From assembly GCA_904419745.1 (NCBI GenBank), contig CAJFSS010000006.1, positions 62,001 to 126,000 on the forward strand: a DNA stretch of 64,000 bases. Direction: 5' to 3'. How positions within the stretch are numbered: position 1 is the first letter of the stretch; each line of letters opens with the position of its first letter. Positions 1 to 64,000 of the stretch are shown piece after piece. Source of the stretch: Candidatus Pseudoruminococcus merdavium. GTDB taxonomy: Bacteria; Bacillota; Clostridia; Oscillospirales; Ruminococcaceae. The notes below the pieces were generated by a model. That model worked only from the letters and a program-made list of their open reading frames with translations. It was not told where the DNA came from and did not search any database. A program made the translations under genes and the position numbers.

Positions 1-236
1 TTTCTGGCCTCTTTTTCGCGCTTTGCCTGCTCAAAACGGTATTTCCCATAATCCATAATGCGGCAGACAGGCGGAACCGCCTGGGGCGCGATTTTTACCA
101 GATCCAGATTTTTGTCCATTGCGATCTTAAAAGCCTCTTTGGAGGAGAGAATGCCGAGCTGGCTTCCGTCCGCATCAATCACTCTTACCTCTTTGTCCCG
201 GATCTCTTCATTGATCTGCAGTTCCTTTTTGCTAAT
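1..236 (-). CDS. infC: Translation initiation factor IF-3, N-terminal part (cut by window edge)
   Basis: IF-3 binds the 30S subunit and enforces correct start-codon selection. The visible 78 residues read (I/M)[19 protein letters not shown] and continue through [25 protein letters not shown] and [10 protein letters not shown], the classical IF-3 N-domain and the start of the linker. The only start with a good ribosome-binding site (GGAGGT at 244-250) is an ATT codon at 234-236. AUU is the well-known infC start through which IF-3 represses its own translation. No ATG or GTG fits. The gene is preceded by an attenuated leader and its own promoter. Confidence 0.95.
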
Positions 237-261
237 GGTAAAGCACCTCCGTTACCCTTCT

Positions 262-305
262 CATTTTTTGAAAAACAGAAGGCGTGAGTAAATTTTACTC
301 ACGCC
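262..305 (-). terminator. Attenuator hairpin in infC leader
   Basis: Perfect inverted repeat 281-305 (GGCGTGAGTAAA/TTTACTCACGCC), followed on the minus strand by a U-rich run (TTCTGTTTTTC). It lies just upstream of the infC ribosome-binding site, the position of the L20/infC leader attenuator in Firmicutes. Around 120 nt of further leader (306-430) could form the alternative structure. Regulation by L20 or by transcript-level antitermination is inferred. Confidence 0.75.
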
Positions 306-433
306 TGCAACACAAACTTTGACGGACGAATGGCAAAAAGCCCTTCGCACCGGACAGATGTATTGACCATGCATCCATTGTTCGCATGCAGGTGAGTATC
401 GGCAGAGCCGACCTACTTTGTTTTTCCTGAATT

Positions 434-462
434 AGGATATCACAGATTCCAGGGTCTGTCAA
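434..462 (-). promoter_or_regulatory. Promoter of infC leader
   Basis: Minus-strand TTGACA (462-457), 17-bp spacer, TATCCT (439-434). The predicted start near 427 gives a leader of about 190 nt before the infC AUU codon. Apart from this leader and the attenuator, the stretch 237-556 holds no gene. Confidence 0.7.
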
Positions 463-556
463 CACCCAATTTTCAAACGGAGAAATTCTCCGTTTCTTCC
501 ATATATACGGAAACCGAAAAAGACGCAGCCCCTGATTTTTGAGCCATATATACGCC

Positions 557-3500
557 CTATGACAAGGACAGTTCTTCACCCCTGGGAATGGAATAAAGGA
601 CGCACTCTTTGACCGGTTTGCCCGTCATTTTTTCCATGGCTTTGCGGTAAATGAGCAATTGGCGCCCATACCGCTCGGACAATTCCTGCATACAGCGAAC
701 CCTGTCCGTTTTGTAATCGACAATGACAAGTTCCCCGTCTTCCTCAAACACAAAGTCGCAGACGCCCTGGACGACGACCTCCCGTCCCGTGTCTTCCGTA
801 TTTCCCGTACACAGTCCATAATCAAGCGAGACCAGGAAACGGCGCTCCCTCCAGCTTTTTCCGCTTGCTCTCATACGGTGGTACAGCTCCGTTTTAAAAA
901 AGCGGGAGAGCATGTTCGGCTGCAGGATTTCCGCTTCCTGCGGGGTGAAAAAGCGCTGGGCAACCAGTCGGTTCATCTCCGCCTGGATATCCTGTTCCGC
1001 GGCGTCAAAATCCATAAACTGTAAAAACTGGTGCATCACCGTCCCCCGCTGGGCCGGCGTCAGCGCCTGGCCGGTTTCAAACCGGGGACGGGCGGTAAAG
1101 GCATACTGCTCCCTTGTCCGCTGCTCCGCCACTTCGGAAACCGCAACCTTGCTGGGCGTTTTCGTCTCCCTCTCATAGGGATAGCGGTACTGCGCCCGCG
1201 CGCGGATTTCCTCCACCAGGGACGAATCCGTGGGAGATGACGGGATTGGTTGTTCTACGGCGGCCTCCTCTCCCTGCGCCCCATCCGGATAGGAGAGGAC
1301 AACCCTGAGAGAACCCTCCGCGCGGGCAAGGGGAACCGGAACCCCGGCGAGTTTGCGCAGTTCCCCTCCGCCCGGATGGCGCAGGGCCGCGCTCAAAACC
1401 CAGTCCCCATAACCGGAGGCGCTGCGCACCGCCATAGCGGGGAGTTTCTCCGTATCCGGCAATCCGGAAGCCAGTTTTTCCAGCTTTTTGCGCATATCCG
1501 GCGAAGTAACCACCAGATGCAACGCCTCCTTTGCCCGGGTCATCGCCACATAGAGCACTCTCATTTCCTCAGAAAGCATGCTGTTTTCCAACTCCAGCTT
1601 CATGATTTCCTGCTGCAGGGTGGAGAACACATGATCCTGTTCATCGCGGCGTTTGGTCGCAAACCCAAGCTGGCTATGGACCAGTGTCTGCCCATTCAGA
1701 TCCGTCTTATTAAACCGCTTGCCCAGATCCGCCAAAATACAGATTGGAAACTCCAACCCTTTGGATTTGTGGACGCTCATAATCCGCACCGCGTTGTCCA
1801 TTTCGTTCAGGTTTGCCGGGGCGAGATCCGTCCCCTGTTCTTCCAGCCTGGCAAGGAAACGGATAAAATCCGACAACCCGCGGTAACCGGATTCCTCAAA
1901 CCGGGCGGTATAGTCCAACAGCAGGCGGAGGTTGGCGCGGCGTACCTGACCGTTTGGCTGCGCGGCCATCAGGGTGTCAAACAGGGTCTGGGCATAGATC
2001 TCCTCAATCAATTCCCCGGCGCGCATGGTCTGGGCGCGGCTACGGAACGTTTCAAGGAACTCCCATGCCGTTTTACAGCGCGCATCCCCTTCCTGCGCGC
2101 CGGCGCGCAAATTGACACACAGCGGCACATAGCGGTCTCGCAGGCGAAGCTGGGCGAGTTCATCAAAGGAAAAGGAAAACAATTCGCTTGCCAGCACCGC
2201 CATCATGGAAATATCGTCAAACGGGTTGTCCAGCACCTTCAGCAGGGCGAGCATGACGGAAATTTCCCTGCTGTCAAAAAAGCCGTCCGAGGATTCATAG
2301 CGCGCCGGGACATCCATCTCCTCCAGCGCCTTTGCATAGACCTCCGCTTTGCCCTTGACCGAACGCAGCAAAATACAGATATCGCCCGGGCGCACTGGGC
2401 GCAGGGCCCCCCCATCGGTCACTTTCCTGCCGCTGCGCAGGATTTTTTCCACCAGTTCCCTGACATACTGCGCTTCAAATTCGGCGGACGTCTCCTCTTT
2501 GGCGCGTTCTCCCGCATCCAGTGCGTGGAGCGTGACGCAGGGGAAATCCGCCGCGGGATAGGCGGCGCCTGCGATCAGGCTTTCTTCCTCATTGTAGTCG
2601 ATTTCCCCCATTTCCCGGCTCATCAGCTGGGTGAAAAAGAAGTTGACTCCGTCCGTCACCCCGGCGCGGCTGCGGAAGTTTTTGTGCAGCAGGATTTTTG
2701 CCGGGTAGTGTTCCCCGTCATAGAGGGAATATTCCGCATTCTTTTTCAAAAACAGTTCGGGCATGGCCTGCCGGAACCGATAAATGCTCTGCTTGACGTC
2801 CCCGACCATAAAGAGGTTTGCCCCTTCGCGGGAAATCGCCTGAAAAATCGTATCCTGCGCTTCGTTGGTATCCTGGTATTCATCCACCAGGATTTCCTCA
2901 AACCGCGCGGAGAGTTCCCTTGCAAGCGGGGTGCGATGGTAACCGCCCTCCTCCGGGACGGTAAGCAGGCGCAGGGCAAAATGCTCGATATCCGAAAAAT
3001 CCATCAAATTACCCTCTTTTTTGAGCGCGGAAAACCGCTCCGAAAACGCCTGCACCAAATCAAACAGCGTTTTCAGGCGAGGGCGCAGCCAGCGAATATC
3101 CTCCAAATATTCCTCCTCCGTACAGCAGAGCAGGCGTTCTTTCAAATCGGATACCAGGGACTTGACCGTATCCCGCGCGGTTTTTAAGCGGGCTTTTGCC
3201 GCTTCGTCTTCATAGTTTCGCAGCGCGCCGAGCCTTGGGAAAGAGAAACTGTGAACCCTGGTAAACAGCCCCGCATAATCCTGCCGGCGGATATCCGCAA
3301 GCGCCGCGGTGAGGAACTCCAAATCCTGGGAGTAAGCGGAATGGTAAGCTTTGATCAGCCGGTCGTCCGACTCTATCAGAACAAGGGATTCTTCGGTCAG
3401 TTCCCTGGCAAAGGAAATCCGCTCTTTTGCATGCTCAAACAGCCGCTCCCCCCAAATACTGTCCGCCAACGGGATATCTTCATACAGGGATAGTTTTTCT

Positions 3501-4081
3501 TTGAGCCAGCGCTTGGGAAAGGGATGGGAACACAGAAAGTCATAGAGGGTGAGCGCCGTATCGATGAGTTTCGCGTCGTCCCGGAAACCGCTGAACAGTT
3601 CCACCACCTGCTCAAAAGCCGCGCTGTCCTCCCGCTCATAGAATTCCCCGACGACTTCCTCCGCGGCCTGCCGCCGCAAAAGGGAGAGCTCCCCCTCCTC
3701 TGCAATCCGCATATTCGGGGCGATATCCAGCTGTTGGAACTGCTCGCGCACCAGTTTCAGGCAAAAGGCGTGCACCGTACTGATATTCGCTTTGGCAAGC
3801 AGCATCTGCTGCCGCTTCAAATACTGGTCGTTCGGCTGTTCCCTGAGCAGGGCGGACAGGCGTTCGCGCACGCGCTCTTTCATCTCCGCCGCGGCCGCGT
3901 TGGAAAAAGTGACCACCAGCAGTTTGTCCACATCACAGGGATGTTCCCTGTCCAGAATCCGCTCTATCACGCGTTCCACCAGCACGGAGGTTTTCCCGCT
4001 CCCGGCGGCCGCGCTGACAAGGAGCGTGCCGCCCCTTGCATGGATGGCCTGGAGCTGTTCGGCTGTATACTGCCTTGGCAT
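557..4081 (-). CDS. addA: ATP-dependent helicase/nuclease subunit A (AddA)
   Basis: Subunit of the AddAB helicase-nuclease that resects double-strand breaks to Chi and loads RecA; the Firmicute counterpart of RecBCD. About 1174 aa, normal for AddA. It shows a UvrD-type Walker A (SAAAGSGKTSVLVERV) near residue 25, the DEYQDT Walker B motif near 395, the VGDVKQSIYRFRQA helicase motif, RIMSVHKSKGLEFP, and a C-terminal PD-(D/E)XK nuclease with VDYKTDR. ATG at 4081 is chosen over the adjacent GTG because GGAGG lies 7 nt upstream. The addB stop overlaps this start (TGATG), so translation is coupled. Confidence 0.97.
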   Translation of the reverse strand: MPRQYTAEQLQAIHARGGTLLVSAAAGSGKTSVLVERVIERILDREHPCDVDKLLVVTFSNAAAAEMKERVRERLSALLREQPNDQYLKRQQMLLAKANISTVHAFCLKLVREQFQQLDIAPNMRIAEEGELSLLRRQAAEEVVGEFYEREDSAAFEQVVELFSGFRDDAKLIDTALTLYDFLCSHPFPKRWLKEKLSLYEDIPLADSIWGERLFEHAKERISFARELTEESLVLIESDDRLIKAYHSAYSQDLEFLTAALADIRRQDYAGLFTRVHSFSFPRLGALRNYEDEAAKARLKTARDTVKSLVSDLKERLLCCTEEEYLEDIRWLRPRLKTLFDLVQAFSERFSALKKEGNLMDFSDIEHFALRLLTVPEEGGYHRTPLARELSARFEEILVDEYQDTNEAQDTIFQAISREGANLFMVGDVKQSIYRFRQAMPELFLKKNAEYSLYDGEHYPAKILLHKNFRSRAGVTDGVNFFFTQLMSREMGEIDYNEEESLIAGAAYPAADFPCVTLHALDAGERAKEETSAEFEAQYVRELVEKILRSGRKVTDGGALRPVRPGDICILLRSVKGKAEVYAKALEEMDVPARYESSDGFFDSREISVMLALLKVLDNPFDDISMMAVLASELFSFSFDELAQLRLRDRYVPLCVNLRAGAQEGDARCKTAWEFLETFRSRAQTMRAGELIEEIYAQTLFDTLMAAQPNGQVRRANLRLLLDYTARFEESGYRGLSDFIRFLARLEEQGTDLAPANLNEMDNAVRIMSVHKSKGLEFPICILADLGKRFNKTDLNGQTLVHSQLGFATKRRDEQDHVFSTLQQEIMKLELENSMLSEEMRVLYVAMTRAKEALHLVVTSPDMRKKLEKLASGLPDTEKLPAMAVRSASGYGDWVLSAALRHPGGGELRKLAGVPVPLARAEGSLRVVLSYPDGAQGEEAAVEQPIPSSPTDSSLVEEIRARAQYRYPYERETKTPSKVAVSEVAEQRTREQYAFTARPRFETGQALTPAQRGTVMHQFLQFMDFDAAEQDIQAEMNRLVAQRFFTPQEAEILQPNMLSRFFKTELYHRMRASGKSWRERRFLVSLDYGLCTGNTEDTGREVVVQGVCDFVFEEDGELVIVDYKTDRVRCMQELSERYGRQLLIYRKAMEKMTGKPVKECVLYSIPRGEELSLS

Positions 4082-7000
4082 CACGGTTCCTCCTTTGCAT
4101 GGATTTTTTCAAAGACTTCTTTGCGGCTGAGCGCGTCAAGCAGGCGGCGTTCCTGGCTGCCGTCAATCCCGCAGACGCCCCGGTAATCACAGTAAGCGCA
4201 CAGGTCATAGCCGCCCGGCGCCTGCGCGGGGAGGATATCGATCTGCCCTTCCAGCAGTTCCCTTGCCATATCGGAAACCAGTTTTTCCACATGGCGCTTC
4301 AAATCCCCCATCTGTTCAAGCGTCGCCAGGGAGGAAGCCGCGTCCGGCGTGCCGTCCTTTTTCAGTTTGACCGGGATAAACAGCCCCTTGCCGTCCGCCT
4401 CCATTGCGTGGAGCACCTCCGGGTTGTCAAGCACAATCCCGCTCATTTTCAGCTGGGCGTCCGACGCGGCGGCAAGTTCCGCCTCCCCTGCATGGCGGTC
4501 GGCGGATACCGGCTTACTGGAAGCCGGCATATACAGCACGCCCGCCGGGCAAACCGCATCATACCGGCTTCCCCCGTTCTGCCAAAGGGTGAACAGGTAG
4601 AGCAGCATTTGCAGGTTTAATCCATAGTAGACGTCGGAGAGCTGGAACAGCTTATTCCCGGATTTATAGTCGATGACCCGCAGATACGAAGTCCCATGTT
4701 CCCGGTACAAATCCACCCGGTCGATTTTACCAACCACCTGCGCGCTTGTCCCGTCGGCAAAGCGCACTTCCAGCGGAGGGACCCCGCTGTCCGGGGAAAT
4801 TTCCAGTTCAAAGTCGCTTGGGCGGAACAAACTCTGGTCAAACTCCTGCGCCAGGCGTACAATCAGCCGCAGCACCGTGCGTTTCAGGCGGCGGTAGAGG
4901 TAGCGAAACCGTGCGGTTTTTTCCTCCATCCCGCCCATAAACTGTTCCAGGTATTCCTCCAAAATCCGGTCGATTTCCCGTTGAAGCTGTGCTCTGGGGA
5001 TGGAGGAAAGCGGGATATCCCGGTATTTGGAAATGAGCATTTGCAGCGCGTAATGGATGACGGAACCGGTTTCAATCGGGGAGAGTTCCGCGCGCCTGCG
5101 GCGGCGGATCCGCATGCCCTGTTCGCAAAAATAGGCGAATTTGCAGCGGTAGAACTTTTCAATCCTGGTCGGGGAGAGCTTCAGCCGCCTGCCGTACAGC
5201 CGCTTTGCAGATTCGGCGCGGATACTCAGTTTCTGCGGCCTGGGCTTTCCCAGATGGGCGAGCGTGTCCTGATAAGCAGTTCCCTGCAAAAACTCCCGCA
5301 GGGAACTTGTCAACGGGGTATCGTCTTCCATCCGGGAAGCATAGGCTTCCAGCGCCGTCCGCTCATTGTGGACAAAAAACAGGGGCGGGAGCTGCCCGGC
5401 GGAGACAACGGGATTGTGGGGGAACAGCCTGCAAAATTCCGTAAACAGTACGGATGGGAGCAGCGCCCTGCCGGAGACGTCCGCCGCCGGGCAGGTCAGC
5501 ACCATGCGCTCCTGCGCGCTCGCCATCGCCGTATAGGCGTAGTAGGTTTCCTCCAGCATGGGGTTGCGCCCCTCTTCAAACAGGGAAATTCCCACCGCTT
5601 CCAGCGCCGCGGCGTCATCTTCGGTGAACAGGGTATGGCTTTCCTCTTCCAGAGGGAAAAGGCCCTCGTTTGCGCCGATCAGGAACACGGCGCGGCAGTT
5701 GTCCAGGCGGACATGCCCCGCCTCGCCAAGCAAAACCTGATCCAGCGTCTGGGGAATCACACCCATGTCGTATTCGGAAATCACCAGTTGGAACAGGCCG
5801 TAAAACCGTTCCGGCTTCATGGGATTGCCCGTAGTCGCAAAGACAAGCTGATCCAGCACTTCCATCAGGATATCCCAGGTCGCTTCATATTCCCCGGCGC
5901 GTTCCTCCTCCCCCTGCTCTTTGAGGTTCAGCGCCTGTTGTGCCATCCGGGAGGAAACTTCAAAATCCGTCAGCAGCCGGTAGAGCGCCCGGGCAATCCC
6001 CGCCCCGTCCGTTTTGAGGATGGAACGGCGGAAATCCTCGAGCGGAGGGATGATCCGCTCCCGCAGCAGATTCAGGTGGGAAAGGGTCTCCCTGTCCTCA
6101 GGCGTCATCTCCCGCCCAAAGCCCTTCGGATGGCTTTGGAAAGGGACTTTCCACATGGAACCACGTAGGTTCCATCGGAAGGAGTAGTCCTCCAGCAGGG
6201 CAATTTCCTCGGGTTCCATGGCGATCAGCCCCGTTTTCAGCAGGCGCAGGACGTCCTCCCCTGCAAAATTCATACAGGCGATTTTCAGCGCGCTACTGCA
6301 AAACTGAAACAGCGGCTTTGCATCCACCTTGCGGCGCTCATCCAAAAACACCGGGATTCCACGTTTCAAAAACGCCGCGCGCACCATGGGGAAATACCCG
6401 GATGCGCCGCGGGTAATCATGGCAATCTCCCGGTAGCGGTAGCCCTGTTCCCGCACAAGGCGTTCAATTTCCGAGGCAACGTACTCCATCTCCTCATAGG
6501 GGTCTTTGGCGGACGCTGCCCGGACTTCCTCCAATTCTTCCCCGCCGGCCTCCGCGGAAGGGGTAAACATCCCTTCAACCACCTGGCGCATCCCCTCAGT
6601 TTTGGCGCGGTGGAGCTCTTTCAGCACCACCGGAGGGGCGGCCTGCATCCCCGCTTCCCTGGCAAGGGACATAAGGCGCATGAGGGTGCGTTTTCCGGCG
6701 GAGAAAATCCCCATGCCATGCTCATCGTCTTCCGGCTTGTCCACACACAGGGAAAAACCCACTTCGTCCGCCTGTTCAAAAACCCGGCGGATTATCCGAT
6801 ATTCCTGCCCGGTAAAGCCGTCGAACGCATCGAAATAGACCGCCATCCCTTCAAAAAAGGGATGGTCTTTGAGCAGTTCTTCCGCCCGGGTCAAATCGTC
6901 ATCCGGGTCGGCAAACCCGCGTTCCAACAGCGCCTCATACATCCCGTAAATCGTGCCGATTTCCTGCGTTTTTTGCAGCAAAAGTTCATCTTCCAGCGCA

Positions 7001-7422
7001 TCCGCCTGTTCGACCAACTGCTTTGGGGAAATCCCGGCCGTTTTCAGCTGGGAAACCGTCCGGCACAGGCTTTGCGTAAAGGCGGGGCTGTATGCCTGCC
7101 TGGCATAAACTTTCATCTGTTCGCGCATTTGCTCAATGGCCAGATCCATGAGGATATACTTCCCGCCCCCGCTCAGGTAGTTGCCGGCAAGCCCGCCATA
7201 CTCGCGGAAAATGCGGTTGCACAGGCTGGTAAAGCTCAACACCTCCACCCGTTCGAAGGCTTCCTCCCCGAGCCGCCTGCTCAAAGCGCGCTCGCTTTCA
7301 AAGGAAAACTGTTCCGGGACAATCAGGTACGTCCGGATTCCATCCCGCGCCGCTTTCGCCACGCAGTTTCTGATATATTCCGTCTTCCCGGTTCCCGGTT
7401 TCCCCAGAATGGTTCGGAGCAC
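4081..7422 (-). CDS. addB: ATP-dependent helicase/nuclease subunit B (AddB)
   Basis: Partner of AddA; it carries the second nuclease domain and the inactivated helicase that recognises Chi. About 1113 aa. The N-terminus has a Walker A (LGKPGTGKTEYI). The C-terminal nuclease shows VIDYKSGNK, and the iron-sulphur cysteines are present: YRCKFAYFC near 800 and a C-x2-C-x5-C group (CAYCDYRGVC) near the end, as in B. subtilis AddB. The start is GTG at 7422 with GGGAGGGG 8 nt upstream. It is first in the addB-addA operon. Confidence 0.97.
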   Translation of the reverse strand: MLRTILGKPGTGKTEYIRNCVAKAARDGIRTYLIVPEQFSFESERALSRRLGEEAFERVEVLSFTSLCNRIFREYGGLAGNYLSGGGKYILMDLAIEQMREQMKVYARQAYSPAFTQSLCRTVSQLKTAGISPKQLVEQADALEDELLLQKTQEIGTIYGMYEALLERGFADPDDDLTRAEELLKDHPFFEGMAVYFDAFDGFTGQEYRIIRRVFEQADEVGFSLCVDKPEDDEHGMGIFSAGKRTLMRLMSLAREAGMQAAPPVVLKELHRAKTEGMRQVVEGMFTPSAEAGGEELEEVRAASAKDPYEEMEYVASEIERLVREQGYRYREIAMITRGASGYFPMVRAAFLKRGIPVFLDERRKVDAKPLFQFCSSALKIACMNFAGEDVLRLLKTGLIAMEPEEIALLEDYSFRWNLRGSMWKVPFQSHPKGFGREMTPEDRETLSHLNLLRERIIPPLEDFRRSILKTDGAGIARALYRLLTDFEVSSRMAQQALNLKEQGEEERAGEYEATWDILMEVLDQLVFATTGNPMKPERFYGLFQLVISEYDMGVIPQTLDQVLLGEAGHVRLDNCRAVFLIGANEGLFPLEEESHTLFTEDDAAALEAVGISLFEEGRNPMLEETYYAYTAMASAQERMVLTCPAADVSGRALLPSVLFTEFCRLFPHNPVVSAGQLPPLFFVHNERTALEAYASRMEDDTPLTSSLREFLQGTAYQDTLAHLGKPRPQKLSIRAESAKRLYGRRLKLSPTRIEKFYRCKFAYFCEQGMRIRRRRRAELSPIETGSVIHYALQMLISKYRDIPLSSIPRAQLQREIDRILEEYLEQFMGGMEEKTARFRYLYRRLKRTVLRLIVRLAQEFDQSLFRPSDFELEISPDSGVPPLEVRFADGTSAQVVGKIDRVDLYREHGTSYLRVIDYKSGNKLFQLSDVYYGLNLQMLLYLFTLWQNGGSRYDAVCPAGVLYMPASSKPVSADRHAGEAELAAASDAQLKMSGIVLDNPEVLHAMEADGKGLFIPVKLKKDGTPDAASSLATLEQMGDLKRHVEKLVSDMARELLEGQIDILPAQAPGGYDLCAYCDYRGVCGIDGSQERRLLDALSRKEVFEKIHAKEEP

Positions 7423-7540
7423 AGGAATTCCCCTCCCTTCGTCAAATCACTGTTATTTCATACACTCCAGGAAACCCTGCACAGGCACCGGCTGCCATGA
7501 GCAGGCTGTCTCCAACTAAAATTTTATCCATTATGCGCTT

Positions 7541-7569
7541 ATCATACCATAAATCAGGCCCTGTGACAA
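7541..7569 (-). promoter_or_regulatory. Promoter of addB-addA
   Basis: Minus-strand TTGTCA (7569-7564), 17-bp spacer, TATGAT (7546-7541), about 120 nt before the addB GTG. The spacer region forms part of an 8-bp stem (GGCCCTGT/ACAGGGCC, about 7557-7578). No known operator recognised. Confidence 0.55.
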
Positions 7570-7747
7570 AACAGGGCCCTGTCCGCCGCAGAATCTTTCA
7601 TACAAACCGGGGCGCCCCAAATGCGGATTTAGGTTTGCCGCTTTGTCTTTTAAAAATCATGAAATCAAAACAATTCCGGAGCAGATGGAGGATAAAAAAC
7701 ATTTTTCAGGAAATACTGAAAAAAACAGCAGAAAGGATGGTTGCTCC

Positions 7748-7993
7748 ATGCGCGAGAGAGATTTCATGGAAAACCCTTATGACGAAGAAGACGAAATGGA
7801 ATTGTTCGATGAGGAATACCCCGTGTCTTCCAACACTGAATGCACGGGATTGATTCCCTCCGCAGTCCGTGACGAGGCAAAACTGCATTCTTACGGGCAA
7901 ATTTATGACATTCCCCTTGCTAAAGACGAACAGGAATCCTTAAAACATGAAAAAAAGGACAAAAACGCATCCAATTCTTTGAATAAACAGTAG
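7748..7993 (+). CDS. Small acidic protein of unknown function
   Basis: Open frame of 81 aa from ATG 7748, with a GAAAGGA ribosome-binding site about 9 nt upstream; the frame continues further upstream but with no better start. The protein has an acidic N-terminus (NPYDEEDEMELFDEEYP), a central TECTGLIPSA segment, a YGQIYDIPLAKDEQE segment and a lysine-rich tail. The CTGLIP...IYDIP pattern resembles small conserved clostridial proteins of unknown function (from memory). No membrane segment. A terminator-like hairpin follows at 8033-8062, which supports a real transcript. Bases 7570-7747 hold nothing else recognisable. Confidence 0.55.
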   Translation: MRERDFMENPYDEEDEMELFDEEYPVSSNTECTGLIPSAVRDEAKLHSYGQIYDIPLAKDEQESLKHEKKDKNASNSLNKQ

Positions 7994-8032
7994 CCTTGGA
8001 AAACAGGAAAAGCCAGAGAATTTCCGATTGCA

Positions 8033-8066
8033 ATGCCCCTGAGCGAAACCGCCCAGGGGCATTTTC
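8033..8066 (+). terminator. Terminator after the small acidic protein gene
   Basis: Arms ATGCCCCTG (8033-8041) and CAGGGGCAT (8054-8062), then TTTT, 40 nt after the stop of the small plus-strand gene. It may also serve the converging esterase gene. Confidence 0.6.
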
Positions 8067-8110
8067 CTATGTCGCCGCAAAACGCGGTTCAAACGACGCG
8101 GATATTGGTT

Positions 8111-8848
8111 TTACTGGGATTTTCCTGCCGTTTCCTCCCGCTGCAAAACCCACTGGAGCCCCTTTGCCATACGCAAGGGGACGTCCTGAAAATGTCCGCC
8201 TTCGTTCCACTCCATACAAAACTGGGACTTTCCCAAATTCCCGCGGTACTCCTGCTCCATCATCCGCATTACATCCCCCACCCGGGCCATATGGGGATTG
8301 CGCGTCTTTTCTTCCCGGTTTCCCAGGGAAAGGTAGAGACGGGATTCTTCTGACAAGGTATTTTCCTTTACAAACTCCTGCCAGCCCTCATACCACACGG
8401 AGGGGGAACAGGCCGCCGCATAACGGAACACTCCGCTGGTGTAAAGCATCCACAGCGCGCATAGCCCGCCCAGGGAATATCCCAAAAGCCCCCGGTGTTT
8501 CGGGGAATCCTCCCCCGGATACCTGTCCTGTATTTCCGGAATCAGCCGTTGCCGCAAAAAGGACAAAACCTGTCCCGCCTTGCCTGCAAACGCCTCCCCC
8601 CTGCGAAATACGGCCGGAGCGGGCCAGGGCGAATAATCCCGGTTCCAATCCACCGGATCAAAAAAGACCAGCCGAAAGGGGCGGCATGTTTCCAACCGGA
8701 GATATGGTTCCATTTCTTCCAGGCGCCCGGCAAAATCCTCCCCATCCAATACATAAACCGTATCGGCTTTTTGCGCAATCTCACCGGGAGGCAGGTAGAC
8801 ATGGCAGGATTTATCCTCCAACACAAAGCTCTGTATGCTCCCCTTCAA
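8111..8848 (-). CDS. Alpha/beta-hydrolase, esterase D/enterochelin-esterase-like family
   Basis: Cytoplasmic serine hydrolase of the putative esterase family (Fes/IroE/EsD fold); substrate not predictable. The nucleophile elbow GYSLGG is about residue 147, the acid is probably in the RLYLSLGNREE strand region, and the catalytic His is in NEGGHFQDVP near the C-terminus. No signal peptide is present. TTG 8848 is preferred because GGGGGA lies 7 nt upstream; a longer form from TTG 8863 lacks a ribosome-binding site. It stands alone between the small acidic gene and the cupin gene. Confidence 0.8.
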   Translation of the reverse strand: MKGSIQSFVLEDKSCHVYLPPGEIAQKADTVYVLDGEDFAGRLEEMEPYLRLETCRPFRLVFFDPVDWNRDYSPWPAPAVFRRGEAFAGKAGQVLSFLRQRLIPEIQDRYPGEDSPKHRGLLGYSLGGLCALWMLYTSGVFRYAAACSPSVWYEGWQEFVKENTLSEESRLYLSLGNREEKTRNPHMARVGDVMRMMEQEYRGNLGKSQFCMEWNEGGHFQDVPLRMAKGLQWVLQREETAGKSQ

Positions 8849-8899
8849 AGGCGATTCCCCCAATCTGGATAAACAACGCCGCTAATTCTGCGTTTTCCC

Positions 8900-8949
8900 T
8901 TGCTTTTTATACAAACAACAGGAGAAACCCCGGGGTTTCTCCTGTTGTT
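8900..8949 (-). terminator. Terminator of the cupin gene (36-bp perfect palindrome)
   Basis: Two 18-bp arms without spacer, 8914-8931 and 8932-8949 (AACAACAGGAGAAACCCC and its complement), then TTGTAT on the minus strand. It lies 60 nt past the cupin stop. Confidence 0.65.
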
Positions 8950-9008
8950 CCCTGTAATCAAACAGCATGGGACTGTACGGCGGCAAGCCGGTTTTATAAA
9001 AGCTCCGC

Positions 9009-9344
9009 TTAATCTTTGATAATCAGCGCCATAAAGACAAGGTCTTCCTTCCCGGTATTGTCAAGCGCATGTCCGCAGCCATTTGGCGTAAAGGTAACAT
9101 CCCCGGCTTTTACTGGACGGTTGGTTCCATTGTCATTGTACATCCCTTCGCCGGAGAGAATATAATATGTCTCGCTTTCCCCATGGTGCTCATGGTATCC
9201 CAGGGTACATCCCGGTTCAATGGTAACTTCTGCATACAGCCCGCATTTCCCGTTTAATTCCCGTTCGCCCAGAATATGCTTAATGATAACATGGCCTTTT
9301 CCGCCGCACATTTCCTGTACACGTTCGACTTTTAATTCTGCCAC
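9009..9344 (-). CDS. Single-domain cupin protein
   Basis: 111-aa conserved-barrel protein. Motif 1 is visible as GYHEHHGESETYYILSGEG (about residues 48-66), with His/His/Glu metal ligands, and motif 2 as PNGCGHALDN (about 86-96), supplying the last His. Such small cupins bind one divalent metal and act as isomerases, sugar-epimerase-like proteins or sensors, so the substrate is unknown. The start is GTG with AAGGAG 9 nt upstream. Monocistronic, with a near-consensus promoter and its own terminator. Confidence 0.85.
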   Translation of the reverse strand: MAELKVERVQEMCGGKGHVIIKHILGERELNGKCGLYAEVTIEPGCTLGYHEHHGESETYYILSGEGMYNDNGTNRPVKAGDVTFTPNGCGHALDNTGKEDLVFMALIIKD

Positions 9345-9512
9345 AAGGCATCGCTCCTTTTTCTTTCTTCCAAACTACAACCCGATTTTATCACAAGGGC
9401 CCGCAGTTGTAAATATTCCTCCTTTTCAGGCACAGAAAAGCTCCCCCGCGCGGTAAACGCAGAGGAGGAAAAGATGATTGAGGACATGAAATCAAAAGAA
9501 TCCTCGCCCATT

Positions 9513-9541
9513 ATTATACAAAAGAGCCCCGTAAAATTCAA
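9513..9541 (-). promoter_or_regulatory. Promoter of the cupin gene
   Basis: Minus-strand TTGAAT (9541-9536), 17-bp spacer, consensus TATAAT (9518-9513). Predicted leader of about 160 nt. Confidence 0.7.
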
Positions 9542-9599
9542 TAGTTTTTTATGAAATAGTCGTCTGATTCTGTACAACAATGGAAAGATATTTTCTTTT

Positions 9600-11528
9600 T
9601 TAATTGGATACCGCATTGCCGGTATAGAGCTGGTAATAACGGCCCTTTTGCGCAATCAGTTCATCATGGGTTCCGCGTTCAATAATGCGTCCCTGTTCCA
9701 GTACCATAATACAATCCGCGTTGCGGACCGTGGACAGGCGGTGGGCGATGACAAACGTGGTTCTGCCGTGCATCAGCTTATCCATGCCATCCTGCACAAT
9801 CCGCTCGGTGCGGGTATCAATGGAGCTGGTCGCTTCGTCAAGAATCAGTACGGGAGGATCGGCAACCGCCGCACGGGCAATGGCAAGCAGCTGGCGCTGG
9901 CCCTGGCTGAGGTTCGCGCCATCCCCGACAATCTGCGTCTGGTAGCCTTCGGGCAGACGGCGGATGAAACCATCCGCATTGGCGAGTTTCGCCGCTGCAA
10001 TGACTTCTTCTTCCGTGGCGTCCAAGCGCCCAAAACGGATATTTTCCATAACCGTTCCCGCAAACAAATGCGTATCCTGAAGTACAATGCCAAGGGAGCG
10101 GCGCAGGTCGGCTTTTTTCATCTTATTGACGTTGATATCATCATAACGGATTTTGCCATCCTGGATATCGTAAAAACGGTTAATCAGGTTGGTAATTGTG
10201 GTCTTGCCCGCGCCGGTGGAACCGACAAAGGCGATTTTCTGGCCAGGCTGTGCGGTCAACGTGACATTGTGCAAAACGATTTTATTCGAATCATAGCCAA
10301 AGTCCACATCGTCAAAGACAACGCGCCCTTTGAGCTCCACATAGTCCACGCTTCCATCTGCCTGATGGGTGTGTTTCCATGCCCAATGCCCGGTTCTGTG
10401 TTCGGATTCAACCAGTTTCCCGTTTTCCTCTTTCACATTGACCAGGGTTACATAACCATTGTCCACTTCGGGTTCTTCATCCAACAGGGTAAAGATTCTT
10501 TCCGCGCCGGCCATTGCCATGACAATGAAATTAAACTGCTGGCTGACCTGGTTGATTGGCATGCTGAAGCTCTTGTTAAAGGTGAGGAAGCTTGCCAGTC
10601 CACCAAGAGTAAAGCCTCCCAGCCCATTCAAAGCGATAGCTCCTCCCACAATCGCGCACAGCACATAGCTGACGTTTCCAAGCTGCGCATTGACAGGGCC
10701 AAGGATATTGGCAAAGGTATTTGCCTTGTTTGCGCTTTCATAAAGGGAATCGTTGAGTTCTTTAAAACGCTCGATACTCTCCTCTTCATGGCAGAAAACT
10801 TTGACAACTTTCTGCCCATCCATCATCTCTTCAATATAGCCGTTGACGGCGCCGAGCGCTTTTTGCTGGCGGATAAAACACTTTCCGCTTTGCCCGGCGA
10901 ATTTTTTGGTAGCCAGCAGCATAACCCCCACCATAACCAAAGTGAGCAGGGTCAAAGGGATGTTGAGGACAATCATGCTGATGAACACACTGATGATAGT
11001 AATCGAGCTGTTGATAATCTGAGGGATGCTCTGGCTAATCATCTGGCGCAGGGTGTCGATATCATTGGTGTAAATGGACATGATATCGCCATGCGCATGG
11101 GTATCGAAATATTTGATAGGCAGCTGCTCCATGTGGGTAAACAGCTCGTTTCTCATGCTGCGCAGAGTTCCCTGGGTGACATAAATCATCAGGCGGTTAT
11201 ATCCAAAAGTGGCAAATACACCGATAAGATAGAAGCCCCCAACCCGAAGGATTGCCTGGAAAAGAGGGCCAAAATCCGGAGAAGCGCTCCCAATCATCGG
11301 CAAAATATAGCTGTCTATCAAAGTCTGCATGAACAAGGTGCCCTGTACATTGGCAAGGACGCTGACAATAATCAGCACAAAGACGACAATCAGATGTATC
11401 AGATAATTTTTGGAAAGATACTTCATCAGCCGCATGAACTGGCGTACAGGATGATCAATCTTAGGTTTTACGCCCCTGACGGCACGCGGTCCTCCCGGGC
11501 CTTTCACAGTTTTCACAGTTTCAGCCAT
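9600..11528 (-). CDS. ABC exporter half-transporter with consensus catalytic residues (second of a heterodimer)
   Basis: 642-aa multidrug-type exporter: basic N-terminal tail, six membrane helices (about 50-340), an insertion before the ATPase domain, Walker A GSTGAGKTT, signature LSQGQRQ and Walker B LILDEATSSID with the catalytic Glu. The LSQGQ signature is typical of the partner whose signature faces the degenerate site in heterodimers such as TM287/288. Its ATG overlaps the stop of the upstream subunit (TAATG). Third gene of a MarR-ABC-ABC operon; likely function is drug or lipid efflux. Confidence 0.93.
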   Translation of the reverse strand: MAETVKTVKGPGGPRAVRGVKPKIDHPVRQFMRLMKYLSKNYLIHLIVVFVLIIVSVLANVQGTLFMQTLIDSYILPMIGSASPDFGPLFQAILRVGGFYLIGVFATFGYNRLMIYVTQGTLRSMRNELFTHMEQLPIKYFDTHAHGDIMSIYTNDIDTLRQMISQSIPQIINSSITIISVFISMIVLNIPLTLLTLVMVGVMLLATKKFAGQSGKCFIRQQKALGAVNGYIEEMMDGQKVVKVFCHEEESIERFKELNDSLYESANKANTFANILGPVNAQLGNVSYVLCAIVGGAIALNGLGGFTLGGLASFLTFNKSFSMPINQVSQQFNFIVMAMAGAERIFTLLDEEPEVDNGYVTLVNVKEENGKLVESEHRTGHWAWKHTHQADGSVDYVELKGRVVFDDVDFGYDSNKIVLHNVTLTAQPGQKIAFVGSTGAGKTTITNLINRFYDIQDGKIRYDDINVNKMKKADLRRSLGIVLQDTHLFAGTVMENIRFGRLDATEEEVIAAAKLANADGFIRRLPEGYQTQIVGDGANLSQGQRQLLAIARAAVADPPVLILDEATSSIDTRTERIVQDGMDKLMHGRTTFVIAHRLSTVRNADCIMVLEQGRIIERGTHDELIAQKGRYYQLYTGNAVSN

Positions 11529-13282
11529 TATTCCTCTCCTCCTTTCTCATCAAAATCTCCGCTTCCGCCGCCGGTCTGGGATTCAAAGACCTCGCGGTAT
11601 ATTTCATTGTTTTGCAGCAGTTCTTCATGGCTGCCAAACCCGCTGATATGGCCATTGTCCATAACAATAATGCGATCCGCATTCTGCACGCTGGAAATCC
11701 GCTGTGCAATGATCAGTTTTGTGGTATTGGGGATTTCCTCTGCAAAAGCCTTGCGGATTTTGGCGTCGGTCGCCGTATCCACCGCGCTGGTACTGTCGTC
11801 CAGAATCAGGATTTTCGGTTTTTTCAGCAAAGCCCTTGCAATACACAGGCGCTGCTTCTGTCCACCGGAGACGTTCGTACCGCCCTGTTCAATATAAGTA
11901 TTGTATTTTTCCGGCATCTTCTGGATAAATTCATCCGCATAGGCAAGTTTGCATGCCCGGACGCATTCCTCTTCGGTGGCGTTTTTGTCGCCCCAGCGGA
12001 GGTTTTCCAGGATGGTTCCGGAAAACAGGACATTCTTTTGCAGGACAACGGAAACCTCATCGCGCAGTACTTCCATATCATAACTGCGCACATCTTTTCC
12101 GCCAACATAGATGGCGCCTTCCGAAACGTCGTACAGCCGGCTGATGAGATTGACCAAACTGGTTTTTGCGCTTCCCGTACCGCCGATGATACCAATTGTT
12201 TCACCGGAACGAATGGAAAGATTGATATCCTGTAAAACCGGTTCCCCATCCGATTGTTTGTAGCGGAAGCTGACATGGTCAAAGCGGATGCTTCCATCGG
12301 GGACAACCGTATCCGGATGCTCCGGATTGTGCAGATCGCTGCGTTCATTGAGCACCTCGCAGACGCGGCGCGCACTTGCAAGGCTCATGGAAATCATGAC
12401 AAAAACCATGGAGAGCATCATCAGGCTCATGAGGATGTTCATGCAGTAGGTCAGCAGGCTCATCAGTTCGCCGGTGGTCAGGGAAGTCCCCACGATCATC
12501 TTTGCTCCAAGCCAGCTGAGCAGGAGGATACATCCGTACACAGTAAACTGCATTAACGGTGCGTTAAAGCTGAGGATTTTCTCCGCTTTTACAAACAGTT
12601 TATAGATATTCTGGCTCGCTTTTTGGAATTTTTTCGATTCATAGTCCTCCCGGACATAGGCTTTTACCACACGGATGGCAGAGACGTTTTCCTGCACGCT
12701 TGCATTCAAATCGTCATATTTTGGGAATGCCTCGCGGAAATATTTTGTGGCCCTGCTCATGATCAAAAACAGCAGGCAGCCCAGGACAATCACCGCAACA
12801 AGGTAAATGCTTGCAAGTTCCGCGTTGATGGTAAATGCCATGAACATGGCGACAATCAGGCTTGCCGGCGCGCGCATACACATACGCAAAATCATCTGGT
12901 AAGCGTTTTGCAGGTTTGTCACATCCGTAGTCAGCCTGGTAACCAGGCCGGCGGTACTGAACTTGTCAATGTTGGAAAAAGAATAGGTCTGGATGTTTTC
13001 AAACATGGCCTGGCGCAGATTGCGTGCAAAGCCTGTGGAAGCTTTTGCGCCGTATTTTCCCCCGCCCATACCGGCAAGCAGACCAATTACCGCGGCAAGC
13101 ACCATCCACACGCCCACCACATAAATATGTTGCAGATTTCCTGCTTCTACGCCGTCGTCAATAATAGAGGCCATCATCAAGGGGATGATCATCTCCATGA
13201 TAACTTCCAAAATCATGAACAGCGGGGTGGCAATCGAAGCCCGTTTGAACTCCTTTACCTGTGCCAAAAGAGTTTTTAACAT
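11528..13282 (-). CDS. ABC exporter half-transporter with degenerate ATP site (first of a heterodimer)
   Basis: 584 aa: six membrane helices (1-310), then an ATPase domain. Walker A is IGGTGSAKTS, with Ala replacing the usual Gly before Lys; the signature is VSGGQKQR; Walker B is ILILDDSTSAVD, with Asp instead of the catalytic Glu. These changes mark the non-hydrolysing site of heterodimeric exporters of the BmrC/LmrC/TM287 type, matching the consensus partner downstream. Its ATG lies inside the last codons of the MarR gene, so all three genes are translationally coupled. Confidence 0.93.
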   Translation of the reverse strand: MLKTLLAQVKEFKRASIATPLFMILEVIMEMIIPLMMASIIDDGVEAGNLQHIYVVGVWMVLAAVIGLLAGMGGGKYGAKASTGFARNLRQAMFENIQTYSFSNIDKFSTAGLVTRLTTDVTNLQNAYQMILRMCMRAPASLIVAMFMAFTINAELASIYLVAVIVLGCLLFLIMSRATKYFREAFPKYDDLNASVQENVSAIRVVKAYVREDYESKKFQKASQNIYKLFVKAEKILSFNAPLMQFTVYGCILLLSWLGAKMIVGTSLTTGELMSLLTYCMNILMSLMMLSMVFVMISMSLASARRVCEVLNERSDLHNPEHPDTVVPDGSIRFDHVSFRYKQSDGEPVLQDINLSIRSGETIGIIGGTGSAKTSLVNLISRLYDVSEGAIYVGGKDVRSYDMEVLRDEVSVVLQKNVLFSGTILENLRWGDKNATEEECVRACKLAYADEFIQKMPEKYNTYIEQGGTNVSGGQKQRLCIARALLKKPKILILDDSTSAVDTATDAKIRKAFAEEIPNTTKLIIAQRISSVQNADRIIVMDNGHISGFGSHEELLQNNEIYREVFESQTGGGSGDFDEKGGEE

Positions 13283-13734
13283 TCGTTTTCCTCCCTTTGT
13301 TTCTCCAGATTTGCTTTGAGTTTTTCAATCACATCAAAAAACACCTGTAGCTGCTGAGGAGGAATTCCCGCTTTTGTCCGCTTGTCAAGGATTTCTATCA
13401 CAGATACCGTTCGTAAATGCAGGCGTTCCCCGGCAGGGGTCAAAACCAGTTTTTTCAACCTGGCGTCCCGTTTCACAGATTGGCGCACCAGGTAGCCCTT
13501 TTTTTCCATTAAACTGAGGATATTGGTCACACTGGAACGCCCAATGGAAAACGCCGTTTCCAATTCCTTTTGAAAAATTTCGTGATCCTGATTCTCATAT
13601 AAATACCCGAGAATCCATTCATGCATGACAGTCAGGTCGTTTTCCCCGTGTTTTTTGACATAACTAAAGAGATTGCGCATCATCATGTTATCAAGCTTCC
13701 GAACCTGGTAGCCGATATCCTGTTCATGCGCCAT
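13276..13734 (-). CDS. MarR-family repressor of the ABC exporter operon
   Basis: About 152 aa with the MarR winged helix: recognition region FSIGRSSVTNILSLMEKKGYLVR, then the wing SVKRDARLKKLVLTPAGERL, and long dimerisation helices at both ends. ATG 13734 has AAGGAAGG 10 nt upstream; a GTG three codons earlier is too close to that site. It is the first gene of the exporter operon, overlapping the next by 7 nt. MarR genes in this position usually repress the operon until a substrate drug binds (known for the arrangement; ligand unknown). Confidence 0.92.
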   Translation of the reverse strand: MAHEQDIGYQVRKLDNMMMRNLFSYVKKHGENDLTVMHEWILGYLYENQDHEIFQKELETAFSIGRSSVTNILSLMEKKGYLVRQSVKRDARLKKLVLTPAGERLHLRTVSVIEILDKRTKAGIPPQQLQVFFDVIEKLKANLEKQREENEC

Positions 13735-13771
13735 AAAAGACACGCCTTCCTTTCTTTCAAGATAATTTTAT

Positions 13772-13792
13772 TTCTAATTGTTTGATATAGAA
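13772..13792. promoter_or_regulatory. Candidate MarR operator
   Basis: Imperfect inverted repeat TTCTA-N11-TAGAA, directly downstream of the -10 box of the operon promoter and upstream of the MarR start. The position and size fit an autoregulatory MarR site; the assignment is inferred. Confidence 0.4.
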
Positions 13793-13795
13793 CAT

Positions 13796-13824
13796 ATAAT
13801 ACGCGATCTGTTTTTTAATGTCAA
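13796..13824 (-). promoter_or_regulatory. Promoter of the marR-ABC-ABC operon
   Basis: TTGACA (13824-13819), 17-bp spacer, TATTAT (13801-13796) on the minus strand, about 60 nt before the MarR ATG. Confidence 0.75.
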
Positions 13825-13894
13825 GCAAATTTCCGGGCGTAGTTTTTTCTCAATTCTGTGAAGAATCACAAGGGAGGAACCCCGTTTTTCGATA

Positions 13895-13945
13895 CAGAGA
13901 AAAGCCCTCTTTCCTTCCCGAATCCGGAGAAGGAAAGAGGGCTTT
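13895..13945 (-). terminator. Terminator of the NEAT surface-protein gene
   Basis: 17-bp perfect arms AAAGCCCTCTTTCCTTC (13901-13917) and 13929-13945, followed on the minus strand by TTCTCT; 64 nt beyond the stop. Confidence 0.75.
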
Positions 13946-14008
13946 CTGTCCTGAGGCAATCCGGCTGTCCGGTAACCCGGACAACGGGGATTGTTCTACC
14001 ATCGACGA

Positions 14009-17000
14009 TTATTTGGAAACTCTGCGTTTCCTGGACGTCAGGGTCAGCACCGCTGTCCCACAGGAAGCAACCAGCATCAACACGGCGGGAACTGTCATGG
14101 AATTGTCACCGGTCTGAGGAGTCTGCGCCCCTCCCTGGTTCTCCGTGTTCTGCGTATCGGTCATCGTGCTTCCCTTTTCTACCAGCGCATATTTCGCGCC
14201 TGTTTTGGAGACGATCGTGTAATGCCCGTTCTCAAAGCTTCCTTTCACCAGGGTAATACTGCCGTCTTCATTCATCCGGTAAATGGCCACATTGTTGACC
14301 TCATAGCCTTCTGCAACCGGATAGCTGATATCCACCGTTCCGTTCGGGACAACTTCGTTGCCCTGCGCGTCTACAAATTTGACGTCATACAGCTTGAACT
14401 TTTTGCCGATATCTTTCAGGGAAGCTGCCGCTTTGTCATAATCCGTACCGGAAGTGATTTCGGTTACAACCAGCTGGACGCCTTCCTCGAACACGCCTTT
14501 GTCGGCATGGACTTTTACACCGGTCGCCTCATCGGTGAGATCGACTGCCGGGGACTGTTCCACTGGTTCTTCCGGTTCAAAGCCCGGATCATCCTCCGTG
14601 GTCTTTTCCAAAGTGCTCCAGTCAAGCTTGAGCAGGACATCCTGGCTGCCTGTTCCGGCAGAGATGGACTCCATAACCGGGACAAACACGTGCAGCGCCA
14701 CAAAACCGTCTTTATCATGCAGGGCGGTGGACACCAGTGGGAACTTCACCTGATCCGGGTACAGTTTTCCAGCATAGGAACCGCCCGCCTGGTTAAATTC
14801 ATCGGATACATCGCTGCCATCCGCATTTTTCTGGGTGCTCAGAACCTCCGCAAGTTCTGTCTCGCCGACCGGACGGCCATAATCGCCAAAGGTGTACCCA
14901 TCCAGGTAGTAGGACAGGTCGCCGAGATATCCAAACTTGTTGAGATAGGACAGCCCCTTGAAATCCATGGTCAAATAATATTTTCCGTCTTCCACGGTGA
15001 GTTTGATGGTATGGTTAATCGCATCGTTGCTCATCGAGTGGTTTATGCGGTCAACCTTAATCATCTCGCCATAGAGGGAATAAACGCCGTCTTCCAGGTT
15101 GTATCTGTCCAAAGCCGGCTCTTCGCTGATTTTTTCCAGCCCGGCAATCGCATCTTCAATCGCCTTTGCCATTGCGTCGACAGCCGCCTGCTCGGTGATG
15201 TTCTTTGTCCAGTCGACCGCTTCCACCGCCGCAGTTACCGCGGAGAAGTTAACGTAATTTTCTGCATTGAGGGCCTCCGCCTGCTCCACCGCCGCTTTGA
15301 CCCCGGCATAATCCGCCGGTTTATAGGCGAGATCTTCCACAGCTTGATTCAAATTCGCCGTATAAGTATCGACAGCATCCTGAGAACCAAAGCCCGTGGT
15401 GAGTTTCCCATTGGCTTCATCAACCAGGGAAGTGAGGGAATTCCAGGATTCCTCTGTGTAAAGGTCTCCGCCTTGCTCCACCACTGCCAATGCTTTAAAC
15501 AGCGCTGTTCTGAGCGCGGTAAGGTTGAGGCCGTAGTTTGCATCATTTGGAATAGCGTCCAGGGTCTCTTTGGCCTGTGCAAGCGCCTGGTTTACTGCTT
15601 CGACGGTCTCAGCGCTTTCAATGTTGCCGACAGCGTCTTTCTTTGCCTGTTCTACCGCGGTTTTGGAAAGTCCGGCATAATGATCCGGGTTATACTTGTC
15701 AAGTTCTGCAACAGCCGCCTGTTTTGCCGCTTCCAGTTTTTCCGCAGCGATAAGCTCTGCTTCAAACTCGATCATTGGGTATCCATCGTTTGCAGCCGGA
15801 TCCAGTGTCCAATCATGGCCAAAATTCCCCTGTGCCGTGATAAAATCCTCGGATTTGAACCAGCTGTCGCTTTCAAATTCCACTTCGCACCGTTTGGCAG
15901 TGTTGTTGGTGCAAAGCACATCCGCGCTGTTTTCCAGCGCATAGCCGTTCATGATATACAGCATGGAGTAAATACGGCCCACCAGCGCGCCGGAATCCCC
16001 GGTTCCCGTGTCCGTAACCTTGCCAACATTGTAAATGCTGACAAGGCTTCCGTATGTGCCACCGGAAAAAGCGCCGACAATCCCGCCAACCTGATTTTGG
16101 CCGGTTACATCGCCCAGGTTGGAGAGCACAACGTTGGAGCCGGTTCCCTGAAGAGTCGCGCTGCCGACAATCCCGCCGACATCGCTGGTACCGGAGACAT
16201 CCCCCTTATTGGAAGATCGGGAAACATTTCCATAAAGGCTGCTTTTTGCGCTGTTCAGCTGTCCGGCAATACCGCCTGTCTGGCCCGCGCCGGTAACGTC
16301 TCCCCTGTTCAGGCATTCGGTAATACTGACATTGTAGGCATAGCCCACCAGGCCGCCGGTTTTGGAGCCGCTGGATTTTTTGCCAACAATATCCCCGAGG
16401 TTTGTTGTGCTGTCAAGATACCCTCTTTTCATCTGTCCCGCAACGCCGCCAACGCAGTTTCCATCCACTGTCATTTTTACATGGATAGTGCAGTTGTCAA
16501 TCCGGAATTCTTCGACATACCCAAAGAGCGCGCCGACATAATTCCCGGTGACGTCGATGACGCCTTCCAGGGTGAGATGATTGACGCTGACCCGATCGTT
16601 GTTCATATCCGCGCCCTGGGCATAGCCAATCAATCCCCTGTAGTCCCCATCGGAGGTGATGGAAAGATTGGAAATAGTGTAACCGCCGCCGGAAATCCTT
16701 CCAGTAAACGGGTGTTCTTTGGTTCCAATCGGGGTCCATTCTTTGGAGTTAAGATCGATATCTTTTGTCAGGATAATGCTTTTAAAAGTTGCCTCCCCGC
16801 TGTTTATCTGCTGTGCCGCCCATGCAAGTTCTTCCGGACTGTCGACCATGGCCGTCGTTGCCAGAACCGTTGCCGGGCTTGTGGTTACGCCGTCCCAGCC
16901 GTCTTCATCCCCTCCGGTCTGTACCGGGACTAAAGCGGAAATGGCGTCTTCGATGTCCTTTGCCGCCTGCTTCACCTGCTCTTCGGAAGGGTTCCCTTCA

Positions 17001-18055
17001 AGCAGCTTTTCACCAGCTTCTACTTTTTCCTGGAGCTTTGCATAGCTGTCCGCAGTCCATTTGCTCTGGTCCACGGACGCTGCCTTTTGCAGAGCCTCCT
17101 GCAAAGCTGAAGCGTCCACTTCCGGATCTTCCAGGCCGTTTACTGCGTTGATGGCGCCCTGGAGTGCTTTTACCTGTGCTGCGCGCTCGGAAGCGTTCAT
17201 CTCCTCCACAACACGGATAACCCGGGGAGCCATGGCCTCCTTGTCATATTCCAGGCGGACCAGGGTGTTGGAGAGTTTTGCTTTGGTATCGGAAATCACG
17301 TTTTGCAGTGCTTCCCAATCCTCAGCAGAAGCGTCGCCCTTTTTTGTATTCATCGCCTGATACAGCCAGTATTCCGTTTCTCCGGACAGGTCGTCCACTT
17401 TGGTCATACTGCTGTAATCCACACAGAGACGTGCAGGCTGATTCCCGGAACTCGGGGAAATGGATGCCATAACCGGAACAAAAACCTGTACACAGGTCAC
17501 TGTTCCCTGTTCGATGGTTTCCGCTTCGTCCGGCGTTTTTACCGGTACTGCCAGGATGTGCGGATAGGCCTTTCCCTTTGCCGCCGTAACGGAAGAATCC
17601 TCCGTATTATAGTCGTCATAGGCGAGGGAGCCGTCCGTCATCCGGTGCTCCGCCAGCACCTGGGATGGCTGTAAATCGCTGCGGAAATCTGTTTTATATG
17701 CATTCAACTGTAGCAAGTACCCGGCAGTATACAGCGCCCCCATCGGGACAACTTCCATGATCAGGGTTGCTTCCCCGTTTTCTACCACAAGAAGCGGCCG
17801 ATAATCGGGATCATCTTCCGCATGCTCGGTGTTGTAGCTGGAGCTTCCCCGGATGGAGCGGTTGCCCATGGAAGGATTATCCTGCGCGGATTGCCACAGA
17901 TCAATTGAGACACGGTAAACGCCGTCTTCCACCGTATTTGCAGAAGGAGCAGGTTCTGCTGCCAATACGCCGGTAAAGGCCATGCTCATGGACATTGCCG
18001 CCGCCAGTACCGCAGACAGCCCGCGTTTCAACCAATTACGCTTGGTCGATGCCAT
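14009..18055 (-). CDS. Large sortase-anchored surface protein with two NEAT domains, FIVAR and GLUG-type repeats
   Basis: 1348 aa. Residues 1-33 are a signal peptide (basic NWLKRG, hydrophobic core, VLAAEP). Residues 42-235 look like a first NEAT domain (VEDGVYRVSIDLWQ, NPSMGNR). About 285-390 is a helical FIVAR-like module (QGAINAVNGLED...), 405-790 is a run of glycine-rich GLUG-type repeats (GGIVGS, GGLVGYA), and 800-980 holds more FIVAR-like helices. About 985-1165 is a second NEAT domain (LEDGVYSLYGEM, HSMSND). The C-terminus carries a sorting signal, TPQTGD (1312-1317), a hydrophobic stretch and RKRR. NEAT domains bind haem or iron; the usual YxxxY haem ligand pair is not obvious here. 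Two TTAGT palindromes lie in its 5' region. A haem-capture role is inferred. Confidence 0.85.
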   Translation of the reverse strand: MASTKRNWLKRGLSAVLAAAMSMSMAFTGVLAAEPAPSANTVEDGVYRVSIDLWQSAQDNPSMGNRSIRGSSSYNTEHAEDDPDYRPLLVVENGEATLIMEVVPMGALYTAGYLLQLNAYKTDFRSDLQPSQVLAEHRMTDGSLAYDDYNTEDSSVTAAKGKAYPHILAVPVKTPDEAETIEQGTVTCVQVFVPVMASISPSSGNQPARLCVDYSSMTKVDDLSGETEYWLYQAMNTKKGDASAEDWEALQNVISDTKAKLSNTLVRLEYDKEAMAPRVIRVVEEMNASERAAQVKALQGAINAVNGLEDPEVDASALQEALQKAASVDQSKWTADSYAKLQEKVEAGEKLLEGNPSEEQVKQAAKDIEDAISALVPVQTGGDEDGWDGVTTSPATVLATTAMVDSPEELAWAAQQINSGEATFKSIILTKDIDLNSKEWTPIGTKEHPFTGRISGGGYTISNLSITSDGDYRGLIGYAQGADMNNDRVSVNHLTLEGVIDVTGNYVGALFGYVEEFRIDNCTIHVKMTVDGNCVGGVAGQMKRGYLDSTTNLGDIVGKKSSGSKTGGLVGYAYNVSITECLNRGDVTGAGQTGGIAGQLNSAKSSLYGNVSRSSNKGDVSGTSDVGGIVGSATLQGTGSNVVLSNLGDVTGQNQVGGIVGAFSGGTYGSLVSIYNVGKVTDTGTGDSGALVGRIYSMLYIMNGYALENSADVLCTNNTAKRCEVEFESDSWFKSEDFITAQGNFGHDWTLDPAANDGYPMIEFEAELIAAEKLEAAKQAAVAELDKYNPDHYAGLSKTAVEQAKKDAVGNIESAETVEAVNQALAQAKETLDAIPNDANYGLNLTALRTALFKALAVVEQGGDLYTEESWNSLTSLVDEANGKLTTGFGSQDAVDTYTANLNQAVEDLAYKPADYAGVKAAVEQAEALNAENYVNFSAVTAAVEAVDWTKNITEQAAVDAMAKAIEDAIAGLEKISEEPALDRYNLEDGVYSLYGEMIKVDRINHSMSNDAINHTIKLTVEDGKYYLTMDFKGLSYLNKFGYLGDLSYYLDGYTFGDYGRPVGETELAEVLSTQKNADGSDVSDEFNQAGGSYAGKLYPDQVKFPLVSTALHDKDGFVALHVFVPVMESISAGTGSQDVLLKLDWSTLEKTTEDDPGFEPEEPVEQSPAVDLTDEATGVKVHADKGVFEEGVQLVVTEITSGTDYDKAAASLKDIGKKFKLYDVKFVDAQGNEVVPNGTVDISYPVAEGYEVNNVAIYRMNEDGSITLVKGSFENGHYTIVSKTGAKYALVEKGSTMTDTQNTENQGGAQTPQTGDNSMTVPAVLMLVASCGTAVLTLTSRKRRVSK

Positions 18056-18101
18056 ATTTACTTATTCCTCCTTTTCTCATTTCCCATGGAAATAATTGTT
18101 G

Positions 18102-18117
18102 GTTAGTATAAACTAAC
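18102..18117. promoter_or_regulatory. TTAGT-type palindromic operator, site A
   Basis: GTTAGT-ATAA-ACTAAC, 47 nt before the surface-protein ATG. On the minus strand it overlaps a possible TATACT -10 box. It has the same 16-bp geometry as sites at 18242-18257 and 19352-19367. Confidence 0.65.
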
Positions 18118-18168
18118 TATCGCCGAAAATAATTCGATGTCGCAGCATTCCTCCCTCCCCAAATAAGA

Positions 18169-18198
18169 AAGCCGGCGGGAGTTTCCCGCCAAAACGGT
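18169..18198 (-). terminator. Leader hairpin between the two operators
   Basis: GGCGGGA-AAC-TCCCGCC on the minus strand, followed by the moderately T-rich GGCTTTCTTATTTGG. It may be an intrinsic terminator of the longer leader transcript. The rest of 18118-18463 holds the operators, the promoter and the regulator's terminator. Confidence 0.4.
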
Positions 18199-18241
18199 TG
18201 TTGTTTTTCTGGAAGAGCTAAATCCTTCCACTAATTTTTTG

Positions 18242-18257
18242 GTTAGTTAAAGCTAAC
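18242..18257. promoter_or_regulatory. TTAGT-type palindromic operator, site B
   Basis: GTTAGTTAAAGCTAAC, extended to GGTTAG...CTAACC at 18241-18258. It lies about 45-60 nt downstream of the predicted transcription start of the surface-protein gene. Confidence 0.65.
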
Positions 18258-18308
18258 CAAAATCCTGAAAAAATACTCCCTTGCGGAGCGTCTTCCAAAA
18301 TCAGCACC

Positions 18309-18337
18309 AATATATCACAGAAAATCCGGGTTGTAAA
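18309..18337 (-). promoter_or_regulatory. Promoter of the NEAT surface-protein gene
   Basis: Minus-strand TTTACA (18337-18332), 17-bp spacer, TATATT (18314-18309), about 250 nt before the ATG. It gives a long leader with two operator palindromes and one hairpin. Confidence 0.55.
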
Positions 18338-18357
18338 GGGCGGTTTTCTTTCAAGCA

Positions 18358-18390
18358 TGCAACAAATTTCCTACTTTTATTGTAGGAAAT
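18358..18390 (-). terminator. Terminator of the HTH-NEAT regulator gene
   Basis: ATTTCCTAC (18366-18374) pairs with GTAGGAAAT (18382-18390) and is followed on the minus strand by TTGTTGC. It lies 74 nt past the regulator stop. Confidence 0.5.
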
Positions 18391-18463
18391 GCTCCTGTTT
18401 CCTGAAAATGCAGGGGTTTGCGATTGTTTCTTATTTGTAACAAAAAATGGAATTGCCTCTTCA

Positions 18464-19303
18464 TCAGCAAATCATCACTGTAAAAACCGCCGTACTTTCC
18501 GGCATATGCAGCGTGCCGGCATTGCAGTGCATTTTCATGCAGACGCTCCCATGCAGAATTTGCTCCCTGCCCCTGCCCATCGAGACAAAATGGAGCGCGG
18601 ATACGGGAAAATACACATATCTTCCCTCCTGCCCGGCCGGAAAGAAGGAGTCCCCCATCTGGTACTGCAACCCCTGAACTCTCCCTTCCAGAATCGCGCC
18701 GCTCTGTGCAGAACGGGCTCTGACAGTCGCAATGGTCAGGTAGAGCATTCCCACATGATTTTTGACAATCAGCTCGCAGGGGTGTTCAAATCCACGGTTT
18801 CCCATTGAAATCATATTCCCATGTTGGATATGCTCCCGGTATATGACAAAGGGGAGCGTATAGCTGCCGTCGTCCAGCTGCTCGCACAGTTCGCTGCCGG
18901 AAAAGCTTTGCCTTCCCGCAAAATTTTCCTTTATCTGCATGTGTTGCTGCCGTTCTTCCATTCGCTTGAAATATTCTTCTGAAAATCCGGCCGTTATGGC
19001 GGCCATGGCGTCCTCTTTGGCCTGGAGCGGCGGTAAATCCAGAGATTGCAGGTATGTTTGTGCAATCCCCAGCTTTCGCCGGTATTCCTCTGCCACTTTT
19101 CCGCCATAGGCGCTTAAAACCGTTTTCCTGGAAGCGGCGCGTTCTACAAAACCCTGTTTTTCCAGTTCCGACAGCGCACGGGAAACCGCCACTTTACTTT
19201 TTCCCAGGAAATGGGCGGCGTCTGTTACCGTGCGTTTTCTCGGCTCCGCCTGGAGATAATACAGCAAAAGCCGAATGTGAAAACAATGCCGTGTTTCCGA
19301 CAT
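18464..19303 (-). CDS. DtxR-like winged-helix regulator fused to a NEAT-like domain (candidate haem sensor)
   Basis: 279 aa. Residues 9-65 form a winged helix (VTDAAHFLGKSKVAVSRALSE, then GFVER and a wing); 66-122 match the DtxR/MntR dimerisation helices (KVAEEYRRKLGIAQTYL, AKEDAMAA). Residues 143-265 look like a NEAT domain: LDDGSYTLPF, then ISMGNRGF, then CELIVKNHVGMLYLTIATV, sharing the SMGN motif with the neighbouring surface protein. The residues expected to bind metal in DtxR/MntR (the His in the first dimer helix; Cys/Glu/His in the second) are Lys77, Met100, Ile103 and Thr104 here, so classical metal sensing seems lost. No signal peptide or membrane segment, so it is cytosolic. ATG 19303 has GAGGAGG 6 nt upstream. 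A palindrome overlaps its promoter. Haem sensing is inferred. Confidence 0.75.
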   Translation of the reverse strand: MSETRHCFHIRLLLYYLQAEPRKRTVTDAAHFLGKSKVAVSRALSELEKQGFVERAASRKTVLSAYGGKVAEEYRRKLGIAQTYLQSLDLPPLQAKEDAMAAITAGFSEEYFKRMEERQQHMQIKENFAGRQSFSGSELCEQLDDGSYTLPFVIYREHIQHGNMISMGNRGFEHPCELIVKNHVGMLYLTIATVRARSAQSGAILEGRVQGLQYQMGDSFFPAGQEGRYVYFPVSALHFVSMGRGREQILHGSVCMKMHCNAGTLHMPESTAVFTVMIC

Positions 19304-19351
19304 GTCCATCCTCCTCAATCATAGTTGCCGTTGCTCTTTTGGGACAGGTTG

Positions 19352-19367
19352 ATTAGTTGCAACTAAC
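19352..19367. promoter_or_regulatory. TTAGT-type palindromic operator, site C (autoregulatory)
   Basis: ATTAGTTGCAACTAAC, containing the perfect 14-bp palindrome TTAGTTGCAACTAA (19353-19366). It sits immediately downstream of the regulator's -10 box, where a repressor would block initiation. Confidence 0.65.
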
Positions 19368-19376
19368 CATATATTC

Positions 19377-19406
19377 AACATATCATATGCGCTTTTGGAT
19401 TGTCAA
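19377..19406 (-). promoter_or_regulatory. Promoter of the HTH-NEAT regulator gene
   Basis: TTGACA (19406-19401), 18-bp spacer, TATGTT (19382-19377) on the minus strand. Confidence 0.6.
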
Positions 19407-19485
19407 GTTTTTCACCAGAACCCCCGTTTGTTTTGGATGGATATTCTGAAAATGAGGGATCACACTATAGGCAGGAGGGATGGAG

Positions 19486-19722
19486 ATGTCCTATCAAAAC
19501 CTTGAGGAATTGTTGGAACACAGCCAGAGCAGCCGGGATTTTTTTCTTTCGCTCCCGGTAGAATTGCAGCGCGACCTGCACAGGCACAGCGATTACATCC
19601 ACACCGCCGCACAGCTCCATGGCAGGGCCGCTTCCGTGCAGGAGCTAAACCGGCTGGAAGAACTCTCCCGCCGGCTGGAAAAGAAAATGAAAAACAGTTC
19701 TCCCTTTTCACCAGGCGCATAA
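19486..19722 (+). CDS. Small helical protein of unknown function
   Basis: 78 aa from ATG 19486, which has AGGAGG 7 nt upstream (an ATG two codons earlier is too close). The sequence is all-helical, with MSYQNLEELLEHSQSSRDFF, SLPVELQRDL, then HSDYIHTAAQLHGRA and a basic end. It resembles a family of small clostridial proteins with an LP...Q..L...IHTAxxLH pattern (from memory; function unknown). Its plus orientation is opposite to its neighbours, and it ends at a strong palindromic hairpin. Confidence 0.6.
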   Translation: MSYQNLEELLEHSQSSRDFFLSLPVELQRDLHRHSDYIHTAAQLHGRAASVQELNRLEELSRRLEKKMKNSSPFSPGA

Positions 19723-19768
19723 AAAACAGGCCGGGTGCTTTCTGGAAATTTCCAGAAAGCACCCGGCC
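19722..19768 (-). terminator. Terminator between small gene and nitrilase pseudogene
   Basis: 40-bp perfect palindrome (19729-19748/19749-19768; arm GGCCGGGTGCTTTCTGGAAA). On the minus strand TGTTTTTTAT follows, so it terminates the nitrilase transcript; it may also stop the converging small gene. Confidence 0.75.
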
Positions 19769-19832
19769 CCTCTGTTCCATGGGCTTGCGACAGAGAAAAA
19801 CGGGATTTTCCGTAAAAACCGCTCGTTGGAAG

Positions 19833-20500
19833 TCAATCGCGGGAATCCTCGCGCAAAAACGGCGCCTGTTTTTTCTCACAAACCAGAACCCCATATTTCC
19901 GTGGATGGCGGTATGCGTTGGCATGGACTTCCCGGCTGCGATAGCGGCGGATTTCTTTTATCGGGAACGTGGCAAGGTAAATTCCCTCCGCCTCCCCCGC
20001 TTCAATAACCAGGGTATCCCGCTCATGGGTTTCTCCCAAACGGTAGGCCATCCCGTCAAACGCGGAAGAGTGCCCGTTACAGTCAGGTTGGCCATAGGCA
20101 TAGTTTGCCGTGGCAATGCCCAGCATGTTTTCAAACGCGCGCGCCCGCAGCTGGGTCAGGCGGTTTTGTTCCATTGGGCAGGCATTGGGAACAAGGATGA
20201 TTTCCGCCCCTTTGAGCATTAAAATGCGGGCGCTTTCAGGAAATTCCCGATCATAGCAGATCATCGCGCCAATCCTGACCAAACCCCGTCCCGTATCCAG
20301 ATCCGCCGTATAAAAATCCTCTCCCGGCGTCAGGTTGCGCTCCACATCAAAATCACAGGTGTGCACCTTATTTCCGGAAACAACGCCAAATCCGCTCCCA
20401 TCTGCTTTGCCTGCCGGCACCATTGCATCCCTTTTTCCAGATTTTCCTGCTGTGTGGAGGCAGAAAGCATTTGCAGCAAAGCGACTCGAAAAGTATCCAT
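19833..20500 (-). pseudogene. Carbon-nitrogen hydrolase (nitrilase family), internal deletion and frameshift
   Basis: The first 36 codons or so from ATG 20500 (MDTFRVALLQMLSAST through LALFPE) give the nitrilase N-terminus with the catalytic Glu. Near 20370 the frame changes and the sequence jumps to KVHTCDF, GAMICYDREFPESARILMLK, VPNACPMEQN and RARAFENM, carrying the catalytic Lys and Cys. Intact relatives have some 65-75 residues between FPE and KVHTCDF. The loss of that segment, with the frame change at the same point, marks a deletion that inactivates the gene. The downstream frame is otherwise intact to 19833, suggesting a recent event. A sequencing error alone would not explain the missing segment. 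Confidence 0.85.
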
Positions 20501-20628
20501 CCCATTTCCCCCTTTTGTACTGGATACCCCCATGATAGCACACCTTATCAGAAAAACAAACTCTCATCTTTTCCGATTTCCCTGTGTGCCGCTGCCAAAA
20601 ACACGCCAGAAAACGGTTCCCGCGCTTT

Positions 20629-20662
20629 CCGGAAAAGAAAGGGCGGCGTAAGCCCCGCCGCC
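20629..20662 (-). terminator. Terminator of the RiPP operon
   Basis: GGCGGCG (20642-20648) pairs with CGCCGCC (20656-20662), and the minus strand continues CTTTCTTTTCC. It is 40 nt past the exporter stop. Confidence 0.7.
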
Positions 20663-20701
20663 AAAACCCGTGCAGATATACCGCAAAATAACCATAACGG
20701 G

Positions 20702-22465
20702 TTATACATAATACTGCGCCTGCAATTCAAACATGGTATAGTATGTTCCCTTTTGCCGCATCAGTTGTTCATGCGTGCCGTATTCCTTCATCTCTCCATT
20801 TTCAAACACAGCAATCTGATCGCAGAACTTGGAACTGGACATTCGATGTGAAATGAAGATTGCCGTTTTTCCATAGACAAGCTCTGAAAAGTTTTTGTAG
20901 ATTTCCGCTTCCGCTTTCGGATCAAGCGCTGAAGTGGGTTCATCCAAAATGATAATGGAAGAGTCTTTATACAGCGCGCGGGCAAGGGCAATCTTTTGCC
21001 CTTCACCGCCGGAGGGTTCAAACCCGTTTTCCACAAAATTCTTATACACATAAGTCCGTACCCCATCGGGCAGGTTTTTCATCTTGTCGCTCAAACCGCT
21101 GCGGCATAACAAATCATACACCATTTGATCCGTTTCCTCTTCCGAACGTTCAAAGACAATGTTCTCTTTCAAGGTGAACGAAAGCAGCTTGTAATCCTGA
21201 AAAACACAGCCAAACGCCTGCATATAGGCGTCATAATCGATATCGCGGATATCAATCCCATTGAGCAGGATACGCCCCTGTGTTGGATCGTAAAGACGGC
21301 AGAGAAGCTTGACAAACGTAGTTTTCCCCGCCCCGTTTTCTCCGACTACCGATAATTTTTCCTCAGGGGAAAGCGTGATGTTAATGTCTTTGAGCGCATA
21401 GGAACTCTGGCCGGGGTAACGGAAACTCACATGTTCAAACCGAATTTCATAGGGACCCTGCGGCAAAGGGAGCCGCTTTCCCTGTCTCATTTTCTGCGGG
21501 ATATCCATATAATCCATCAGCGCATCATAATAGCCGCTGAACTGGCGGATATCCAGCAGGCTTTTCATCAGCGCGTTCATGGCGGTGGAAAAATTGAGCA
21601 GGGCTGTTATGTACATCGTAAAGTCGCCGATACCTATGGCCTTTCGTATCACCTGAAAGGACAAATACCCATAGGTGATGCCTTTGAAAACAAAGTTCAT
21701 AAAGGTTGCAAGATAGTTCGCTTTATTGAGCTCATTTATCTGCTTTTTATAAAAATCACAGGACTCGTCAAGATGCAGCCGGATTTTTTTAACCAGCCAA
21801 TCCTTAAGTCCAAAAATCCGGACCTCCTTGCCAAAGGAAAAGTTTCCAATCAAATCCACAAGATACGATGTTTTTCGCTCAATGGGCGCCTTCTCCATAT
21901 CCCAGGACACATACTTTTTCCTCACCTTGGATTCATACAGGGCGTTGAGCAGCACCAGCGCAATAAACAGCAGCACAATCAGGGGATTTAATGTGGAAAT
22001 AATGGTGATAATACCCGCGAATGTGAACAGCTTTCCCAGGATTTGAAAGGCGCTGTCCATGACCACCCCAAAGCCCTGCCCATTGGCATAGAGGAATTTT
22101 TCCGCCTTTGCCTTGGTATCCAGGAACTTCGGATCTTCCAGCCGTTCAAAGTCGCTGCGGGAAAGCCGCTCGGACAGATCCGCCTGGAACAGGGCAAAGA
22201 GCCTTCCTTTTAAGTTAATGCACTTTCCGGAAAGATAATTGCTGAGCCAGCCGCCCAAAAGGTTGATAATCAGCAAAAGCCCGATAAATACCGCCAAAAC
22301 GGGAACCCTCTGCATGCCGGTCAGTTCATCGATGATGTACTTGGGAATCACCGTGTCCGCCAGGGGGACTGCCGCGGTAATAAATTGAAGCAGGATGCTG
22401 TCAATCACATACCATTTTTCATGTTTCCAGCTATATCCTATCAAAAAACCAATTCCGTTTTTCAA
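20702..22465 (-). CDS. ABC exporter of the RiPP cluster (fused membrane and ATPase domains)
   Basis: About 587 aa; six membrane helices (about 10-310), then an ATPase with Walker A GENGAGKTT, signature PSGGEGQKIALARAL and Walker B IIILDEPTSALD with the catalytic Glu. There is no C39 peptidase domain, so leader removal must come from another protein. TTG 22465 is chosen because AAGGG lies 5 nt upstream and it overlaps the preceding stop (TTGA); a longer reading from 22546 has no ribosome-binding site and starts inside the preceding gene. It is last in the RiPP operon and probably exports the mature peptides. Confidence 0.88.
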   Translation of the reverse strand: MKNGIGFLIGYSWKHEKWYVIDSILLQFITAAVPLADTVIPKYIIDELTGMQRVPVLAVFIGLLLIINLLGGWLSNYLSGKCINLKGRLFALFQADLSERLSRSDFERLEDPKFLDTKAKAEKFLYANGQGFGVVMDSAFQILGKLFTFAGIITIISTLNPLIVLLFIALVLLNALYESKVRKKYVSWDMEKAPIERKTSYLVDLIGNFSFGKEVRIFGLKDWLVKKIRLHLDESCDFYKKQINELNKANYLATFMNFVFKGITYGYLSFQVIRKAIGIGDFTMYITALLNFSTAMNALMKSLLDIRQFSGYYDALMDYMDIPQKMRQGKRLPLPQGPYEIRFEHVSFRYPGQSSYALKDINITLSPEEKLSVVGENGAGKTTFVKLLCRLYDPTQGRILLNGIDIRDIDYDAYMQAFGCVFQDYKLLSFTLKENIVFERSEEETDQMVYDLLCRSGLSDKMKNLPDGVRTYVYKNFVENGFEPSGGEGQKIALARALYKDSSIIILDEPTSALDPKAEAEIYKNFSELVYGKTAIFISHRMSSSKFCDQIAVFENGEMKEYGTHEQLMRQKGTYYTMFELQAQYYV

Positions 22466-23298
22466 ATATTTCCCTTCTTTCCATTCCCCTTCCTTCCATC
22501 CGGAAGCCATGTCGTCCGCGCCATGGGAGGGGAAACTTTTTTCCATTTGATGGTTGCCGTCTCATGATACAAAACAGGGGAAACCGCCGACGTCTGCGGG
22601 TAACAGATTGTAATAACCCCCTGGTTTCGTTCCACTGCAATGGGAGGCATCTCCTGTTCCGGGTTATCAAAAAAGAGGTGATCATATCCGCGGGTCATTT
22701 GAATTCTTGCAAAATAATGCGCATAATCTTCCAGCCTTTTGCACTTTATCAGTATGCCGGAAACAAATTTACAGGAAAGATAGTCCCGGCGCTGTCCGGT
22801 TTCCGCCAATGCAGTGTGGACGTTCTGATCCGTAAAAGGGGTCAAATCATACAGGTAATACCAGCCGTCATGCACAAAATAATTGCACACATGCCCGCTC
22901 CCCGTTGGCCGGGAAAAGGAAAAATACCCCATCTTTTCATACTTGCCATCCAGTAAATACCGCAGCCAGGAGGCGTCGGAGGAACAGCAGCCCTCGTTGG
23001 TCAGCACCGCGTAATACCCCGGCTTGTGGAATTCCCAAAGCCGCTCCCCTTCCCGTACCAGTTTCACATCCGACATCTGGTGAAACCGGGACAGGAGGAA
23101 AAGCTGCACGGCCTCGTAAAGGGTGGAAATCCTATCCCGCTTTTCCTGCGGGGAAAGGCGGACCATTTGCTGTATTTGATCGTTTGTATAGCGGGTCCCG
23201 CCAAGCCGGTTGACCGGAACCCAGTACACATCCCTGGATAGCCGCAGTTCAAAATGGGCGTCCGCCCTGAGATGGACGCAATCAAAGTTTGACGACAT
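22462..23298 (-). CDS. Transglutaminase/cysteine-protease-like protein of the RiPP cluster
   Basis: 278 aa, no signal peptide. A Cys-His-Asp order typical of the transglutaminase-like fold can be read: NEGCCSSDASWLRYLLDG (Cys104/105), PTGSGHVCNYFVHDGWYYLY (His136) and YDLTPF (Asp151), with the GWYYLYD spacing seen in that superfamily. The N-terminal 90 residues are helical and unfamiliar. It may process or cross-link the peptides, but the family assignment rests only on these motifs. It begins 5 nt after the subtilase stop and is coupled to the exporter downstream. Confidence 0.5.
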   Translation of the reverse strand: MSSNFDCVHLRADAHFELRLSRDVYWVPVNRLGGTRYTNDQIQQMVRLSPQEKRDRISTLYEAVQLFLLSRFHQMSDVKLVREGERLWEFHKPGYYAVLTNEGCCSSDASWLRYLLDGKYEKMGYFSFSRPTGSGHVCNYFVHDGWYYLYDLTPFTDQNVHTALAETGQRRDYLSCKFVSGILIKCKRLEDYAHYFARIQMTRGYDHLFFDNPEQEMPPIAVERNQGVITICYPQTSAVSPVLYHETATIKWKKVSPPMARTTWLPDGRKGNGKKGNI

Positions 23299-23303
23299 CC
23301 CAA

Positions 23304-25097
23304 TTACCCCCGGAAAAAATCAATGCAGGCGTTCAGCAGTTTTTCTCCATCCGAAGGGTTTCCTGTGACAACCACCGGCAAATGGAACAGGTTTTCCAGC
23401 TCCTGTTTTCTTGCCAAAAGCTGCTGTTCCCCCACGCCCGTCTTGTGATCGTTTGCAATCCCCCAGCCATTCTGGAAGGTTTTGGGGTACATGGCAAGCG
23501 CAATGACCCGGCAGGAAACCAAACTTTGGACGGCCATAATCGTACGCCTGATATAATCCGAACGATCGTCCACATTGACCACCAAAACCACTGCGTCCGG
23601 TTTGGTGGCAAGCAAAAAGGCATACTGTTCCAAAAGAATTTGCCCCAAATTGTAATAGCCCTGGGGAATGGTTCCAGACTGGGCGCCCACCAGGAGAATA
23701 TCCGGATTTTTTTCATCAATCTGGTGCATCAGGGTATTTACATAATCCAGGTTCTCAAACTGGTCCTGGCTGACAATCGGATTATAACCAAACGCGAAGA
23801 CCTTGTCAATGCCGAATAACTTGGAGGACGGTTCCGTCCCCAACTGTCCCACAGTGTAGCCTGCATCCTCAAATAAATAGCGCAGCTGGAGCTGCACGGT
23901 AAACTTCCCCTGTTTTCTGGTTGTCCCAAACACTCCCAATACCGGGGATTTGGTCAGATACAGTTTTCCAAATTTATTTTTCAGTTCCATGTTTTCCAGC
24001 TTGGGATACTGCAAAAGCAGTCCCTGCGCTTCAAATCTGGGTTCAAATTCTTTCATACACTCCGCGTCAAAGGAGTAAACATGAATTCCATGTTCCAGGC
24101 ATTTTTCCAAAATCCGGCTTTTTATCGGCTGGTTGGCGCGCCCTTCCTGTTCCGAAATATGGCCGATGATCAACGTGTCAAACCCCGTGAAATCACAGCG
24201 ATCGATGTTCTGGACAGTAAACGCGGGCTCTTTTTCAAAAATCCCCTTTGCTTCCAGTCCAATATGGCCGGAGTATTTGGTGTCATAGACGGCGCAAAGT
24301 TCAAACGGCAGGCGTTTGCGGTAATTGATCAGGCTGTCCATCTCTTTATTAAAAGGGAAAATGGCAGCCCGCCGGATTTGTTTTGCCAGATCCGGTTTGT
24401 GGGAAACTTTGACCTTGGACGGGTAGACATATTTTGCATGGCTTTTCAAGTAGGGCAGAATCTCCTGTTTGGATACCCCGTCCAAATAACAATTGGCAAT
24501 ATATGCCGTCACATAAGGCGCGGCAAAACTGGAGCCCTGGTTTATTACATAGAGCGGATCTCTCCAGGGAACCCGCTGAATTCCGCCTTTTGCCCGAAGG
24601 TTTACAGGGCTGTTTTCCACATACACAAAATCATCCGCATGCGTACAGCGTCTGGAAGAATCCACCCCGATGACAAAATCATAAGCCGCAGGATAGGAAA
24701 TAGCGCCTGCATTGTCAAACGCGGAGACAATGGTCACGCCTTTTTTATCGAGTTTTTGGCAAATCTCTTTTAAGGGATCGCTCGGCACCCGAAGACCCAT
24801 ACTCAAGTTTAGGATATCACAGTCCACGTTATCATAGACATACTGCAATGCAGAAAGGGTTTTCCGGGTAAGTTCCGGCAAAGAAGGGGAAAAGATATTG
24901 AAATTGAGGATTTCCACCCGTTCATCCGTATAATTGGCAAGGATCCCACACACCGCCGTCCCATGGGGGAGATCCGTCTCCTTTTCCTGCGACCGGTTTT
25001 TCCATGTATCGCCCACCTCGTTGTATACCCGGATGTTTTTCCCGCGAAACACCGGGTGTTCCAGATAAGCCTGGCTGTCAAGCACCGCTATTTTCAT
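23304..25097 (-). CDS. Cytosolic subtilase fused to a P-loop-like peptide-maturation domain
   Basis: 597 aa from ATG 25097 (GGAAG upstream). Residues 1-230 are an S8 subtilase: Asp7 (AVLDSQ), His45 (LPHGTAVCG), oxyanion Asn129 (AFDNAG), Ser190 (GSSFAAP). There is no signal peptide or prodomain, so it acts inside the cell. Residues 255-597 form a second domain starting AAIFPFNKEMDSLINYRK, with a P-loop-like VFGTTRKQGKFTVQLQL and a DILLVGAQSGTIPQG segment. From memory this resembles the TIGR04066 peptide-maturation family of Clo7bot-type systems and DUF1611. Likely role: leader removal coupled to maturation. First gene after the three precursors. Confidence 0.8.
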   Translation of the reverse strand: MKIAVLDSQAYLEHPVFRGKNIRVYNEVGDTWKNRSQEKETDLPHGTAVCGILANYTDERVEILNFNIFSPSLPELTRKTLSALQYVYDNVDCDILNLSMGLRVPSDPLKEICQKLDKKGVTIVSAFDNAGAISYPAAYDFVIGVDSSRRCTHADDFVYVENSPVNLRAKGGIQRVPWRDPLYVINQGSSFAAPYVTAYIANCYLDGVSKQEILPYLKSHAKYVYPSKVKVSHKPDLAKQIRRAAIFPFNKEMDSLINYRKRLPFELCAVYDTKYSGHIGLEAKGIFEKEPAFTVQNIDRCDFTGFDTLIIGHISEQEGRANQPIKSRILEKCLEHGIHVYSFDAECMKEFEPRFEAQGLLLQYPKLENMELKNKFGKLYLTKSPVLGVFGTTRKQGKFTVQLQLRYLFEDAGYTVGQLGTEPSSKLFGIDKVFAFGYNPIVSQDQFENLDYVNTLMHQIDEKNPDILLVGAQSGTIPQGYYNLGQILLEQYAFLLATKPDAVVLVVNVDDRSDYIRRTIMAVQSLVSCRVIALAMYPKTFQNGWGIANDHKTGVGEQQLLARKQELENLFHLPVVVTGNPSDGEKLLNACIDFFRG

Positions 25098-25145
25098 GTT
25101 CTCACTTCCTATTGTTATCCTATAGACGCAGAGGAATATTAGCAT

Positions 25146-25185
25146 GGAAACTACGCCCGGAAGATATCAAACCTCCCGGGCGTAG
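25146..25185 (-). terminator. Partial terminator between precursor genes and processing genes
   Basis: CTACGCCCGG (25151-25160) pairs with CCGGGCGTAG (25176-25185) around a 15-nt loop, followed on the minus strand by TTTCC. The weak T-run suggests partial read-through, giving more precursor than enzyme message (inference). Bases 25186-25268 otherwise contain no gene. Confidence 0.5.
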
Positions 25186-25268
25186 CTCTGGCAAGAATCA
25201 GCGTCTACCCGATGCGGATTCTATGTGAAGCTTTCTCTGCTGTATATCACAGAGAATCGAATGACGGT

Positions 25269-25382
25269 TTACCAATCAAGCCCGCACGCAAAATCGCTGC
25301 AAAATCCTACATTGTCAACGTAGAGATCGAGCCAGTTGTCGTTCATGGTTTCCATTGCCGGTTTTTTCAGTTCGACTTTCAT
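25269..25382 (-). CDS. RiPP precursor peptide 1
   Basis: 37 aa, preceded by AAAGGAGGCGCCAAG. N-terminal region MKVELKKPAMETMN followed by DNWLDLYVDNVG, then FCSDFACGLDW. Two cysteines (28, 33). The first 21 codons are nearly identical in DNA to those of the other two precursors, while the C-terminal part differs and ends in the shared CGLDW. This is the typical conserved-leader, variable-core pattern of a RiPP substrate beside a radical SAM maturase. Confidence 0.85.
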   Translation of the reverse strand: MKVELKKPAMETMNDNWLDLYVDNVGFCSDFACGLDW

Positions 25383-25426
25383 TCTTGGCGCCTCCTTTTT
25401 CTGTCTTCGATTGAAGTTAATAAATC

Positions 25427-25531
25427 CTACCAATCAAGCCCGCATATGAAACCAACACTATGGTCGCCATACAGATCCAACCAACCGTCGTTCATGGTTT
25501 CCATTGCCGGTTTTTTCAGTTCGACTTTCAT
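25427..25531 (-). CDS. RiPP precursor peptide 2
   Basis: 34 aa with the same ribosome-binding site and MKVELKKPAMETMN leader, then DGWLDLYGDHSVGFICGLDW. Only one cysteine (30), so any maturation that needs two cysteines cannot apply to this copy. It is separated from the precursors on either side by exactly 44 nt each, indicating tandem duplication. Confidence 0.85.
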   Translation of the reverse strand: MKVELKKPAMETMNDGWLDLYGDHSVGFICGLDW

Positions 25532-25575
25532 TCTTGGCGCCTCCAGCTTCTTAATCAATGATGTTGACAGAATCT

Positions 25576-25698
25576 TTACCATTCGAGTCCGCAAGCAGCA
25601 TCACACATCCAACCACAGACTCCCACATTATCTACGTATAAATCGAGCCAGTTGTCATTCATGGTTTCCATTGCCGGTTTTTTCAGTTCGACTTTCAT
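25576..25698 (-). CDS. RiPP precursor peptide 3
   Basis: 40 aa, first of the three in transcription order. Same leader, then DNWLDLYVDNVG and core VCGWMCDAACGLEW with three cysteines (28, 32, 36) at i, i+4, i+8 spacing. It ends GLEW instead of GLDW. AAAGGAGG lies 8 nt before the ATG. Confidence 0.85.
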   Translation of the reverse strand: MKVELKKPAMETMNDNWLDLYVDNVGVCGWMCDAACGLEW

Positions 25699-25725
25699 TC
25701 TTGGCGCCTCCTTTCTCCCTGTGTA

Positions 25726-25743
25726 TTTAAATGTACATTTAAA
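25726..25743. promoter_or_regulatory. 18-bp perfect palindrome before the precursor genes
   Basis: TTTAAATGTACATTTAAA, between the ACP stop (25746) and the first precursor. It could be an operator, an RNA processing hairpin, or part of an internal promoter; function unknown. Confidence 0.5.
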
Positions 25744-25745
25744 GG

Positions 25746-25988
25746 CTATTCGTTTGCAGCCGACAGTTCCTCGACCATTTCCACCAGGTCTTTAAACGAC
25801 GCCAGCCGCCCCGGTACAATGTATTCATCCGGGATTTCTATTTCAAATTCCTGTTCCATTTCTGTGATCAGCGTCACAAACATCAGGGAATCCTCCACCA
25901 CATCGGACAGCAGGAAGTTCTCCTTGTCCTCTTCAAAAATCACCCCGATACTGTGCAGGCACTCTTTTAACCGATTGACCGTTTCCAT
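25746..25988 (-). CDS. Acyl-carrier-protein-like protein of the RiPP cluster
   Basis: 80 aa, acidic, four-helix ACP pattern. The phosphopantetheine attachment motif is visible as VVEDSLMFVTLITEMEQEF, with Ser about residue 34, followed by EIEIPDEYIVP as in true ACPs. It starts 11 nt after the radical SAM stop. ACP-related proteins accompany CcpM-type radical SAM maturases in clostridial Clo7bot-like clusters (TIGR04069, from memory). The intact Ser suggests that it really carries a thioester-bound group. Confidence 0.85.
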   Translation of the reverse strand: METVNRLKECLHSIGVIFEEDKENFLLSDVVEDSLMFVTLITEMEQEFEIEIPDEYIVPGRLASFKDLVEMVEELSAANE

Positions 25989-25999
25989 AGGTATCCCCC

Positions 26000-27307
26000 T
26001 TAATCAATAAGCTCAAATACGCCGCTTTGGTCCAGCAGCTGGAAAACATACTTGTGTGCCATGCCTTCATACCCGCATAACACTTTATCGGGCAAGATAT
26101 AGCCCTTCGCGGCGCAGTTTCTGCCCAGGCAGACTGGAAGCATGTTGCAGGTCCTGCATTTTTCCCGGGAAGTATCCGGCAGGGTCCATTTGGCGATTTT
26201 GGCCATATCCAGTTCCATGGTCCCATCGTCGTGCAGGAATCCCACGTTACTTTCCGGAGCATCAAGCTGCATGGAGCATTTTACTATCCTTCCGTCCGCG
26301 CGGAGAATGTAGCTATTGCGTCGGGTTGTAGCACAGATCTGGTTTGCTGTAAACCCCTGATAAACACGGTAGTCCAGATGAATATTTGCATCGATAATCG
26401 GCTGATACAGCCGTTCAAAGTTCTGAACCAGTTTATCTTTCAGATGGAATTCCTTGGTCTTCGACCACTGTCCCACCGGACGAAAATAAAAGCTGAACCG
26501 GTGATCGTCCCCAAAGAGTTCCTCCATTGTTTTCAAATGCTCCGGCATCTTGTCCACCACGTCCGTGGTCACATTGGTACGCACCGCAACCACAATATTG
26601 CCGGATTTACAGTTGTTTTTGATGGCGATAATGTTGTTCATCACCGCGTCATAGCTTCCGCTTCCATCACGCCGGACTTTCAGTTTGTCATGGGTTTCTT
26701 TGGTGCCATCAATGGTTACCTGGAAAAACGTGACATGGTATTTTAACAGCTTTTGAAAGGTTTCATAGTCCAGCAGCGAACCGTTGGTGATGATTGTTGC
26801 CGTATAGGGTTTGCGCGCCTGTTTGCAAATGGAGAGAAACTGTTCCGACAGGGAATAGATGATGTCCTTTTCCACCAGAGGTTCCCCGCCAAACCAACTG
26901 ACATTCAGTGCGGAATACCGGTGGATGTTGTTGCGCAGCCAGGTCACCAGTGCCTGTTGGGTTTCCGGCCGCATGGCGCCAATTTTAAAATCCTCATAAC
27001 AATAGACGCAGCGGAAATTGCACTGTTCCGTTGGCATAATGGTCAACATCAGCTCCGGGGAGTTGATCATATCGTTGCGCCAAAGTTGGAACAATTCCGT
27101 TTCATTCTCGTCTTTGTCTACAAGAAACCCGTTTTCCACCAAAGGCCGGATGACCGGGCTGTCCGGACTGCTGTCGGGATTGTTCAATATACTCAGCACC
27201 TCATCCTTTTTCGTTACCGCTTTGAGGTATCTTTTGGTTAGAGAATTATAAAGCAAAACCCTGTCGCCCACTGTGTGAACAACATTGAACATGGATGGTT
27301 TATACAT
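26000..27307 (-). CDS. Radical SAM/SPASM peptide maturase
   Basis: 435 aa from ATG 27307. The SAM-cluster motif C-x3-C-x2-C is CNFRCVYCYED (about residues 102-110), followed by SWFGGEPLV (GGE motif) and TIITNGSLL. The C-terminal SPASM domain has its cysteines in ICATTRR, IVKCSMQLD, CRTCNMLPVCLGRNC and VLCGYEG, for two auxiliary [4Fe-4S] clusters. The N-terminal 80 residues are probably the peptide-recognition wing. First gene of the RiPP operon. Such enzymes make thioether, C-C or epimerised residues; the closest type I recall is CcpM of Cys-rich clostridial peptides (TIGR04068). Confidence 0.93.
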   Translation of the reverse strand: MYKPSMFNVVHTVGDRVLLYNSLTKRYLKAVTKKDEVLSILNNPDSSPDSPVIRPLVENGFLVDKDENETELFQLWRNDMINSPELMLTIMPTEQCNFRCVYCYEDFKIGAMRPETQQALVTWLRNNIHRYSALNVSWFGGEPLVEKDIIYSLSEQFLSICKQARKPYTATIITNGSLLDYETFQKLLKYHVTFFQVTIDGTKETHDKLKVRRDGSGSYDAVMNNIIAIKNNCKSGNIVVAVRTNVTTDVVDKMPEHLKTMEELFGDDHRFSFYFRPVGQWSKTKEFHLKDKLVQNFERLYQPIIDANIHLDYRVYQGFTANQICATTRRNSYILRADGRIVKCSMQLDAPESNVGFLHDDGTMELDMAKIAKWTLPDTSREKCRTCNMLPVCLGRNCAAKGYILPDKVLCGYEGMAHKYVFQLLDQSGVFELID

Positions 27308-27340
27308 CAACTTTCCATCTCCTTCCATTTGATTACCCAA

Positions 27341-27369
27341 AGTATAGCAAAACAATAGTAGAATTTCAA
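27341..27369 (-). promoter_or_regulatory. Promoter of the RiPP operon
   Basis: TTGAAA (27369-27364), 17-bp spacer, TATACT (27346-27341) on the minus strand, close to the radical SAM start. The very A+T-rich region 27370-27640 separates it from the divergent BtrH-like gene. Confidence 0.7.
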
Positions 27370-27697
27370 TAAATATATAAAAAAATATTTTATACTTATA
27401 TTTATTGTTCACAATTTCGGAAATCGCAAGAAAAATCCTTCAAATTTCGACATTTTCACCAAATAGATTCCCAGCGCCTCTTTGGAAGTTTTCCCGCGGA
27501 AACAAATATTTTCCAGTTCGGTCAGTTGTAAATTGTAGGAATTTATAATATTTTTCATTATTTCAAATGATATTGTATTCTTTTATCACAAAAATTTATG
27601 TAAAATCCTGTCTTTTGGGGCTTGATAAAATAGCCAGGTGGTTTATCATGAATCATATAGAAAAACAAACCCCATGGAATTTCAGGAGAAGATGAAA

Positions 27698-28690
27698 ATG
27701 AAAGTAATGAATCAATGCCTGCCGCCGCCAAATGTTAAAGTGATGAGCTGCATTTTTGATCGGATTTTTTCCGCATTTCGCTATTTTGCGGGAAACAGCC
27801 CGCATCAAATGGATCTTTTTTTATACCTGCTTGAAATGGATTTAACCTACCGTCCGGAAATCCGCGCACAGCCGCTTCCCGATGATCCCTGGTTTTATTC
27901 ATGTATTGGGTTTCAAAACCATGTGCCGGACAATCCGCAGGCGCAGACGGACGCTTATGCTCCCCTCAACCATTTTTTGCAGGCGTACAACCTGCATATT
28001 TCCTACCAGGAAAACCTGGATTTCCCCGCATTGGTTCTGGAATTGATTAAGAGTTTTCAGGAAAACAAAGTCACGATCTTGTTAATTGACCAGTTTTATA
28101 ACCGCCATAGTTCTTACTATCACAAAATGCAAAATGCAAATCATGCTCTTTTAATAAAAGGGATGGATACACAACAACAGCAAATCACAATCTGTGATAA
28201 AAAGGATATTTCCTATTCCTTTGAGGAAGTCAAAGACATGATGACGGGGGGGATCATCCAGCTCAGTTGCTTGGATGACAAGGGGTTTTTCCAGGCAACC
28301 CCGAATTATCCTGTCATCTACCAAAACAGCAAACAAAAGCTGAATCTTCTGGAAACCATCGCCCCCTTCTTCCAGGAAATAGAGCAGACGATGCGGCAGG
28401 AATCCAAAATTGCTTTTTATGCCAAAGCATACTATATGTCCACTTTATATCAGCTGATTCCCTTTGTTACGGCCAGAGATATCCTGTTTCAAAATCTTAA
28501 GATTCCGGAAAAATTCCAGAACGCCGCGACCGCTTCCAGAGCAAAATGGGAGGAGTTTTCCTATTGGCTTGCAAAAATATCCATCCTCAAGCGCCTTTCT
28601 TATGATCAGCTGACCCATAGAACTTCAGAACTTTTCGCAATGGAACAGCAATTCTGCCAGCTGCCTGACAAAATACCGCCCGTGGTGTAA
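27698..28690 (+). CDS. BtrH-like (C39-related) acyltransferase/protease-fold protein
   Basis: 330 aa from ATG 27698 (AGGAG 9 nt upstream). A Cys-His-Asp set can be read: VMSCIFDRIFSAF (Cys18), NANHALLIKGMD (His149) and ITICDKKD (Asp167), with the long LLIDQFYNRHSSYYHK strand before the His. This matches the N-terminal domain of butirosin protein BtrH, which transfers an acyl group from the carrier protein BtrI. The C-terminal half is helical. It is divergent from the RiPP operon and shares its upstream region. With an ACP in the operon, a role in acyl transfer to the peptide is possible (inference). Confidence 0.6.
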   Translation: MKVMNQCLPPPNVKVMSCIFDRIFSAFRYFAGNSPHQMDLFLYLLEMDLTYRPEIRAQPLPDDPWFYSCIGFQNHVPDNPQAQTDAYAPLNHFLQAYNLHISYQENLDFPALVLELIKSFQENKVTILLIDQFYNRHSSYYHKMQNANHALLIKGMDTQQQQITICDKKDISYSFEEVKDMMTGGIIQLSCLDDKGFFQATPNYPVIYQNSKQKLNLLETIAPFFQEIEQTMRQESKIAFYAKAYYMSTLYQLIPFVTARDILFQNLKIPEKFQNAATASRAKWEEFSYWLAKISILKRLSYDQLTHRTSELFAMEQQFCQLPDKIPPVV

Positions 28691-29398
28691 TGCACATGGG
28701 AATTTGCCTGTTCTATTCTTTAAAACCATGGAAACCGGAGCGGCTTTTCCTGGTTCTTCCGGAGACATGCCATAAGAGGGATTCCCTGCCCCAAAACATA
28801 TCTTTCGGAATTTGAAAAAGCCTGCCCATTATTAGTAAAGGCCCTCTCGATGGAATTATCATGCCGATCGAGAGGGCCTTTAAAGGAGTATTTTACACCG
28901 CACAGGCGCCCAAATGCCAGCTTTTCGCAACCTCACCCAGAACCATGGCGTTCTCTGCATCCATTCCCAAGCCTTTCACCCATAATTTTCAGTGGAAAAG
29001 TTCCCCTGGCACTCCGAAAAAACTGCAAAACAGCGCAAAGGTTACAGCACGGTAACTGAGTGAGAAAAAAGTGCGTACTTGTGGAAAGAACAAAAGGGTG
29101 TACAATGGAATCTGCACAGAGCATAAGTTCCTGAATGCAAAACCGGGGTGACAAAAGGAGTTGCCCGGATGAAAACGGGGAAAAGGCTGTCTTCGCCCGC
29201 GGCTTTATCCGCGCAACAATCGACCGGTTCCCACTTTTTTACAGCCTTTGGATATCCGATTATAGCGCCTGTGCCCGCAGCATCCCGTAAACCGCATTGT
29301 TCCGGGACAGTCTTTTTCCGTTTTACAGCAGCATGGTCTGCGCCGGAGCAACCGCTATGATCGTTGCCCGACTCAGGCAATCTTAAGGAGGGGATACG
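28691..29398. other. Intergenic region with one hairpin, no gene seen
   Basis: AAAGGCCCTCTCGAT (28837-28851) pairs perfectly with 28867-28881 and is a probable terminator of the BtrH-like gene. A candidate plus-strand promoter TTGTGG-N16-TACAAT (29079-29106) would give the macrodomain gene a leader of about 290 nt. Short frames here lack ribosome-binding sites and family resemblance. Confidence 0.5.
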
Positions 29399-30181
29399 AT
29401 GACGCAAGCTGAAAAAAGACTTTTTTTAATCCGGTCTCTGCTCCGTGAGCATCCGGGTTCTTCGGACAGGGACATTCCAGCGGACAAACAGCAGCAAAAG
29501 GATCTGCTCCGTTCGCTGTTTAACATCCGCCCGCCGCGGCCTGTCAGCGAGGAATTTTTGGAAATACAGGATTCCTATTTGCAGCGGGAAATCCAGCAAA
29601 AGGGGAGAACTGATTTAGCCGATCTCAAGCCCATACAGGAGGGGATCTATCTCTGGCGGGGAGACATTACTACCCTGCGCTGCGACGCGATTGTCAATGC
29701 CGCCAACAGCCGGATGCTGGGCTGTTTTGTACCCTGCCATGGGTGTATTGACAATGCCATCCATACCTATGCGGGCGTACAGCTGCGGTTGGCTTGTGCG
29801 CAGCTGATGGAATTGCAGGGCCGCGAAGAACAAACCGGCAGTGCAAAAATGACTCCGGCGTTTAACCTGCCCTGCCAGTATGTGCTGCACACAGTGGGGC
29901 CGATTGTCTATGGAAAGTTGACGGCTCAGGAAGAACGCCAATTGGCTTGCTGCTATCGTTCCTGTTTGGAGCTTGCCGCGCAAAACAATATAAAAAGCAT
30001 TGCGTTTTGCTGTATTTCCACGGGAGAATTTCATTTCCCTGCGGATAAAGCGGCCAAAATCGCCGTACAGACAGTACGCGAATACAAAAAGCAGACGCAC
30101 AGCAACATCGAGGTGGTTTTCAATGTTTTCAAGGAGAGCGACTATCACATCTACCGGGAATTACTCGGAGCAAATTCGTAA
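29399..30181 (+). CDS. Zinc-type macrodomain protein, ADP-ribosyl hydrolase
   Basis: 260 aa, ATG with AAGGAGGGG upstream. A helical N-terminal extension of about 70 residues (RLFLIRSLLREHP) precedes the macrodomain: LWRGDITTLRCDAIVNAANSR, then LGCFVPCHGCIDNAIHTYAG (the extra Cys/His loop of zinc macrodomains), LPCQYVLHTVGPI and IAFCCISTGEFHFP. Such enzymes remove ADP-ribose from proteins. It overlaps the sirtuin gene that follows, forming the macrodomain-SirTM pair known from Staphylococcus and Streptococcus, where SirTM adds and the macrodomain removes ADP-ribose. Confidence 0.93.
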   Translation: MTQAEKRLFLIRSLLREHPGSSDRDIPADKQQQKDLLRSLFNIRPPRPVSEEFLEIQDSYLQREIQQKGRTDLADLKPIQEGIYLWRGDITTLRCDAIVNAANSRMLGCFVPCHGCIDNAIHTYAGVQLRLACAQLMELQGREEQTGSAKMTPAFNLPCQYVLHTVGPIVYGKLTAQEERQLACCYRSCLELAAQNNIKSIAFCCISTGEFHFPADKAAKIAVQTVREYKKQTHSNIEVVFNVFKESDYHIYRELLGANS

Positions 30182-31001
30182 ACTGAGCCATGCGCTGTAC
30201 AACGCGGACGCCCTTGTCATTGGCGCCGGCGCAGGACTTTCTGCGGCGGCGGGGTTTGCGTATGATGGGAAACGCTTTCACGAATCTTTTGCCGATTTTG
30301 AAGCAAAATATGGGTTCCACGATATGTATACCGGTGGGTTTTACCCATACCTGACGCCGGAGGAATTCTGGGCGTACTGGAGCCGGTATATCTACTGCAA
30401 CCGCTATGTGGATCCGCCAAAACCCGTCTACCAGGATCTGCTGGAATTGGTAAAAGACAGGGATTATTTTGTCATTACTACAAATGTGGATCATTGTTTC
30501 CAGAAAGCGGGATTTGACAAAAAGCGCCTGTTTTATACACAGGGGGATTACGGCCTTTTTCAGTGCAGCAAGCCCTGCTGTCATGAAACTTTTGATAATG
30601 AGGATATCATCCGAAAAATGACAGAACAGCAAAAGGACATGCGCATTCCCTCCGCCCTGCTTCCCATCTGCCCCCACTGTGGGAAACCCTTGACCGTGAA
30701 TCTGCGATCCGACGACAAGTTTGTGGAAGATGAAGGATGGCATATGGCTGCTGAGCGTTATGCAAACTTTCTGCGGACAAGGGAAAATCTGCATGTGCTG
30801 TTTTTAGAACTCGGCGTAGGATTTAACACCCCCGGCATCATCAAATATCCCTTCTGGCGGATGACAGCCAAAAACTCCAAGGCCATGTATGCCTGTATTA
30901 ATCAAGGCGACGCAATTTGCCCGAACGGAATGGAAGCGCGGACAATCTGTATAGATGGAGATATCGGAACGGTACTAAAAACACTGAGCGCTGCAAAATA
31001 A
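30123..31001 (+). CDS. Class M sirtuin (SirTM), NAD-dependent protein ADP-ribosyltransferase
   Basis: About 292 aa. NAD-binding motif VIGAGAGLSAAAGF (about 35-48), then ITTNVDHCFQKAG and FYTQGDYGLFQCS (the catalytic His position of deacetylase sirtuins is altered, as in SirTM), a structural zinc set (CSKPCC, CPHCG), and FLELGVGFNTPGIIK. The start is uncertain: ATG 30123 lies within the macrodomain gene, overlapping it by 59 nt. Pathogen versions modify a lipoylated GcvH-like protein; no GcvH-L or LplA gene is visible nearby, so the target is unknown. Confidence 0.9.
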   Translation: MFSRRATITSTGNYSEQIRKLSHALYNADALVIGAGAGLSAAAGFAYDGKRFHESFADFEAKYGFHDMYTGGFYPYLTPEEFWAYWSRYIYCNRYVDPPKPVYQDLLELVKDRDYFVITTNVDHCFQKAGFDKKRLFYTQGDYGLFQCSKPCCHETFDNEDIIRKMTEQQKDMRIPSALLPICPHCGKPLTVNLRSDDKFVEDEGWHMAAERYANFLRTRENLHVLFLELGVGFNTPGIIKYPFWRMTAKNSKAMYACINQGDAICPNGMEARTICIDGDIGTVLKTLSAAK

Positions 31002-31334
31002 ATAAGAGCCAAGGGCGTGAAAAGCCCAAGGATGATACGCCATCCCGCTGCGATCACGGTACAGCGGCTATGGATTGCCTGGCAAACCATCTGCGGTTCC
31101 GGCTTGCCTTCCATCCGTCTTTCCAAGATGGGGAGAATATCCTGCCAGTCAAAAAAGGGAGAAACAGCGATTGGCCAAAAGCAAATAGCAACTGAAATTT
31201 TGAAAACCGAAACGAGGAGCACCAGGGAAAGCATGGCGGCTGCAAAATATGCTATTCCAAAGGAAAATCGATTGTTTTTTGTCCGGTTTTAGGGTATTAT
31301 GGGATGGAAATAAGGTATTGGTACATATTTCCTT
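31002..31334. other. Intergenic region, possible gene remnant
   Basis: The minus strand has an open stretch rich in hydrophobic residues (LSLVLLVSVFKISVAICFW), but it has no ribosome-binding site and runs into the sirtuin gene. It may be a decayed membrane-protein fragment. No other feature seen. Confidence 0.3.
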
Positions 31335-31760
31335 GTCGCTCCCGCATGGGAAGCGTGGATTGAAATAGCACTTTGCGCTTCGACTCCTCTTTCGTGAGCC
31401 GCCGCTCTCCGTGTGAGGAGCAGGTTGAGATTTATGGGATTGATAAGGACATAGCGTCCACTCCCGAAAGGATATGGATGAAAGGCGGACTTTTTACAAC
31501 ATCTGCCTGTGGTGCAGAGCCGTTTCCCTTATGGGGAGTGTGGGTGGAAATGATACTTCCGAAGAAAATGTCTGGCTGATGCCGCCGCGAGTCGCTCCCC
31601 AGTATGGGGAACGTGGATTGAAATGCCCGTGTGGGTGCTGATCTCATTTCCCATTTTTGTCGCTCCCCCGGTATGGGGAGCGTGGATTGAAATCCTGATG
31701 GAGCGGCCCGATGTGGACGGCCCTGCGACTCTGTTCCCCATACGGTAGGGGGAAAACCGG
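31335..31760 (+). CRISPR. Eroded orphan CRISPR array, type I-C-like repeats
   Basis: Recognisable repeats at 31335-31366, 31401-31431 (degenerate), 31456-31483 (very degenerate), 31519-31551 (degenerate), 31591-31624 and 31659-31693, with a last trace near 31727-31760. All derive from a 32-35 nt unit starting GTCGCTCCC, with a CCCC...GGGG stem and ending GCGTGGATTGAAAT, the type I-C pattern. Clear spacers are 34 nt (31367-31400), 35 nt (31484-31518), 39 nt (31552-31590) and 34 nt (31625-31658). No cas gene occurs in the window, and most repeats carry substitutions and indels, so the array is probably inactive. Confidence 0.8.
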
Positions 31761-31771
31761 GAGGATAAGTT

Positions 31772-32593
31772 TTACAGCATGATGGTGCCCCTGGCAAAAA
31801 TACGATCGATTTCCTCCATATCCAACGATGAACTCCGATTGTTTTCTAACGCAGGCGTCGGCACTTCATCTTCCCAACGTCTTTGATTCAGCCATGTGGA
31901 TGGATTCGGGATATATTGTCCATTTTCCCGGCGCCATTGATCCGTTTGCTTCACTGCCCGCAAAGCGGAGAGAATTTCATCAAACAGCTTTTTGTCCGGT
32001 TGTATTTTCTTCCAGGCCCGTTCCGCCGCTCCCTTGCCTATCTTTTTGGGATATTCTCTCCAAAACTCTTCAAACCCCCGCATGGCAAGCGTTGTGGAGT
32101 GGCCTTCCGAATTTCCGCCTTTGCAGAGGGATTCCATCATCTCGCTCCCGGCGAGCAATTCCTCCGTTTCCCCTTTGGGGGAGTGAGAGGGGGGATGATT
32201 TCGTTTTCGTTTTGTTCCGTTATTTAATGTGGACATGTTGCCCCACGCCTTGCCCGTCATATTCTCCGACATGTTGTTGGACATTTGCCGGACAGTTTGC
32301 CGGTCAAAATGGACAGTCAAATCACACAATTTATATTTCCCGGCGGCGCTCCCTTTTCCTGCTCGATATTGGATATACCCTTTTTGTATCAATTCATTTC
32401 TCGCCCTCTGTATGGATTTGAGACTGAGACCCGTTAAGCCCTGCAGGGTGGAATTCGGGGCTGTAAACCAATCGAGAAACCCCAAATCATTGTCATACTC
32501 AAATAATATGAGATAGAGGCAGATAGAGTTTGCGGCGATCGGATTGAGCAGCCTTTGTCTTCGGAACCCTCGCATTTGCCTGATAAAATCCAT
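31772..32593 (-). CDS. Phage-type replication initiation (replisome organiser) protein
   Basis: 273 aa. N-terminal winged helix (AANSICLYLILFEYDNDLGF, then LQGLTGLSLKSIQRARNELIQKGYI) followed by a low-complexity linker with Asn/Met/Ser. The C-terminal domain FEEFWREYPKKIGKGAAERAWKKI...NGQYIPNPSTWLNQRRWEDE is the hallmark of phage DnaD/O-like replication proteins. ATG with AGGTG upstream. It stands without other phage genes, so it looks like a prophage or plasmid remnant. It adjoins the eroded CRISPR array. Confidence 0.85.
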   Translation of the reverse strand: MDFIRQMRGFRRQRLLNPIAANSICLYLILFEYDNDLGFLDWFTAPNSTLQGLTGLSLKSIQRARNELIQKGYIQYRAGKGSAAGKYKLCDLTVHFDRQTVRQMSNNMSENMTGKAWGNMSTLNNGTKRKRNHPPSHSPKGETEELLAGSEMMESLCKGGNSEGHSTTLAMRGFEEFWREYPKKIGKGAAERAWKKIQPDKKLFDEILSALRAVKQTDQWRRENGQYIPNPSTWLNQRRWEDEVPTPALENNRSSSLDMEEIDRIFARGTIML

Positions 32594-32636
32594 TGTTTCA
32601 CCTCATGTTCTCTGGTCCAAGGCATTCCTGGGGCAA

Positions 32637-32837
32637 TCATCCGGTCATACCCAGGCCAGGTGTATTTTCCGTCAAAACTCTGTGTTCCAATACCATCCGT
32701 TTTCCTGCGATATGCCCCGCACAGAGGACGTACCCTTCCTCTAAAATGGTGCGCTTGGGCCGGCTTTTCCCATCCATGAATGTTTGCCCGTTCGCCACAG
32801 ATTGTACCAAATCTGTCTCCCATACGGGCATTTTCAT
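32637..32837 (-). CDS. Possible small protein upstream of the replication gene
   Basis: 66-aa frame from ATG 32837, with GGGAGG 10 nt upstream: MKMPVWETDLVQSVANGQTF, then a basic RPKRTILEEGYVLCAGHIAGKRMV segment. It follows a good promoter and precedes the replication gene by about 40 nt, so it could be its operon partner. No family recognised; coding status uncertain. Confidence 0.3.
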   Translation of the reverse strand: MKMPVWETDLVQSVANGQTFMDGKSRPKRTILEEGYVLCAGHIAGKRMVLEHRVLTENTPGLGMTG

Positions 32838-32915
32838 ATCGGTTGATATCCTCCCAAGGGTGGAGTGGGACATCCGTAGAAAAGATGCTGTTGGAACACT
32901 TGTTCTCCCTTATCT

Positions 32916-32943
32916 ATTGTAATCCATCTCTCCATTTTGTCAA
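32916..32943 (-). promoter_or_regulatory. Promoter toward the phage-type genes
   Basis: TTGACA (32943-32938), 16-bp spacer, TACAAT (32921-32916) on the minus strand. Confidence 0.6.
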
Positions 32944-32954
32944 TATAATGTTGC

Positions 32955-32960
32955 TATAAT
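32955..32960 (+). promoter_or_regulatory. Extended -10 promoter of the Ser-rich protein gene
   Basis: TTGC-TATAAT on the plus strand with no clear -35 box; only 12 bp separate it from the divergent -35 box at 32938-32943, so the two promoters overlap. It gives a leader of about 150 nt. Confidence 0.4.
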
Positions 32961-32983
32961 ATTACTTAAAAGAAATTATCGGA

Positions 32984-33021
32984 ATAAAAAAACCGTCCTG
33001 GTGTGGCAACACCAGAACGGT
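32984..33021 (-). terminator. Hairpin with T-tract (terminator, minus strand)
   Basis: Arms ACCGTCCTGGTG (32992-33003) and CACCAGAACGGT (33010-33021) with one mismatch, followed on the minus strand by TTTTTTT. No minus-strand gene is seen immediately upstream, so it may stop antisense transcription or mark a lost gene. On the plus strand it lies in the leader of the Ser-rich gene. Confidence 0.55.
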
Positions 33022-33120
33022 CCATTCTGTGAGTGGCTCTGTTTTGAACCCGCCCCTCGACAAACATTATAACAGGCTGTTTCGGCGATTTCCGTCGAAC
33101 GCCTAAAAAAGAGGGAAAGT

Positions 33121-33729
33121 ATGAAAAAACAAAAACAAACTCCACTCAAACAGCCGACAAAAGCTGGCACATTCAAAATTGCGGGAAGTATTTTGGGATG
33201 CTTTCTGGTACTGGCCCTGCTGGGCAGTATTTTTGGAAGCCCCAAAAATGAGGACACGTTGTTAGCCGCTTCCATTTCGTCTTCCATTGGGACTTCTTCT
33301 ATCGAATCCTCCTCAACCACATCTCAGCAGACGTCCTCCCTATCTTCTTCCAACGAAAGTTCCGCTGTTTCGAATCCCGGCCATTCCAGTTCCGAAACTT
33401 CTTCCAATTCACAGTCTTCAAAAATTTCTTCACAAAGCAGTTCAAAAAAACCGAGCGGCAACCCGGCCAGGAAACCGAATTCTTCCAGTTCATCATCTTC
33501 AAAACCGCAAAAACAGCAGGCCCCCACTTCTTCTTCAAAACCTGCTCCCCAAAAACAAAATACGGCGCCGGCACAACAGCCGCAACAGAGTACCATGGTC
33601 TGGATTCCGCAATCTGGAGAAAAATATCACCGGAGATCGGGTTGCAGCGGTATGAAAAATCCTACGCAGCAAACTTTGGAATGGGCAAAATCCCACGGAT
33701 ATACCCCCTGCAAAAAGTGTTACGGATAA
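33121..33729 (+). CDS. Membrane-anchored Ser-rich protein with C-terminal Cys-containing domain
   Basis: 202 aa. Basic N-terminus, one membrane anchor (FKIAGSILGCFLVLALLGSI, residues 19-38), a long Ser/Thr/Lys/Pro-rich linker (about 55-155), then a compact C-terminal module VWIPQSGEKYHRRSGCSGMK ... SHGYTPCKKCYG. This Y-H-x-C...C-x2-C module ends many secreted or membrane clostridial and phage-encoded proteins and may bind zinc (family knowledge from memory). ATG with GAGGG upstream. It is alone in a region of mobile-element remnants. Confidence 0.75.
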   Translation: MKKQKQTPLKQPTKAGTFKIAGSILGCFLVLALLGSIFGSPKNEDTLLAASISSSIGTSSIESSSTTSQQTSSLSSSNESSAVSNPGHSSSETSSNSQSSKISSQSSSKKPSGNPARKPNSSSSSSSKPQKQQAPTSSSKPAPQKQNTAPAQQPQQSTMVWIPQSGEKYHRRSGCSGMKNPTQQTLEWAKSHGYTPCKKCYG

Positions 33730-33930
33730 GCGTTTGCATATTCCAAAAAGATTGGGATAAAATGGGTAAGGGAATTTTGGGGTCACAGAAATGAATGTGG
33801 AACCCTACAGGGTATCCTGCCATCTCATCAGCGTAAGATGAATCATACCGCTGGAGCTGTGGACAACCGATTTGTCCAATTTCTAAATGCAGGAAAATAA
33901 GCGGGTTATTTAGTGGGTTACCGAGAAAAG

Positions 33931-33977
33931 AAAAAGCTCTATGGACTGGCCTGTCAAGCCAGTCCATAGAGCTTTTT
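33931..33977. terminator. Strong bidirectional terminator
   Basis: 20-bp perfect arms AAAAAGCTCTATGGACTGGC (33931-33950) and 33958-33977 around CTGTCAA. A- and T-runs on both sides make it work on both strands. It separates the Ser-rich gene from the ssrA region. Bases 33730-33930 hold nothing recognisable. Confidence 0.85.
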
Positions 33978-34033
33978 GCTTGGGTTTGTGCAGTGAAAAG
34001 GATATGCTAGCGTTTTCGGCGGTGGGAGTTAAA

Positions 34034-34130
34034 CTCTCTCGAACTCGCAAAAAGTTGGTAGCGACGGCGAACCGTCGTGAGGGCGTTTTGGGCCGAACAG
34101 GTGAGCCGAGCGTGACTTTTTGCGAAAGAG
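34034..34130. other. Structured intergenic element between ssrA and the mobile remnant
   Basis: CGCAAAAAGT (34046-34055) pairs with ACTTTTTGCG (34115-34124), closing a loop that contains CGACGG-CGAA-CCGTCG (34062-34077) and a G+C-rich segment that may form another hairpin. The outer CTCT/AGAG flanks extend the stem. Multibranched, RNA-like layout; no known family recognised. No ORF here has a ribosome-binding site. Confidence 0.4.
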
Positions 34131-34163
34131 GAGACGCAGTGGAATGAGCGCGCCGGTGACTTT

Positions 34164-34204
34164 TATAAAAAAGTCGCCGCAAGCGATATGCAGCTTGCGG
34201 CGAC
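34164..34204 (-). terminator. Terminator of ssrA
   Basis: GTCGCCGCAAG (34173-34183) pairs with CTTGCGGCGAC (34194-34204), followed on the minus strand by TTTTTTATAAAAG; it begins directly after the tmRNA CCA end. Confidence 0.9.
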
Positions 34205-34205
34205 G

Positions 34206-34552
34206 TGGTGGAGGCGGCGGGAATCGAACCCGCGTCCGAAAACCTATTCACAGGAACCGCTCCGAGTGCAGTTTATCGTTTTAGATTCCCCTCATACCCC
34301 GCCGATAAACAGGCTGGGCACTACGGTAGTCCCAAATACATCCAGCGGGCCGAGACACTCCCGCAGGACGTTCACCACTCATCGACGCCCCTTTCCGGAC
34401 CGTGGTCCTTCCGGAAGGGACGGCAGCCTAATTAGGCAGCAAGTGCTACGTTTTTATCGTTAGCGTTTAATTTTAAAGGTTGCCTTTTTAAGAGGTGGCG
34501 CCTCTACTCGCTGTTCCTGCTTCAAAATCCCCGTCGAAACCTTTACGCCCCC
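34206..34552 (-). ncRNA. ssrA: Transfer-messenger RNA (tmRNA)
   Basis: Rescues stalled ribosomes and tags their products. The 5' end GGGGGCG pairs with CGCCTCC before the encoded CCA. The 3' part has the T-arm GGGTTCGATTCCC and the 5' part has GGTTTCGACGGGG. The tag reading frame GCT AAC GAT AAA AAC GTA GCA CTT GCT GCC TAA encodes ANDKNVALAA, giving AANDKNVALAA with the charged Ala. Pseudoknot arms flank it. It starts 17 nt after the smpB stop, so both are probably transcribed together. Confidence 0.97.
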
Positions 34553-34569
34553 GTATCTAAGGGAACGTC

Positions 34570-35040
34570 TTAATAACGTCCCCTGTCTTTAAGCGCGCGT
34601 TCAATATCGCGTTTTGCTGCGCGTTCAGCCAGATCGGCCCGTTTATCATGCAGTTTTTTACCAACACACAGGCCGACTTCCATTTTAACACGCGAACCTT
34701 TAAAATACAAGGCCAATGGAATCAAGGTATAACCCTGCTGCTTAATCAGCCCCAGCAGGCGCATAATTTCACGTTTATGCAGCAACAGGCGCCGTTCCCG
34801 CACAGGGTCTTTGTTAAAGATATTGCCCTTCTCATAGGGGCTGATATGCATCCCACGGACAAAAAGTTCGCCGTTTTCAATCGCGCACCAGCTGTCTTTG
34901 AGGTTGACGGCCCCCTGGCGGATGCTTTTGACTTCTGTTCCGGCGAGTTCAATCCCCGCCTCCATTGCCTCTTTGACAAAATATTCGTGCCGTGCCTGCC
35001 GGTTAACGGCAATTGTCCTGTTGCCTTCCTTTTTTGCCAC
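34570..35040 (-). CDS. smpB: SsrA-binding protein SmpB
   Basis: 156 aa, normal length. Binds tmRNA and places it in the ribosome. Typical features: [61 protein letters not shown] and the basic tail [27 protein letters not shown] start with AGGAGG 9 nt upstream. It immediately precedes ssrA. Confidence 0.97.
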
Positions 35041-35079
35041 GACGCCTCACCTCCTGGATTGTTTAATATTTCTTCAGCG

Positions 35080-35679
35080 TTAAATTTCGTTGCGTCCTTC
35101 CAATGCGCGGTATAAAGTGACCTCATCCGCATATTCCAGATTCCCGCCGACAGGAATCCCATATGCGAGCCTGGTCACCTTGACCCCAAGCGGCTTTACA
35201 ATCCTGGAAAGATACATGGCGGTAGCTTCCCCTTCTACCGTGGGGTTGGTCGCCATGATCACCTCTTTGACCGTATCGTCTGCAAGGCGGGCCAGCAGTT
35301 CTTTTACATAAATCTGATCCGGGCCTATCCCATCCATTGGAGAAATCAATCCATGCAGCACATGGTACAGCCCACGGTATTCCCGCGTCCGTTCAAAGGC
35401 AATGACGTCCCGCGGGTCTTCCACCACACAAATAGTGGAACGGTCGCGCGTTTCATCCGAACAGATGGAGCAGATTTCACTGTCCGTCAAATTCTGGCAG
35501 ATTTTACAACGTTTGATTTTCTCATGCGCATCCATAATCGCGTCGGAAAATTTCTGCGCCTCCTCTTTTGGAAGGGACAGAACAAAAAAAGCCAGTCTCT
35601 GCGCGGTTTTCCGCCCAATTCCCGGAAGGCGTTCAAACTGTTCCACCAGTCTTGTCAGCGGCAATACATTGTATTCCAT
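35080..35679 (-). CDS. recR: Recombination mediator RecR
   Basis: 199 aa. RecR works with RecF/RecO to load RecA at gaps. N-terminal helix-hairpin-helix [18 protein letters not shown], zinc finger C-x2-C...C-x2-C ([16 protein letters not shown]), Toprim domain starting [21 protein letters not shown] and the C-terminal [19 protein letters not shown]. Located after ybaB in the conserved dnaX-ybaB-recR order. Confidence 0.97.
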
Positions 35680-35697
35680 GTATCAAATCCGCCGCCT

Positions 35698-36045
35698 TTA
35701 CAGCAGACCCGGGATGGAAATACCATTGGTGGCCTTGTCAATTTCTTCCTGCATCGTGGTTTCCACTGTGCGGATAACTTCATTGACCGCGGCAATCACC
35801 AAATCCTGAAGCATCTCGATATCCTCCGGATCCACAACCTCCGGTTTGATATTCAGGCTCTTGATTTCCTTTTTTCCATTCATGATCACTTCGACTGCGC
35901 CGCCGCCAACAGTAGCGGTGAAATCACGCGCTTCAATTTCCGCTTTTTTTGCTTCCATCTCTTCTTGCATCTTATGCGCCTGTTTAATCATGGTCACCAT
36001 GTTCTGCGGGCCGCCGCCCATACCCTTTGGCAGTCTTGCTTTCAT
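35698..36045 (-). CDS. YbaB/EbfC nucleoid-associated protein
   Basis: 115 aa. Small DNA-binding dimer. Gly/Met-rich N-terminus (KGMGGGPQNM), the long helix MIKQAHKMQEEMEAKKAEIE and the conserved VGGGAVEVIMNGKKEIKSL segment. Located between dnaX and recR, 18 nt before recR, as in most bacteria. Confidence 0.95.
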   Translation of the reverse strand: MKARLPKGMGGGPQNMVTMIKQAHKMQEEMEAKKAEIEARDFTATVGGGAVEVIMNGKKEIKSLNIKPEVVDPEDIEMLQDLVIAAVNEVIRTVETTMQEEIDKATNGISIPGLL

Positions 36046-36137
36046 ATTCGAAAACCTCCATCATTTACTAATTCTATGCGCTGGAAAATCCAGCTGTCAA
36101 AACAGCGGGAACACCGCTGCCCTTTGCAATCATACCA

Positions 36138-37793
36138 CTATTTTTCAATCACTTCAATCCCGTTTTCCTTTGCCCGCCGGAGCAATTCCTCCACCGGGTT
36201 TTCCTGCTGCATCTGCATTCCCTCCCGGGATGGAGCCTTATAGGGGCCAAGGCGGTAGGAATGCCCAAGCACTTTGGCGATTGCCGCACGCAGGGTCTCC
36301 TTTGCAAAGGAATCCTCCCGGATTATTTTGGAAAACAGCGGGGATTTAAAATCAATGAGCACAAACTCCCCGGAAAGATAGGCCGTCGAACCGGACAGCG
36401 CGCCGGTTAGCGCCGGGTTTGTCCTGGAAAGGATTTGCAAAATATCCGCCCACTGTTCAATTGGCGTCGCCTGGTCATAGGAGGGCAGTTTTGCCCGTGG
36501 ATTTTTTGCGGGATGCGGCGCGGGCGCTACGGGTGCAGGAGCCTCGTCCGCCACAGTCTCATGGGACGCCTGTACTGGAACACCCATTTCTTCCCGGGGC
36601 GTCCCGGAAGAAAGTCCCACGGCAGGGGCCTGCATCACAGGAATGCTGCCGGAGGCAAGCTGGGTTTCCAGCTTTTCCAGCCTGGTAAGCAGGGCGTCAG
36701 AAGAAGTATCCAGCGCCGGGGAGGCGCATTGCAACAGGCACATCTCCAATTCCAGACGGCGGTTGTGCACCCTTCCCATCCGGTCGAGCGTATCCTGAAG
36801 CAGCCGCAGTACCCGGAGTATTTCCGGCATGCTGCATTTTGCAGCCGTCTGCTGGTAGCGTTCAAACTCCTGTGGAAGACAGGAGAGCAGCTGCAAAGAA
36901 GAACAGCCGGATTTTGTCAGCATCAAACACCGGTAATGGCTGATAAGCTGTTCACACAGCCTTCCCGGATCGAGCGACAGCGCGCTCAGTTCGGAGACTG
37001 TGGAAAAAATATCATTGACGCTATGGGCTGCAATCTGCCCGGAAAGTGTAAACAGGTAGTCGTCAGAAATCAGGCCCGCAGATTCACGCACGACTTCGGC
37101 GGTGATAGTCTGGGCTTTGGACATGCACTGATCCAGCAGGGACATCGCGTCGCGTACGCCCCCGTCCGCAAGGGCGGCAATCGTCAGCGCGGCGTCCTGT
37201 TGCAGGGAAACCCCTTCTTTTTCAGCAATAGTCAGCAGAAAATCCGCGATCACCTGCGCATCCACGCGGTGAAAATCAAACCGCTGGCAGCGGGAGATAA
37301 TGGTCGGCAGGACTTTATGCGCTTCTGTTGTCGCAAGGATGAACATCACATGTTCCGGCGGTTCCTCCATAATTTTCAGCAGCGCGTTAAAAGCGCCCGG
37401 GCTGAGCATATGTACTTCGTCGATGATGTACACCCGCATTTTTGCAGAAGTCGGCATAAAATTTGCTTCCTCTTTCAATTCGCGGATATTATCGACCCCG
37501 TTGTTGGAAGCGGCGTCAATTTCCACAATGTCCAAAACCGAGCCTTCTTCAATCCCACGGCAGGTATCGCAGCTCAGGCAGGGATCCCCGTTGACCGGGT
37601 GCTCGCAGTTGACCGCTTTGGCAAGGATTCTTGCACAGGTGGTCTTGCCCGTTCCGCGCGAACCGGTAAAGAGGTAGGAATGCGCCGTATGCCCGCGCGC
37701 CACCTCATTTCTCAGCGTCACGGTGATATGGTCCTGCCCGATCACGTCTTCAAACACGCGCGGGCGGTATTTGCGGTACAGCGCGTAATACAT
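36138..37793 (-). CDS. dnaX: DNA polymerase III subunits gamma and tau
   Basis: About 551 aa. Clamp-loader ATPase: Walker A GSRGTGKTTCARILAKAVNC, zinc module CEHPVNGDPCLSCDTC, Walker B YIIDEVHMLS, SRC sensor (TIISRCQRFDFHR) and the C-terminal tau region, which is short compared with E. coli. ATG 37793 (MYYALYRKYRPRVF) has GTGAGGG upstream; the longer reading adds 11 unlikely residues. First gene of dnaX-ybaB-recR-smpB. A -1 frameshift for gamma was not identified. Confidence 0.96.
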   Translation of the reverse strand: MYYALYRKYRPRVFEDVIGQDHITVTLRNEVARGHTAHSYLFTGSRGTGKTTCARILAKAVNCEHPVNGDPCLSCDTCRGIEEGSVLDIVEIDAASNNGVDNIRELKEEANFMPTSAKMRVYIIDEVHMLSPGAFNALLKIMEEPPEHVMFILATTEAHKVLPTIISRCQRFDFHRVDAQVIADFLLTIAEKEGVSLQQDAALTIAALADGGVRDAMSLLDQCMSKAQTITAEVVRESAGLISDDYLFTLSGQIAAHSVNDIFSTVSELSALSLDPGRLCEQLISHYRCLMLTKSGCSSLQLLSCLPQEFERYQQTAAKCSMPEILRVLRLLQDTLDRMGRVHNRRLELEMCLLQCASPALDTSSDALLTRLEKLETQLASGSIPVMQAPAVGLSSGTPREEMGVPVQASHETVADEAPAPVAPAPHPAKNPRAKLPSYDQATPIEQWADILQILSRTNPALTGALSGSTAYLSGEFVLIDFKSPLFSKIIREDSFAKETLRAAIAKVLGHSYRLGPYKAPSREGMQMQQENPVEELLRRAKENGIEVIEK

Positions 37794-37837
37794 TCCCTCA
37801 CCTTCCCCGTGTCCAGCGCACAGCACTGTAAAAAAAT

Positions 37838-37880
37838 AGATACAACAAAAAGGCAGTCACTTAATTTGAGCGTTAAGTGA
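37838..37880 (-). terminator. Terminator of SRP RNA
   Basis: TCACTTAA and TTAAGTGA (37857-37864, 37873-37880) followed by CTGCCTTTTTGTTG on the minus strand, 50 nt before the dnaX start. Confidence 0.6.
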
Positions 37881-38068
37881 GGCATGTGCTTTACCACACG
37901 GACGTACAGATTGACTGCGGCGCACAGAAGAAACCGCTTAATGCTGCTTGGTTCCCCACCTGACATGGTTCACGGCGTTCTGTCGCACAGGATCCGTACA
38001 TCCGCATGGGAAAGGACACGCTGTTCCTGCCTTTGATAACCAACTAAATTTTCACGCTCAAACAGAGC
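37857..38068 (-). ncRNA. ffs: Signal recognition particle RNA, large type with Alu domain
   Basis: The conserved domain IV is clear on the minus strand: GAACC, CATGTCAGGT, GGGGAACC and AAGCAGCATTAAGC (about 37927-37975). Outer pairings support the long form: TTTGAGCGT near the 5' end with ACGCTCAAA near the 3' end, and CGGATGTAC with GTACGTCCG. It is located upstream of dnaX as usual in Firmicutes. Exact ends are estimated from the promoter and terminator. Confidence 0.85.
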
Positions 38069-38074
38069 TTTTTC

Positions 38075-38103
38075 ATTATACGATATTTTCTTTAAAAATG
38101 CAA
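38075..38103 (-). promoter_or_regulatory. Promoter of SRP RNA
   Basis: TTGCAT (38103-38098), 17-bp spacer, consensus TATAAT (38080-38075). Bases 38104-38400 contain no supported gene. Confidence 0.75.
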
Positions 38104-38400
38104 TACATATTTCTTTTCCTCTCCTCCCCCATTTCGGAAAAAACAATGGCAAACTCCGGAAAAAAGATGGCATTTTCCTGATTTTTCTTGTTTGGATGCA
38201 TGCACTGTGTTACAATGAAACCATTATAATTGCGGTGGCTGCAAAACTCACCGGGAAATACTCCACACCAAAATTGCGCGACAACCGGCTCCTAAAACGT
38301 ACCGGTGAATGCTTTCACAGCGGATTTCCCGGTGCTGGAATATTCCAGGAAAGAACCGCGCTGAGCTGCCAAATCCCTTTGGGACAGGAGGAAACCCACT

Positions 38401-38661
38401 ATGGACAATATGACTGAATTCCGTTACGATACCCAATTGCTGATTGATGGAAATCACCTGGATGAGGATGCGATTGACGAATATTTTACCAGCCACTTTC
38501 AGGGAGACTGTTTGCTGGTTGTAGGAGATGAATCCGTGATAAAAATCCACTTCCACACCAATGAGCCGTGGAAGGTGCTCGAATACTGCGCTTCTCTTGG
38601 GGAAATCTACGACATTGTAGTCGAGGACATGGATCGTCAGGCCAGGGGGCTGAAAGGCTGA
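38401..38661 (+). CDS. Free-standing FakA/YloV C-terminal-like domain
   Basis: 86 aa; ATG with AGGAGG 9 nt upstream. FRYDTQLLIDGNHLDEDAID, GDCLLVVGDESVIKIHFHTN and PWKVLEYCASLGEIYDIVVED correspond to the segment after the kinase domain of the fatty-acid kinase subunit FakA (DAK2/YloV family), which there reads VVVGD...VKVHVHTN.PG.VLEYAL. Here it forms a complete gene with its own start, stop and terminator. The kinase domain and the FakB partner are absent nearby. It could bind FakB or act as an independent ligand domain. Confidence 0.7.
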   Translation: MDNMTEFRYDTQLLIDGNHLDEDAIDEYFTSHFQGDCLLVVGDESVIKIHFHTNEPWKVLEYCASLGEIYDIVVEDMDRQARGLKG

Positions 38662-38669
38662 AAAAAACT

Positions 38670-38694
38670 GCGGCAGTAGTTCCTCTGCCGCTTT
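38670..38694 (+). terminator. Terminator of the FakA-like domain gene
   Basis: GCGGCAG (38670-38676) pairs with CTGCCGC (38685-38691), followed by TTTAT. Confidence 0.6.
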
Positions 38695-38881
38695 ATGACG
38701 TCATTGATTCAGAACGTCCGCTTTCCGGGTACCGTTCGGCAGGCGGACGTCCTTTGTTTTCAGCAGAGGTTTCCCGCCGGGCGCAAAGGGATTGGCGTCC
38801 AGTCAGGGGCAATACGCAAGGCAATCGGGACGACTGGGGAGAAAATGCGCCGTACAAAAACGCACAAAGTCGTCGGAACGT

Positions 38882-39514
38882 CTATCTTCCCAGCATTTCC
38901 TGGGCATATTCCAGTCCCATCCGGTAAGCCCCTCCCCCATGTTCGGTAAGGATATCCATCACCGCGCCGCTGGTTTCCCGGTCGCTCCAGTCCCGCTGGA
39001 ATTCCAGCAGTACCTGTCCCCAGGTGACGCGGACGGCGCCCGCCTGTTCCATGCGGGAAACGGCCGCTTCATGGGCGGGTTTGGTCATACCGGCGCAGGC
39101 GTCCTCCACCAGATAAACCTGATACCCTTCATGCAGCGCGCTCAAAGCGGTAAAAGTGACGCCGGCTTCCGTCCAAAGCCCGGCTAAAAGCAGCTTTTTC
39201 CGGCTGGAGGATTCCACCGCACGCCGCACATTGCCATCTTCAAATGCATTGAGACTGGTGCGATCAATCGGTACTGCCTGCGCAAACACCTCCTGCACCC
39301 CGGAATACAGCGGCCCGGCAAAAGCCGTTGCCGCAATCGTACTCAAAATACAGGGCACATGGAAAACCCGGGCCGCTTTTGCAAGCCCCTTTAAATGGAG
39401 CATCACCGTATTTTGAAAACTTCCCTCTGCGCCGAAAAACATTTGGGGTTGGACGTCCAGAACCAACAGGGCGCATTTTCCCGGGTCCAGCAGCGTATCC
39501 TGGTATTCCCTCAT
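38882..39514 (-). CDS. Isochorismatase-fold hydrolase (YcaC-like) lacking the catalytic cysteine
   Basis: 210 aa from ATG 39514 (AAGGAG upstream). The YcaC-like pattern is strong: ALLVLDVQPQMFF with the catalytic Asp, then a segment before LLLAGLWTEAGVTFTALSAL, then VYLVEDACAGMTKPAHEAAV and VTWGQVLLEFQRDW. In the family the nucleophile follows WTEV as Cys (WTEVCV); here the codon is GGC, so the site reads TEAGV. The usual cysteine hydrolase chemistry is therefore not expected. Divergent from mgtC. Confidence 0.85.
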   Translation of the reverse strand: MREYQDTLLDPGKCALLVLDVQPQMFFGAEGSFQNTVMLHLKGLAKAARVFHVPCILSTIAATAFAGPLYSGVQEVFAQAVPIDRTSLNAFEDGNVRRAVESSSRKKLLLAGLWTEAGVTFTALSALHEGYQVYLVEDACAGMTKPAHEAAVSRMEQAGAVRVTWGQVLLEFQRDWSDRETSGAVMDILTEHGGGAYRMGLEYAQEMLGR

Positions 39515-39632
39515 CTTACTATCTCCTTTGGTACACAAAACTGGAACTATTTTCCCCCAAAAGCACAAAGTTTATACAATACAGGAATCTTATCCGTTGA
39601 ACTTGCTATGCATTGGAACAGGAGGGATTATG

Positions 39633-40310
39633 ATGAAACAAGAACTGATCCAACAATTGATTTTTCTGGCGCGTATCCTGCTTGCTGTGGGCTGCGGCGC
39701 TATCATCGGCTATGAACGGGAAAGCCGCTTTAAAACCGCCGGCATCCGCACCCATGTGATTGTATCCCTTGCCGCCGCACTGATGATGGTGGTTTCAAAA
39801 TACGGGTTTTTTGACGTCATTGCTTTGGATTCCGTGAACCTGGATCCTTCCCGGATTGCCGCCGGCATCGTCACGGCAATCGGTTTTTTGGGCGCAGGCG
39901 TTATTTTTGTAAGAAACCAGACCGTCAGCGGTCTGACAACCGCGGCGGGCATTTGGGCGACTGTCGGCGTGGGAATGGCAATCGGAGCGGGCATGTATCT
40001 GCTTGGAATCGCTGCCACCCTGCTGATGCTTGTCATCCAGTTTCTGCTGCACAAAAAATTCCGCTTTATCAAATCCCCGGTCGTGGAACAGGTGACCGTC
40101 CGGCTCACTGGAGGGGAATCCGCTTTTGCGGTTCTGTCGGGACGGTTTCGGGAAAACGGGATTGAAATTGTCAGCGCCAAAATCAAGCGCAGCGAAGCAC
40201 AGGAAGGACTGGTGGTCAAACTCTACGTCAAGTTTCCGCAGTCCTATCAGCTTGCGGATATCATCCGCCTGGTGCAGAGCGTTCCGGAAATCCAGTCGGC
40301 GGACTTTTAA
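39633..40310 (+). CDS. MgtC/SapB-family membrane protein
   Basis: About 225 aa. Four to five membrane helices: ILLAVGCGAIIGYERE, VIVSLAAALMMVVS, IVTAIGFLGAGVIF, GIWATVGVGMAIGAGM, with the family motifs GIRTH and GFLGAG; then a soluble ACT-like C-terminal domain (VTVRLTGGESAFAVLSG). The family is linked to Mg2+ limitation and virulence, but its exact activity is unsettled. ATG 39633 has GGAGGG 6 nt upstream; an adjacent ATG at 39630 is possible. No Mg-sensing leader was recognised. Confidence 0.93.
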   Translation: MKQELIQQLIFLARILLAVGCGAIIGYERESRFKTAGIRTHVIVSLAAALMMVVSKYGFFDVIALDSVNLDPSRIAAGIVTAIGFLGAGVIFVRNQTVSGLTTAAGIWATVGVGMAIGAGMYLLGIAATLLMLVIQFLLHKKFRFIKSPVVEQVTVRLTGGESAFAVLSGRFRENGIEIVSAKIKRSEAQEGLVVKLYVKFPQSYQLADIIRLVQSVPEIQSADF

Positions 40311-40445
40311 GCCTTTTTTCCATCAGAAAAGCCCGGCGAGCGGGTGAAAAAATCCCGCGCTTTGGAAAACGCCGGTTTTCTTTTTGGGGGATTGGAACAA
40401 ACGCATCCCCCGGTCCGTCTAAGGATTGGCAAGGGGCCGGCGATA

Positions 40446-40494
40446 AAAAAACCTCCCGGGATTCCGTTTTGAAACCGGGAGGAAACTTTTTTAT
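40446..40494. terminator. Bidirectional terminator between mgtC and the NrdD-like gene
   Basis: CCTCCCGG (40452-40459) pairs with CCGGGAGG (40475-40482), with A-runs before and T-runs after on both strands. Confidence 0.8.
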
Positions 40495-40497
40495 GAA

Positions 40498-40767
40498 TTA
40501 AAGGTGCTTGACGCGATCCCGTTCTTCTGCGCGTTTTGCATTGTTCCAGTGATCCATCGTACCGACAAGATACCCTGTAATACGGCGAATGCGTTCAAAG
40601 TCCACCGGTTCAAAGGTGTAGGATAAATCCACATAATCCCCATCCACTTTGATATCCAGGGATTTGATCGTCCGGCGGGGATGAGTGGAACGGACATGAT
40701 CGACATAAGCTCCAATTTCCTTTTCGTCTAATTCTCCGCCCGTGACTGTCACAAAATTGTATAACAT
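40498..40767 (-). CDS. Small NrdD-like protein
   Basis: 89 aa. The end RIRRITGYLVGTMDHWNNAKRAEERDRVKH resembles the region around the glycyl-radical end of anaerobic ribonucleotide reductase NrdD (CGYL...WN.GK.AEL.DR), but the glycyl-radical loop and the catalytic cysteines are absent. The N-terminal half (MLYNFVTVTGGELDEKEIGA) is distinct. Small proteins of this type are often annotated as anaerobic NTP reductase in clostridia (from memory); the real function is unknown. It has its own promoter and terminator. Confidence 0.6.
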   Translation of the reverse strand: MLYNFVTVTGGELDEKEIGAYVDHVRSTHPRRTIKSLDIKVDGDYVDLSYTFEPVDFERIRRITGYLVGTMDHWNNAKRAEERDRVKHL

Positions 40768-40803
40768 GATAAATACACCTTCCTTGTATAGTTTACAGCA
40801 ACC

Positions 40804-40832
40804 AATATACCACTTCTGGGATAATAAATCAA
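40804..40832 (-). promoter_or_regulatory. Promoter of the NrdD-like gene
   Basis: TTGATT (40832-40827), 17-bp spacer, TATATT (40809-40804) on the minus strand. Confidence 0.65.
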
Positions 40833-41267
40833 TAGAAATACTAGATATTGATCATAAAATCTCTTTGCATCTTTTTGGACACAATGACTTTTCACATTTT
40901 TAAAAGCAAAACAGGAAGGAGGAAGCGCCATAGAAGAAAGCCTTGAACCGTTGGGAGGAATACAATGGTTCAAGGCTTTTTCCGAAACGAATCCCTGTTC
41001 CGGGTAAATGCAGGGACATTTATAAAAACTTTTTCCTGGCAGAAAAAGAGAATTTGTTGTCTGCTTTGCTTATCGGCCGGTATTCCGTCCATCCGATAAG
41101 CTGCGGCAGTTCCTTATAATAAAACATGAGAAAGAATCAAATGGAGCAATGTTTGTTACATTTCTATGGTATCAACCTCCCTGTTCTTTTCATGTTTTTA
41201 GTATAGCGGGAAATTATGACAAATCTAGAAAACGAGTTTCAAGAAACTGAAAACAAAAAATTGCCAA
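40833..41267. other. Gene-free region with two hairpins (possible small RNA)
   Basis: AAAGCCTTGAACC (40937-40949) pairs with GGTTCAAGGCTTT (40967-40979), followed by TTTCC on the plus strand and TTCT on the minus strand. GCTTATCGG (41068-41076) pairs with CCGATAAGC (41093-41101). On the minus strand a TATACT box (about 41205) and GGGAGG (41176-41181) are followed only by immediate stops, so no protein is encoded. Confidence 0.35.
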
Positions 41268-41305
41268 ATTAAAAACAAAACCCGCCAGGGCAAATCCCTG
41301 GCGGG
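41268..41305 (-). terminator. Terminator of the zinc-ribbon protein gene
   Basis: CCCGCCAGGG (41281-41290) pairs with CCCTGGCGGG (41296-41305), followed by TTTTGTTTTTAATTT on the minus strand. Confidence 0.85.
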
Positions 41306-41326
41306 TGATTGTTTGCAGACAGTGCT

Positions 41327-42703
41327 TTATTGGACTTTGATATCAAAGGTATAATCTTCAAAATCCACAGAATAGTCATCGGAATACCCTTCGATGTACA
41401 GTTTAAAATCCTTTTGTTCCAGAGGTTCAAATACGATAACCCCTGTCGATGTGGCCCCGGGAAGCAGATCGCTTTCAATTTCCGGATAGTCCGCATCATA
41501 ATTTGGGCTTTCCTCGTACTGGACGTTATCCTGAATCAGTTTTGCATTGAAAGAATAGAGGTGGAAATTATCATCTCCCCCATTGTTGACCGTCACATAG
41601 ACGCGGGTTTCCGTTTCGGCAAACTCCACTTTGTCCACGGTAACGCTGTATCCCTGCTGCGTCTGTGTCTGGCCAACCGCAATTTCCTTGAGCGTTGGGG
41701 CGGCCGCGTCCATATAGGAAACCACTTCCACAGAAGAGGCAATGACGGTCGGGACATTGAGCGTGGCGCCGGTCATGCTTTCCCCTTCAAACATTTCGCC
41801 GACCGTTCCCACCACGCGGACATAACAATCCTCTTCCAGGTCAAAATCCGGATCGGCATAGGCGACGACTGTGTTGCCGTCATAGTTTGCAATGTCGCTG
41901 AACATCTGGAAATAAATGTTTTCCTCATCGGTTTCCGGTGTGGTGAACACAATACCGGTGAGCACAACCGGCCGCCCCACAAATGCGGAAGGATCCGCAT
42001 ACAGCTGAGCGATTTCCTCATCTGTCAAAGCGCCCTCCGGTACCGGGGCGGATGGGGTGACCGTCTGGGGACCGGAAGAAGAGCTGCTGTAAGAATAATT
42101 GGAAGTCAATCCGCTACCGGTGACCCAATCCCGCTCCTCTTTTGCATTGTTGTAAATCATCACCCCGATCACAATCGCCATGATGATCAGGATAACAAGA
42201 AAACCGCCGACAATCAGCGCCGCAATCAGGCAGCCGTTTGTTTTCTTTTTCGGGGCGCCATAGGGATTCCCCGGCTGAGGCGTCCCATTTCCAACAGGGG
42301 GCTGCCCATATACCGGGGGCTGCCCATACACGGGAGTCTGTGTATCCGGTTGGGAATAAGCAGTCCCATTTTCCGGCGCCTTTGCGTCCAAATCCGGCGA
42401 AGGGTAGGAATAATCCTCCTGTTCCCTGGTTGGTTTTGCATCCAAATCCGGCGATGGGTAAATATCATCCGCTGCCGGCCCCACATCCGCATTGGAAAAG
42501 CCATCCACCTGGACTTCGCTGCCCATATCAGGGAAGCTGTCGACTGTTGGAAAACTGTCCGCCGGTTGATTTTGCTGTTCAAACAGGCTGTCCGAGGAAG
42601 CCTCCCCGGAAAAGGAAACCGGATTGTCCTCCCGGGGAGCAGGCGCTCCGCAGGCCGGACAAAAGTTCCCTTCAAATTCTGTGCCGCAAGTTGTACATTT
42701 CAC
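41327..42703 (-). CDS. Zinc-ribbon membrane protein with OB-like and DUF4352-like extracytoplasmic domains
   Basis: 458 aa from GTG 42703 (AGAGGGG upstream). The N-terminal zinc ribbon KCTTCGTEFEGNFCPACG is followed by a long acidic/Pro-rich linker with repeated YPSPDLDAK, then one membrane helix (LIAALIVGGFLVILIIMAIV, about 180-205). Outside the membrane come a tRNA_anti-like OB fold (FVGRPVVLTGIVFTTPETDE, YVRVVGTVGEMFEGE, about 260-335) and a DUF4352-like beta domain (GYSVTVDKVEFAETETRVYV, about 350-458). Architecture of many clostridial envelope sensors; ligand unknown. Confidence 0.8.
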   Translation of the reverse strand: MKCTTCGTEFEGNFCPACGAPAPREDNPVSFSGEASSDSLFEQQNQPADSFPTVDSFPDMGSEVQVDGFSNADVGPAADDIYPSPDLDAKPTREQEDYSYPSPDLDAKAPENGTAYSQPDTQTPVYGQPPVYGQPPVGNGTPQPGNPYGAPKKKTNGCLIAALIVGGFLVILIIMAIVIGVMIYNNAKEERDWVTGSGLTSNYSYSSSSSGPQTVTPSAPVPEGALTDEEIAQLYADPSAFVGRPVVLTGIVFTTPETDEENIYFQMFSDIANYDGNTVVAYADPDFDLEEDCYVRVVGTVGEMFEGESMTGATLNVPTVIASSVEVVSYMDAAAPTLKEIAVGQTQTQQGYSVTVDKVEFAETETRVYVTVNNGGDDNFHLYSFNAKLIQDNVQYEESPNYDADYPEIESDLLPGATSTGVIVFEPLEQKDFKLYIEGYSDDYSVDFEDYTFDIKVQ

Positions 42704-42950
42704 GAAAAATCCCCTCTTCCTCAAAACTTTTCTTTCAAACAGCAGAGCTTTTCCCACCAGCATGGGAGGATTTTGGCTGCAGAAACCGGACAGATTCCAT
42801 CTTCCATTCCTCCCTGCCTGTCAAAACAAACCACAGATCGCCCTACCAGCCACAAGACCCCGACAAAAGCGCCTTTTCTTTCAAGCCGGTCAAAAACAAA
42901 ACACGGAGCTGTTTGCAGACTATTATACCATGCCCGCCCCATTTCGACAA

Positions 42951-44288
42951 TCATTTTTCCAGCCATTTTGCGGCGGCTGCGAGCAAACTCTCCCGCTGAT
43001 TCTGAAGAGCGCCGTCCAGCACCTCATCCAGCAAAAAGGCAAGCAAATCCCCCACTGTTTTTCCCCGCGCCCCAAGCGCCTGCAAATCCTTCCCATCGAC
43101 GGCGAGCATCTTGCGGCAATAGCACTGCCCCGTATCCAGGACATCGAGCAAAACAACCCGGACTTTGTCAAGACGCCCGATCTGTTCCCGTACAGCATCC
43201 GGGGCTTTTGCCAGCGCATCCGCCTGCTGCAAAGCGAGCAGGCTGCGAAGGGGTTGTTCCCCGCCGAGTTCCCACAGTGCCCGGCGCACAGAGGATTCTG
43301 TGGGCAGCAGGTTTCGCTCGTGCATGCGGACGAGCAGCTCCACCTGCCGGACAACCGTTTTCGGCGCTTTCAGCCTGGAAAGCGCGGATACCGCGCGTTT
43401 CGCCCCCTGTTCCGGGTGGCCGTAAAAATGTCCCCTGCCCTCGCTGTCCAACGTAAAGCAGGCCGGTTTTGCCAAATCATGGAACAGCGCCGCCAGGCGA
43501 AGCTCCGGCTGTGCGGGGGTATTTTCCACCACATGAAGGGTATGCTCCCACACGTCATAGATATGATAGGGACTGTGCTGGCAAAACCCGAAAGCCGGTT
43601 TCAGTTCTGGCAGGAACACCGCGGCAACCTCGGCAAACTCCCGCAGGACAGCCGCCGCATCCTCTCCGCACAGCAGGCGGAGGAACTCCGTGTAAATACG
43701 CTCCGGCGCAATATGGGCAAGCTGCTCTCTACACTCTTTTGCCTGGAAAGCCGTATCCCTTTCCAGGGAAAACCCAAGCACGGAAGCAAAACGAAGCGCG
43801 CGCAAAATCCGCAGGGCGTCCTCGCAGTACCGGGTTTTGGCGTCCCCCACACAGCGGATGGTTTTCTCCTGCAAATCGCGCTGTCCCCCAAAGAGATCGA
43901 CCAGGCCCCGCTCCGGATGGTATGCCATGGCGTTGATCGTAAAATCCCGGCGGGCGAGATCCTCCTCCAGGCTGCGGACAAACCGCACCTGTTTTGGATG
44001 GCGGTGATCGGTATACTCGCCGTCGGTGCGGAAGGATGTGACCTCATACACGCCGTCCGGGAGCACCACGCCGACCGTACCGTGGCGGATTCCATCCGTG
44101 ATTGTCCGGTATCCCTGAAAACAGCGCAGCAGTTCCTCCGGGGAAGCGCCGGCCGCAAGATCCCAGTCATGGGGCTTTTTCCCAAGCAGGCTGTCCCGGA
44201 CGCAGCCCCCCACTGCATAGGCTTCATACCCGGATTGTTCCAGGGTATCCAAAACCCGCCGCGCCCCGGAGGGGAGTATGATTTTCAA
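42951..44288 (-). CDS. cca: CCA tRNA nucleotidyltransferase
   Basis: 445 aa. Adds or repairs the tRNA 3' CCA. The head domain has YAVGGCVRDSLLGKKPHDWDLAAGA with the DxD catalytic pair, then RRDFTINAMAYHPERGLVDLFGG and ERIYTEFLRLL; an HD-type domain follows (YDVWEHTLHVV, LAALFHDLAKP). TTG start with AAGGAGG 8 nt upstream. Downstream of a Cof phosphatase gene, separated by 18 nt. Confidence 0.95.
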   Translation of the reverse strand: MKIILPSGARRVLDTLEQSGYEAYAVGGCVRDSLLGKKPHDWDLAAGASPEELLRCFQGYRTITDGIRHGTVGVVLPDGVYEVTSFRTDGEYTDHRHPKQVRFVRSLEEDLARRDFTINAMAYHPERGLVDLFGGQRDLQEKTIRCVGDAKTRYCEDALRILRALRFASVLGFSLERDTAFQAKECREQLAHIAPERIYTEFLRLLCGEDAAAVLREFAEVAAVFLPELKPAFGFCQHSPYHIYDVWEHTLHVVENTPAQPELRLAALFHDLAKPACFTLDSEGRGHFYGHPEQGAKRAVSALSRLKAPKTVVRQVELLVRMHERNLLPTESSVRRALWELGGEQPLRSLLALQQADALAKAPDAVREQIGRLDKVRVVLLDVLDTGQCYCRKMLAVDGKDLQALGARGKTVGDLLAFLLDEVLDGALQNQRESLLAAAAKWLEK

Positions 44289-44306
44289 AGGCGGTTCCTC
44301 CTTTTC

Positions 44307-45116
44307 TCAGTCAAGATACCGTTCCACCACGGCGGCAATCCCATCTTCATCGTTGGACAGGGTGATCTCATCCGCCGCCTGTTTGAGCAGCCCGCAGGCA
44401 TTGCCCATGGCCACGCCGTGCCCGGCAAAACGGATCATCTCCAAATCGTTTTCCTCATCCCCAAAGCAGAGCACCTCCTGCCGATGGATGCCCTGCCTTT
44501 CACAGAGTTTTTGCAGCGCGTCCGCTTTGCTGACCCCGAGCGGGACAAATTCAAAATAAAAAGGCGCGGAGAAAAAGGTGGAGAGCCTCCCCGCAAACGG
44601 GGCGGAAAGCTGTTCATGGATCCCCGCAAGATAGGGCGGATTTGCACTGGCAAGGAGTTTGTAGGGGGAAAAGTCCAGGTATTCTTCCAGGCTGTCCGTT
44701 TTGGTAATACGCAGGTGGTTGCAGTTTGCCTCATACTCCACCTGATAACCGTTTTCATCCTCCACAACAAGTGCCTCCCCATCGCAGAGCATGACTGTGA
44801 CCGGAAACTGCCTGAGATGGCGCAGCACCTCTTTTGCAAGGGGCAGCGGCATTTTCCGCTCATAGATCACTTCGCCCGTTTTGGCGTCCGCAAGCAGGCC
44901 GCCGTTAAAGGCAATCAGCTTCCCGCCGTATGCCGGCAAATGAAGTTGGAGCGCGTATTTTTTCAGCCCGCAGGCCGGGCGGCCGGACGCCAGCACCAAA
45001 ACAACCCCCTGTTTTTGGGCTTCCAGCAGGGCGTGCTGCGTCCGCGGAGTAATCCGCTTATCCTGGTTGGTCAGCGTGCCGTCAATATCCACGGCAATCA
45101 GCCGAATCTGTTTCAA
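44307..45116 (-). CDS. Cof-type HAD phosphatase
   Basis: 269 aa. HAD motif I VDIDGTLTNQD (residues 8-18), motif II VLASGRPACG, the C2B cap, a lysine region (VSKADALQKLCERQGI) and motif IV VLCFGDEENDLEMI. These enzymes dephosphorylate sugar phosphates, PLP or FMN; the substrate is not predictable from sequence. It forms a two-gene unit with cca. Confidence 0.92.
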   Translation of the reverse strand: MKQIRLIAVDIDGTLTNQDKRITPRTQHALLEAQKQGVVLVLASGRPACGLKKYALQLHLPAYGGKLIAFNGGLLADAKTGEVIYERKMPLPLAKEVLRHLRQFPVTVMLCDGEALVVEDENGYQVEYEANCNHLRITKTDSLEEYLDFSPYKLLASANPPYLAGIHEQLSAPFAGRLSTFFSAPFYFEFVPLGVSKADALQKLCERQGIHRQEVLCFGDEENDLEMIRFAGHGVAMGNACGLLKQAADEITLSNDEDGIAAVVERYLD

Positions 45117-45289
45117 AAAGGATTCCCTCCTTCATTTTTTAAAACCTGTTTTTTCTATCTTAGCACGGGAATGTCCCGTTTCAAACTGTTTTTCTCAAGA
45201 TTTTACCAAAACCATACGGTTTGAAAAATCCGCTTTTGCTTGGGGGATGGAAAAAGCAGAATCTTTTCCGGTTCGCGCAATTTCGCGCC

Positions 45290-45324
45290 ATAACGGAAAT
45301 CCCTCCGGCTGCTGTGCCGGAGGG
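45290..45324 (-). terminator. Terminator of thiD
   Basis: CCCTCCGGC (45301-45309) pairs with GCCGGAGGG (45316-45324), followed on the minus strand by ATTTCCG; 48 nt past the thiD stop. Confidence 0.55.
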
Positions 45325-45371
45325 GATGTTCCTGACTGCATTTTATTCTGATACGGACAAGGCCGCATGCA

Positions 45372-46166
45372 TTACCACTGCGGTTTTCCAATGGCAAAGC
45401 AGTGGTTGAGCGGGCCGCTCCCTTTGCCGAGGTTCAGGCCGGTGCTCAGCGCGCCAAGCAGGAATTGCTTTGCATGGCGCACAGCGTCCTCCATGCAAAG
45501 CCCCTGGGCCAGGCCGCAGGCAATTGCTGAAGAAAGCGTGCAGCCCGTCCCATGGGTATTCTCATTTTCCACGCGCTGCGCCCGCAGCCAGGTTCCCTCA
45601 CCCCCGCAGAAGAGATAGTCGTTTGCCGTTTCCACCAGGTGCCCGCCCTTGACCAACACTGCGACATGGTACCTGGCGGAGAGGTCTTGGGCTGCGCGCT
45701 CCATATCCTGAGCATGGACAATTTTCCGCCCGGACAGCACCTGGGCTTCCGGGATATTCGGGGTAATCAGATCCGCGCAGGGGAACAGTTCCCCCGTCAG
45801 CGCCTCGATCGCGGTATCCTCCAGCAGCTTGCTCCCGCTGGTGGACACCATCACCGGATCGAGCACCACATGGCGCGCCCCGTATTGCCGGAGTTTGCGC
45901 GCAATCGCCCGGATCATCGGGGCGCTGGATACCATCCCGATCTTCACCGCGTCTGGGAAAATATCCGTAAAGATGCAGTCAAGCTGTTTTGCAACAAACT
46001 CCTCCCCCGCTTCCAGCACGCCGAAAACCCCGGTCGTATTCTGCGCCGTAAGCGCGGTGATGGCACTCATCGCATACAGGCCGTGTGCGGTAATGGTCTT
46101 AATATCCGCCTGGATTCCCGCGCCGCCGCTGCAATCGGAGCCGGCAATCGTCAACACCGTTTTCAT
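45372..46166 (-). CDS. thiD: Hydroxymethylpyrimidine (phosphate) kinase
   Basis: 264 aa. Phosphorylates HMP and HMP-P for thiamine synthesis. Ribokinase fold: TVLTIAGSDCSGGAGIQADI, GHLVE, and the ATP/anion-hole motif NTHGTGCTLSSAIACGLA with the catalytic Asp replaced or displaced compared with the usual DTHGTGC (here ENENTHGTGC). ATG 46166 has GGAGGG upstream. Last gene of the thiamine block, separated from thiE by a terminator-like hairpin. Confidence 0.93.
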   Translation of the reverse strand: MKTVLTIAGSDCSGGAGIQADIKTITAHGLYAMSAITALTAQNTTGVFGVLEAGEEFVAKQLDCIFTDIFPDAVKIGMVSSAPMIRAIARKLRQYGARHVVLDPVMVSTSGSKLLEDTAIEALTGELFPCADLITPNIPEAQVLSGRKIVHAQDMERAAQDLSARYHVAVLVKGGHLVETANDYLFCGGEGTWLRAQRVENENTHGTGCTLSSAIACGLAQGLCMEDAVRHAKQFLLGALSTGLNLGKGSGPLNHCFAIGKPQW

Positions 46167-46199
46167 CCGTTTTCCCTCCTCATTCGATTTCCCTTTCTG

Positions 46200-46230
46200 A
46201 GAAAAACCCGGCGGGACATGCCGCCGGGTT
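46200..46230 (-). terminator. Hairpin between thiE and thiD
   Basis: AACCCGGCGG (46205-46214) pairs with CCGCCGGGTT (46221-46230), followed on the minus strand by TTTTCTC. A true intrinsic terminator would lower thiD expression relative to thiC-thiM-thiE. Confidence 0.65.
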
Positions 46231-46251
46231 CCCACATTTCCAGATTGTTTC

Positions 46252-46893
46252 CTATTTCGCCAGCATTTCAAGGCAGAGCCGTTTCATATCCGCCGCTGCC
46301 TGTGCAACGTCCGGCTGTGCCAAAATGGAGGAGATCACGGCGACCCCGTCAATCCCGCTGCCGGCAAGCTGCAAAATGTTCCCCGGCCCGATGCCTCCAA
46401 TGGCGACCACCGGGATGGAGACCGCATCGCAGATGGCGCGCAGGGTGCTGTGATCGACATCCGCGGCGTCCAGTTTGGTGGAGGTGTGGAACACCGCCCC
46501 CACGCCGAGATAGTCCGCGCCCGCGCGTTCGGCGGCAACCGCCTGTTCCACTGTCTGTGCGGAAACGCCCAGAATCTTATCCGGCCCAATCAGCGCGCGG
46601 ACGTCCTTTGCCGCCATATCGTGCTGGCCGACATGCACTCCGTCCGCATCCGACTGGAGCGCGACTTGGAGATTGTCGTTGACAACAAAGGGGATATGGC
46701 GGCTTTTGGCCGCGCGCCCAATTTCCCTGGCCTCCTCCAGAAAAGAGCGCTCGTCCAAGTCCTTTTCCCGCAGCTGTAAAAAGGTCACTCCCGCGTCCAG
46801 GCATGCTTCCACCTGGGAAAGCAGGGTTTTGCCGCCAAGCCAGCTCCTGTCCGTAACCAGGTAGAGCTGCATGGAGTTTCTATCGACTTTCAA
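46252..46893 (-). CDS. thiE: Thiamine-phosphate synthase
   Basis: About 213 aa. Joins HMP-PP and THZ-P to thiamine phosphate. Conserved motifs: LYLVTDR, VTFLQLREKDLDERSF, IPFVVNDNLQVAL, ADGVHVGQHDM, GVSAQTVEQA, YLGVGAVFHTSTK and VAIGGIGPGNI. TTG 46893 lies 6 nt after AGAGGTG; GTG 46902 overlaps that ribosome-binding site and is less likely. It overlaps the end of thiM, so it is coupled. Confidence 0.95.
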   Translation of the reverse strand: MKVDRNSMQLYLVTDRSWLGGKTLLSQVEACLDAGVTFLQLREKDLDERSFLEEAREIGRAAKSRHIPFVVNDNLQVALQSDADGVHVGQHDMAAKDVRALIGPDKILGVSAQTVEQAVAAERAGADYLGVGAVFHTSTKLDAADVDHSTLRAICDAVSIPVVAIGGIGPGNILQLAGSGIDGVAVISSILAQPDVAQAAADMKRLCLEMLAK

Positions 46894-47704
46894 TTTTTTC
46901 ACCTCTGCTGAGCATGGCGTCGTCCATTTTGCTCATATAGTCAATCAGATGGGCGCGCAGGGTCGCCGTCCCTGCGTCCAGTTTTTCCACATCCCGGTGG
47001 GCAAGCTCCCCGCAAAGCCCCATCGCGCTGACCGCGGCGGTCGTTGCTTCCAGCACATGTTCCGGGTTTGCCGCGCAGTAGCAGGCGACGACGCAGGTGA
47101 GCATGCAGCCGGTCCCGGTGATTTTGGACATCATCGGGTGGCCGTTGCGCACGGCAAAGGCGCGGGTGCTGTCCGCAATGACGTCAATCGCGCCGGTGAT
47201 GGCGATAACCGCGCCCGTGCGTGCGCTGAGTTCCTTTGCAAAGCGGACGACGGAATCCAGGTTGTCCTCGGTTGTGGCGTCCGCTTCATCCGCGTCCACG
47301 CCCTTGGTTGTCCCGCTGCCCGCGTAGACGGTTTTCATCTCGGAAATATTTCCGCGTATTACGGTGAACTTGACTTCATCCAGCAGGCGGAACACCGTCT
47401 CGGTACGCAGCTTGGAAGCGCCGGCGCCGACCGGGTCCAGGATGACCGGATGGCCGAGCGCATTCGCCCGTTTGCCTGCCAGGATCATCGAATCAATGGT
47501 GCGCGAGTTGAGCGTGCCGATGTTGATCACCGTGGCGTTGCACAGGGAAGAGATTTCCTCCGCCTCCTGTTTGTCATCCGCCATGATGGGGGAACCGCCG
47601 CACGCCAGGGTGATGTTGGCGCAGTCGTTGACGGTGACATAGTTGGTAATCGCGTGTACCAGGGGAACCTGTTTTCTCACATTCTGAATCAAAAAGGGTG
47701 TCAT
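46880..47704 (-). CDS. thiM: Hydroxyethylthiazole kinase
   Basis: 274 aa. Salvages thiazole by phosphorylation. Motifs: HAITNYVTVNDCANITLACGGSPIM, INIGTLN, VILDPVGAGASKLR, IRGNISEM, and the GTGCML ATP-site loop. ATG 47704 with CAGGAGG upstream. Part of the riboswitch-controlled operon; with thiC, thiE and thiD it lets the cell make HMP de novo but take thiazole from outside (no thiG/thiH seen here). Confidence 0.95.
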   Translation of the reverse strand: MTPFLIQNVRKQVPLVHAITNYVTVNDCANITLACGGSPIMADDKQEAEEISSLCNATVINIGTLNSRTIDSMILAGKRANALGHPVILDPVGAGASKLRTETVFRLLDEVKFTVIRGNISEMKTVYAGSGTTKGVDADEADATTEDNLDSVVRFAKELSARTGAVIAITGAIDVIADSTRAFAVRNGHPMMSKITGTGCMLTCVVACYCAANPEHVLEATTAAVSAMGLCGELAHRDVEKLDAGTATLRAHLIDYMSKMDDAMLSRGEKIESR

Positions 47705-47793
47705 TTGCAAAAGCCTCCTGTTTTTTGGGCCCGCATTGGAAGGGCCGTCCCATTGTAAACAGAACCCTGTATGGGGAGTGGAACTTCCTGAAT

Positions 47794-49095
47794 TTAGATA
47801 ACGTCCGGGTCTTCGCCGCGCAAAATCCGGTTCAAGGTGCGCACCGCACACATTTTGCCGCACATGGTGCAGGTATCCTCCCGCTCCGGGGTGGAAGTGG
47901 CGCGGTAGCGTTTTGCCTTCTCCGGGTCGATGGCGAGTTCAAACTGCCTGTCCCAATCGAGGTTGCGCCTTGCGAGCGCCATCTCATGATCCCATGCGAG
48001 CGCCTGTGGGATGCCCTTGGCGACGTCCGCCGCATGGGCTGCAATTTTGGAAGCGATAATCCCCTCGCGCACATCCTCCGGGGTCGGCAGGCGCAGGTGC
48101 TCCGCCGGGGTGACATAGCACAGGAAGGCCGCGCCGGATGCGGCGGCGATGGCCCCGCCGATGGCCGCGGTAATGTGGTCATAGCCCGGCGCAATATCGG
48201 TCACAATCGGGCCGAGGACGTAAAACGGCGCGCCCTTGCAGATGGTCTTTTGAATCTGCATGTTTGCGGCAATCTGGTTAAGCGGCATATGGCCCGGCCC
48301 CTCAATCATAATTTGGACGTTTTTCTCCCATGCGCGCTGGGTGAGTTCGCCCAAAGTGACCAGTTCTTCAATCTGGCTGATATCCGTCCCGTCCTCAATG
48401 CATCCCGGCCGACAGGCGTCTCCCAAACTGATGGTGACGTCGTATTCGGCGCAGATATCGAGCACCTCGTCATAGTGCTCATAAAACGGGTTTTCGTTCC
48501 CGGTCGCCATCATCCAGGCAAAAATCAGGGAACCTCCACGGGAAACCAGGTTCATCAGGCGCTTGTTTTTGAGAAACCGTTCCCCGGTCGCCTTGTTGAC
48601 CCCGCAGTGGAGGGTGAGAAAATCCACGCCGTCCTGTGCGTGCATGCGCACAATGTCAATCCACTCCTGCGAGGTAATCTGGGGAAGCGGCTTGTTGTAA
48701 TAGACCACCGCGTCATAGATGGGCACGGTGCCCAGGATCGCCGGGCATTCCGCGGTCAGTTTGCGGCGGAATTTCTGCGTATCGCCGAAAGAGCTCAGAT
48801 CCATGATGGCTTCCGCCCCCATGTCCACGGCGTCTTTGACCTTTTCCATCTCCTCGTCCAGGTTGACGCAGTCGCGGGAAGTCCCCAGGTTGACGTTGAT
48901 TTTTGTCTTGAGCATGCTGCCAATGCCGTGAGGTTTCAGGCACTTGTGGTTTTTGTTTGCCGGAATGGCAACCGTACCGGCTGCGACATACTCCATCAGT
49001 TTTTGTACCGGGATCTGTTCTTCTGCTGCAACCGCTTCCATCTGCGGGGTTACAATGCCTTTGCGCGCGGCGTCCATCTGTGTGGTATACATCAT
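47794..49095 (-). CDS. thiC: Phosphomethylpyrimidine synthase
   Basis: 433 aa. Converts aminoimidazole ribotide to HMP-P by radical SAM chemistry. Conserved: [50 protein letters not shown], and the C-terminal cluster motif C-x2-C-x4-C ([11 protein letters not shown]). ATG 49095 with GGAG 8 nt upstream. It lacks the long N-terminal extension of proteobacterial ThiC, as usual in clostridia. Confidence 0.97.
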
Positions 49096-49111
49096 GGTGC
49101 TTTCTCCTTTG

Positions 49112-49149
49112 CATAAAAATAAGGGGATGTACCAATGTGGTACATCCCC
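49112..49149 (-). terminator. Expression-platform terminator of the TPP riboswitch
   Basis: GGGGATGTACCA (49123-49134) pairs with 49138-49149, followed by TTATTTTTATG on the minus strand; sited between the aptamer and thiC. Confidence 0.9.
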
Positions 49150-49167
49150 CATGCTGTTGATGTATGG

Positions 49168-49252
49168 TTCCTACGTTGGCATTATCCAAATCAGGTTCTA
49201 AGGGTCGAAGCTGCGTTTTGCTTCCTCTCAGAGTACATGCGTACACTCCCCT
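49168..49252 (-). ncRNA. TPP riboswitch (THI element)
   Basis: The minus strand shows the THI-box blocks AGGGGAGTG, CTGAGAGG, ACCCTTAGAACCTGATTTGG and ATAATGCCAACGTAGGAA. It controls the thiC-thiM-thiE operon by terminating transcription when thiamine pyrophosphate is bound. Confidence 0.97.
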
Positions 49253-49361
49253 GTATTCTGTTGTGGTTTCAGTATACTCCAAACCCTTCCCGCTGTCAAA
49301 CGCTTTTGAACGCCGAACCGACAAAATCCGGCAAAACGGCATTTTCCGATTCCGGCGCCGG

Positions 49362-49829
49362 TTACAGCCGCCAGAGGAAAAAGCTGTTGGCGGCGAGATA
49401 AACCGCCCACAGAAATTCCGCCCCGCAGAGGAAAAAAGCCCCCTTATTCACCCAAAGGCTCTCCGCTGCAAATTTCAGGGCGCAGAACGCGCAGCCTGCC
49501 ATCAGCACCAGCCCGACCAGGGGCAGGTTTAATCCCAGGGTAAACAGCCCCCACAGCACAAACCCCATCAGCAGATAGCCGCCGGAGCGCAGCGCGCGCT
49601 GTTTGGAACGGCTCCTCGACTGGTAGACAAGATACCCGGCCAGCCCCATCAAAACAAGCATGACAAGCCAAAGCGCCAGGAATCCCGAAAGGGAAAGGCG
49701 CAGCACGGGCTGGATATCGGACAGGTACCGCTCCCCGAGTTTTGAGGTGGCAAGAAACGGCAGCAACCCTGCGGCCGGCGGCACGAACAAAAAGCACAGG
49801 AAGGGTTTGAGCTTGATAATCACATTCAT
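49362..49829 (-). CDS. TspO/MBR-like membrane protein, divergent
   Basis: 155 aa, five hydrophobic segments: CFLFVPPAAGLLPFLA, LALWLVMLVLMGLAGYLVY, SGGYLLMGFVLWGLFTLGL, PLVGLVLMAGCAFCALKF and FFLCGAEFLWAVYLAANSFF. The topology and the end (W..Y.A....LWRLN) match TspO, which binds porphyrins, but the usual tryptophans and PY motif are largely missing. Assignment moderate. Start uncertain between 49844 and 49829. Downstream of the thiamine riboswitch region but separately transcribed. Confidence 0.55.
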   Translation of the reverse strand: MNVIIKLKPFLCFLFVPPAAGLLPFLATSKLGERYLSDIQPVLRLSLSGFLALWLVMLVLMGLAGYLVYQSRSRSKQRALRSGGYLLMGFVLWGLFTLGLNLPLVGLVLMAGCAFCALKFAAESLWVNKGAFFLCGAEFLWAVYLAANSFFLWRL

Positions 49830-49981
49830 TTGGTTGTCCCCCATTTTGTCGTTCAGATAGTTCCATATCTATGACGCGGGGGAAAGCATTATGACAGATC
49901 CTCCTCAATTTTCAAATCCCCGTCCACAAAAAGTAGACGGTATAAAAAAACGGACGGCAGCCCGTCCGGTTTCTATGCTTT

Positions 49982-50719
49982 TTATTTTCCGCAGGAGCAG
50001 GAGTGCCCTTCGCCATGGTGGTGCCCGTGCCCTGCGCAGGAGGCGTTATCCGAAAAGACAAGCGTCCCTGCTGCGTATGCTTCCGCAACCTGGCGGACGT
50101 CCCCTGTCACGCCGGTCATCGCGGTCATGCCGAGCGCGTCCAGTTTTTCCTTGGCGCCCTGTCCCATACCGCCGCAAATAACCGCATCCGCGCCGTTTTC
50201 TTTTAAAAATCCGGCAAGAAGGGCATGTCCATGTGCGGAAGTGTCCAGATCCCGTTGCGCTGTAATTTTCCCATCCTCAATGGTAAACAGTGCAAAAGAC
50301 GCGCATTTTCCAAAATGCCCGCAAACTGTTCCATTTTCCTGTGCAATTGCTACTACCATGCTGTTATCCTCCCTGAAACTGTTCTGCCGGTGGAACCGAC
50401 AGCTTTTACATGTTTTTAAACAGGGACAATCCCCATCCGAAAGCTGGTAATTCCCCCCGCTGATGGTGAGAGCCCGTTCTTCCAGCAGGGCCCTTGCCAC
50501 CTGATGACGTGCAGAAACCAAAATCCTCTGATAAGTCCCGCGGGATACCTGCATCAATGCGGCTGCTTCCCCCTGTTCTTTGTGTTCATAATCGGAAAGG
50601 CGGAGCGCTTCCAGTTCTTCCAATGTCAAAACGAGCCCCTGTCCGGAGCACCCTTTGGGGGCAAACACCCGGGTTTTGGGAACAATACAGATTCTTCTGC
50701 ATTTTTTTCCTCTTGGCAT
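49982..50719 (-). CDS. DUF134 DNA-binding protein fused to a dinitrogenase FeMo-cofactor-type domain
   Basis: 245 aa from ATG 50719 (GGAGGGA upstream). Residues 1-100 are DUF134 with a helix-turn-helix (LEELEALRLSDYEHKEQGEA, VSRGTYQRILVSARHQVA) and a Cys-rich link (CPCLKTCKSC). Residues 118-225 are a NifX/NafY-type domain (AIAQENGTVCGHFGKCASFA, ADAVICGGMGQGAKEKL). The tail is His/Cys-rich (CAGHGHHHGEGHSCSCGK). Such proteins are thought to bind metal or Fe-S clusters and DNA. A 42-bp perfect palindrome overlaps the promoter region, so autoregulation is likely. Confidence 0.88.
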   Translation of the reverse strand: MPRGKKCRRICIVPKTRVFAPKGCSGQGLVLTLEELEALRLSDYEHKEQGEAAALMQVSRGTYQRILVSARHQVARALLEERALTISGGNYQLSDGDCPCLKTCKSCRFHRQNSFREDNSMVVAIAQENGTVCGHFGKCASFALFTIEDGKITAQRDLDTSAHGHALLAGFLKENGADAVICGGMGQGAKEKLDALGMTAMTGVTGDVRQVAEAYAAGTLVFSDNASCAGHGHHHGEGHSCSCGK

Positions 50720-50732
50720 CTGCCGTCCCTCC

Positions 50733-50774
50733 GATAGAATAAATATTGTGCATATGCACAATATTTATTCTATC
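50733..50774. promoter_or_regulatory. 42-bp perfect palindrome upstream of the DUF134 gene
   Basis: GATAGAATAAATATTGTGCA followed by T and its exact reverse complement; centre at 50753/50754. It begins 14 nt before the ATG, so it covers the leader and probably the promoter. It also lies 18 nt past the stop of the upstream minus-strand gene and could fold as a hairpin. No T-run follows. Confidence 0.85.
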
Positions 50775-50791
50775 ACACAGCTCCCCCTCTG

Positions 50792-51193
50792 TCAATCGGG
50801 GAGCAAAATCAAAAGCATCCTCTGTACCACGGAAATCTCCTGCGCCCATAGTTTGAGAAAAGCTTCCCGCACCCTGCTGTCCCGGGAAGACAACCCTTCC
50901 TTTGCATAATCCTTTGCCGTCTGAATGAGCAAAACCGTATGTCGTTTGACACTGGCGCTGAAGTTTTGGGAAAAGCTCAAATCCATTTCCTGTTTTGCCA
51001 AATAATCTTTGGCGCACAGGGAGCGGTACAGTCCCTTTAAAACGGCGACATGTTGCAGGGCCTGTTCGGACAGATCCAAAAAAATCTGCATGGTAAGCGT
51101 ATTATCAGTACAACCGGCCATCACTTTGTAAAAGGAATGATATACCGTTTCCTGTTCAATATATTCCCCCAGGCGGGACGCAACACTTTTCAT
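50792..51193 (-). CDS. All-helical protein, possibly ferritin-like
   Basis: 133 aa, predicted four helices. Residues GEYIEQETVYHSFYKVM and LSEQALQHVAVLKGLYRSL give an E..x...E/H pattern like the di-iron ferritin/rubrerythrin fold, and a final helix has KLWAQEISVVQRM. No family clearly recognised. ATG with AAAGGGGAA upstream. It precedes the DUF134 gene by 72 nt, across the palindrome. Confidence 0.5.
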   Translation of the reverse strand: MKSVASRLGEYIEQETVYHSFYKVMAGCTDNTLTMQIFLDLSEQALQHVAVLKGLYRSLCAKDYLAKQEMDLSFSQNFSASVKRHTVLLIQTAKDYAKEGLSSRDSRVREAFLKLWAQEISVVQRMLLILLPD

Positions 51194-51219
51194 AATGATT
51201 CCCCTTTTTCCTGCAATTC

Positions 51220-51247
51220 ACCAAATCTGTTTTTTCTCCATATGCTA
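51220..51247 (+). promoter_or_regulatory. Candidate sporulation sigma (SigK/SigE-type) promoter
   Basis: ACC (51220-51222), 16 bp, CATATGCTA (51239-51247), matching the SigK consensus AC...CATA-N3-TA, 60 nt before the CwlJ-type gene. Agrees with expression in the mother cell, as known for cwlJ and gerQ. Confidence 0.45.
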
Positions 51248-51306
51248 TAAAGAAGGCGGCAACCACACTGCCGCAAAAATATCCCTACAAACGGTAAGGT
51301 GATGAA

Positions 51307-51753
51307 ATGGCTTTTGATGACAGAGAACTTCTGGCAAGGCTGATTCAGTGCGAAGCCGGTGGAGAAGGGGAAGACGGGATGCGTGCGGTGGCCACCGTCA
51401 TCATGAACCGGGTGCGGGTTCCCTACGGGGAATTTGCAAGGGTTTCCCAGGGAGGGAATGTCCGCGCCATTATTGAACAGCAGGGGCAGTTCAACTGCAT
51501 GCGTACCAGTTTGGCAGGGCAGCCAAATGCCCAGAATGTCTGGAACATGAACCCAACTGATATCCACTATGAAATTGCAGACTGGGCCCTGGATGGCGGA
51601 ATCCTGCCGGGAGTTGACCATTCCCTGTTTTTTTACAATCCCTACAGTTCCAACTGTGCCCCCTATTTTCCACCAGGAGGAACCGGCGTCATCCATAACC
51701 GGGTAAATCAGCATTGCTTTTATGTTCCCACACAACTGTATGCACAGACTTGA
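51307..51753 (+). CDS. CwlJ/SleB-type spore cortex-lytic hydrolase
   Basis: 148 aa, a lone Hydrolase_2 domain without signal peptide or binding repeat, as in CwlJ. ELLARLIQCEAGGEGEDGMRAVATVIMNRV carries the catalytic Glu, followed by GQFNCMRTSLAG and a C-terminal YNPYSSNCAPYFPP. It degrades spore cortex peptidoglycan at germination. ATG with AAGGTGATGAA upstream. A GerQ-like gene follows; in Bacillus CwlJ needs GerQ for its location in the coat. Confidence 0.9.
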   Translation: MAFDDRELLARLIQCEAGGEGEDGMRAVATVIMNRVRVPYGEFARVSQGGNVRAIIEQQGQFNCMRTSLAGQPNAQNVWNMNPTDIHYEIADWALDGGILPGVDHSLFFYNPYSSNCAPYFPPGGTGVIHNRVNQHCFYVPTQLYAQT

Positions 51754-51801
51754 TTTCTTATGAATGAACCGCCAACTACATAGGCAGAAAGGAACGATTT
51801 T

Positions 51802-52395
51802 ATGAATTCTATGCCACTCAATGGAATCAACGGGATAAATAATATGTTGCAAAGCGGGGTATCCCCCAGCTGCATCGCCGCACAGGCGAACCTGATGAAC
51901 AATCCCAATCCCATGTCCTCCGTACAACAGGCCATTGACGCCAATGGTCAGCAGGGGACTTCCGGTCCCATGCAAACCAATCAGCAGCCGACCTCCATTC
52001 AAAATCCGGCTTCTCAGCAGGGAAGCCAGGCACAACAACAAGTACCGGATTTCTCCGTACAAAATGGAGGCTCGGGCCCTGTGATTGAACGTCCCAGTAC
52101 CCTTGCCCCTGCCGGTTCCCTGCCAGGGGCAAACCAGCTCTTTCCCAATATTGTCCCGGAAGAAATTCCCGTATCCTTCAGTCCCACCAGTTTACAGTAC
52201 TTAAACGGATTTCTCCGCTCCCAAATTGGCCGCCGGGTAACTGTGGAATTCCTTGTAGGAAGCAACACCATGTCCGAACGCAGCGGAATCCTGCTTGGCG
52301 TAGGGGTCAACTACATCCTTCTCAATGAAATCGAAGGGGACGATGTGATCGCCTGCGATTTTTATAATATCAAGTTTATCCACTTCTATTTCTGA
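51802..52395 (+). CDS. GerQ-like spore coat protein
   Basis: 197 aa. A low-complexity, Gln/Asn/Pro/Ser-rich N-terminus (about 1-125) precedes a C-terminal domain SLQYLNGFLRSQIGRRVTVE, VGSNTMSERSGILLGVGVNY, ACDFYNIKFIHFY, the pattern of GerQ (YIENILRLN.GK.V.VY...IILSD...YIDYVTF, from memory). Coat-like composition and the CwlJ neighbour support it. ATG with GAAAGGA upstream. A hairpin terminator follows. Confidence 0.75.
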   Translation: MNSMPLNGINGINNMLQSGVSPSCIAAQANLMNNPNPMSSVQQAIDANGQQGTSGPMQTNQQPTSIQNPASQQGSQAQQQVPDFSVQNGGSGPVIERPSTLAPAGSLPGANQLFPNIVPEEIPVSFSPTSLQYLNGFLRSQIGRRVTVEFLVGSNTMSERSGILLGVGVNYILLNEIEGDDVIACDFYNIKFIHFYF

Positions 52396-52405
52396 TAACC
52401 TCCTC

Positions 52406-52452
52406 AAAGCTCTGGGGCGAATGGATTTTTCCATCCGCCCCAGAGCTTTGGG
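52406..52452 (+). terminator. Terminator of the cwlJ-gerQ-like unit
   Basis: AAAGCTCTGGGGCG (52406-52419) pairs with CGCCCCAGAGCTTT (52436-52449), ending in TTT. Confidence 0.7.
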
Positions 52453-52599
52453 ATATCCCCCATAGTCATCATAACAGGTTGTTTCGGTTTTTCTTCCCTG
52501 CAAACGGAGCGTCCCGGCAGCAGGATCAACAGGAGAACCGATAAAATCACCCGACAGAAAATCTTTTGAATGAAAAATTTTATCGTTTTTAAAGGGAAC

Positions 52600-52630
52600 A
52601 CAAAAAAACAGGGTGGCGTTGCCACCCTGT
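52600..52630 (-). terminator. Terminator of trxB
   Basis: ACAGGGTGGC (52608-52617) pairs with GCCACCCTGT (52621-52630), followed on the minus strand by TTTTTTTGTG. Confidence 0.9.
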
Positions 52631-52656
52631 TCACACAACAAGTTTTTTTGGATAAC

Positions 52657-53571
52657 TCACCAATTCTGGCTGATGTAATTGGAAGCTTCCACAGCCGCCA
52701 CTGCGCCGTCTGCCGCCGCAGTGATCAGCTGCCGCAAAAGTTTTGTCCTGGTATCCCCTGCAACAAACACGCCGGGGACGTTGGTGTGGCAATCCTCGCC
52801 AGCGCGGATATAGCCGCCCTCATCCAGGTCGATTACACCTTCAAACAGTTTGTTGTCCGGTGCAAGGCCAACCGCAATGAATACACCGGATACCTCAATT
52901 TGCCGTTCGCTGCCGTCCTTGACATTCTTAACCGTGACGCTCTCCACGCTTTTTTCGCCATTGATGGACTGGACAACGGAATCGTACACCACTTCAATAT
53001 TTTCCCTGGCAAGGACGGCGTCCACCGTCACCTGATGGGCGCGGAAACTATCCCTGCGGTGGATCAGGACAACCTTGCTGCAATTATTGGCAAGGAACAG
53101 GGCGTCCTCCAGCGCGGTGTTTCCCCCGCCGACAATCACAACGTCCTTGCCCTTATAAAACGCGCCGTCGCAGGTTGCGCAGTAGGAGACGCCCCGCCCG
53201 CTCAGGCGGTCTTCCCCTTCGCAGCCAAGCAGGCGGTGCTGCGCGCCATTGGCAATGATGACTGTTTTGGCACGGTATTCCTCTTTATTGGTGACAACAA
53301 CTTTTTCCTTTTCCGTCAGGGAAACGGAGGAAATTTTCCGGCTGACCACCTTGGCCCCCAGATCTTTCGCCTGCTTTGCAATCTGCTGGCAAAAATCAAA
53401 CCCGGAAATTTTGGGAATCCCCGGATAGTTTTCCACTTCCGGCGTATTAAAAATCTGGCCGCCCGGCATTGGCATTTTTTCCAGTACCGTGACGCTGTGC
53501 CCGGCGCGCACTCCATAAATTGCGGCTGCAAGCCCTGCGGTTCCGCCGCCAATAATCAAAATATCTTCCAT
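52657..53571 (-). CDS. trxB: Thioredoxin reductase
   Basis: 304 aa flavoprotein. FAD motif IIGGGTAGLAAAIYGVRAG (residues 6-24), redox centre YCATCDGAFY (about 133-142), NADPH motif VIVGGGNTALEDALFLAN and the final FVAGDTRTKLLRQLITAAADG. Transfers electrons from NADPH to thioredoxin. ATG with GGAGG upstream. It stands alone with its own terminator; no trxA neighbour visible. Confidence 0.95.
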   Translation of the reverse strand: MEDILIIGGGTAGLAAAIYGVRAGHSVTVLEKMPMPGGQIFNTPEVENYPGIPKISGFDFCQQIAKQAKDLGAKVVSRKISSVSLTEKEKVVVTNKEEYRAKTVIIANGAQHRLLGCEGEDRLSGRGVSYCATCDGAFYKGKDVVIVGGGNTALEDALFLANNCSKVVLIHRRDSFRAHQVTVDAVLARENIEVVYDSVVQSINGEKSVESVTVKNVKDGSERQIEVSGVFIAVGLAPDNKLFEGVIDLDEGGYIRAGEDCHTNVPGVFVAGDTRTKLLRQLITAAADGAVAAVEASNYISQNW

Positions 53572-53633
53572 CGTGTTTGCCTCCGTTCCTATTTTGTTGG
53601 TTTAAGTATACTATATTTGTGTAAATTTTGCAA

Positions 53634-54026
53634 TCAGTCTGTTTTTCCTTTGTAAAAACTCAGGCAGAGCGAAAGCCATTCACATTCCCTGCACACAGTC
53701 CCCAGTTTGCCCGCATGGATAATCTTTTTAGCGGCTGTTTCCCGGAACTCTTCCCAGGAAACCTGCTGCCCCGGCAAATACCCGCACAGGGACAAACAGG
53801 CCGCGTCATACTGCTGGACCTTTTGCCCGGAAGTACAGCCGTTTTCCACTCTGTGGGGACAGCTGCCGCACAGGTCGTCCGCCCGGCAGCACAGCTCTAT
53901 CATCTGCTGCGGAGAGGACTGTAGCCTGCCAATGAGTTCCGTCATGTTTTTTACAAAATCCTCGCTGTATCCCCTTCCCACAAACTGCTGGATACACAGC
54001 CCATGGTGCGGACGAAGATGTATCAT
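53634..54026 (-). CDS. DUF1284 cysteine-rich protein
   Basis: 130 aa. N-terminal HLRPHHGLCIQQFVGRGYSEDF is the DUF1284 hallmark, followed by cysteines in CCRADDLCGSCPH, NGCTSGQKVQQYD and a C-terminal CRECEWLSLC. This suggests an iron-sulphur or zinc-binding protein; biochemical role unknown. Between trxB and namZ-like genes, same strand, but with gaps of 60-110 nt. Confidence 0.85.
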   Translation of the reverse strand: MIHLRPHHGLCIQQFVGRGYSEDFVKNMTELIGRLQSSPQQMIELCCRADDLCGSCPHRVENGCTSGQKVQQYDAACLSLCGYLPGQQVSWEEFRETAAKKIIHAGKLGTVCRECEWLSLCLSFYKGKTD

Positions 54027-54133
54027 TTCAGTTTCCCCGCTTTCCGCTGCCCGCAGCGCTCTGTCTTATGGAAAAAGCCCTATTGACAGGATATCCGCCC
54101 AAAAGCCCGTAAATCCATTCTATGCGCAGGAGC

Positions 54134-55285
54134 TCATTCATAGATATGGTATTTCTGTTTTTCCTTTTCAAACTGTTCCGTATCCAGCGCAAACATCCGA
54201 ACCAGGTAATCAATATCCCCCACAGAAGTACGCACGCGGCTGGTTCCGACCGTATAATCAAATTTGATGCGCGCGGACTGCTCGTTTTCCGGGGAAAAGA
54301 AATTGACGGATTCCGGAGCCATGGAAAAAGCTTCGCCCAGCAAATGGAGAGCCGCCTGCGTCGGGCGCGCCTTTCTTTTGTCGGACAGATGCAATTGCAC
54401 GCCATAACAACGCCGTTCGCGATATCTGCCCTGGGATGGGAAAAAGCGCACGGGACGAAACAGGATGCCTTCCATCCCCTTCTCATTGAGCCGGCGCGCC
54501 AGTTCATAGCCATCCAGCCAGGGCGCCCCGACTTGCTGGTATGGCGCAGAAGTGCCAAGTCCCACGGAAAGCGCCGTTTTTTCCAGCATGCCCGTACCGG
54601 CATATAACAGCGCCGCTTCCGGAGTCGGCAGGTTTGGAGTGGCGGGAAGATAGACAAGCCCCGTATCCTCAAACAGCATTTCCCGCCGATAGTGCTCCAT
54701 AGGGACAACGTGCACATCGCATCCCACTTTTTTCTCATTATTGAGGAAAAAAGCGAGTTCCCCAATCGTCAACGCATAGCGCTGCGGAATTCCATAGGAG
54801 AGGTATTTTTCATCGTCCAGAATTTCCGGGCGGCATCCCTCCACCTGTATCCCGCCGAGAGGATTGGGACGATCGAGCACAACAAACGCCTTGCCTTCCT
54901 TTGCGCAACTTTGCATACAGGCGAGCAGCGTCCACGGAAAACTGGAATAACGCACCCCGGTATTCTGCACATCAAAAACCAATACGTCAATGTCGTTGAG
55001 CATTCCGGGAACTGGGCGATCGGTTCCCCCATAAATCCCATAAACGCAGATTCCAATGCGGTCGTCCACAAAAGTGGAGACATTTTCTCCGGCTTTTCTA
55101 TCCCCATAAAGGCCGAATTCCGGAGAAAAAACCGCACGCAAATCATATTTTTCCATGAAAATGTCCACGCTCGAACGCATGTGTACATCATATCCGGCCG
55201 GTGAAGTCACCAGGCCGATTCTCTTTTTTGAAAACAGATAGCTATATTTTTCAATGCGGTCAATTCCACAAATTACCCGCTCCAC
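54134..55285 (-). CDS. NamZ-like exo-N-acetylmuramidase (DUF1343), cytosolic form
   Basis: 383 aa. Motifs of NamZ: KRIGLVTSPAGYD, FSPEFGLYGDRKAGE, VYGIYG, DIDVLVFDVQNTGVRYSS, VLDRPNPLGG, IPQRYALTIGELA, LPATPNLPTPEAALLYAGTG, NEKGMEGILFRPV. The family motif normally reads SPEHG; here it is SPEFG, keeping the Glu. No signal peptide, unlike the secreted Bacillus enzyme, so it may recycle muropeptides inside the cell. GTG start. Confidence 0.85.
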   Translation of the reverse strand: MERVICGIDRIEKYSYLFSKKRIGLVTSPAGYDVHMRSSVDIFMEKYDLRAVFSPEFGLYGDRKAGENVSTFVDDRIGICVYGIYGGTDRPVPGMLNDIDVLVFDVQNTGVRYSSFPWTLLACMQSCAKEGKAFVVLDRPNPLGGIQVEGCRPEILDDEKYLSYGIPQRYALTIGELAFFLNNEKKVGCDVHVVPMEHYRREMLFEDTGLVYLPATPNLPTPEAALLYAGTGMLEKTALSVGLGTSAPYQQVGAPWLDGYELARRLNEKGMEGILFRPVRFFPSQGRYRERRCYGVQLHLSDKRKARPTQAALHLLGEAFSMAPESVNFFSPENEQSARIKFDYTVGTSRVRTSVGDIDYLVRMFALDTEQFEKEKQKYHIYE

Positions 55286-55428
55286 TGCTGCTCACCCCAA
55301 TATCATTCTTACGCCAGACAGCACCTGCAAATGGACGAATATTCGCAGGCGCTGCTTTTTCAAAAGCATATCATACTGGACAGGAAATGAAAATACATCA
55401 AAACAAAATCAGAAAAATTGGCAAACCT

Positions 55429-56916
55429 CTATAGGATTTTCAGCTGATGTTCCACATATTCCACAATTTTCTTCATTGCTTTCAAACGCGCATACCGTTT
55501 GTCATTGGATTCAATAATAAACCAGGGGCAGTTTTCCGTATTGGTTTTTTGCAGCATTTCATTGACAGCAATTTCATATTGATCCCATTTTTCCCGGTTA
55601 CGGAAATCCTCTTCTGTGATCTTCCAGCGTTTTTCCGGCGTATTCTGCCGTTTCTGGAACCGTTTGAGCTGCTCGTCTTTATCAATATGCAGCCAGAACT
55701 TCATAACCAGCATCCCATGTTCATAAAGGTACTGTTCAAACTCATTGATTTCCCGGTAGGCATGCTTCCAATCCTCTTCTGTGCAGAATCCTTCAATGCG
55801 TTCTACCATGACGCGCCCATACCAGCTTCTGTCAAAAATGGTAATATGTCCGGATTTGGGCAGATTGCCCCAAAAACGCCACAGATAATGGTGTTCCAGT
55901 TCAATTTTGGTGGGCGCTGCAATGGGAACCACCTCATATCCACGGGGGTCAAGCGCCTTGGTCACGCGCTTGATGTTGCCGCCTTTTCCGGCGGCGTCCC
56001 AGCCCTCATAAGCTATCACCATTGGGATTTTCCGCAGGTACAGTTCGCTGTGCAGTTCCCCCAGCCGCTTTTGGTACCGCTTGAGTTCCCGTTTATACTG
56101 GGCTTCCTCTGCGCTGCGTTTTAAATCAATTTCGCTCAAAAGCGGGGTTTTCACCAGTGCAAAGTCCTTTGGAACCACTGGCTGTTTATCAACTCCGCCA
56201 TGCTGCTTGTCATCCAACGCCTGTTCCAGGCGTTCAACCACATGGCTGAGTACTTTGTAAAAAGCATACCGTTTATCCGTCGCCTCTACAACCGTCCATG
56301 GGGCGTAGCTGACGCTTGTGGATTCAATCATTTCATCAAACGCCTTCAGGTGCTTTTCATACTCCCGGTTGTGGCGCCAGTCCTCTTTGGTAACACGCCA
56401 TTTGGTAAAGCTGCTCTCTTCCAGTTTTTCAAACCTTTTTTTCTGTTCCGCTTTGCTGATTTGCAGGAAAAATTTAATCAGCAGATATCCTCCGTCAACA
56501 AGCTGGCGTTCAAAACAGCGGATATCCTCCAAACCCTGTTCAATCACATCGGTACGTTCAAAATCGTCCACGCTGTCCACCGAGACATCCCGATACCAGC
56601 TGCGATCCATTACAGAAATCTGTCCATACTGTGGGATGGTATTCCAGTAACGCCACATTGGGGGCATGCGCAGTTCCGTTTCGGTAGGTTTGGCAATGGT
56701 GTGCACACTGAATCCGCGCGGATCGAGGTTGTCAATGAGTTTGGAAATCATTGAACCCTTTCCAGCGGCGCCAAACCCTTCAAACAGGATAATCACCGGC
56801 AGTTTTTCCTCCCGGACGCGCAGAGCCAGCCGTTCCATCTTCGCTTTTAACGGCTCAAGTTTTTCTTTGTATTCTTCCTTTTCAAGTTTCTGGTTCAGGT
56901 TTGTCTCATATAACAT
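55429..56916 (-). CDS. Polyphosphate:AMP phosphotransferase (two PPK2 domains)
   Basis: 495 aa with two tandem PPK2 domains, as in PAP. Domain 1 (about 35-240): Walker A FEGFGAAGKG, MDRSWYRDVSVD lid region; domain 2 (about 290-490): YEGWDAAGKGGNIKR and FDRSWYGRVMVERIEG. Makes ADP from AMP and polyphosphate. Domain 2 keeps all canonical residues; domain 1 is divergent, as in Acinetobacter PAP. ATG with AGAGGTG upstream, downstream of the DUF1836 gene by 15 nt. Confidence 0.93.
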   Translation of the reverse strand: MLYETNLNQKLEKEEYKEKLEPLKAKMERLALRVREEKLPVIILFEGFGAAGKGSMISKLIDNLDPRGFSVHTIAKPTETELRMPPMWRYWNTIPQYGQISVMDRSWYRDVSVDSVDDFERTDVIEQGLEDIRCFERQLVDGGYLLIKFFLQISKAEQKKRFEKLEESSFTKWRVTKEDWRHNREYEKHLKAFDEMIESTSVSYAPWTVVEATDKRYAFYKVLSHVVERLEQALDDKQHGGVDKQPVVPKDFALVKTPLLSEIDLKRSAEEAQYKRELKRYQKRLGELHSELYLRKIPMVIAYEGWDAAGKGGNIKRVTKALDPRGYEVVPIAAPTKIELEHHYLWRFWGNLPKSGHITIFDRSWYGRVMVERIEGFCTEEDWKHAYREINEFEQYLYEHGMLVMKFWLHIDKDEQLKRFQKRQNTPEKRWKITEEDFRNREKWDQYEIAVNEMLQKTNTENCPWFIIESNDKRYARLKAMKKIVEYVEHQLKIL

Positions 56917-56931
56917 GTCAGCACCTCTTTT

Positions 56932-57489
56932 TCAGTTCACAGATCCCTCGTCCTGCTGGGAAAACAACCTGTCAATCAACGCTTCGCTTACTCGTTTGGT
57001 ATACGATGAGAGGAGCGCCAGATGCACAATCAACCCTACCGCATCAGCGGGTTCCATCGTCTCCTCAAAGGAAAGATATCTCTGGGTATCAGCGGAAATC
57101 TGTCCGGTCGCCTGCTGTTTTTCCCGCAGCAGCATTTCATATATATTTTGTGCTTCCTCTTCTCCCTCCACCAGGGAAAGAAGGCGTTTGATATCCTGAA
57201 TGGAAAGCACCTGTTTGAGGTAACATATCATCAGGATACGGATGATTTGTTCCCGGTTGTATTTTTTTCCTTTTGTTGGGGAAATCAGCTTTTCTTTGCT
57301 GTAATTGTTGACCATGGCTTTGGTCAGCAGCTTGTCTTCCGGGGTACGACACATTCCGGAAAGCTTACTGTCCACAAGCGTTGTAATCTGGTCAATATAC
57401 AGATCAATCTGCGGGATATCCGCCAATTCGATTGCCCCATCCTGTAAAACCTGCCGTATCACAGAGGATAGTTCCTCTTTTTGTCCCAC
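56932..57489 (-). CDS. DUF1836 regulatory protein
   Basis: 185 aa. MerR-like helix-turn-helix (LTKAMVNNYSKEKLISPTKGKKYNREQIIRIL) with the DUF1836 ending. These proteins are proposed transcription regulators, ligand unknown. GTG start with GAGGGGG upstream. In an operon with the PAP gene, so it could control polyphosphate metabolism (inference). Confidence 0.85.
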   Translation of the reverse strand: MGQKEELSSVIRQVLQDGAIELADIPQIDLYIDQITTLVDSKLSGMCRTPEDKLLTKAMVNNYSKEKLISPTKGKKYNREQIIRILMICYLKQVLSIQDIKRLLSLVEGEEEAQNIYEMLLREKQQATGQISADTQRYLSFEETMEPADAVGLIVHLALLSSYTKRVSEALIDRLFSQQDEGSVN

Positions 57490-57638
57490 TGGATACGCCC
57501 CCTCTTTCTTGATTTGTATTCATCATATAACAAAATTGTAAACTTTTCAATCTATACTTGTAATTTTACACAATTGTGTTATCATAATTATATCATATAG
57601 TTTTAAAAACTACATAATACAATTATAGAGGTGATATT

Positions 57639-58292
57639 ATGACGTCTGCTTTTCAAAAAGCCCGGGAGCCCATGAGTTCCTATACCCATTTTCTGGGGGC
57701 GATCGCTTCGCTTTTTGCAACCGCCCTTATGGTACTGAAAGCCTGCCTGGATCCGGGATTTACCACCGTCCGGCTTGTTTCGGTCATTTTATTCGGGGTT
57801 TCCATGGTGGTTCTTTACAGTGCCAGCGCGTTGTACCATTTCAGCAATGCGCGGCCGAGTATTGTTCAAATCCTGCGCCGGCTCGACCATTCCGTTATTT
57901 TTGTGTTGATTGCCGGAACTTATACCCCCATCTGCCTGAACATGATGGAAGCTCCCACCAATGTGATTTTTACTGGCGCCATTTGGGCCGTCGGAATCCT
58001 GGGAATTGTTGTAAAAATGTGCTGGTTTTACGCTCCACGCTGGTTATCCACCCTGTTTTATCTGCTCATGGGCTGGTCAATTGTCCTGGATTTTGGCGCC
58101 GTGCTTGCCATGCCGTTGTGGGCGATCGTGTTCCTGGTTCTTGGAGGGATCTCCTATACCATTGGAGGAGTTATTTATATTGTAAAAAAGCCGAACATCT
58201 CGGAAAGTTTTGGGTTTCATGAACTCTTTCATATTTTTGTCCTTGCGGGTACTTTCTTTCATTTTCTGCTGGTACTCTTTTTTATTGCATAG
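57639..58292 (+). CDS. Hemolysin III (YqfA/PAQR-type) membrane protein
   Basis: 217 aa, seven membrane helices. Family motifs: SSYTHFLGAIASL, VLYSASALYHF, LRRLDHSVIFVLIAGTYTPI and FHELFHIFVLAGTFFHFLLV with the conserved metal-binding His residues. Proposed membrane hydrolase or channel related to adiponectin receptors; named hemolysin III in Bacillus. ATG with AGAGGTG upstream; divergent from the DUF1836 gene across a 149-nt A+T-rich region. Confidence 0.92.
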   Translation: MTSAFQKAREPMSSYTHFLGAIASLFATALMVLKACLDPGFTTVRLVSVILFGVSMVVLYSASALYHFSNARPSIVQILRRLDHSVIFVLIAGTYTPICLNMMEAPTNVIFTGAIWAVGILGIVVKMCWFYAPRWLSTLFYLLMGWSIVLDFGAVLAMPLWAIVFLVLGGISYTIGGVIYIVKKPNISESFGFHELFHIFVLAGTFFHFLLVLFFIA

Positions 58293-58398
58293 AGGCCGCC
58301 TCCCTGTGGAAAGCCTTTATTCCGCCAGGGGACTTTCGCGCTAAAAAAACCGCTTTTCCCCTTTCTCCTTATGAAACGGTTCCCCTTTTCGGGGAGAA

Positions 58399-58444
58399 GA
58401 AAAACACTGGTCCCCCATGCCTTTTTTAGCATGGGGGACCAGTG
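58399..58444 (-). terminator. Terminator of the HtrA gene
   Basis: CACTGGTCCCCCATGC (58405-58420) pairs with 58429-58444, followed by TTTTTCTTCT on the minus strand; likely bidirectional for the hemolysin III gene. Confidence 0.85.
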
Positions 58445-58488
58445 CAAAAAGGGAAAAATATGAAAAAAAGAGGACGGCAAAAGAAATT

Positions 58489-60069
58489 TTAGGAGTTATT
58501 CTGAGCAGCAGTTTTTTCACCGACTGTTACATTGACGGTCATCTGCTCATTGCCGCGATAGATAACAAACGTGAGTTTGTCCCCTACCTGGCTTTCTTTG
58601 ACAATCTGACTGACTTCAGCTGAAGTACTGACATTGGTTCCGTTGACCGATACAACACAGTCCCCGGGCATCAGTCCGGCCTGATCGGCCGCACCGCCTT
58701 CCGTCACTTCATAGATATAGACTCCCAGGCGGTTTACCCGGTACATATTGGCCATTGCCTGGGTGCTGATATCAATCATTGATACGCCAATGATCGGACG
58801 CCCGGAAACATAGCCGTTTTCCCTGAGCGCTTCCACAACTGGCTTGACATCGTTGATGGGGATAGCAAACCCAATGCCTTCGGCATATTGCGCAGAGGAT
58901 TTTGCATTGACAATCCCAATAAGCTCCCCTTTATCATTAAACAGGCCGCCGCCGGAATTCCCCGGGCTGATGGAAGCGTCTGTCTGAAGAAGGTTCATGG
59001 TTTCGTTGTCAATGGTCAGTTCCCTGTCCAGCGCGCTGATAATTCCAGTGGTTGCCGTGCCATGCAGCAGACCAAGCGGATTTCCAATGGCAATTGCAGT
59101 ATCTCCTACCTGTAATGCAGAGGAGTCGCCAAATTCTGCATAAATCAAATCCGTGGCTTCAATTTTCAACAGTGCAAGATCCGTTGTCTCATCCGTCCCG
59201 ACAAGGGTGGCCTGATAGCTGTCGCCATTGCGGAGATAAACCGTAATAGTATTTCCGCCCTCTACCACATGGTTGTTTGTCACAATATAACCATCCGATG
59301 AGATGATGACTCCAGAACCGCTGGAAGATTCACTGTTTGGAATGTCCTTAAATTCACCAGTTGACGTGCTGACGTCAATTGCCACTACGGCGTCCCCGAC
59401 CTTTTTCACAACATCGGAGACGGTAAGCGCTCCGTTTGTCCCGGAGGAATCCGTGTACACAGTGCTGTTGGAACCGGATGAAGTGGAATTGGAAGAACTG
59501 CTCTGTGACGCAGAGGGGGAATGATTCTGCATCATATAGGATGTGACCAAAGCGCCGCTGACGCCGCCCAATGCCAGAGAAGCTACCGTGCAAATTGCGA
59601 TGGTTGCCACCATGACGCGCCCCATTTTATTTTTGGGTTTCTTCTTATTCTGGTTCCCAGAATGCCCCCCGGCCGGCACATTTGGTTGTGCCGCATCCTG
59701 TTTTGGCTGTGGAGCGTAGTACTGAGGTTTATATTCATACTGCGTGGACTCCTGTTCCGGCGCCGCCGTCCGGTACTGGGGCTCGCGGGGTGCTGTATAA
59801 TATGGAGGGTGTTGCTGTGAAACTGGAGACTGGGAATCCTTTAGGATAAACCCCGTCTCCTGTACTGGGGGCTGTTCAGGGGCTTTTTGAGTATCCTGGG
59901 GCAAATCCTCTGTTGGGGTCTCCCAGGTCCTTTCAGAAATTTCCGCCTGTACCGGGGCCGCCTTTTCCTCGGAAGAGGCCTGCTGAGAAGGGGCAAAATC
60001 CGTTTGAGCTCCCTGGTTCTCCGCAGTTTCTTCGCCCTGGTTGTTTTTATATTCAAAATCGTTGTTCAT
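58489..60069 (-). CDS. HtrA-type membrane-anchored serine protease with PDZ domain
   Basis: 526 aa. Cytoplasmic Gln/Pro/Glu-rich N-terminus (1-145), one membrane helix (VMVATIAICTVASLALGGVS, about 152-172), then a trypsin-like domain with His (IVTNNHVVEG), Asp (DETTDLALLKIEA) and Ser (SPGNSGGGLFN), and a PDZ domain at the end (GVYIYEVTEGGAADQAGLMP). Degrades misfolded envelope proteins. ATG with GGAGGAG upstream. Confidence 0.95.
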   Translation of the reverse strand: MNNDFEYKNNQGEETAENQGAQTDFAPSQQASSEEKAAPVQAEISERTWETPTEDLPQDTQKAPEQPPVQETGFILKDSQSPVSQQHPPYYTAPREPQYRTAAPEQESTQYEYKPQYYAPQPKQDAAQPNVPAGGHSGNQNKKKPKNKMGRVMVATIAICTVASLALGGVSGALVTSYMMQNHSPSASQSSSSNSTSSGSNSTVYTDSSGTNGALTVSDVVKKVGDAVVAIDVSTSTGEFKDIPNSESSSGSGVIISSDGYIVTNNHVVEGGNTITVYLRNGDSYQATLVGTDETTDLALLKIEATDLIYAEFGDSSALQVGDTAIAIGNPLGLLHGTATTGIISALDRELTIDNETMNLLQTDASISPGNSGGGLFNDKGELIGIVNAKSSAQYAEGIGFAIPINDVKPVVEALRENGYVSGRPIIGVSMIDISTQAMANMYRVNRLGVYIYEVTEGGAADQAGLMPGDCVVSVNGTNVSTSAEVSQIVKESQVGDKLTFVIYRGNEQMTVNVTVGEKTAAQNNS

Positions 60070-60237
60070 GGAATCTCCTCCTGTTCGATTTTCTGTTTCC
60101 TTTTGACATCTTTATTCTATCCACGCTATTTGATGATAAAGTGATATTACTATGAGCGATTCAGAGATTTTTTATGAATTTTTTTTGAATGCGCGCAAAA
60201 TTTCAAATACAAAGGGAAGCCATGGTTTTATTTTTCC

Positions 60238-60276
60238 CGTAAAAAAGGGGAACATAATCTATGTCCCCCTTTTCCT
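60238..60276 (-). terminator. Terminator of the MATE exporter gene
   Basis: AAAAGGGG and CCCCCTTTT arms around ACATAATCTATGT, followed by TTTTTTACGGG on the minus strand; 25 nt after the stop. Confidence 0.75.
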
Positions 60277-60300
60277 ATCATAATATCTTTCCAGAATTCT

Positions 60301-61707
60301 CTATACCAATCTGTGCTTTTGCCACTTGGTGCCTTTGAATCTCCAGGTAAATACCGCGGCCCTGGTGCACCACTCAATACACATGGCAAGCCATACGCCG
60401 TAAATATCCAGATGGCATACAATCCCAAGCACATAACCAAGCACAACACGGATACTCCACATACTGATAAGAGCCGCAACTGTAGTATACACCGCGTCTC
60501 CCGCCGCACGAAGGGCGTTCGGGGTGATAAAGCTTGCAGGCCAGGTTGTTACCAGGCCGATAATCGGAATGAGGAGAAGAAGCATGGTCTTATGGGCCGC
60601 TTCTGCCGGCGGATGGAAGAACCCAAGCAATACCGGCGTCAGCGGGACAAAAATAATCATCATAATCCCGGTGATGAACTTGGTATAACGGTTAATGGAT
60701 TTCAAATACCGCCTTGCAATATCATATCGCCCGGCGCCAACGCACTGCCCAATAATTGTAGTGGTACAAAGCTGTGCGGCAAACATTGGAATCTGCCACA
60801 GGTTCAATAGGTTGTTTCCAATGGCGTTTGCAGTAATGCTCATGGTTCCAAGCATAACGACAAAGGTCTGCACCAGGATTTTTCCGCCGTTGAAAAACAG
60901 CTGTTCTGTTCCAGCCGGAATCCCGATGTACAGGATACTCTTTTGCAGTTTTCCATCAAACGTAAAGAAATGTTTGAATTTGATTCCAAGATCAGACCGT
61001 TTCACAAGCAGATAGACCAGCGCCAGGATGCTGACAAGAATTCGGCTGCATACCATGGCAATGGAAACACCCAGTACGCCGAGTTTGAGCACCTGGATTA
61101 AAATAATATTTCCAACCAGATAGGTACAGTTCATAATAACGGACATGACCATGGACGCCTTGGTATCACCCAGTCCTCTCAGCGCACCGGCACTCGCCTG
61201 GTACACCGCATAAAACGGGTAGGAAATGGACGATCCGATCAGATAAATATAGGCGTTATCCAGGATTTTCTGCTCCGCCGCTCCAAACAGCAAATTCAGC
61301 GTCTGGTTGGGGAACAGGTTAATCACGATCATGATCACCACGGCAATCAGCACAGAGGAGGTAACTGCCTGAGAAATCGTTTTTGCCGCACGCTGTTTAT
61401 CCCCTTTTCCTATGTACTGCGCCACAACAACCGTACCGCCGGTCGCAATGGCAATAAACAGGTTTGTCAAAAAGAAGTTGAGCGAATCCACCATACTGAC
61501 GGCTGAAACCGCTTCTGCGCCTGAAGAACTGACCATGGATGAGTTAATCAGGTTCATGCCTGTCAAAAAGGCCTGATCCACCAAAAGCGGAATGTAAATT
61601 GCCAGGACGCGCTGCCACGGCAATATTTCCGAGTCAAAGTTGCGTGTCATATAGTTTTGGAACCACGTTGCAATGCGCGCCCCCACCTTTGTTTCTCTTA
61701 GCTTCAA
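60301..61707 (-). CDS. MATE-family efflux transporter (downstream copy)
   Basis: 468 aa, 12 predicted membrane helices. Multidrug and toxin extrusion type, using Na+ or H+ gradient. VVVAQYIGKGDKQRAAKTIS and GALRGLGDTKASM are shared with the next gene, as is VGLVTTWPASFITPNALRAAGD. TTG start with AAGGAGGGG upstream. High similarity to the upstream neighbour indicates tandem duplication. Confidence 0.93.
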   Translation of the reverse strand: MKLRETKVGARIATWFQNYMTRNFDSEILPWQRVLAIYIPLLVDQAFLTGMNLINSSMVSSSGAEAVSAVSMVDSLNFFLTNLFIAIATGGTVVVAQYIGKGDKQRAAKTISQAVTSSVLIAVVIMIVINLFPNQTLNLLFGAAEQKILDNAYIYLIGSSISYPFYAVYQASAGALRGLGDTKASMVMSVIMNCTYLVGNIILIQVLKLGVLGVSIAMVCSRILVSILALVYLLVKRSDLGIKFKHFFTFDGKLQKSILYIGIPAGTEQLFFNGGKILVQTFVVMLGTMSITANAIGNNLLNLWQIPMFAAQLCTTTIIGQCVGAGRYDIARRYLKSINRYTKFITGIMMIIFVPLTPVLLGFFHPPAEAAHKTMLLLLIPIIGLVTTWPASFITPNALRAAGDAVYTTVAALISMWSIRVVLGYVLGIVCHLDIYGVWLAMCIEWCTRAAVFTWRFKGTKWQKHRLV

Positions 61708-61814
61708 AGGAAGCCCCTCCTTACTTTATAATCCATTTTCCAAACATCAGTAGCTTTCTGTTTTTTTAAGCGCAACGATGGAAAACTTTTTTCCAAACGA
61801 AACACCTGTGGATA

Positions 61815-63227
61815 TCAATTGATAAATTTGTGCTGTTCCCATTTGTTTCCTTTAAAGCGCCAGGTGAAAATTGCAGCGCGGGAACCCCACTCCAAAATCA
61901 TGGCAAGCCATACGCCATAAATATCCAATCCGCAGATAATGGCCAACACATAGCCCAATCCAACGCGGACAGTCCATACGCTGATTAAAGCGGCAACCGT
62001 AGTAAACTTGGCGTCGCCTGCTGCACGCAGGATGGACGGTGTGATAAAGCTTGGCGCCCAGGTAGTCAGAAGCCCTACAACCGGGAAAATCATCAAAAAC
62101 ATGATTTTCGTCCGCGCTTCATCAGGAGGATTGAAGAATCCCAGAATCCAGGGAGTCAGCGGCCAGAGAATCAAAATCATAATCAGGCACACCAGACGCG
62201 CCGTGCGGTTGAGTGAACGCAAATACTTTCGCGCCTCGTCCGGCCGGCCTGCGCCGACGCACTGCCCGGCAATGGTAATGGAAGCAAGCTGAATTGCATT
62301 GGCGGGGATTTGCCACATGCTCATTACATTCATCCCAATGGCATTTGCCGTAATACTCATGGTTCCAAGCATAACCACAAAGGTCTGTACCAGGATTTTT
62401 CCTCCATTGAAAAACAGCTGTTCCGTTCCGGCGGGAATCCCAATATACAGGATGCTCTTTTGCAGCCCCATATCCAATGTAAAGAAATCCTTTGCCTGGA
62501 CTTTTAAATCCGCCCGTTTGAAAATGAGGTAAATCAGGGCGAAAATACTCACGCAAATACGGCTGATCACCATGGAAATGGAAACGCCAAGCACACCAAG
62601 CCCCATAAATTCAATAAACACAATATTTCCCAGCAAATAGATGACGTTCATTGCAACGGACATCATCATGGACGCTTTGGTATCCCCAAGTCCTCTCAGC
62701 GCACCGGCGCTCGCCTGATACACCGCATAAAACGGGTAGGAAATTGCAGAGCCAATCAGGTAAATCAAGGCATTGTCCAAAATCAGCTGATCCGCCTTTC
62801 CAAACAACAGTCCAAGCGTCTGTTTGGAAAAGATAATAATCACTGCGGCAACTATCACCGCAATCAGAACCGAAGAAGTAACCGCCTGGGAAATCGTTCT
62901 GCTGGCTTTCCGTTTATCCCCCTTTCCAATATACTGCGCAACCACAACCGTTCCGCCCGTTGCAATTGCAATAAAAAGGTTGGTTAGAAAAAAGTTGAGG
63001 GAATCCACCATGCTAACTGCCGAAACCGCTTCTGCTCCGGAAGAACTGACCATGGATGAGTTGACGACTGTCATCATGGAAACAAACGCCTGGTCAATCA
63101 GCAGGGGGATGTAAATGGAAAGAACCGTATGATAGCTCATGGTCTGGGAGTCGAAGTATTTTTTCATGAACCGCTCAAACCAACCGGCAATCTTTCCCAC
63201 AAACTTGGTTTCTCCGAGCTTCTTCAA
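61815..63227 (-). CDS. MATE-family efflux transporter (upstream copy)
   Basis: 470 aa, 12 membrane helices, closely related throughout to the downstream MATE gene (identical VSSSGAEAVSAVSMVDSLNF and SILYIGIPAGTEQLFFNGGK). TTG start in a poor ribosome-binding context (AGAAGG). About 107 nt separate the two, so they may be co-transcribed. Substrate unknown. Confidence 0.93.
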   Translation of the reverse strand: MKKLGETKFVGKIAGWFERFMKKYFDSQTMSYHTVLSIYIPLLIDQAFVSMMTVVNSSMVSSSGAEAVSAVSMVDSLNFFLTNLFIAIATGGTVVVAQYIGKGDKRKASRTISQAVTSSVLIAVIVAAVIIIFSKQTLGLLFGKADQLILDNALIYLIGSAISYPFYAVYQASAGALRGLGDTKASMMMSVAMNVIYLLGNIVFIEFMGLGVLGVSISMVISRICVSIFALIYLIFKRADLKVQAKDFFTLDMGLQKSILYIGIPAGTEQLFFNGGKILVQTFVVMLGTMSITANAIGMNVMSMWQIPANAIQLASITIAGQCVGAGRPDEARKYLRSLNRTARLVCLIMILILWPLTPWILGFFNPPDEARTKIMFLMIFPVVGLLTTWAPSFITPSILRAAGDAKFTTVAALISVWTVRVGLGYVLAIICGLDIYGVWLAMILEWGSRAAIFTWRFKGNKWEQHKFIN

Positions 63228-63291
63228 AAAAAGAGCCTTCTTTCTAGTCTTTTTTCACAATAAAGTAAAGCGTAATTTATGTAAAAAGCCC

Positions 63292-63338
63292 AAAAATCAG
63301 TCTTTCCTGAATTTCACTTTGAACAATTCAGGAAAGAC
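63292..63338 (-). terminator. Terminator of the DNA glycosylase gene
   Basis: GTCTTTCCTGAATT (63300-63313) pairs with AATTCAGGAAAGAC (63325-63338), followed on the minus strand by TGATTTTTGGGC. About 100 nt past the stop, in A+T-rich DNA. Confidence 0.65.
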
Positions 63339-63439
63339 CACCCAGTGATTTTTGTACATGGTATATTATAAAAATTTCTCCGTGCTTTGTCTAGATAGAA
63401 TTTATGATTTCTTAAGATTTCGTAAGATTGACGGTTTTT

Positions 63440-63952
63440 TTACTCATTTTTTGTTAGGTATGGAAGTATCTTTGCCCACTGCTCCTGTTTTTGTTCCAAC
63501 CGGAGGGCCGCATGAGCCGGACTGGTCGAAGGCATCACCAAAAGGTCAATGTCCCTTTCCAACAGGATTTTCCCCTTACAATCATAAAACTTGCAAAACA
63601 TCTCATAGGCTTTTTTTCCATTAAAAGCAAACGCCTCCAGTTTGGGACATTCCCGCAGGATCCATCCCAAATCATTCGGGGTAACTTCCCTGATTTTACT
63701 GTCCGCGGAGGTTTCCCGCTTGCAGGAATAAGCCATATCCCAAAAAGCAAGTCCATGGCGCAAAACCATTTGAAGCCGGCGCTGATAGTCTTCTTCCAAC
63801 GGTTCTTCCAGCAGGGAACATAAAATTGTCCACATGGCATTACGGGGATTGCCATAGTACTGCCCTTTTTGCAGGGAAAGGGCTGACGGCATAGAACCCA
63901 AAATCATGACCCGGCTGTGTTTTGCATACACTGGCTGTAACCCATAAAGCAT
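63440..63952 (-). CDS. DNA-deoxyinosine/hypoxanthine glycosylase (UDG superfamily)
   Basis: 170 aa. Removes deaminated purines such as hypoxanthine from DNA. UDG-fold motifs: VMILGSMPSALSLQKGQYYGNPRNAMW (motif 1, Asn catalytic region), LAFWDMAYSCKRETSADSKI and motif 2 VMPSTSPAHA near the end, as in family 6 and Mug-like enzymes. Upstream bases 63953-64000 show nothing more. Confidence 0.9.
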   Translation of the reverse strand: MLYGLQPVYAKHSRVMILGSMPSALSLQKGQYYGNPRNAMWTILCSLLEEPLEEDYQRRLQMVLRHGLAFWDMAYSCKRETSADSKIREVTPNDLGWILRECPKLEAFAFNGKKAYEMFCKFYDCKGKILLERDIDLLVMPSTSPAHAALRLEQKQEQWAKILPYLTKNE

Positions 63953-64000
63953 TTGATATCCATCCTTCCATTTTCCTTACAAAATGATTGTAATCCGCAC

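Follow-up and report, generated by a model that had tools for sequence, protein, structure and literature searches.

A DtxR/MntR-derived regulator with a NEAT-homologous domain, a probable haem sensor encoded beside haem-uptake genes

A repressor core joined to a NEAT-related domain

The window, that is the entire 64,000-nucleotide stretch of DNA analysed here, encodes a regulator in which a DtxR/MntR-type DNA-binding unit without metal ligands is fused to a domain homologous to NEAT domains. In the literature, NEAT domains appear as haem carriers that sit on the cell surface or are secreted. Given a repressor core that lacks its metal site and a NEAT-related domain attached to it, the regulator probably senses haem inside the cell. 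Judged from sequence comparisons, we consider it a good deal more probable than its rivals that the protein is a directly haem-sensing DtxR paralogue, acting at the iron boxes of haem-uptake genes. The features of the regulator gene are as follows.

18464..19303, minus strand: coding sequence of the NEAT-DtxR regulator, 279 aa (open reading frame; two-part build shared with 37 homologues)
18950..19303, minus strand: residues 1-118, DtxR/MntR-type winged helix and dimer helices, metal ligands gone (MntR match, ligand columns)
18467..18886, minus strand: residues 140-279, NEAT-homologous domain (PDB NEAT chains, Pfam NEAT, hhalign)
18803..18808, minus strand: Ser166-Met167, the SM motif of the NEAT 3-10 helix, predicted haem contact and axial ligand (aligned with the SM of IsdX2-N5 and with that of Shr-type NEAT domains encoded nearby)
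18497..18508, minus strand: His266-Met267-Pro-Glu in the last hairpin, with Met267 as predicted second axial ligand (HMPES motif retained with Met167)

The reading frame starts at the ATG at 19303, where the homologues also begin; a TTG 15 bases upstream is a possible alternative. All motifs quoted in the original prediction (LDDGSYTLPF, ISMGNRGF and CELIVKNHVGMLYLTIATV) were found in the translation. Searched alone, the protein matched the Pfam families MarR_2 (2e-8) and Fe_dep_repress (0.009) at its N-terminus and Pfam NEAT at residues 142-191 (E=0.0089, under the curated cut-off), while NCBIfam returned MntR (9e-9) and, at the place of the Pfam NEAT match, IsdC (0.002). A single-sequence AlphaFold2 model was of low confidence (pLDDT 42 for the whole regulator, 37 for the C-terminal half) and placed strands mainly in the C-terminus. 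Because the single-protein match was weak, the domain assignment was tested on the family.

Whole-genome searches yielded at least 38 members carrying both parts, namely the window protein and at least 37 relatives, with full-length homologues spanning several families of the window organism's order and class. Identity to the window protein falls to about 22% among the 38 members. Separate searches of viral contigs, plasmids and phages found no homologues, and a scan of genome contigs returned a short DtxR match and nothing else. No export signal was seen on the fusion of DNA-binding and NEAT parts. In a literature search outside subscription papers and preprints, we found no paper on a single protein uniting NEAT and DtxR parts; a NEAT review, in its text apart from the reference list, mentions neither cytoplasm nor DNA-binding nor transcription, and the same words are absent from a 2014 survey. 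On the family comparisons described below, the combination of a DtxR/MntR-type unit with a NEAT-homologous domain can be taken as confirmed with near certainty.

The N-terminal half has lost the DtxR/MntR metal site

For the N-terminal comparison we used a profile built from seven family members. It matched E. coli MntR with E=3.4e-13 over profile positions 27-116, covering winged helix and dimer helices, and B. subtilis MntR with 2e-10; the remaining half of the same profile matched NEAT structures. The DtxR/MntR-type unit thus recognised spans residues ~14-116 of the regulator, and its predicted descent from the DtxR/MntR family is borne out. Metal-binding columns were set by alignment to His77, Glu99, Glu102 and His103 of B. 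subtilis MntR. At these four columns the metal ligands are absent from all 38 members; His-Cys-Glu-His is kept in every one of the 12 ordinary DtxR paralogues checked. In the window regulator the columns hold Leu78, Met100, Thr104 and Ala105, though the second may equally be filled by the Ala next to Met100 if the gap is placed differently. The predicted loss of the ligands therefore stands for the whole family, and only the residue numbers given for it (Lys77, Met100, Ile103 and Thr104) were about one off. With the ligands missing throughout, the regulator should be seen as a DtxR-derived paralogue and not as a DtxR metalloregulator.

The C-terminal half is homologous to NEAT domains

When the family profile of the C-terminal part was compared with the PDB, the only chains above noise were NEAT chains: IsdX1 (3sz6/3sik, 1.5e-9 and 1.9e-9), IsdX2 NEAT5 (4h8p, 2.7e-8), Hbp2 (4myp, 3e-6), IsdC (1e-3) and Shr (6e-3), with chain names such as IsdX1, IsdX2 and Hbp2 taken from PMC12796733. 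These matches, free of any other real ones, uphold the NEAT likeness claimed for residues 143-265. The proposed check against Pfam NEAT (PF05031), in which the window protein alone stays under the cut-off as described, matched 17 of 20 members (best 5.5e-8), one of them over the curated cut-off. Identity of the C-terminus with FeoA or SH3 domains was rejected, as Pfam gave no such match in this part and NEAT instead.

Using hhalign, the domain was aligned to NEAT domains from surface proteins encoded nearby at 97.6% and E=4e-12, as against E=0.68 for the N-terminal half, which served as negative control. The full-length regulator profile likewise retrieved these surface-protein NEAT domains via its C-terminal part (best protein 2e-19). 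Local alignment to NEAT is significant over the first ~80 columns only; a forced global alignment covers the whole domain (96.8%, 3e-10) with the second half poorly matched, and in a three-row alignment of the regulator with the surface NEAT domains from the window, the second half was misaligned.

Met167 and Met267 form a candidate haem site

In Shr, haem is ligated by Met390/Met475 in NEAT1 and by Met997/Met1107 in NEAT2, and Ser389 contacts a propionate (PMC12796733). The corresponding 3-10-helix motif of the regulators is well kept, with S166 in 35 and M167 in 31 of the 38 members. In NEAT domains an axial ligand comes from the beta7-beta8 hairpin, as the Tyr of YxxxY or as a Met. The canonical YxxxY is absent from the regulators; a conserved HMPES with Met267 is found in their last hairpin, in a register against Shr that is uncertain. 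Since the second half of the domain aligns only when forced, Met267 is no more than a candidate either for the structural counterpart of the second methionine of Shr or for a residue at the Isd tyrosine position.

The two methionines are largely kept or lost together: 29 members have both, seven have neither and two have M167 alone (Fisher P=2.9e-6, with members counted as unrelated). Across the 38 members, positions 167, 171, 198, 207, 267, 268 and 270 vary together, the co-varying residues in the window regulator being M167, G171, S198, G207 and M267-P268. The fold positions N169, P175, Y214, P233, F239 and G252 do not vary with M167/M267. The tree shows 5 and 6 changes, among them two independent pairs on well-supported branches. 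With only two such pairs, the co-loss is suggestive and not statistically proven.

The regulator genes are linked to haem uptake

As predicted, the regulator gene adjoins that of a NEAT surface protein.

14009..18055, minus strand: NEAT surface protein, 1348 aa, with two Shr-type NEAT domains, a signal-like N-terminus and an LPXTG-like C-terminus (PF05031, 1e-10)

The second NEAT domain of this protein matches Shr NEAT2 (9w5y) with E=9e-35. We counted haem-uptake genes (Shr-type NEAT, Shp-type, haem-type binding protein and FecCD permease) in flanks of up to ~9 kb and found them in 31 of 38 regulator loci, compared to none of 20 control loci of ordinary DtxR genes; several of the seven regulator loci without such genes lie at contig ends. 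A part for the regulator in the control of haem uptake is thus very likely.

Further genes were observed in these surroundings. The regulator has a second copy on contig C10 of its own genome (L034:5599-6240), which is broken by internal stops and a frame change and has the same iron boxes on its flanks; downstream of it lie a Shp-type NEAT protein (PF11545, 3e-57), a binding protein and a FecCD permease. With the broken copy beside a Shp-type uptake cluster, the uptake system of the window organism is divided over two places. Near this second cluster, L034:8441-10821 contains a repeat-rich open reading frame resembling a CRISPR array, alongside a Cas7-like protein, and a similar Cas-like gene lies at L039:16700-17602. 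In the window, the stretch 9600-13743 next to the NEAT gene encodes a MarR regulator and, after it, two ABC exporter half-transporters, which might export haem or drugs; ABC pairs of this kind also occur near NEAT-regulator genes in loci L036 and L037.

The palindrome at the regulator promoter is a general iron box

Palindromic boxes were found around the regulator gene and elsewhere in the same genome.

19377..19406, minus strand: promoter-like TTGACA-18-TATGTT of the regulator (iron box begins 8 bases beyond the second hexamer)
19351..19368, no strand: GGTTAG-N6-CTAATC palindrome (iron box), just past the promoter-like hexamers of the regulator (dyad search)
18241..18258, no strand: iron box 1 before the NEAT surface gene (palindrome)
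18101..18118, no strand: iron box 2 before the NEAT surface gene (palindrome)
L131:1031-1048, L127:4459-4476, L124:4902-4919 and L128:5545-5562: further iron boxes, close to a pair of feoB genes and a pair of short dtxR genes (general DtxR regulon)

Between the two boxes of the NEAT gene, a terminator-like hairpin on the minus strand (18172-18192) may represent an attenuator or the terminator of the regulator gene.

GTTAG-N6-CTAAC was the top 5-mer dyad around the regulator genes, present exactly in 24 of 38 loci where 1.35 would be expected. The window genome contains 11 such sites at no more than one mismatch, compared to 0 for the reversed pattern. Sites also lie near two feoB genes, one of them with two mismatches, and near ordinary dtxR genes. 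Furthermore, the box is present in 33 of 100 relatives, most of which are without a NEAT regulator among the matches listed. The original prediction of an operator shared by the regulator and the NEAT surface gene holds as to the palindromes themselves, which are not private to this pair. An operator specific to the NEAT regulator was rejected, given its occurrence before feoB and dtxR genes and in genomes where no such regulator was found. GTTAG-N6-CTAAC is thus a general DtxR-type iron box, and sharing it is not evidence that the NEAT regulator binds it. In view of these sequence patterns, the likeliest arrangement would be a paralogue of the iron repressor that acts at the general iron box in response to a different input.

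A sister clade encodes a complementary tandem partner

In seven members, a second regulator of 264-295 aa is encoded directly upstream.

L183, L189, L190, L198, L200, L201 and L202: loci with a tandem partner, for example L190:9832-10626 beside L190:8980-9816

This partner ends in a diverged domain with homology to the C-terminal domain of the NEAT regulators (98.2%, 3e-14). The partner has kept His-Cys-Glu-His and lost the methionines, and the adjoining NEAT regulator shows the reverse. This complementary pair gives the strongest hint of a split between metal and haem sensing. It would fit a pair of paralogous sensors built on one scaffold, a DtxR-type dimer with a NEAT-derived domain, one responding to iron via the metal site and the other to haem via a bis-methionine NEAT pocket. 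Both would act at one and the same iron box, perhaps as heterodimers, and the promoter would thereby integrate iron and haem status; in the clade of the window, an ordinary DtxR encoded elsewhere would supply the iron half. We put this fuller scheme forward tentatively and think it rather doubtful.

How the regulator may work

Evident from the sequences are the two homologies, the loss of the metal ligands, a fusion kept in 38 genomes and linkage to Shr/Shp-type genes. The best explanation would be that the regulator derives from a DtxR/MntR-type repressor through loss of the metal site and gain of a cytosolic NEAT domain. This domain would bind haem between Met167 and Met267, with Ser166 on a propionate, in the manner of the Shr NEAT methionines. 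Haem occupancy would then alter binding of the dimer to the GTTAG-N6-CTAAC boxes over its own start region and before the NEAT surface gene, adding a haem signal at promoters that are also recognised by ordinary Fe-sensing DtxR proteins. If so, a cytosolic NEAT domain on a repressor would constitute a new way of sensing haem, the DtxR family would gain a haem input, and there would be an explanation for clostridial-type haem uptake being tuned apart from free iron.

The NEAT-derived domain could instead serve dimerisation, partner docking or the binding of a non-haem ligand, with the regulator tuning the action of the ordinary iron-sensing DtxR at these boxes, for instance through inactive or altered heterodimers. 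The operator being a general iron box fits such a role, as do the seven members that lack both candidate ligands and keep the fold positions, and the metal-sensing partner that adjoins the regulator in the sister clade with a NEAT-related C-terminus devoid of the methionines. However, both methionines persist in 29 of 38 members even where the sequence around them is down to 22-26% identity to the window regulator, and M167, G171, S198, G207 and M267-P268 vary jointly, as residues of a pocket might, while fold positions stay. We consider this role unlikely. Far less probable still is a conventional DtxR/MntR metalloregulator whose accessory domain, of SH3-like/FeoA type, has diverged: the N-terminal part is clearly DtxR/MntR-homologous, as this would require, but none of the 38 members has the metal ligands, and the C-terminal part matches NEAT in both PDB and Pfam and has no FeoA/SH3 match in Pfam.

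Under the favoured reading of direct haem sensing, the direction of control can take either sign. Haem may be the co-repressor that replaces the lost metal, giving end-product feedback, and we lean only slightly towards this sign. Conversely, haem on the NEAT domain could release repression, so that uptake would be confined to conditions of available haem and scarce iron, as most characterised haem-sensing repressors (PefR, HsmR, HrtR and FhtR) leave DNA upon haem binding (PMC11442138). Those proteins, however, govern haem export or detoxification, and the DtxR-type control of uptake exemplified by MtsR/shr is metal co-repression (PMC6593403); as part of the haem-sensing reading, release by haem is the somewhat less probable sign.

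Comparison with known systems

The regulator shares winged helix and dimer helices with MntR, DtxR and IdeR, and differs from them in lacking the metal ligands and in having a NEAT domain in place of the SH3-like domain. Its C-terminal domain is homologous in sequence to the NEAT domains of IsdX1, IsdX2, Hbp2 and Shr, and has the SM motif in common with Shr, for which methionine ligands are known (PMC12796733). Unlike these surface or secreted haem chaperones, it is fused to a DNA-binding unit, and the NEAT YxxxY is missing from it. The proposed logic of a cytosolic, haem-responsive DNA-binding dimer is that of PefR, HsmR, HrtR and FhtR (PMC11442138), which have MarR/TetR folds, other haem sites and roles in haem export or detoxification. 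In function, a close parallel is MtsR of Streptococcus pyogenes, a DtxR-family protein that represses shr-shp-siaABC in response to Fe/Mn (PMC6593403). Both are DtxR-type regulators tied to Shr/Shp/haem-ABC uptake, an MtsR-like role here being in keeping with haem-uptake genes in 31 of 38 loci and boxes around the gene in 24 of 38; whereas MtsR responds to Fe/Mn, the present regulator has a NEAT domain and none of the metal ligands.

Follow-up and report, generated by a model that had tools for sequence, protein, structure and literature searches.

A RiPP-type operon of Candidatus Pseudoruminococcus merdavium with a subtilase-TIGR04066 fusion, apparently from a sister branch of the CcpM/CLI_3235 systems

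Gene content of the operon

The window, meaning the whole stretch of DNA that was analyzed, comprises 64,000 nucleotides from Candidatus Pseudoruminococcus merdavium (Ruminococcaceae; assembly GCA_904419745.1, contig CAJFSS010000006.1, positions 62,001 to 126,000, forward strand). All of the genes named in an earlier note on this DNA were open and intact when the reading frames were read; on the minus strand, from 27307 to 20702, they run from a radical SAM (rSAM)/SPASM maturase through an acyl carrier protein (ACP), three precursors, a fusion protein and a transglutaminase-like protein to an ABC exporter, a set that, judged from the sequence, apparently forms one transcription unit. A BtrH-like gene that the title of that note left unnamed is a separate part of the system.

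27638..28690, plus strand: divergent BtrH_N/C39-like companion (Pfam BtrH_N, 20.6 bits, below the cut-off of 29.7)
27341..27369, minus strand: promoter-like site upstream of the maturase, TTGAAA-17-TATACT with TG before the second hexamer (consensus scan only)
26000..27307, minus strand: radical SAM/SPASM peptide maturase, 435 aa (Pfam Radical_SAM, 68.6 bits; longest open reading frame from 27412)
25746..25988, minus strand: acyl carrier protein, 80 aa, with a DSL phosphopantetheine serine (Pfam PP-binding, 22.6 bits, above the cut-off of 20.8)
25576..25698, minus strand: precursor A, 40 aa, MKVELKKPAMETMNDNWLDLYVDNVGVCGWMCDAACGLEW
25427..25531, minus strand: precursor B, 34 aa, MKVELKKPAMETMNDGWLDLYGDHSVGFICGLDW
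25269..25382, minus strand: precursor C, 37 aa, MKVELKKPAMETMNDNWLDLYVDNVGFCSDFACGLDW
25148..25188, minus strand: stem-loop downstream of the precursors and ahead of the protease gene (fold of -32.4 kcal/mol over 71 nt, z -4.9)
23304..25097, minus strand: fusion protein of 597 aa that joins a QhpE-like subtilase to a TIGR04066/DUF1611-like P-loop domain (NCBIfam; Pfam Peptidase_S8 and DUF1611)
22462..23298, minus strand: transglutaminase-like (Cys-His-Asp) protein, candidate second peptidase
20702..22546, minus strand: ABC exporter with membrane and ATPase domains and no C39 peptidase domain (Pfam ABC_tran; NCBIfam export ABC families)
20642..20662, minus strand: terminator-like hairpin 3' of the exporter (consensus scan only)

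The maturase probably starts at the ATG at 27307 and the fusion at 25097, the latter being preferred because this shorter start is common to a related locus, L117; the true start of the companion probably lies downstream of 27638. The stem-loop after the precursors is a probable partial terminator or mRNA stabilizer, and comparable hairpins follow the last precursor in seven related loci (L046, L048, L117, L123, L125, L126 and L142).

The CxxxCxxC motif and the SPASM cysteines of the maturase are invariant among 17 relatives. Its best NCBIfam match was TIGR04463, at 206 bits against a cut-off of 525, and it scored 168 of 600 bits against the Clo7bot model TIGR04334; it lies below every curated family cut-off, and its chemistry can thus be assigned by analogy only. 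The fusion protein opens directly with its protease domain, no signal peptide was seen, and the Asp-His-Ser residues of the subtilase half are intact in an alignment of six fusions. The best NCBIfam match of this half was QhpE (NF049966; 95.9 bits over positions 1 to 214 of 219, below the cut-off of 165). Relatives of DUF1611 such as DgcN may be N-acetyltransferases.

About 24 fusion loci were found, and the order rSAM-ACP-precursor(s)-fusion-ABC recurred, partly rearranged, in about 18 loci from other genera; the transglutaminase-like gene holds the same position in the operons of L117 and L142. The fusion protein was absent from plasmids searched by tblastn and from scanned viral contigs. 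It was the useful bait: a contig scan baited with the rSAM enzyme alone returned only distant SPASM enzymes from other phyla.

Precursor peptides

A ribosome site of the GGAGGCGCC type stands ahead of each of the three precursors, whose leaders all begin with MKVELKKPAMETMND. Over the first 26 codons, precursors A and C differ by five synonymous and no nonsynonymous changes, and the reading frame is therefore under selection. We regard the precursors as real both because of these synonymous-only copies and because the same operon in other genera encodes matching peptides: L117 and L142, from a different family of the same order, carry them in the same operon order. The earlier note had made its reading depend on conservation of these frames in related genomes, and that conservation was found. 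Its description of a C-terminal GL(D/E)W also proved correct, the motif being partly conserved in relatives as CG[LY][DEN][WF].

Short open reading frames of the same kind, with a basic start, a Cys-bearing end and a ribosome site, were present in 18/18 related operons searched, at 0.246 per kb on the operon strand versus 0.026 per kb antisense and 0.032 per kb outside; this pattern was defined post hoc, after the precursors had been seen, and the controls were scored with the identical pattern. The precursors of the fusion branch are 24 to 50 aa long, against about 44 to 73 aa in the canonical CcpM loci that were read, and combine lysine-rich leaders with cores that, in the loci searched, always hold at least one cysteine. 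Searches with TIGR04065 (CLI_3235) gave no match to the window precursors at E values up to 1 or to those of the relatives at E values up to 10; a precursor from a canonical locus (L130) matched it at 38.2 bits.

Proposed maturation pathway

An encoded, conserved precursor adjoins a peptide-modifying enzyme, the arrangement by which a RiPP pathway is recognized. The earlier proposal of a RiPP maturation and export operon is borne out by the sequence, which shows the genes with their catalytic residues, a family of precursors and the co-occurrence of these parts. Very probably, this operon directs the cross-linking of cysteine by the rSAM enzyme, removal of the leader by the subtilase, and export. 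The ribosome would supply three peptides of 34 to 40 residues, and the rSAM/SPASM enzyme would bind their lysine-rich leader (MK..LKKP) and join the core cysteine or cysteines to a nearby residue, most likely through a thioether to an Asp, Glu or Asn side chain, as with PapB and QhpD. The cytoplasmic QhpE-like half of the fusion would then take off the leader, the transglutaminase-like protein may cut a second time or form a further bond, and the ABC exporter, lacking a peptidase domain of its own, would send the product out. The ACP and the TIGR04066 half would also contribute to this maturation, with the intact serine of the ACP pointing to a carried acyl group. We infer the order of these steps, the type of bond, the site of cleavage and any acylation.

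By profile score, the ranthipeptide maturase PapB of the freyrasin pathway and the TIGR04463 and Clo7bot maturases belong to the same rSAM/SPASM branch, and they are among the best NCBIfam matches of the rSAM clade of the fusion loci; the window enzyme scores far below their cut-offs. PapA has CX3D repeats, which the window precursors lack, and we know of no ACP in the freyrasin cluster. The cores of precursor B and of L142 hold a single cysteine, so that no more than one thioether could form in them, and conservation does not single out an acceptor residue. The combination of rSAM enzyme, QhpE-type subtilase and ABC exporter follows the logic of the qhp operon, which has been established by experiment: QhpD links Cys to Asp or Glu through thioethers, and the leader is cleaved in the cytoplasm by QhpE (PMC7876137). 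Both operons encode an rSAM enzyme, a cytoplasmic leader protease of this type and an exporter (QhpD, QhpE and QhpF), but the protein matured by qhp is one of the subunits of an enzyme, with no ACP or TIGR04066 domain in the system, whereas the window substrates are short peptides.

The transglutaminase-like assignment made in the earlier note is supported by residues C104/C105, H136 and D151, which are invariant in seven relatives, and no Pfam model matched at its cut-off, the only match being a subthreshold one to DUF553 in L142. A structure model from one sequence reached a pLDDT of 36, too low to use, and a search with the family profile gave no relative with a solved structure. The lasso peptide B2 protease (C96; PMC10885120) likewise belongs to a RiPP cluster and is transglutaminase-like, with Cys, His and Asp, but no sequence match to it was found and the window operon has no lasso cyclase; the role of the window protein is assigned by analogy only.

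The carrier protein and the CcpM/CLI_3235 systems

The earlier note had likened the operon to Clo7bot/CcpM systems on the strength of its rSAM enzyme, ACP-related protein and TIGR04066 domain. The relation is real: the window operon contains the CcpM-type set of rSAM/SPASM enzyme, carrier, TIGR04066 protein, subtilase and ABC exporter, and it shares with CcpM/CLI_3235 (TIGR04068, TIGR04066, TIGR04069 and TIGR04065) a leader that starts with M(K/R)K(L)xK. It is also distant, in that the HMM comparison proposed in the note reached none of the cut-offs, the scores being 92 of 200 bits for TIGR04066 (positions 2 to 357 of 361), 86.7 of 500 bits for TIGR04068 and 28.5 of 70 bits for TIGR04069. The note had further counted the subtilase-TIGR04066 fusion as an addition; the fusion is indeed new, but a subtilase is standard, being encoded separately in published CcpM clusters of Paenibacillus polymyxa (SacP23; PMC10731318) and Roseburia intestinalis (PMC4573289) and lying near TIGR04066 in 8/20 canonical loci.

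Two further contrasts separate the branches. The DSL serine of the window ACP aligns with the serine of E. coli AcpP and is kept in 19/19 ACPs of the fusion branch, whereas it is replaced by Pro, Ala or Thr in 18/18 canonical TIGR04069 proteins. The companion family occurs in 16 to 19 of 24 fusion loci and in 0/20 canonical loci; the range reflects drift of the iterated BtrH profile to longer proteins, and the lone canonical match of that profile (L196) belonged to the drifted part, L196 being absent from the matches of the original profile. One companion (L045) exceeded the BtrH_N cut-off at 33.1 bits and most fell below it; the profile search gave no relative with a solved structure. The window protein is weakly similar to BtrH of the butirosin system, an acyl-ACP:aminoglycoside acyltransferase (PMC10318531), and like it stands beside an ACP, but here the acceptor would be a peptide. 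The window protein has a cysteine near the position expected for the N-terminal active-site residue of BtrH_N, but most companions lack this cysteine.

These contrasts bear on what the carrier does. We tentatively entertain the view that it is a structural adaptor only, gathering, for example, precursor, rSAM enzyme and TIGR04066 protein, with nothing acylated: serine-less TIGR04069 proteins occur in the same gene set, and for one such set, SacP23, heterologous expression is reported to have yielded an active product (PMC10731318), but the retention of the serine in ACPs as divergent as those of the fusion branch is hard to explain unless a cofactor is used. Transfer of an ACP-borne acyl group to the peptide is plausible from the sequence. 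That acylation is the key step is possible and somewhat doubtful; either the fatty acid enzymes of the host or the TIGR04066 half would load the ACP, and once the subtilase had cut, the new N terminus of the core would receive the acyl group from the BtrH-like protein or the TIGR04066 domain, yielding an acylated, cross-linked peptide. The conserved serine, the distribution of the companion and the activity of BtrH itself point this way, as does the fact that the freed N terminus is the sole amine of the window cores, since the lysines of these precursors are confined to the leader. Against it, the neighborhoods of the fusion loci held no recurrent adenylating or acyl-loading gene, the companions mostly lack the BtrH_N cysteine and score below the Pfam cut-off, and the canonical ACPs have no serine, the ACP fold therefore being usable without a cofactor.

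It is rather unlikely that the product serves as a signal or as a peptide-borne cofactor instead of as an antimicrobial. The logic of QhpD and QhpE does come from a cofactor pathway (PMC7876137), the peptides have very short cores, with near-identical tandem copies in L128 and L129, and genes for AgrB, a GHKL kinase and a LytTR regulator adjoin L117, with AgrB and a kinase adjoining L044, which would fit density control; several divergent tandem cores with dedicated exporters are, however, more usual for secreted bioactive peptides. Very unlikely is an ordinary CcpM/Clo7bot member with shortened precursors, for which the common gene set (PMC10731318; PMC4573289) and the similar leader start (MKKLGKK...VEAY against MKKLxKP...LY) could be cited, given that the rSAM enzyme, ACP, TIGR04066 part and precursors all miss the curated cut-offs, that the maturase groups with those of other fusion loci in a separate rSAM clade (100/99) throughout which the protease is fused to TIGR04066, that the serine and BtrH contrasts hold, and that one genome (G946) has both kinds.

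We return to the cross-linking, leader removal and export pathway, placed in an operon that, from its sequence, is a rare and apparently undescribed sister branch of the CcpM/CLI_3235 type. What is new is the branch with the protease-TIGR04066 fusion; the CcpM gene set, including a separate subtilase, is already known. We think it unlikely, and worth stating, that this branch makes acylated, cross-linked mini-peptides, an intact stand-alone ACP, with no polyketide or nonribosomal synthase, donating the acyl group to an rSAM-modified peptide and the fusion linking the loss of the leader to the capping of the new N terminus; if this were true, the carriers of the widespread CcpM system, which lack the serine, would be decayed relatives. 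The precursor family, which NCBIfam and Pfam as searched did not recognize, becomes usable for genome mining, and with the carrier serine and the TIGR04066-protease fusion, what the "acyl carrier-related" and TIGR04066 proteins do in CcpM systems becomes directly testable on small substrates of 24 to 40 aa.

The operon and its closest relatives

The peptide operon runs from a radical SAM/SPASM maturase to an ABC exporter, with three precursor genes between the ACP and a protein in which a subtilase and TIGR04066 are joined, and a BtrH-like gene, here the companion, is divergent from it.

Genes of the operon in transcription order, followed by the divergent gene
26000-27307, minus strand: radical SAM/SPASM enzyme (maturase), first in transcription order
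25746-25988, minus strand: ACP, second, after the maturase
25576-25698, minus strand: precursor A
25427-25531, minus strand: precursor B
25269-25382, minus strand: precursor C
23304-25097, minus strand: subtilase-TIGR04066 fusion, 3' of the precursors
22462-23298, minus strand: transglutaminase-like gene, after the fusion
20702-22546, minus strand: ABC exporter, last in transcription order
27638-28690, divergent from the maturase operon: BtrH-like gene

Consensus matches alone place a promoter-like site 5' of the maturase and a terminator-like hairpin 3' of the exporter. The same gene order (maturase, ACP, precursor, fusion, transglutaminase-like gene, ABC exporter) recurs at L117, a locus that belongs to a different family within the taxonomic order, and L142, a further relative, shares this arrangement and adds a divergent BtrH-like gene. 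These three transglutaminase-bearing loci formed a single clade in the maturase tree (89/85), within which the window and L117 were grouped at 100/99. Relatives of the transglutaminase-like protein were also encountered away from any maturase (L140:1342-2709, L141:7998-9368, L143:10674-11465 and L144:4748-5608), two of the four with a hydrophobic N-terminal anchor. Elsewhere in the window, a macro-domain gene is followed by a Sir2-like gene in an overlapping frame (29399-31001), an arrangement comparable to ADP-ribosylation pairs, and degenerate 28-nt CRISPR-like repeats occur three to four times at 31339-31693, where a sizeable array was not seen.

A leader and a ribosome site are common to all three window precursors, and a comparison of A with C over the first 26 codons shows five synonymous changes but not one nonsynonymous change. 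The L117 precursor, MKETLKKPVDSTANDNWLDLYGECTTGSHCGHDCGLDW, lies between the ACP and the fusion; that of L142 is MKKTLRKPMKKVADKMVPAYVGENAGIALVCGYNF. Shorter precursors than those of the window occur at other loci of the branch, for example L128 (MKKLVKPMKEKMNFALYNENNCWC, with two near-copies at the locus) and L046 (MKKLRKNRNILKVSLYVENGVFACCW, one of four there). Precursor-like ORFs were present in 18 of the 18 fusion-branch loci searched, at a density approximately 8 to 9 times that of the control for an ORF pattern set after inspection. In the window, as in seven relatives, a stable hairpin stands 3' of the final precursor gene and would be expected to raise precursor mRNA above enzyme mRNA.

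Comparison with the canonical CcpM/CLI_3235 system

The canonical gene set has been published for SacP23 (PMC10731318) and Roseburia (PMC4573289). In the 20 canonical loci, TIGR04066 is a stand-alone protein, with a separate subtilase nearby in 8, whereas in the fusion branch the two are joined. The precursors differ in length as well, those seen at canonical loci being of the MKKLGKK...VEAY kind and approximately 44 to 73 amino acids long; one of them was recognized by the CLI_3235 model. According to an iterated profile, on which the counts rest, a BtrH-like companion accompanies 16 to 19 of the 24 fusion loci but none of the 20 canonical loci.

The ACP serine is a further difference. It is kept in 19 of 19 fusion-branch ACPs, whereas the 18 canonical TIGR04069 proteins carry proline (12), alanine (5) or threonine (1) at this position, which was assigned with E. 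coli AcpP as the reference. A serine is also kept in a weaker ACP-like protein (27 bits) beside a canonical TIGR04066 in the window's own genome (L165). In that genome, two TIGR04066 proteins exceed the family cut-off and adjoin other maturases. At L050:7176-13227, again in the same genome, the genes that come after a TIGR04066 cluster are a pair of lipoprotein paralogues in place of a subtilase, and one of the pair matches Pfam SBP_bac_1. At the branch locus L048, a second, smaller radical SAM gene (6686-7678) is situated directly 5' of the maturase.

Proposed pathway and the question of acyl transfer

The case as a whole is built on sequence evidence. The sequences show the catalytic residues of the maturase, the ACP and the transglutaminase-like protein, and also Asp-His-Ser of the subtilase in all full-length members. 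By analogy with the qhp operon (PMC7876137), our model for both steps, the maturase would form a thioether from Cys to Asp, Glu or Asn and the subtilase would take off the leader; the ABC exporter, which lacks a peptidase, would then export the product.

Acyl transfer, the activity described for BtrH (PMC10318531), may also form part of the pathway, and the presence of an intact ACP alongside the BtrH-like protein speaks in its favor. We nevertheless consider it less likely than not, because the Cys appears to be missing from most BtrH-like companions and no ACP-loading enzyme recurred in the fusion-branch neighborhoods searched. At L115:4625-6415 and L126:16425-18239, the BtrH-like region is contained within a protein of approximately 600 amino acids, the additional N-terminal part of which was matched by no Pfam model.

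Distribution, neighboring genes and origin

In total, 1,433 genomes drawn from the family, the order, the class and one sister family were searched with profiles and proteins. Approximately 24 loci that carry the fusion, whole or in part, emerged; the window's genus was represented solely by the genome of the window itself. The fusion is rare and scattered across many genera. Searches of plasmids and viral contigs found no copy, and no description of the branch was found in NCBIfam, Pfam or the literature outside most subscription journals. Genes for AgrB and a GHKL kinase adjoin the operons of two relatives, at L117:2835-5571 (where a LytTR regulator joins them) and at L044:14270-16454, which suggests density control. 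Serine recombinases identified by Pfam lie near branch operons, in the regions L117:466-2079, L048:17762-19423 and L045:4205-6022, and a group II intron reverse transcriptase was recognized by eye among these mobility genes; together they are a sign of mobility. The fusion may have arisen through the joining of neighboring genes, or the canonical pair may be the product of splitting.
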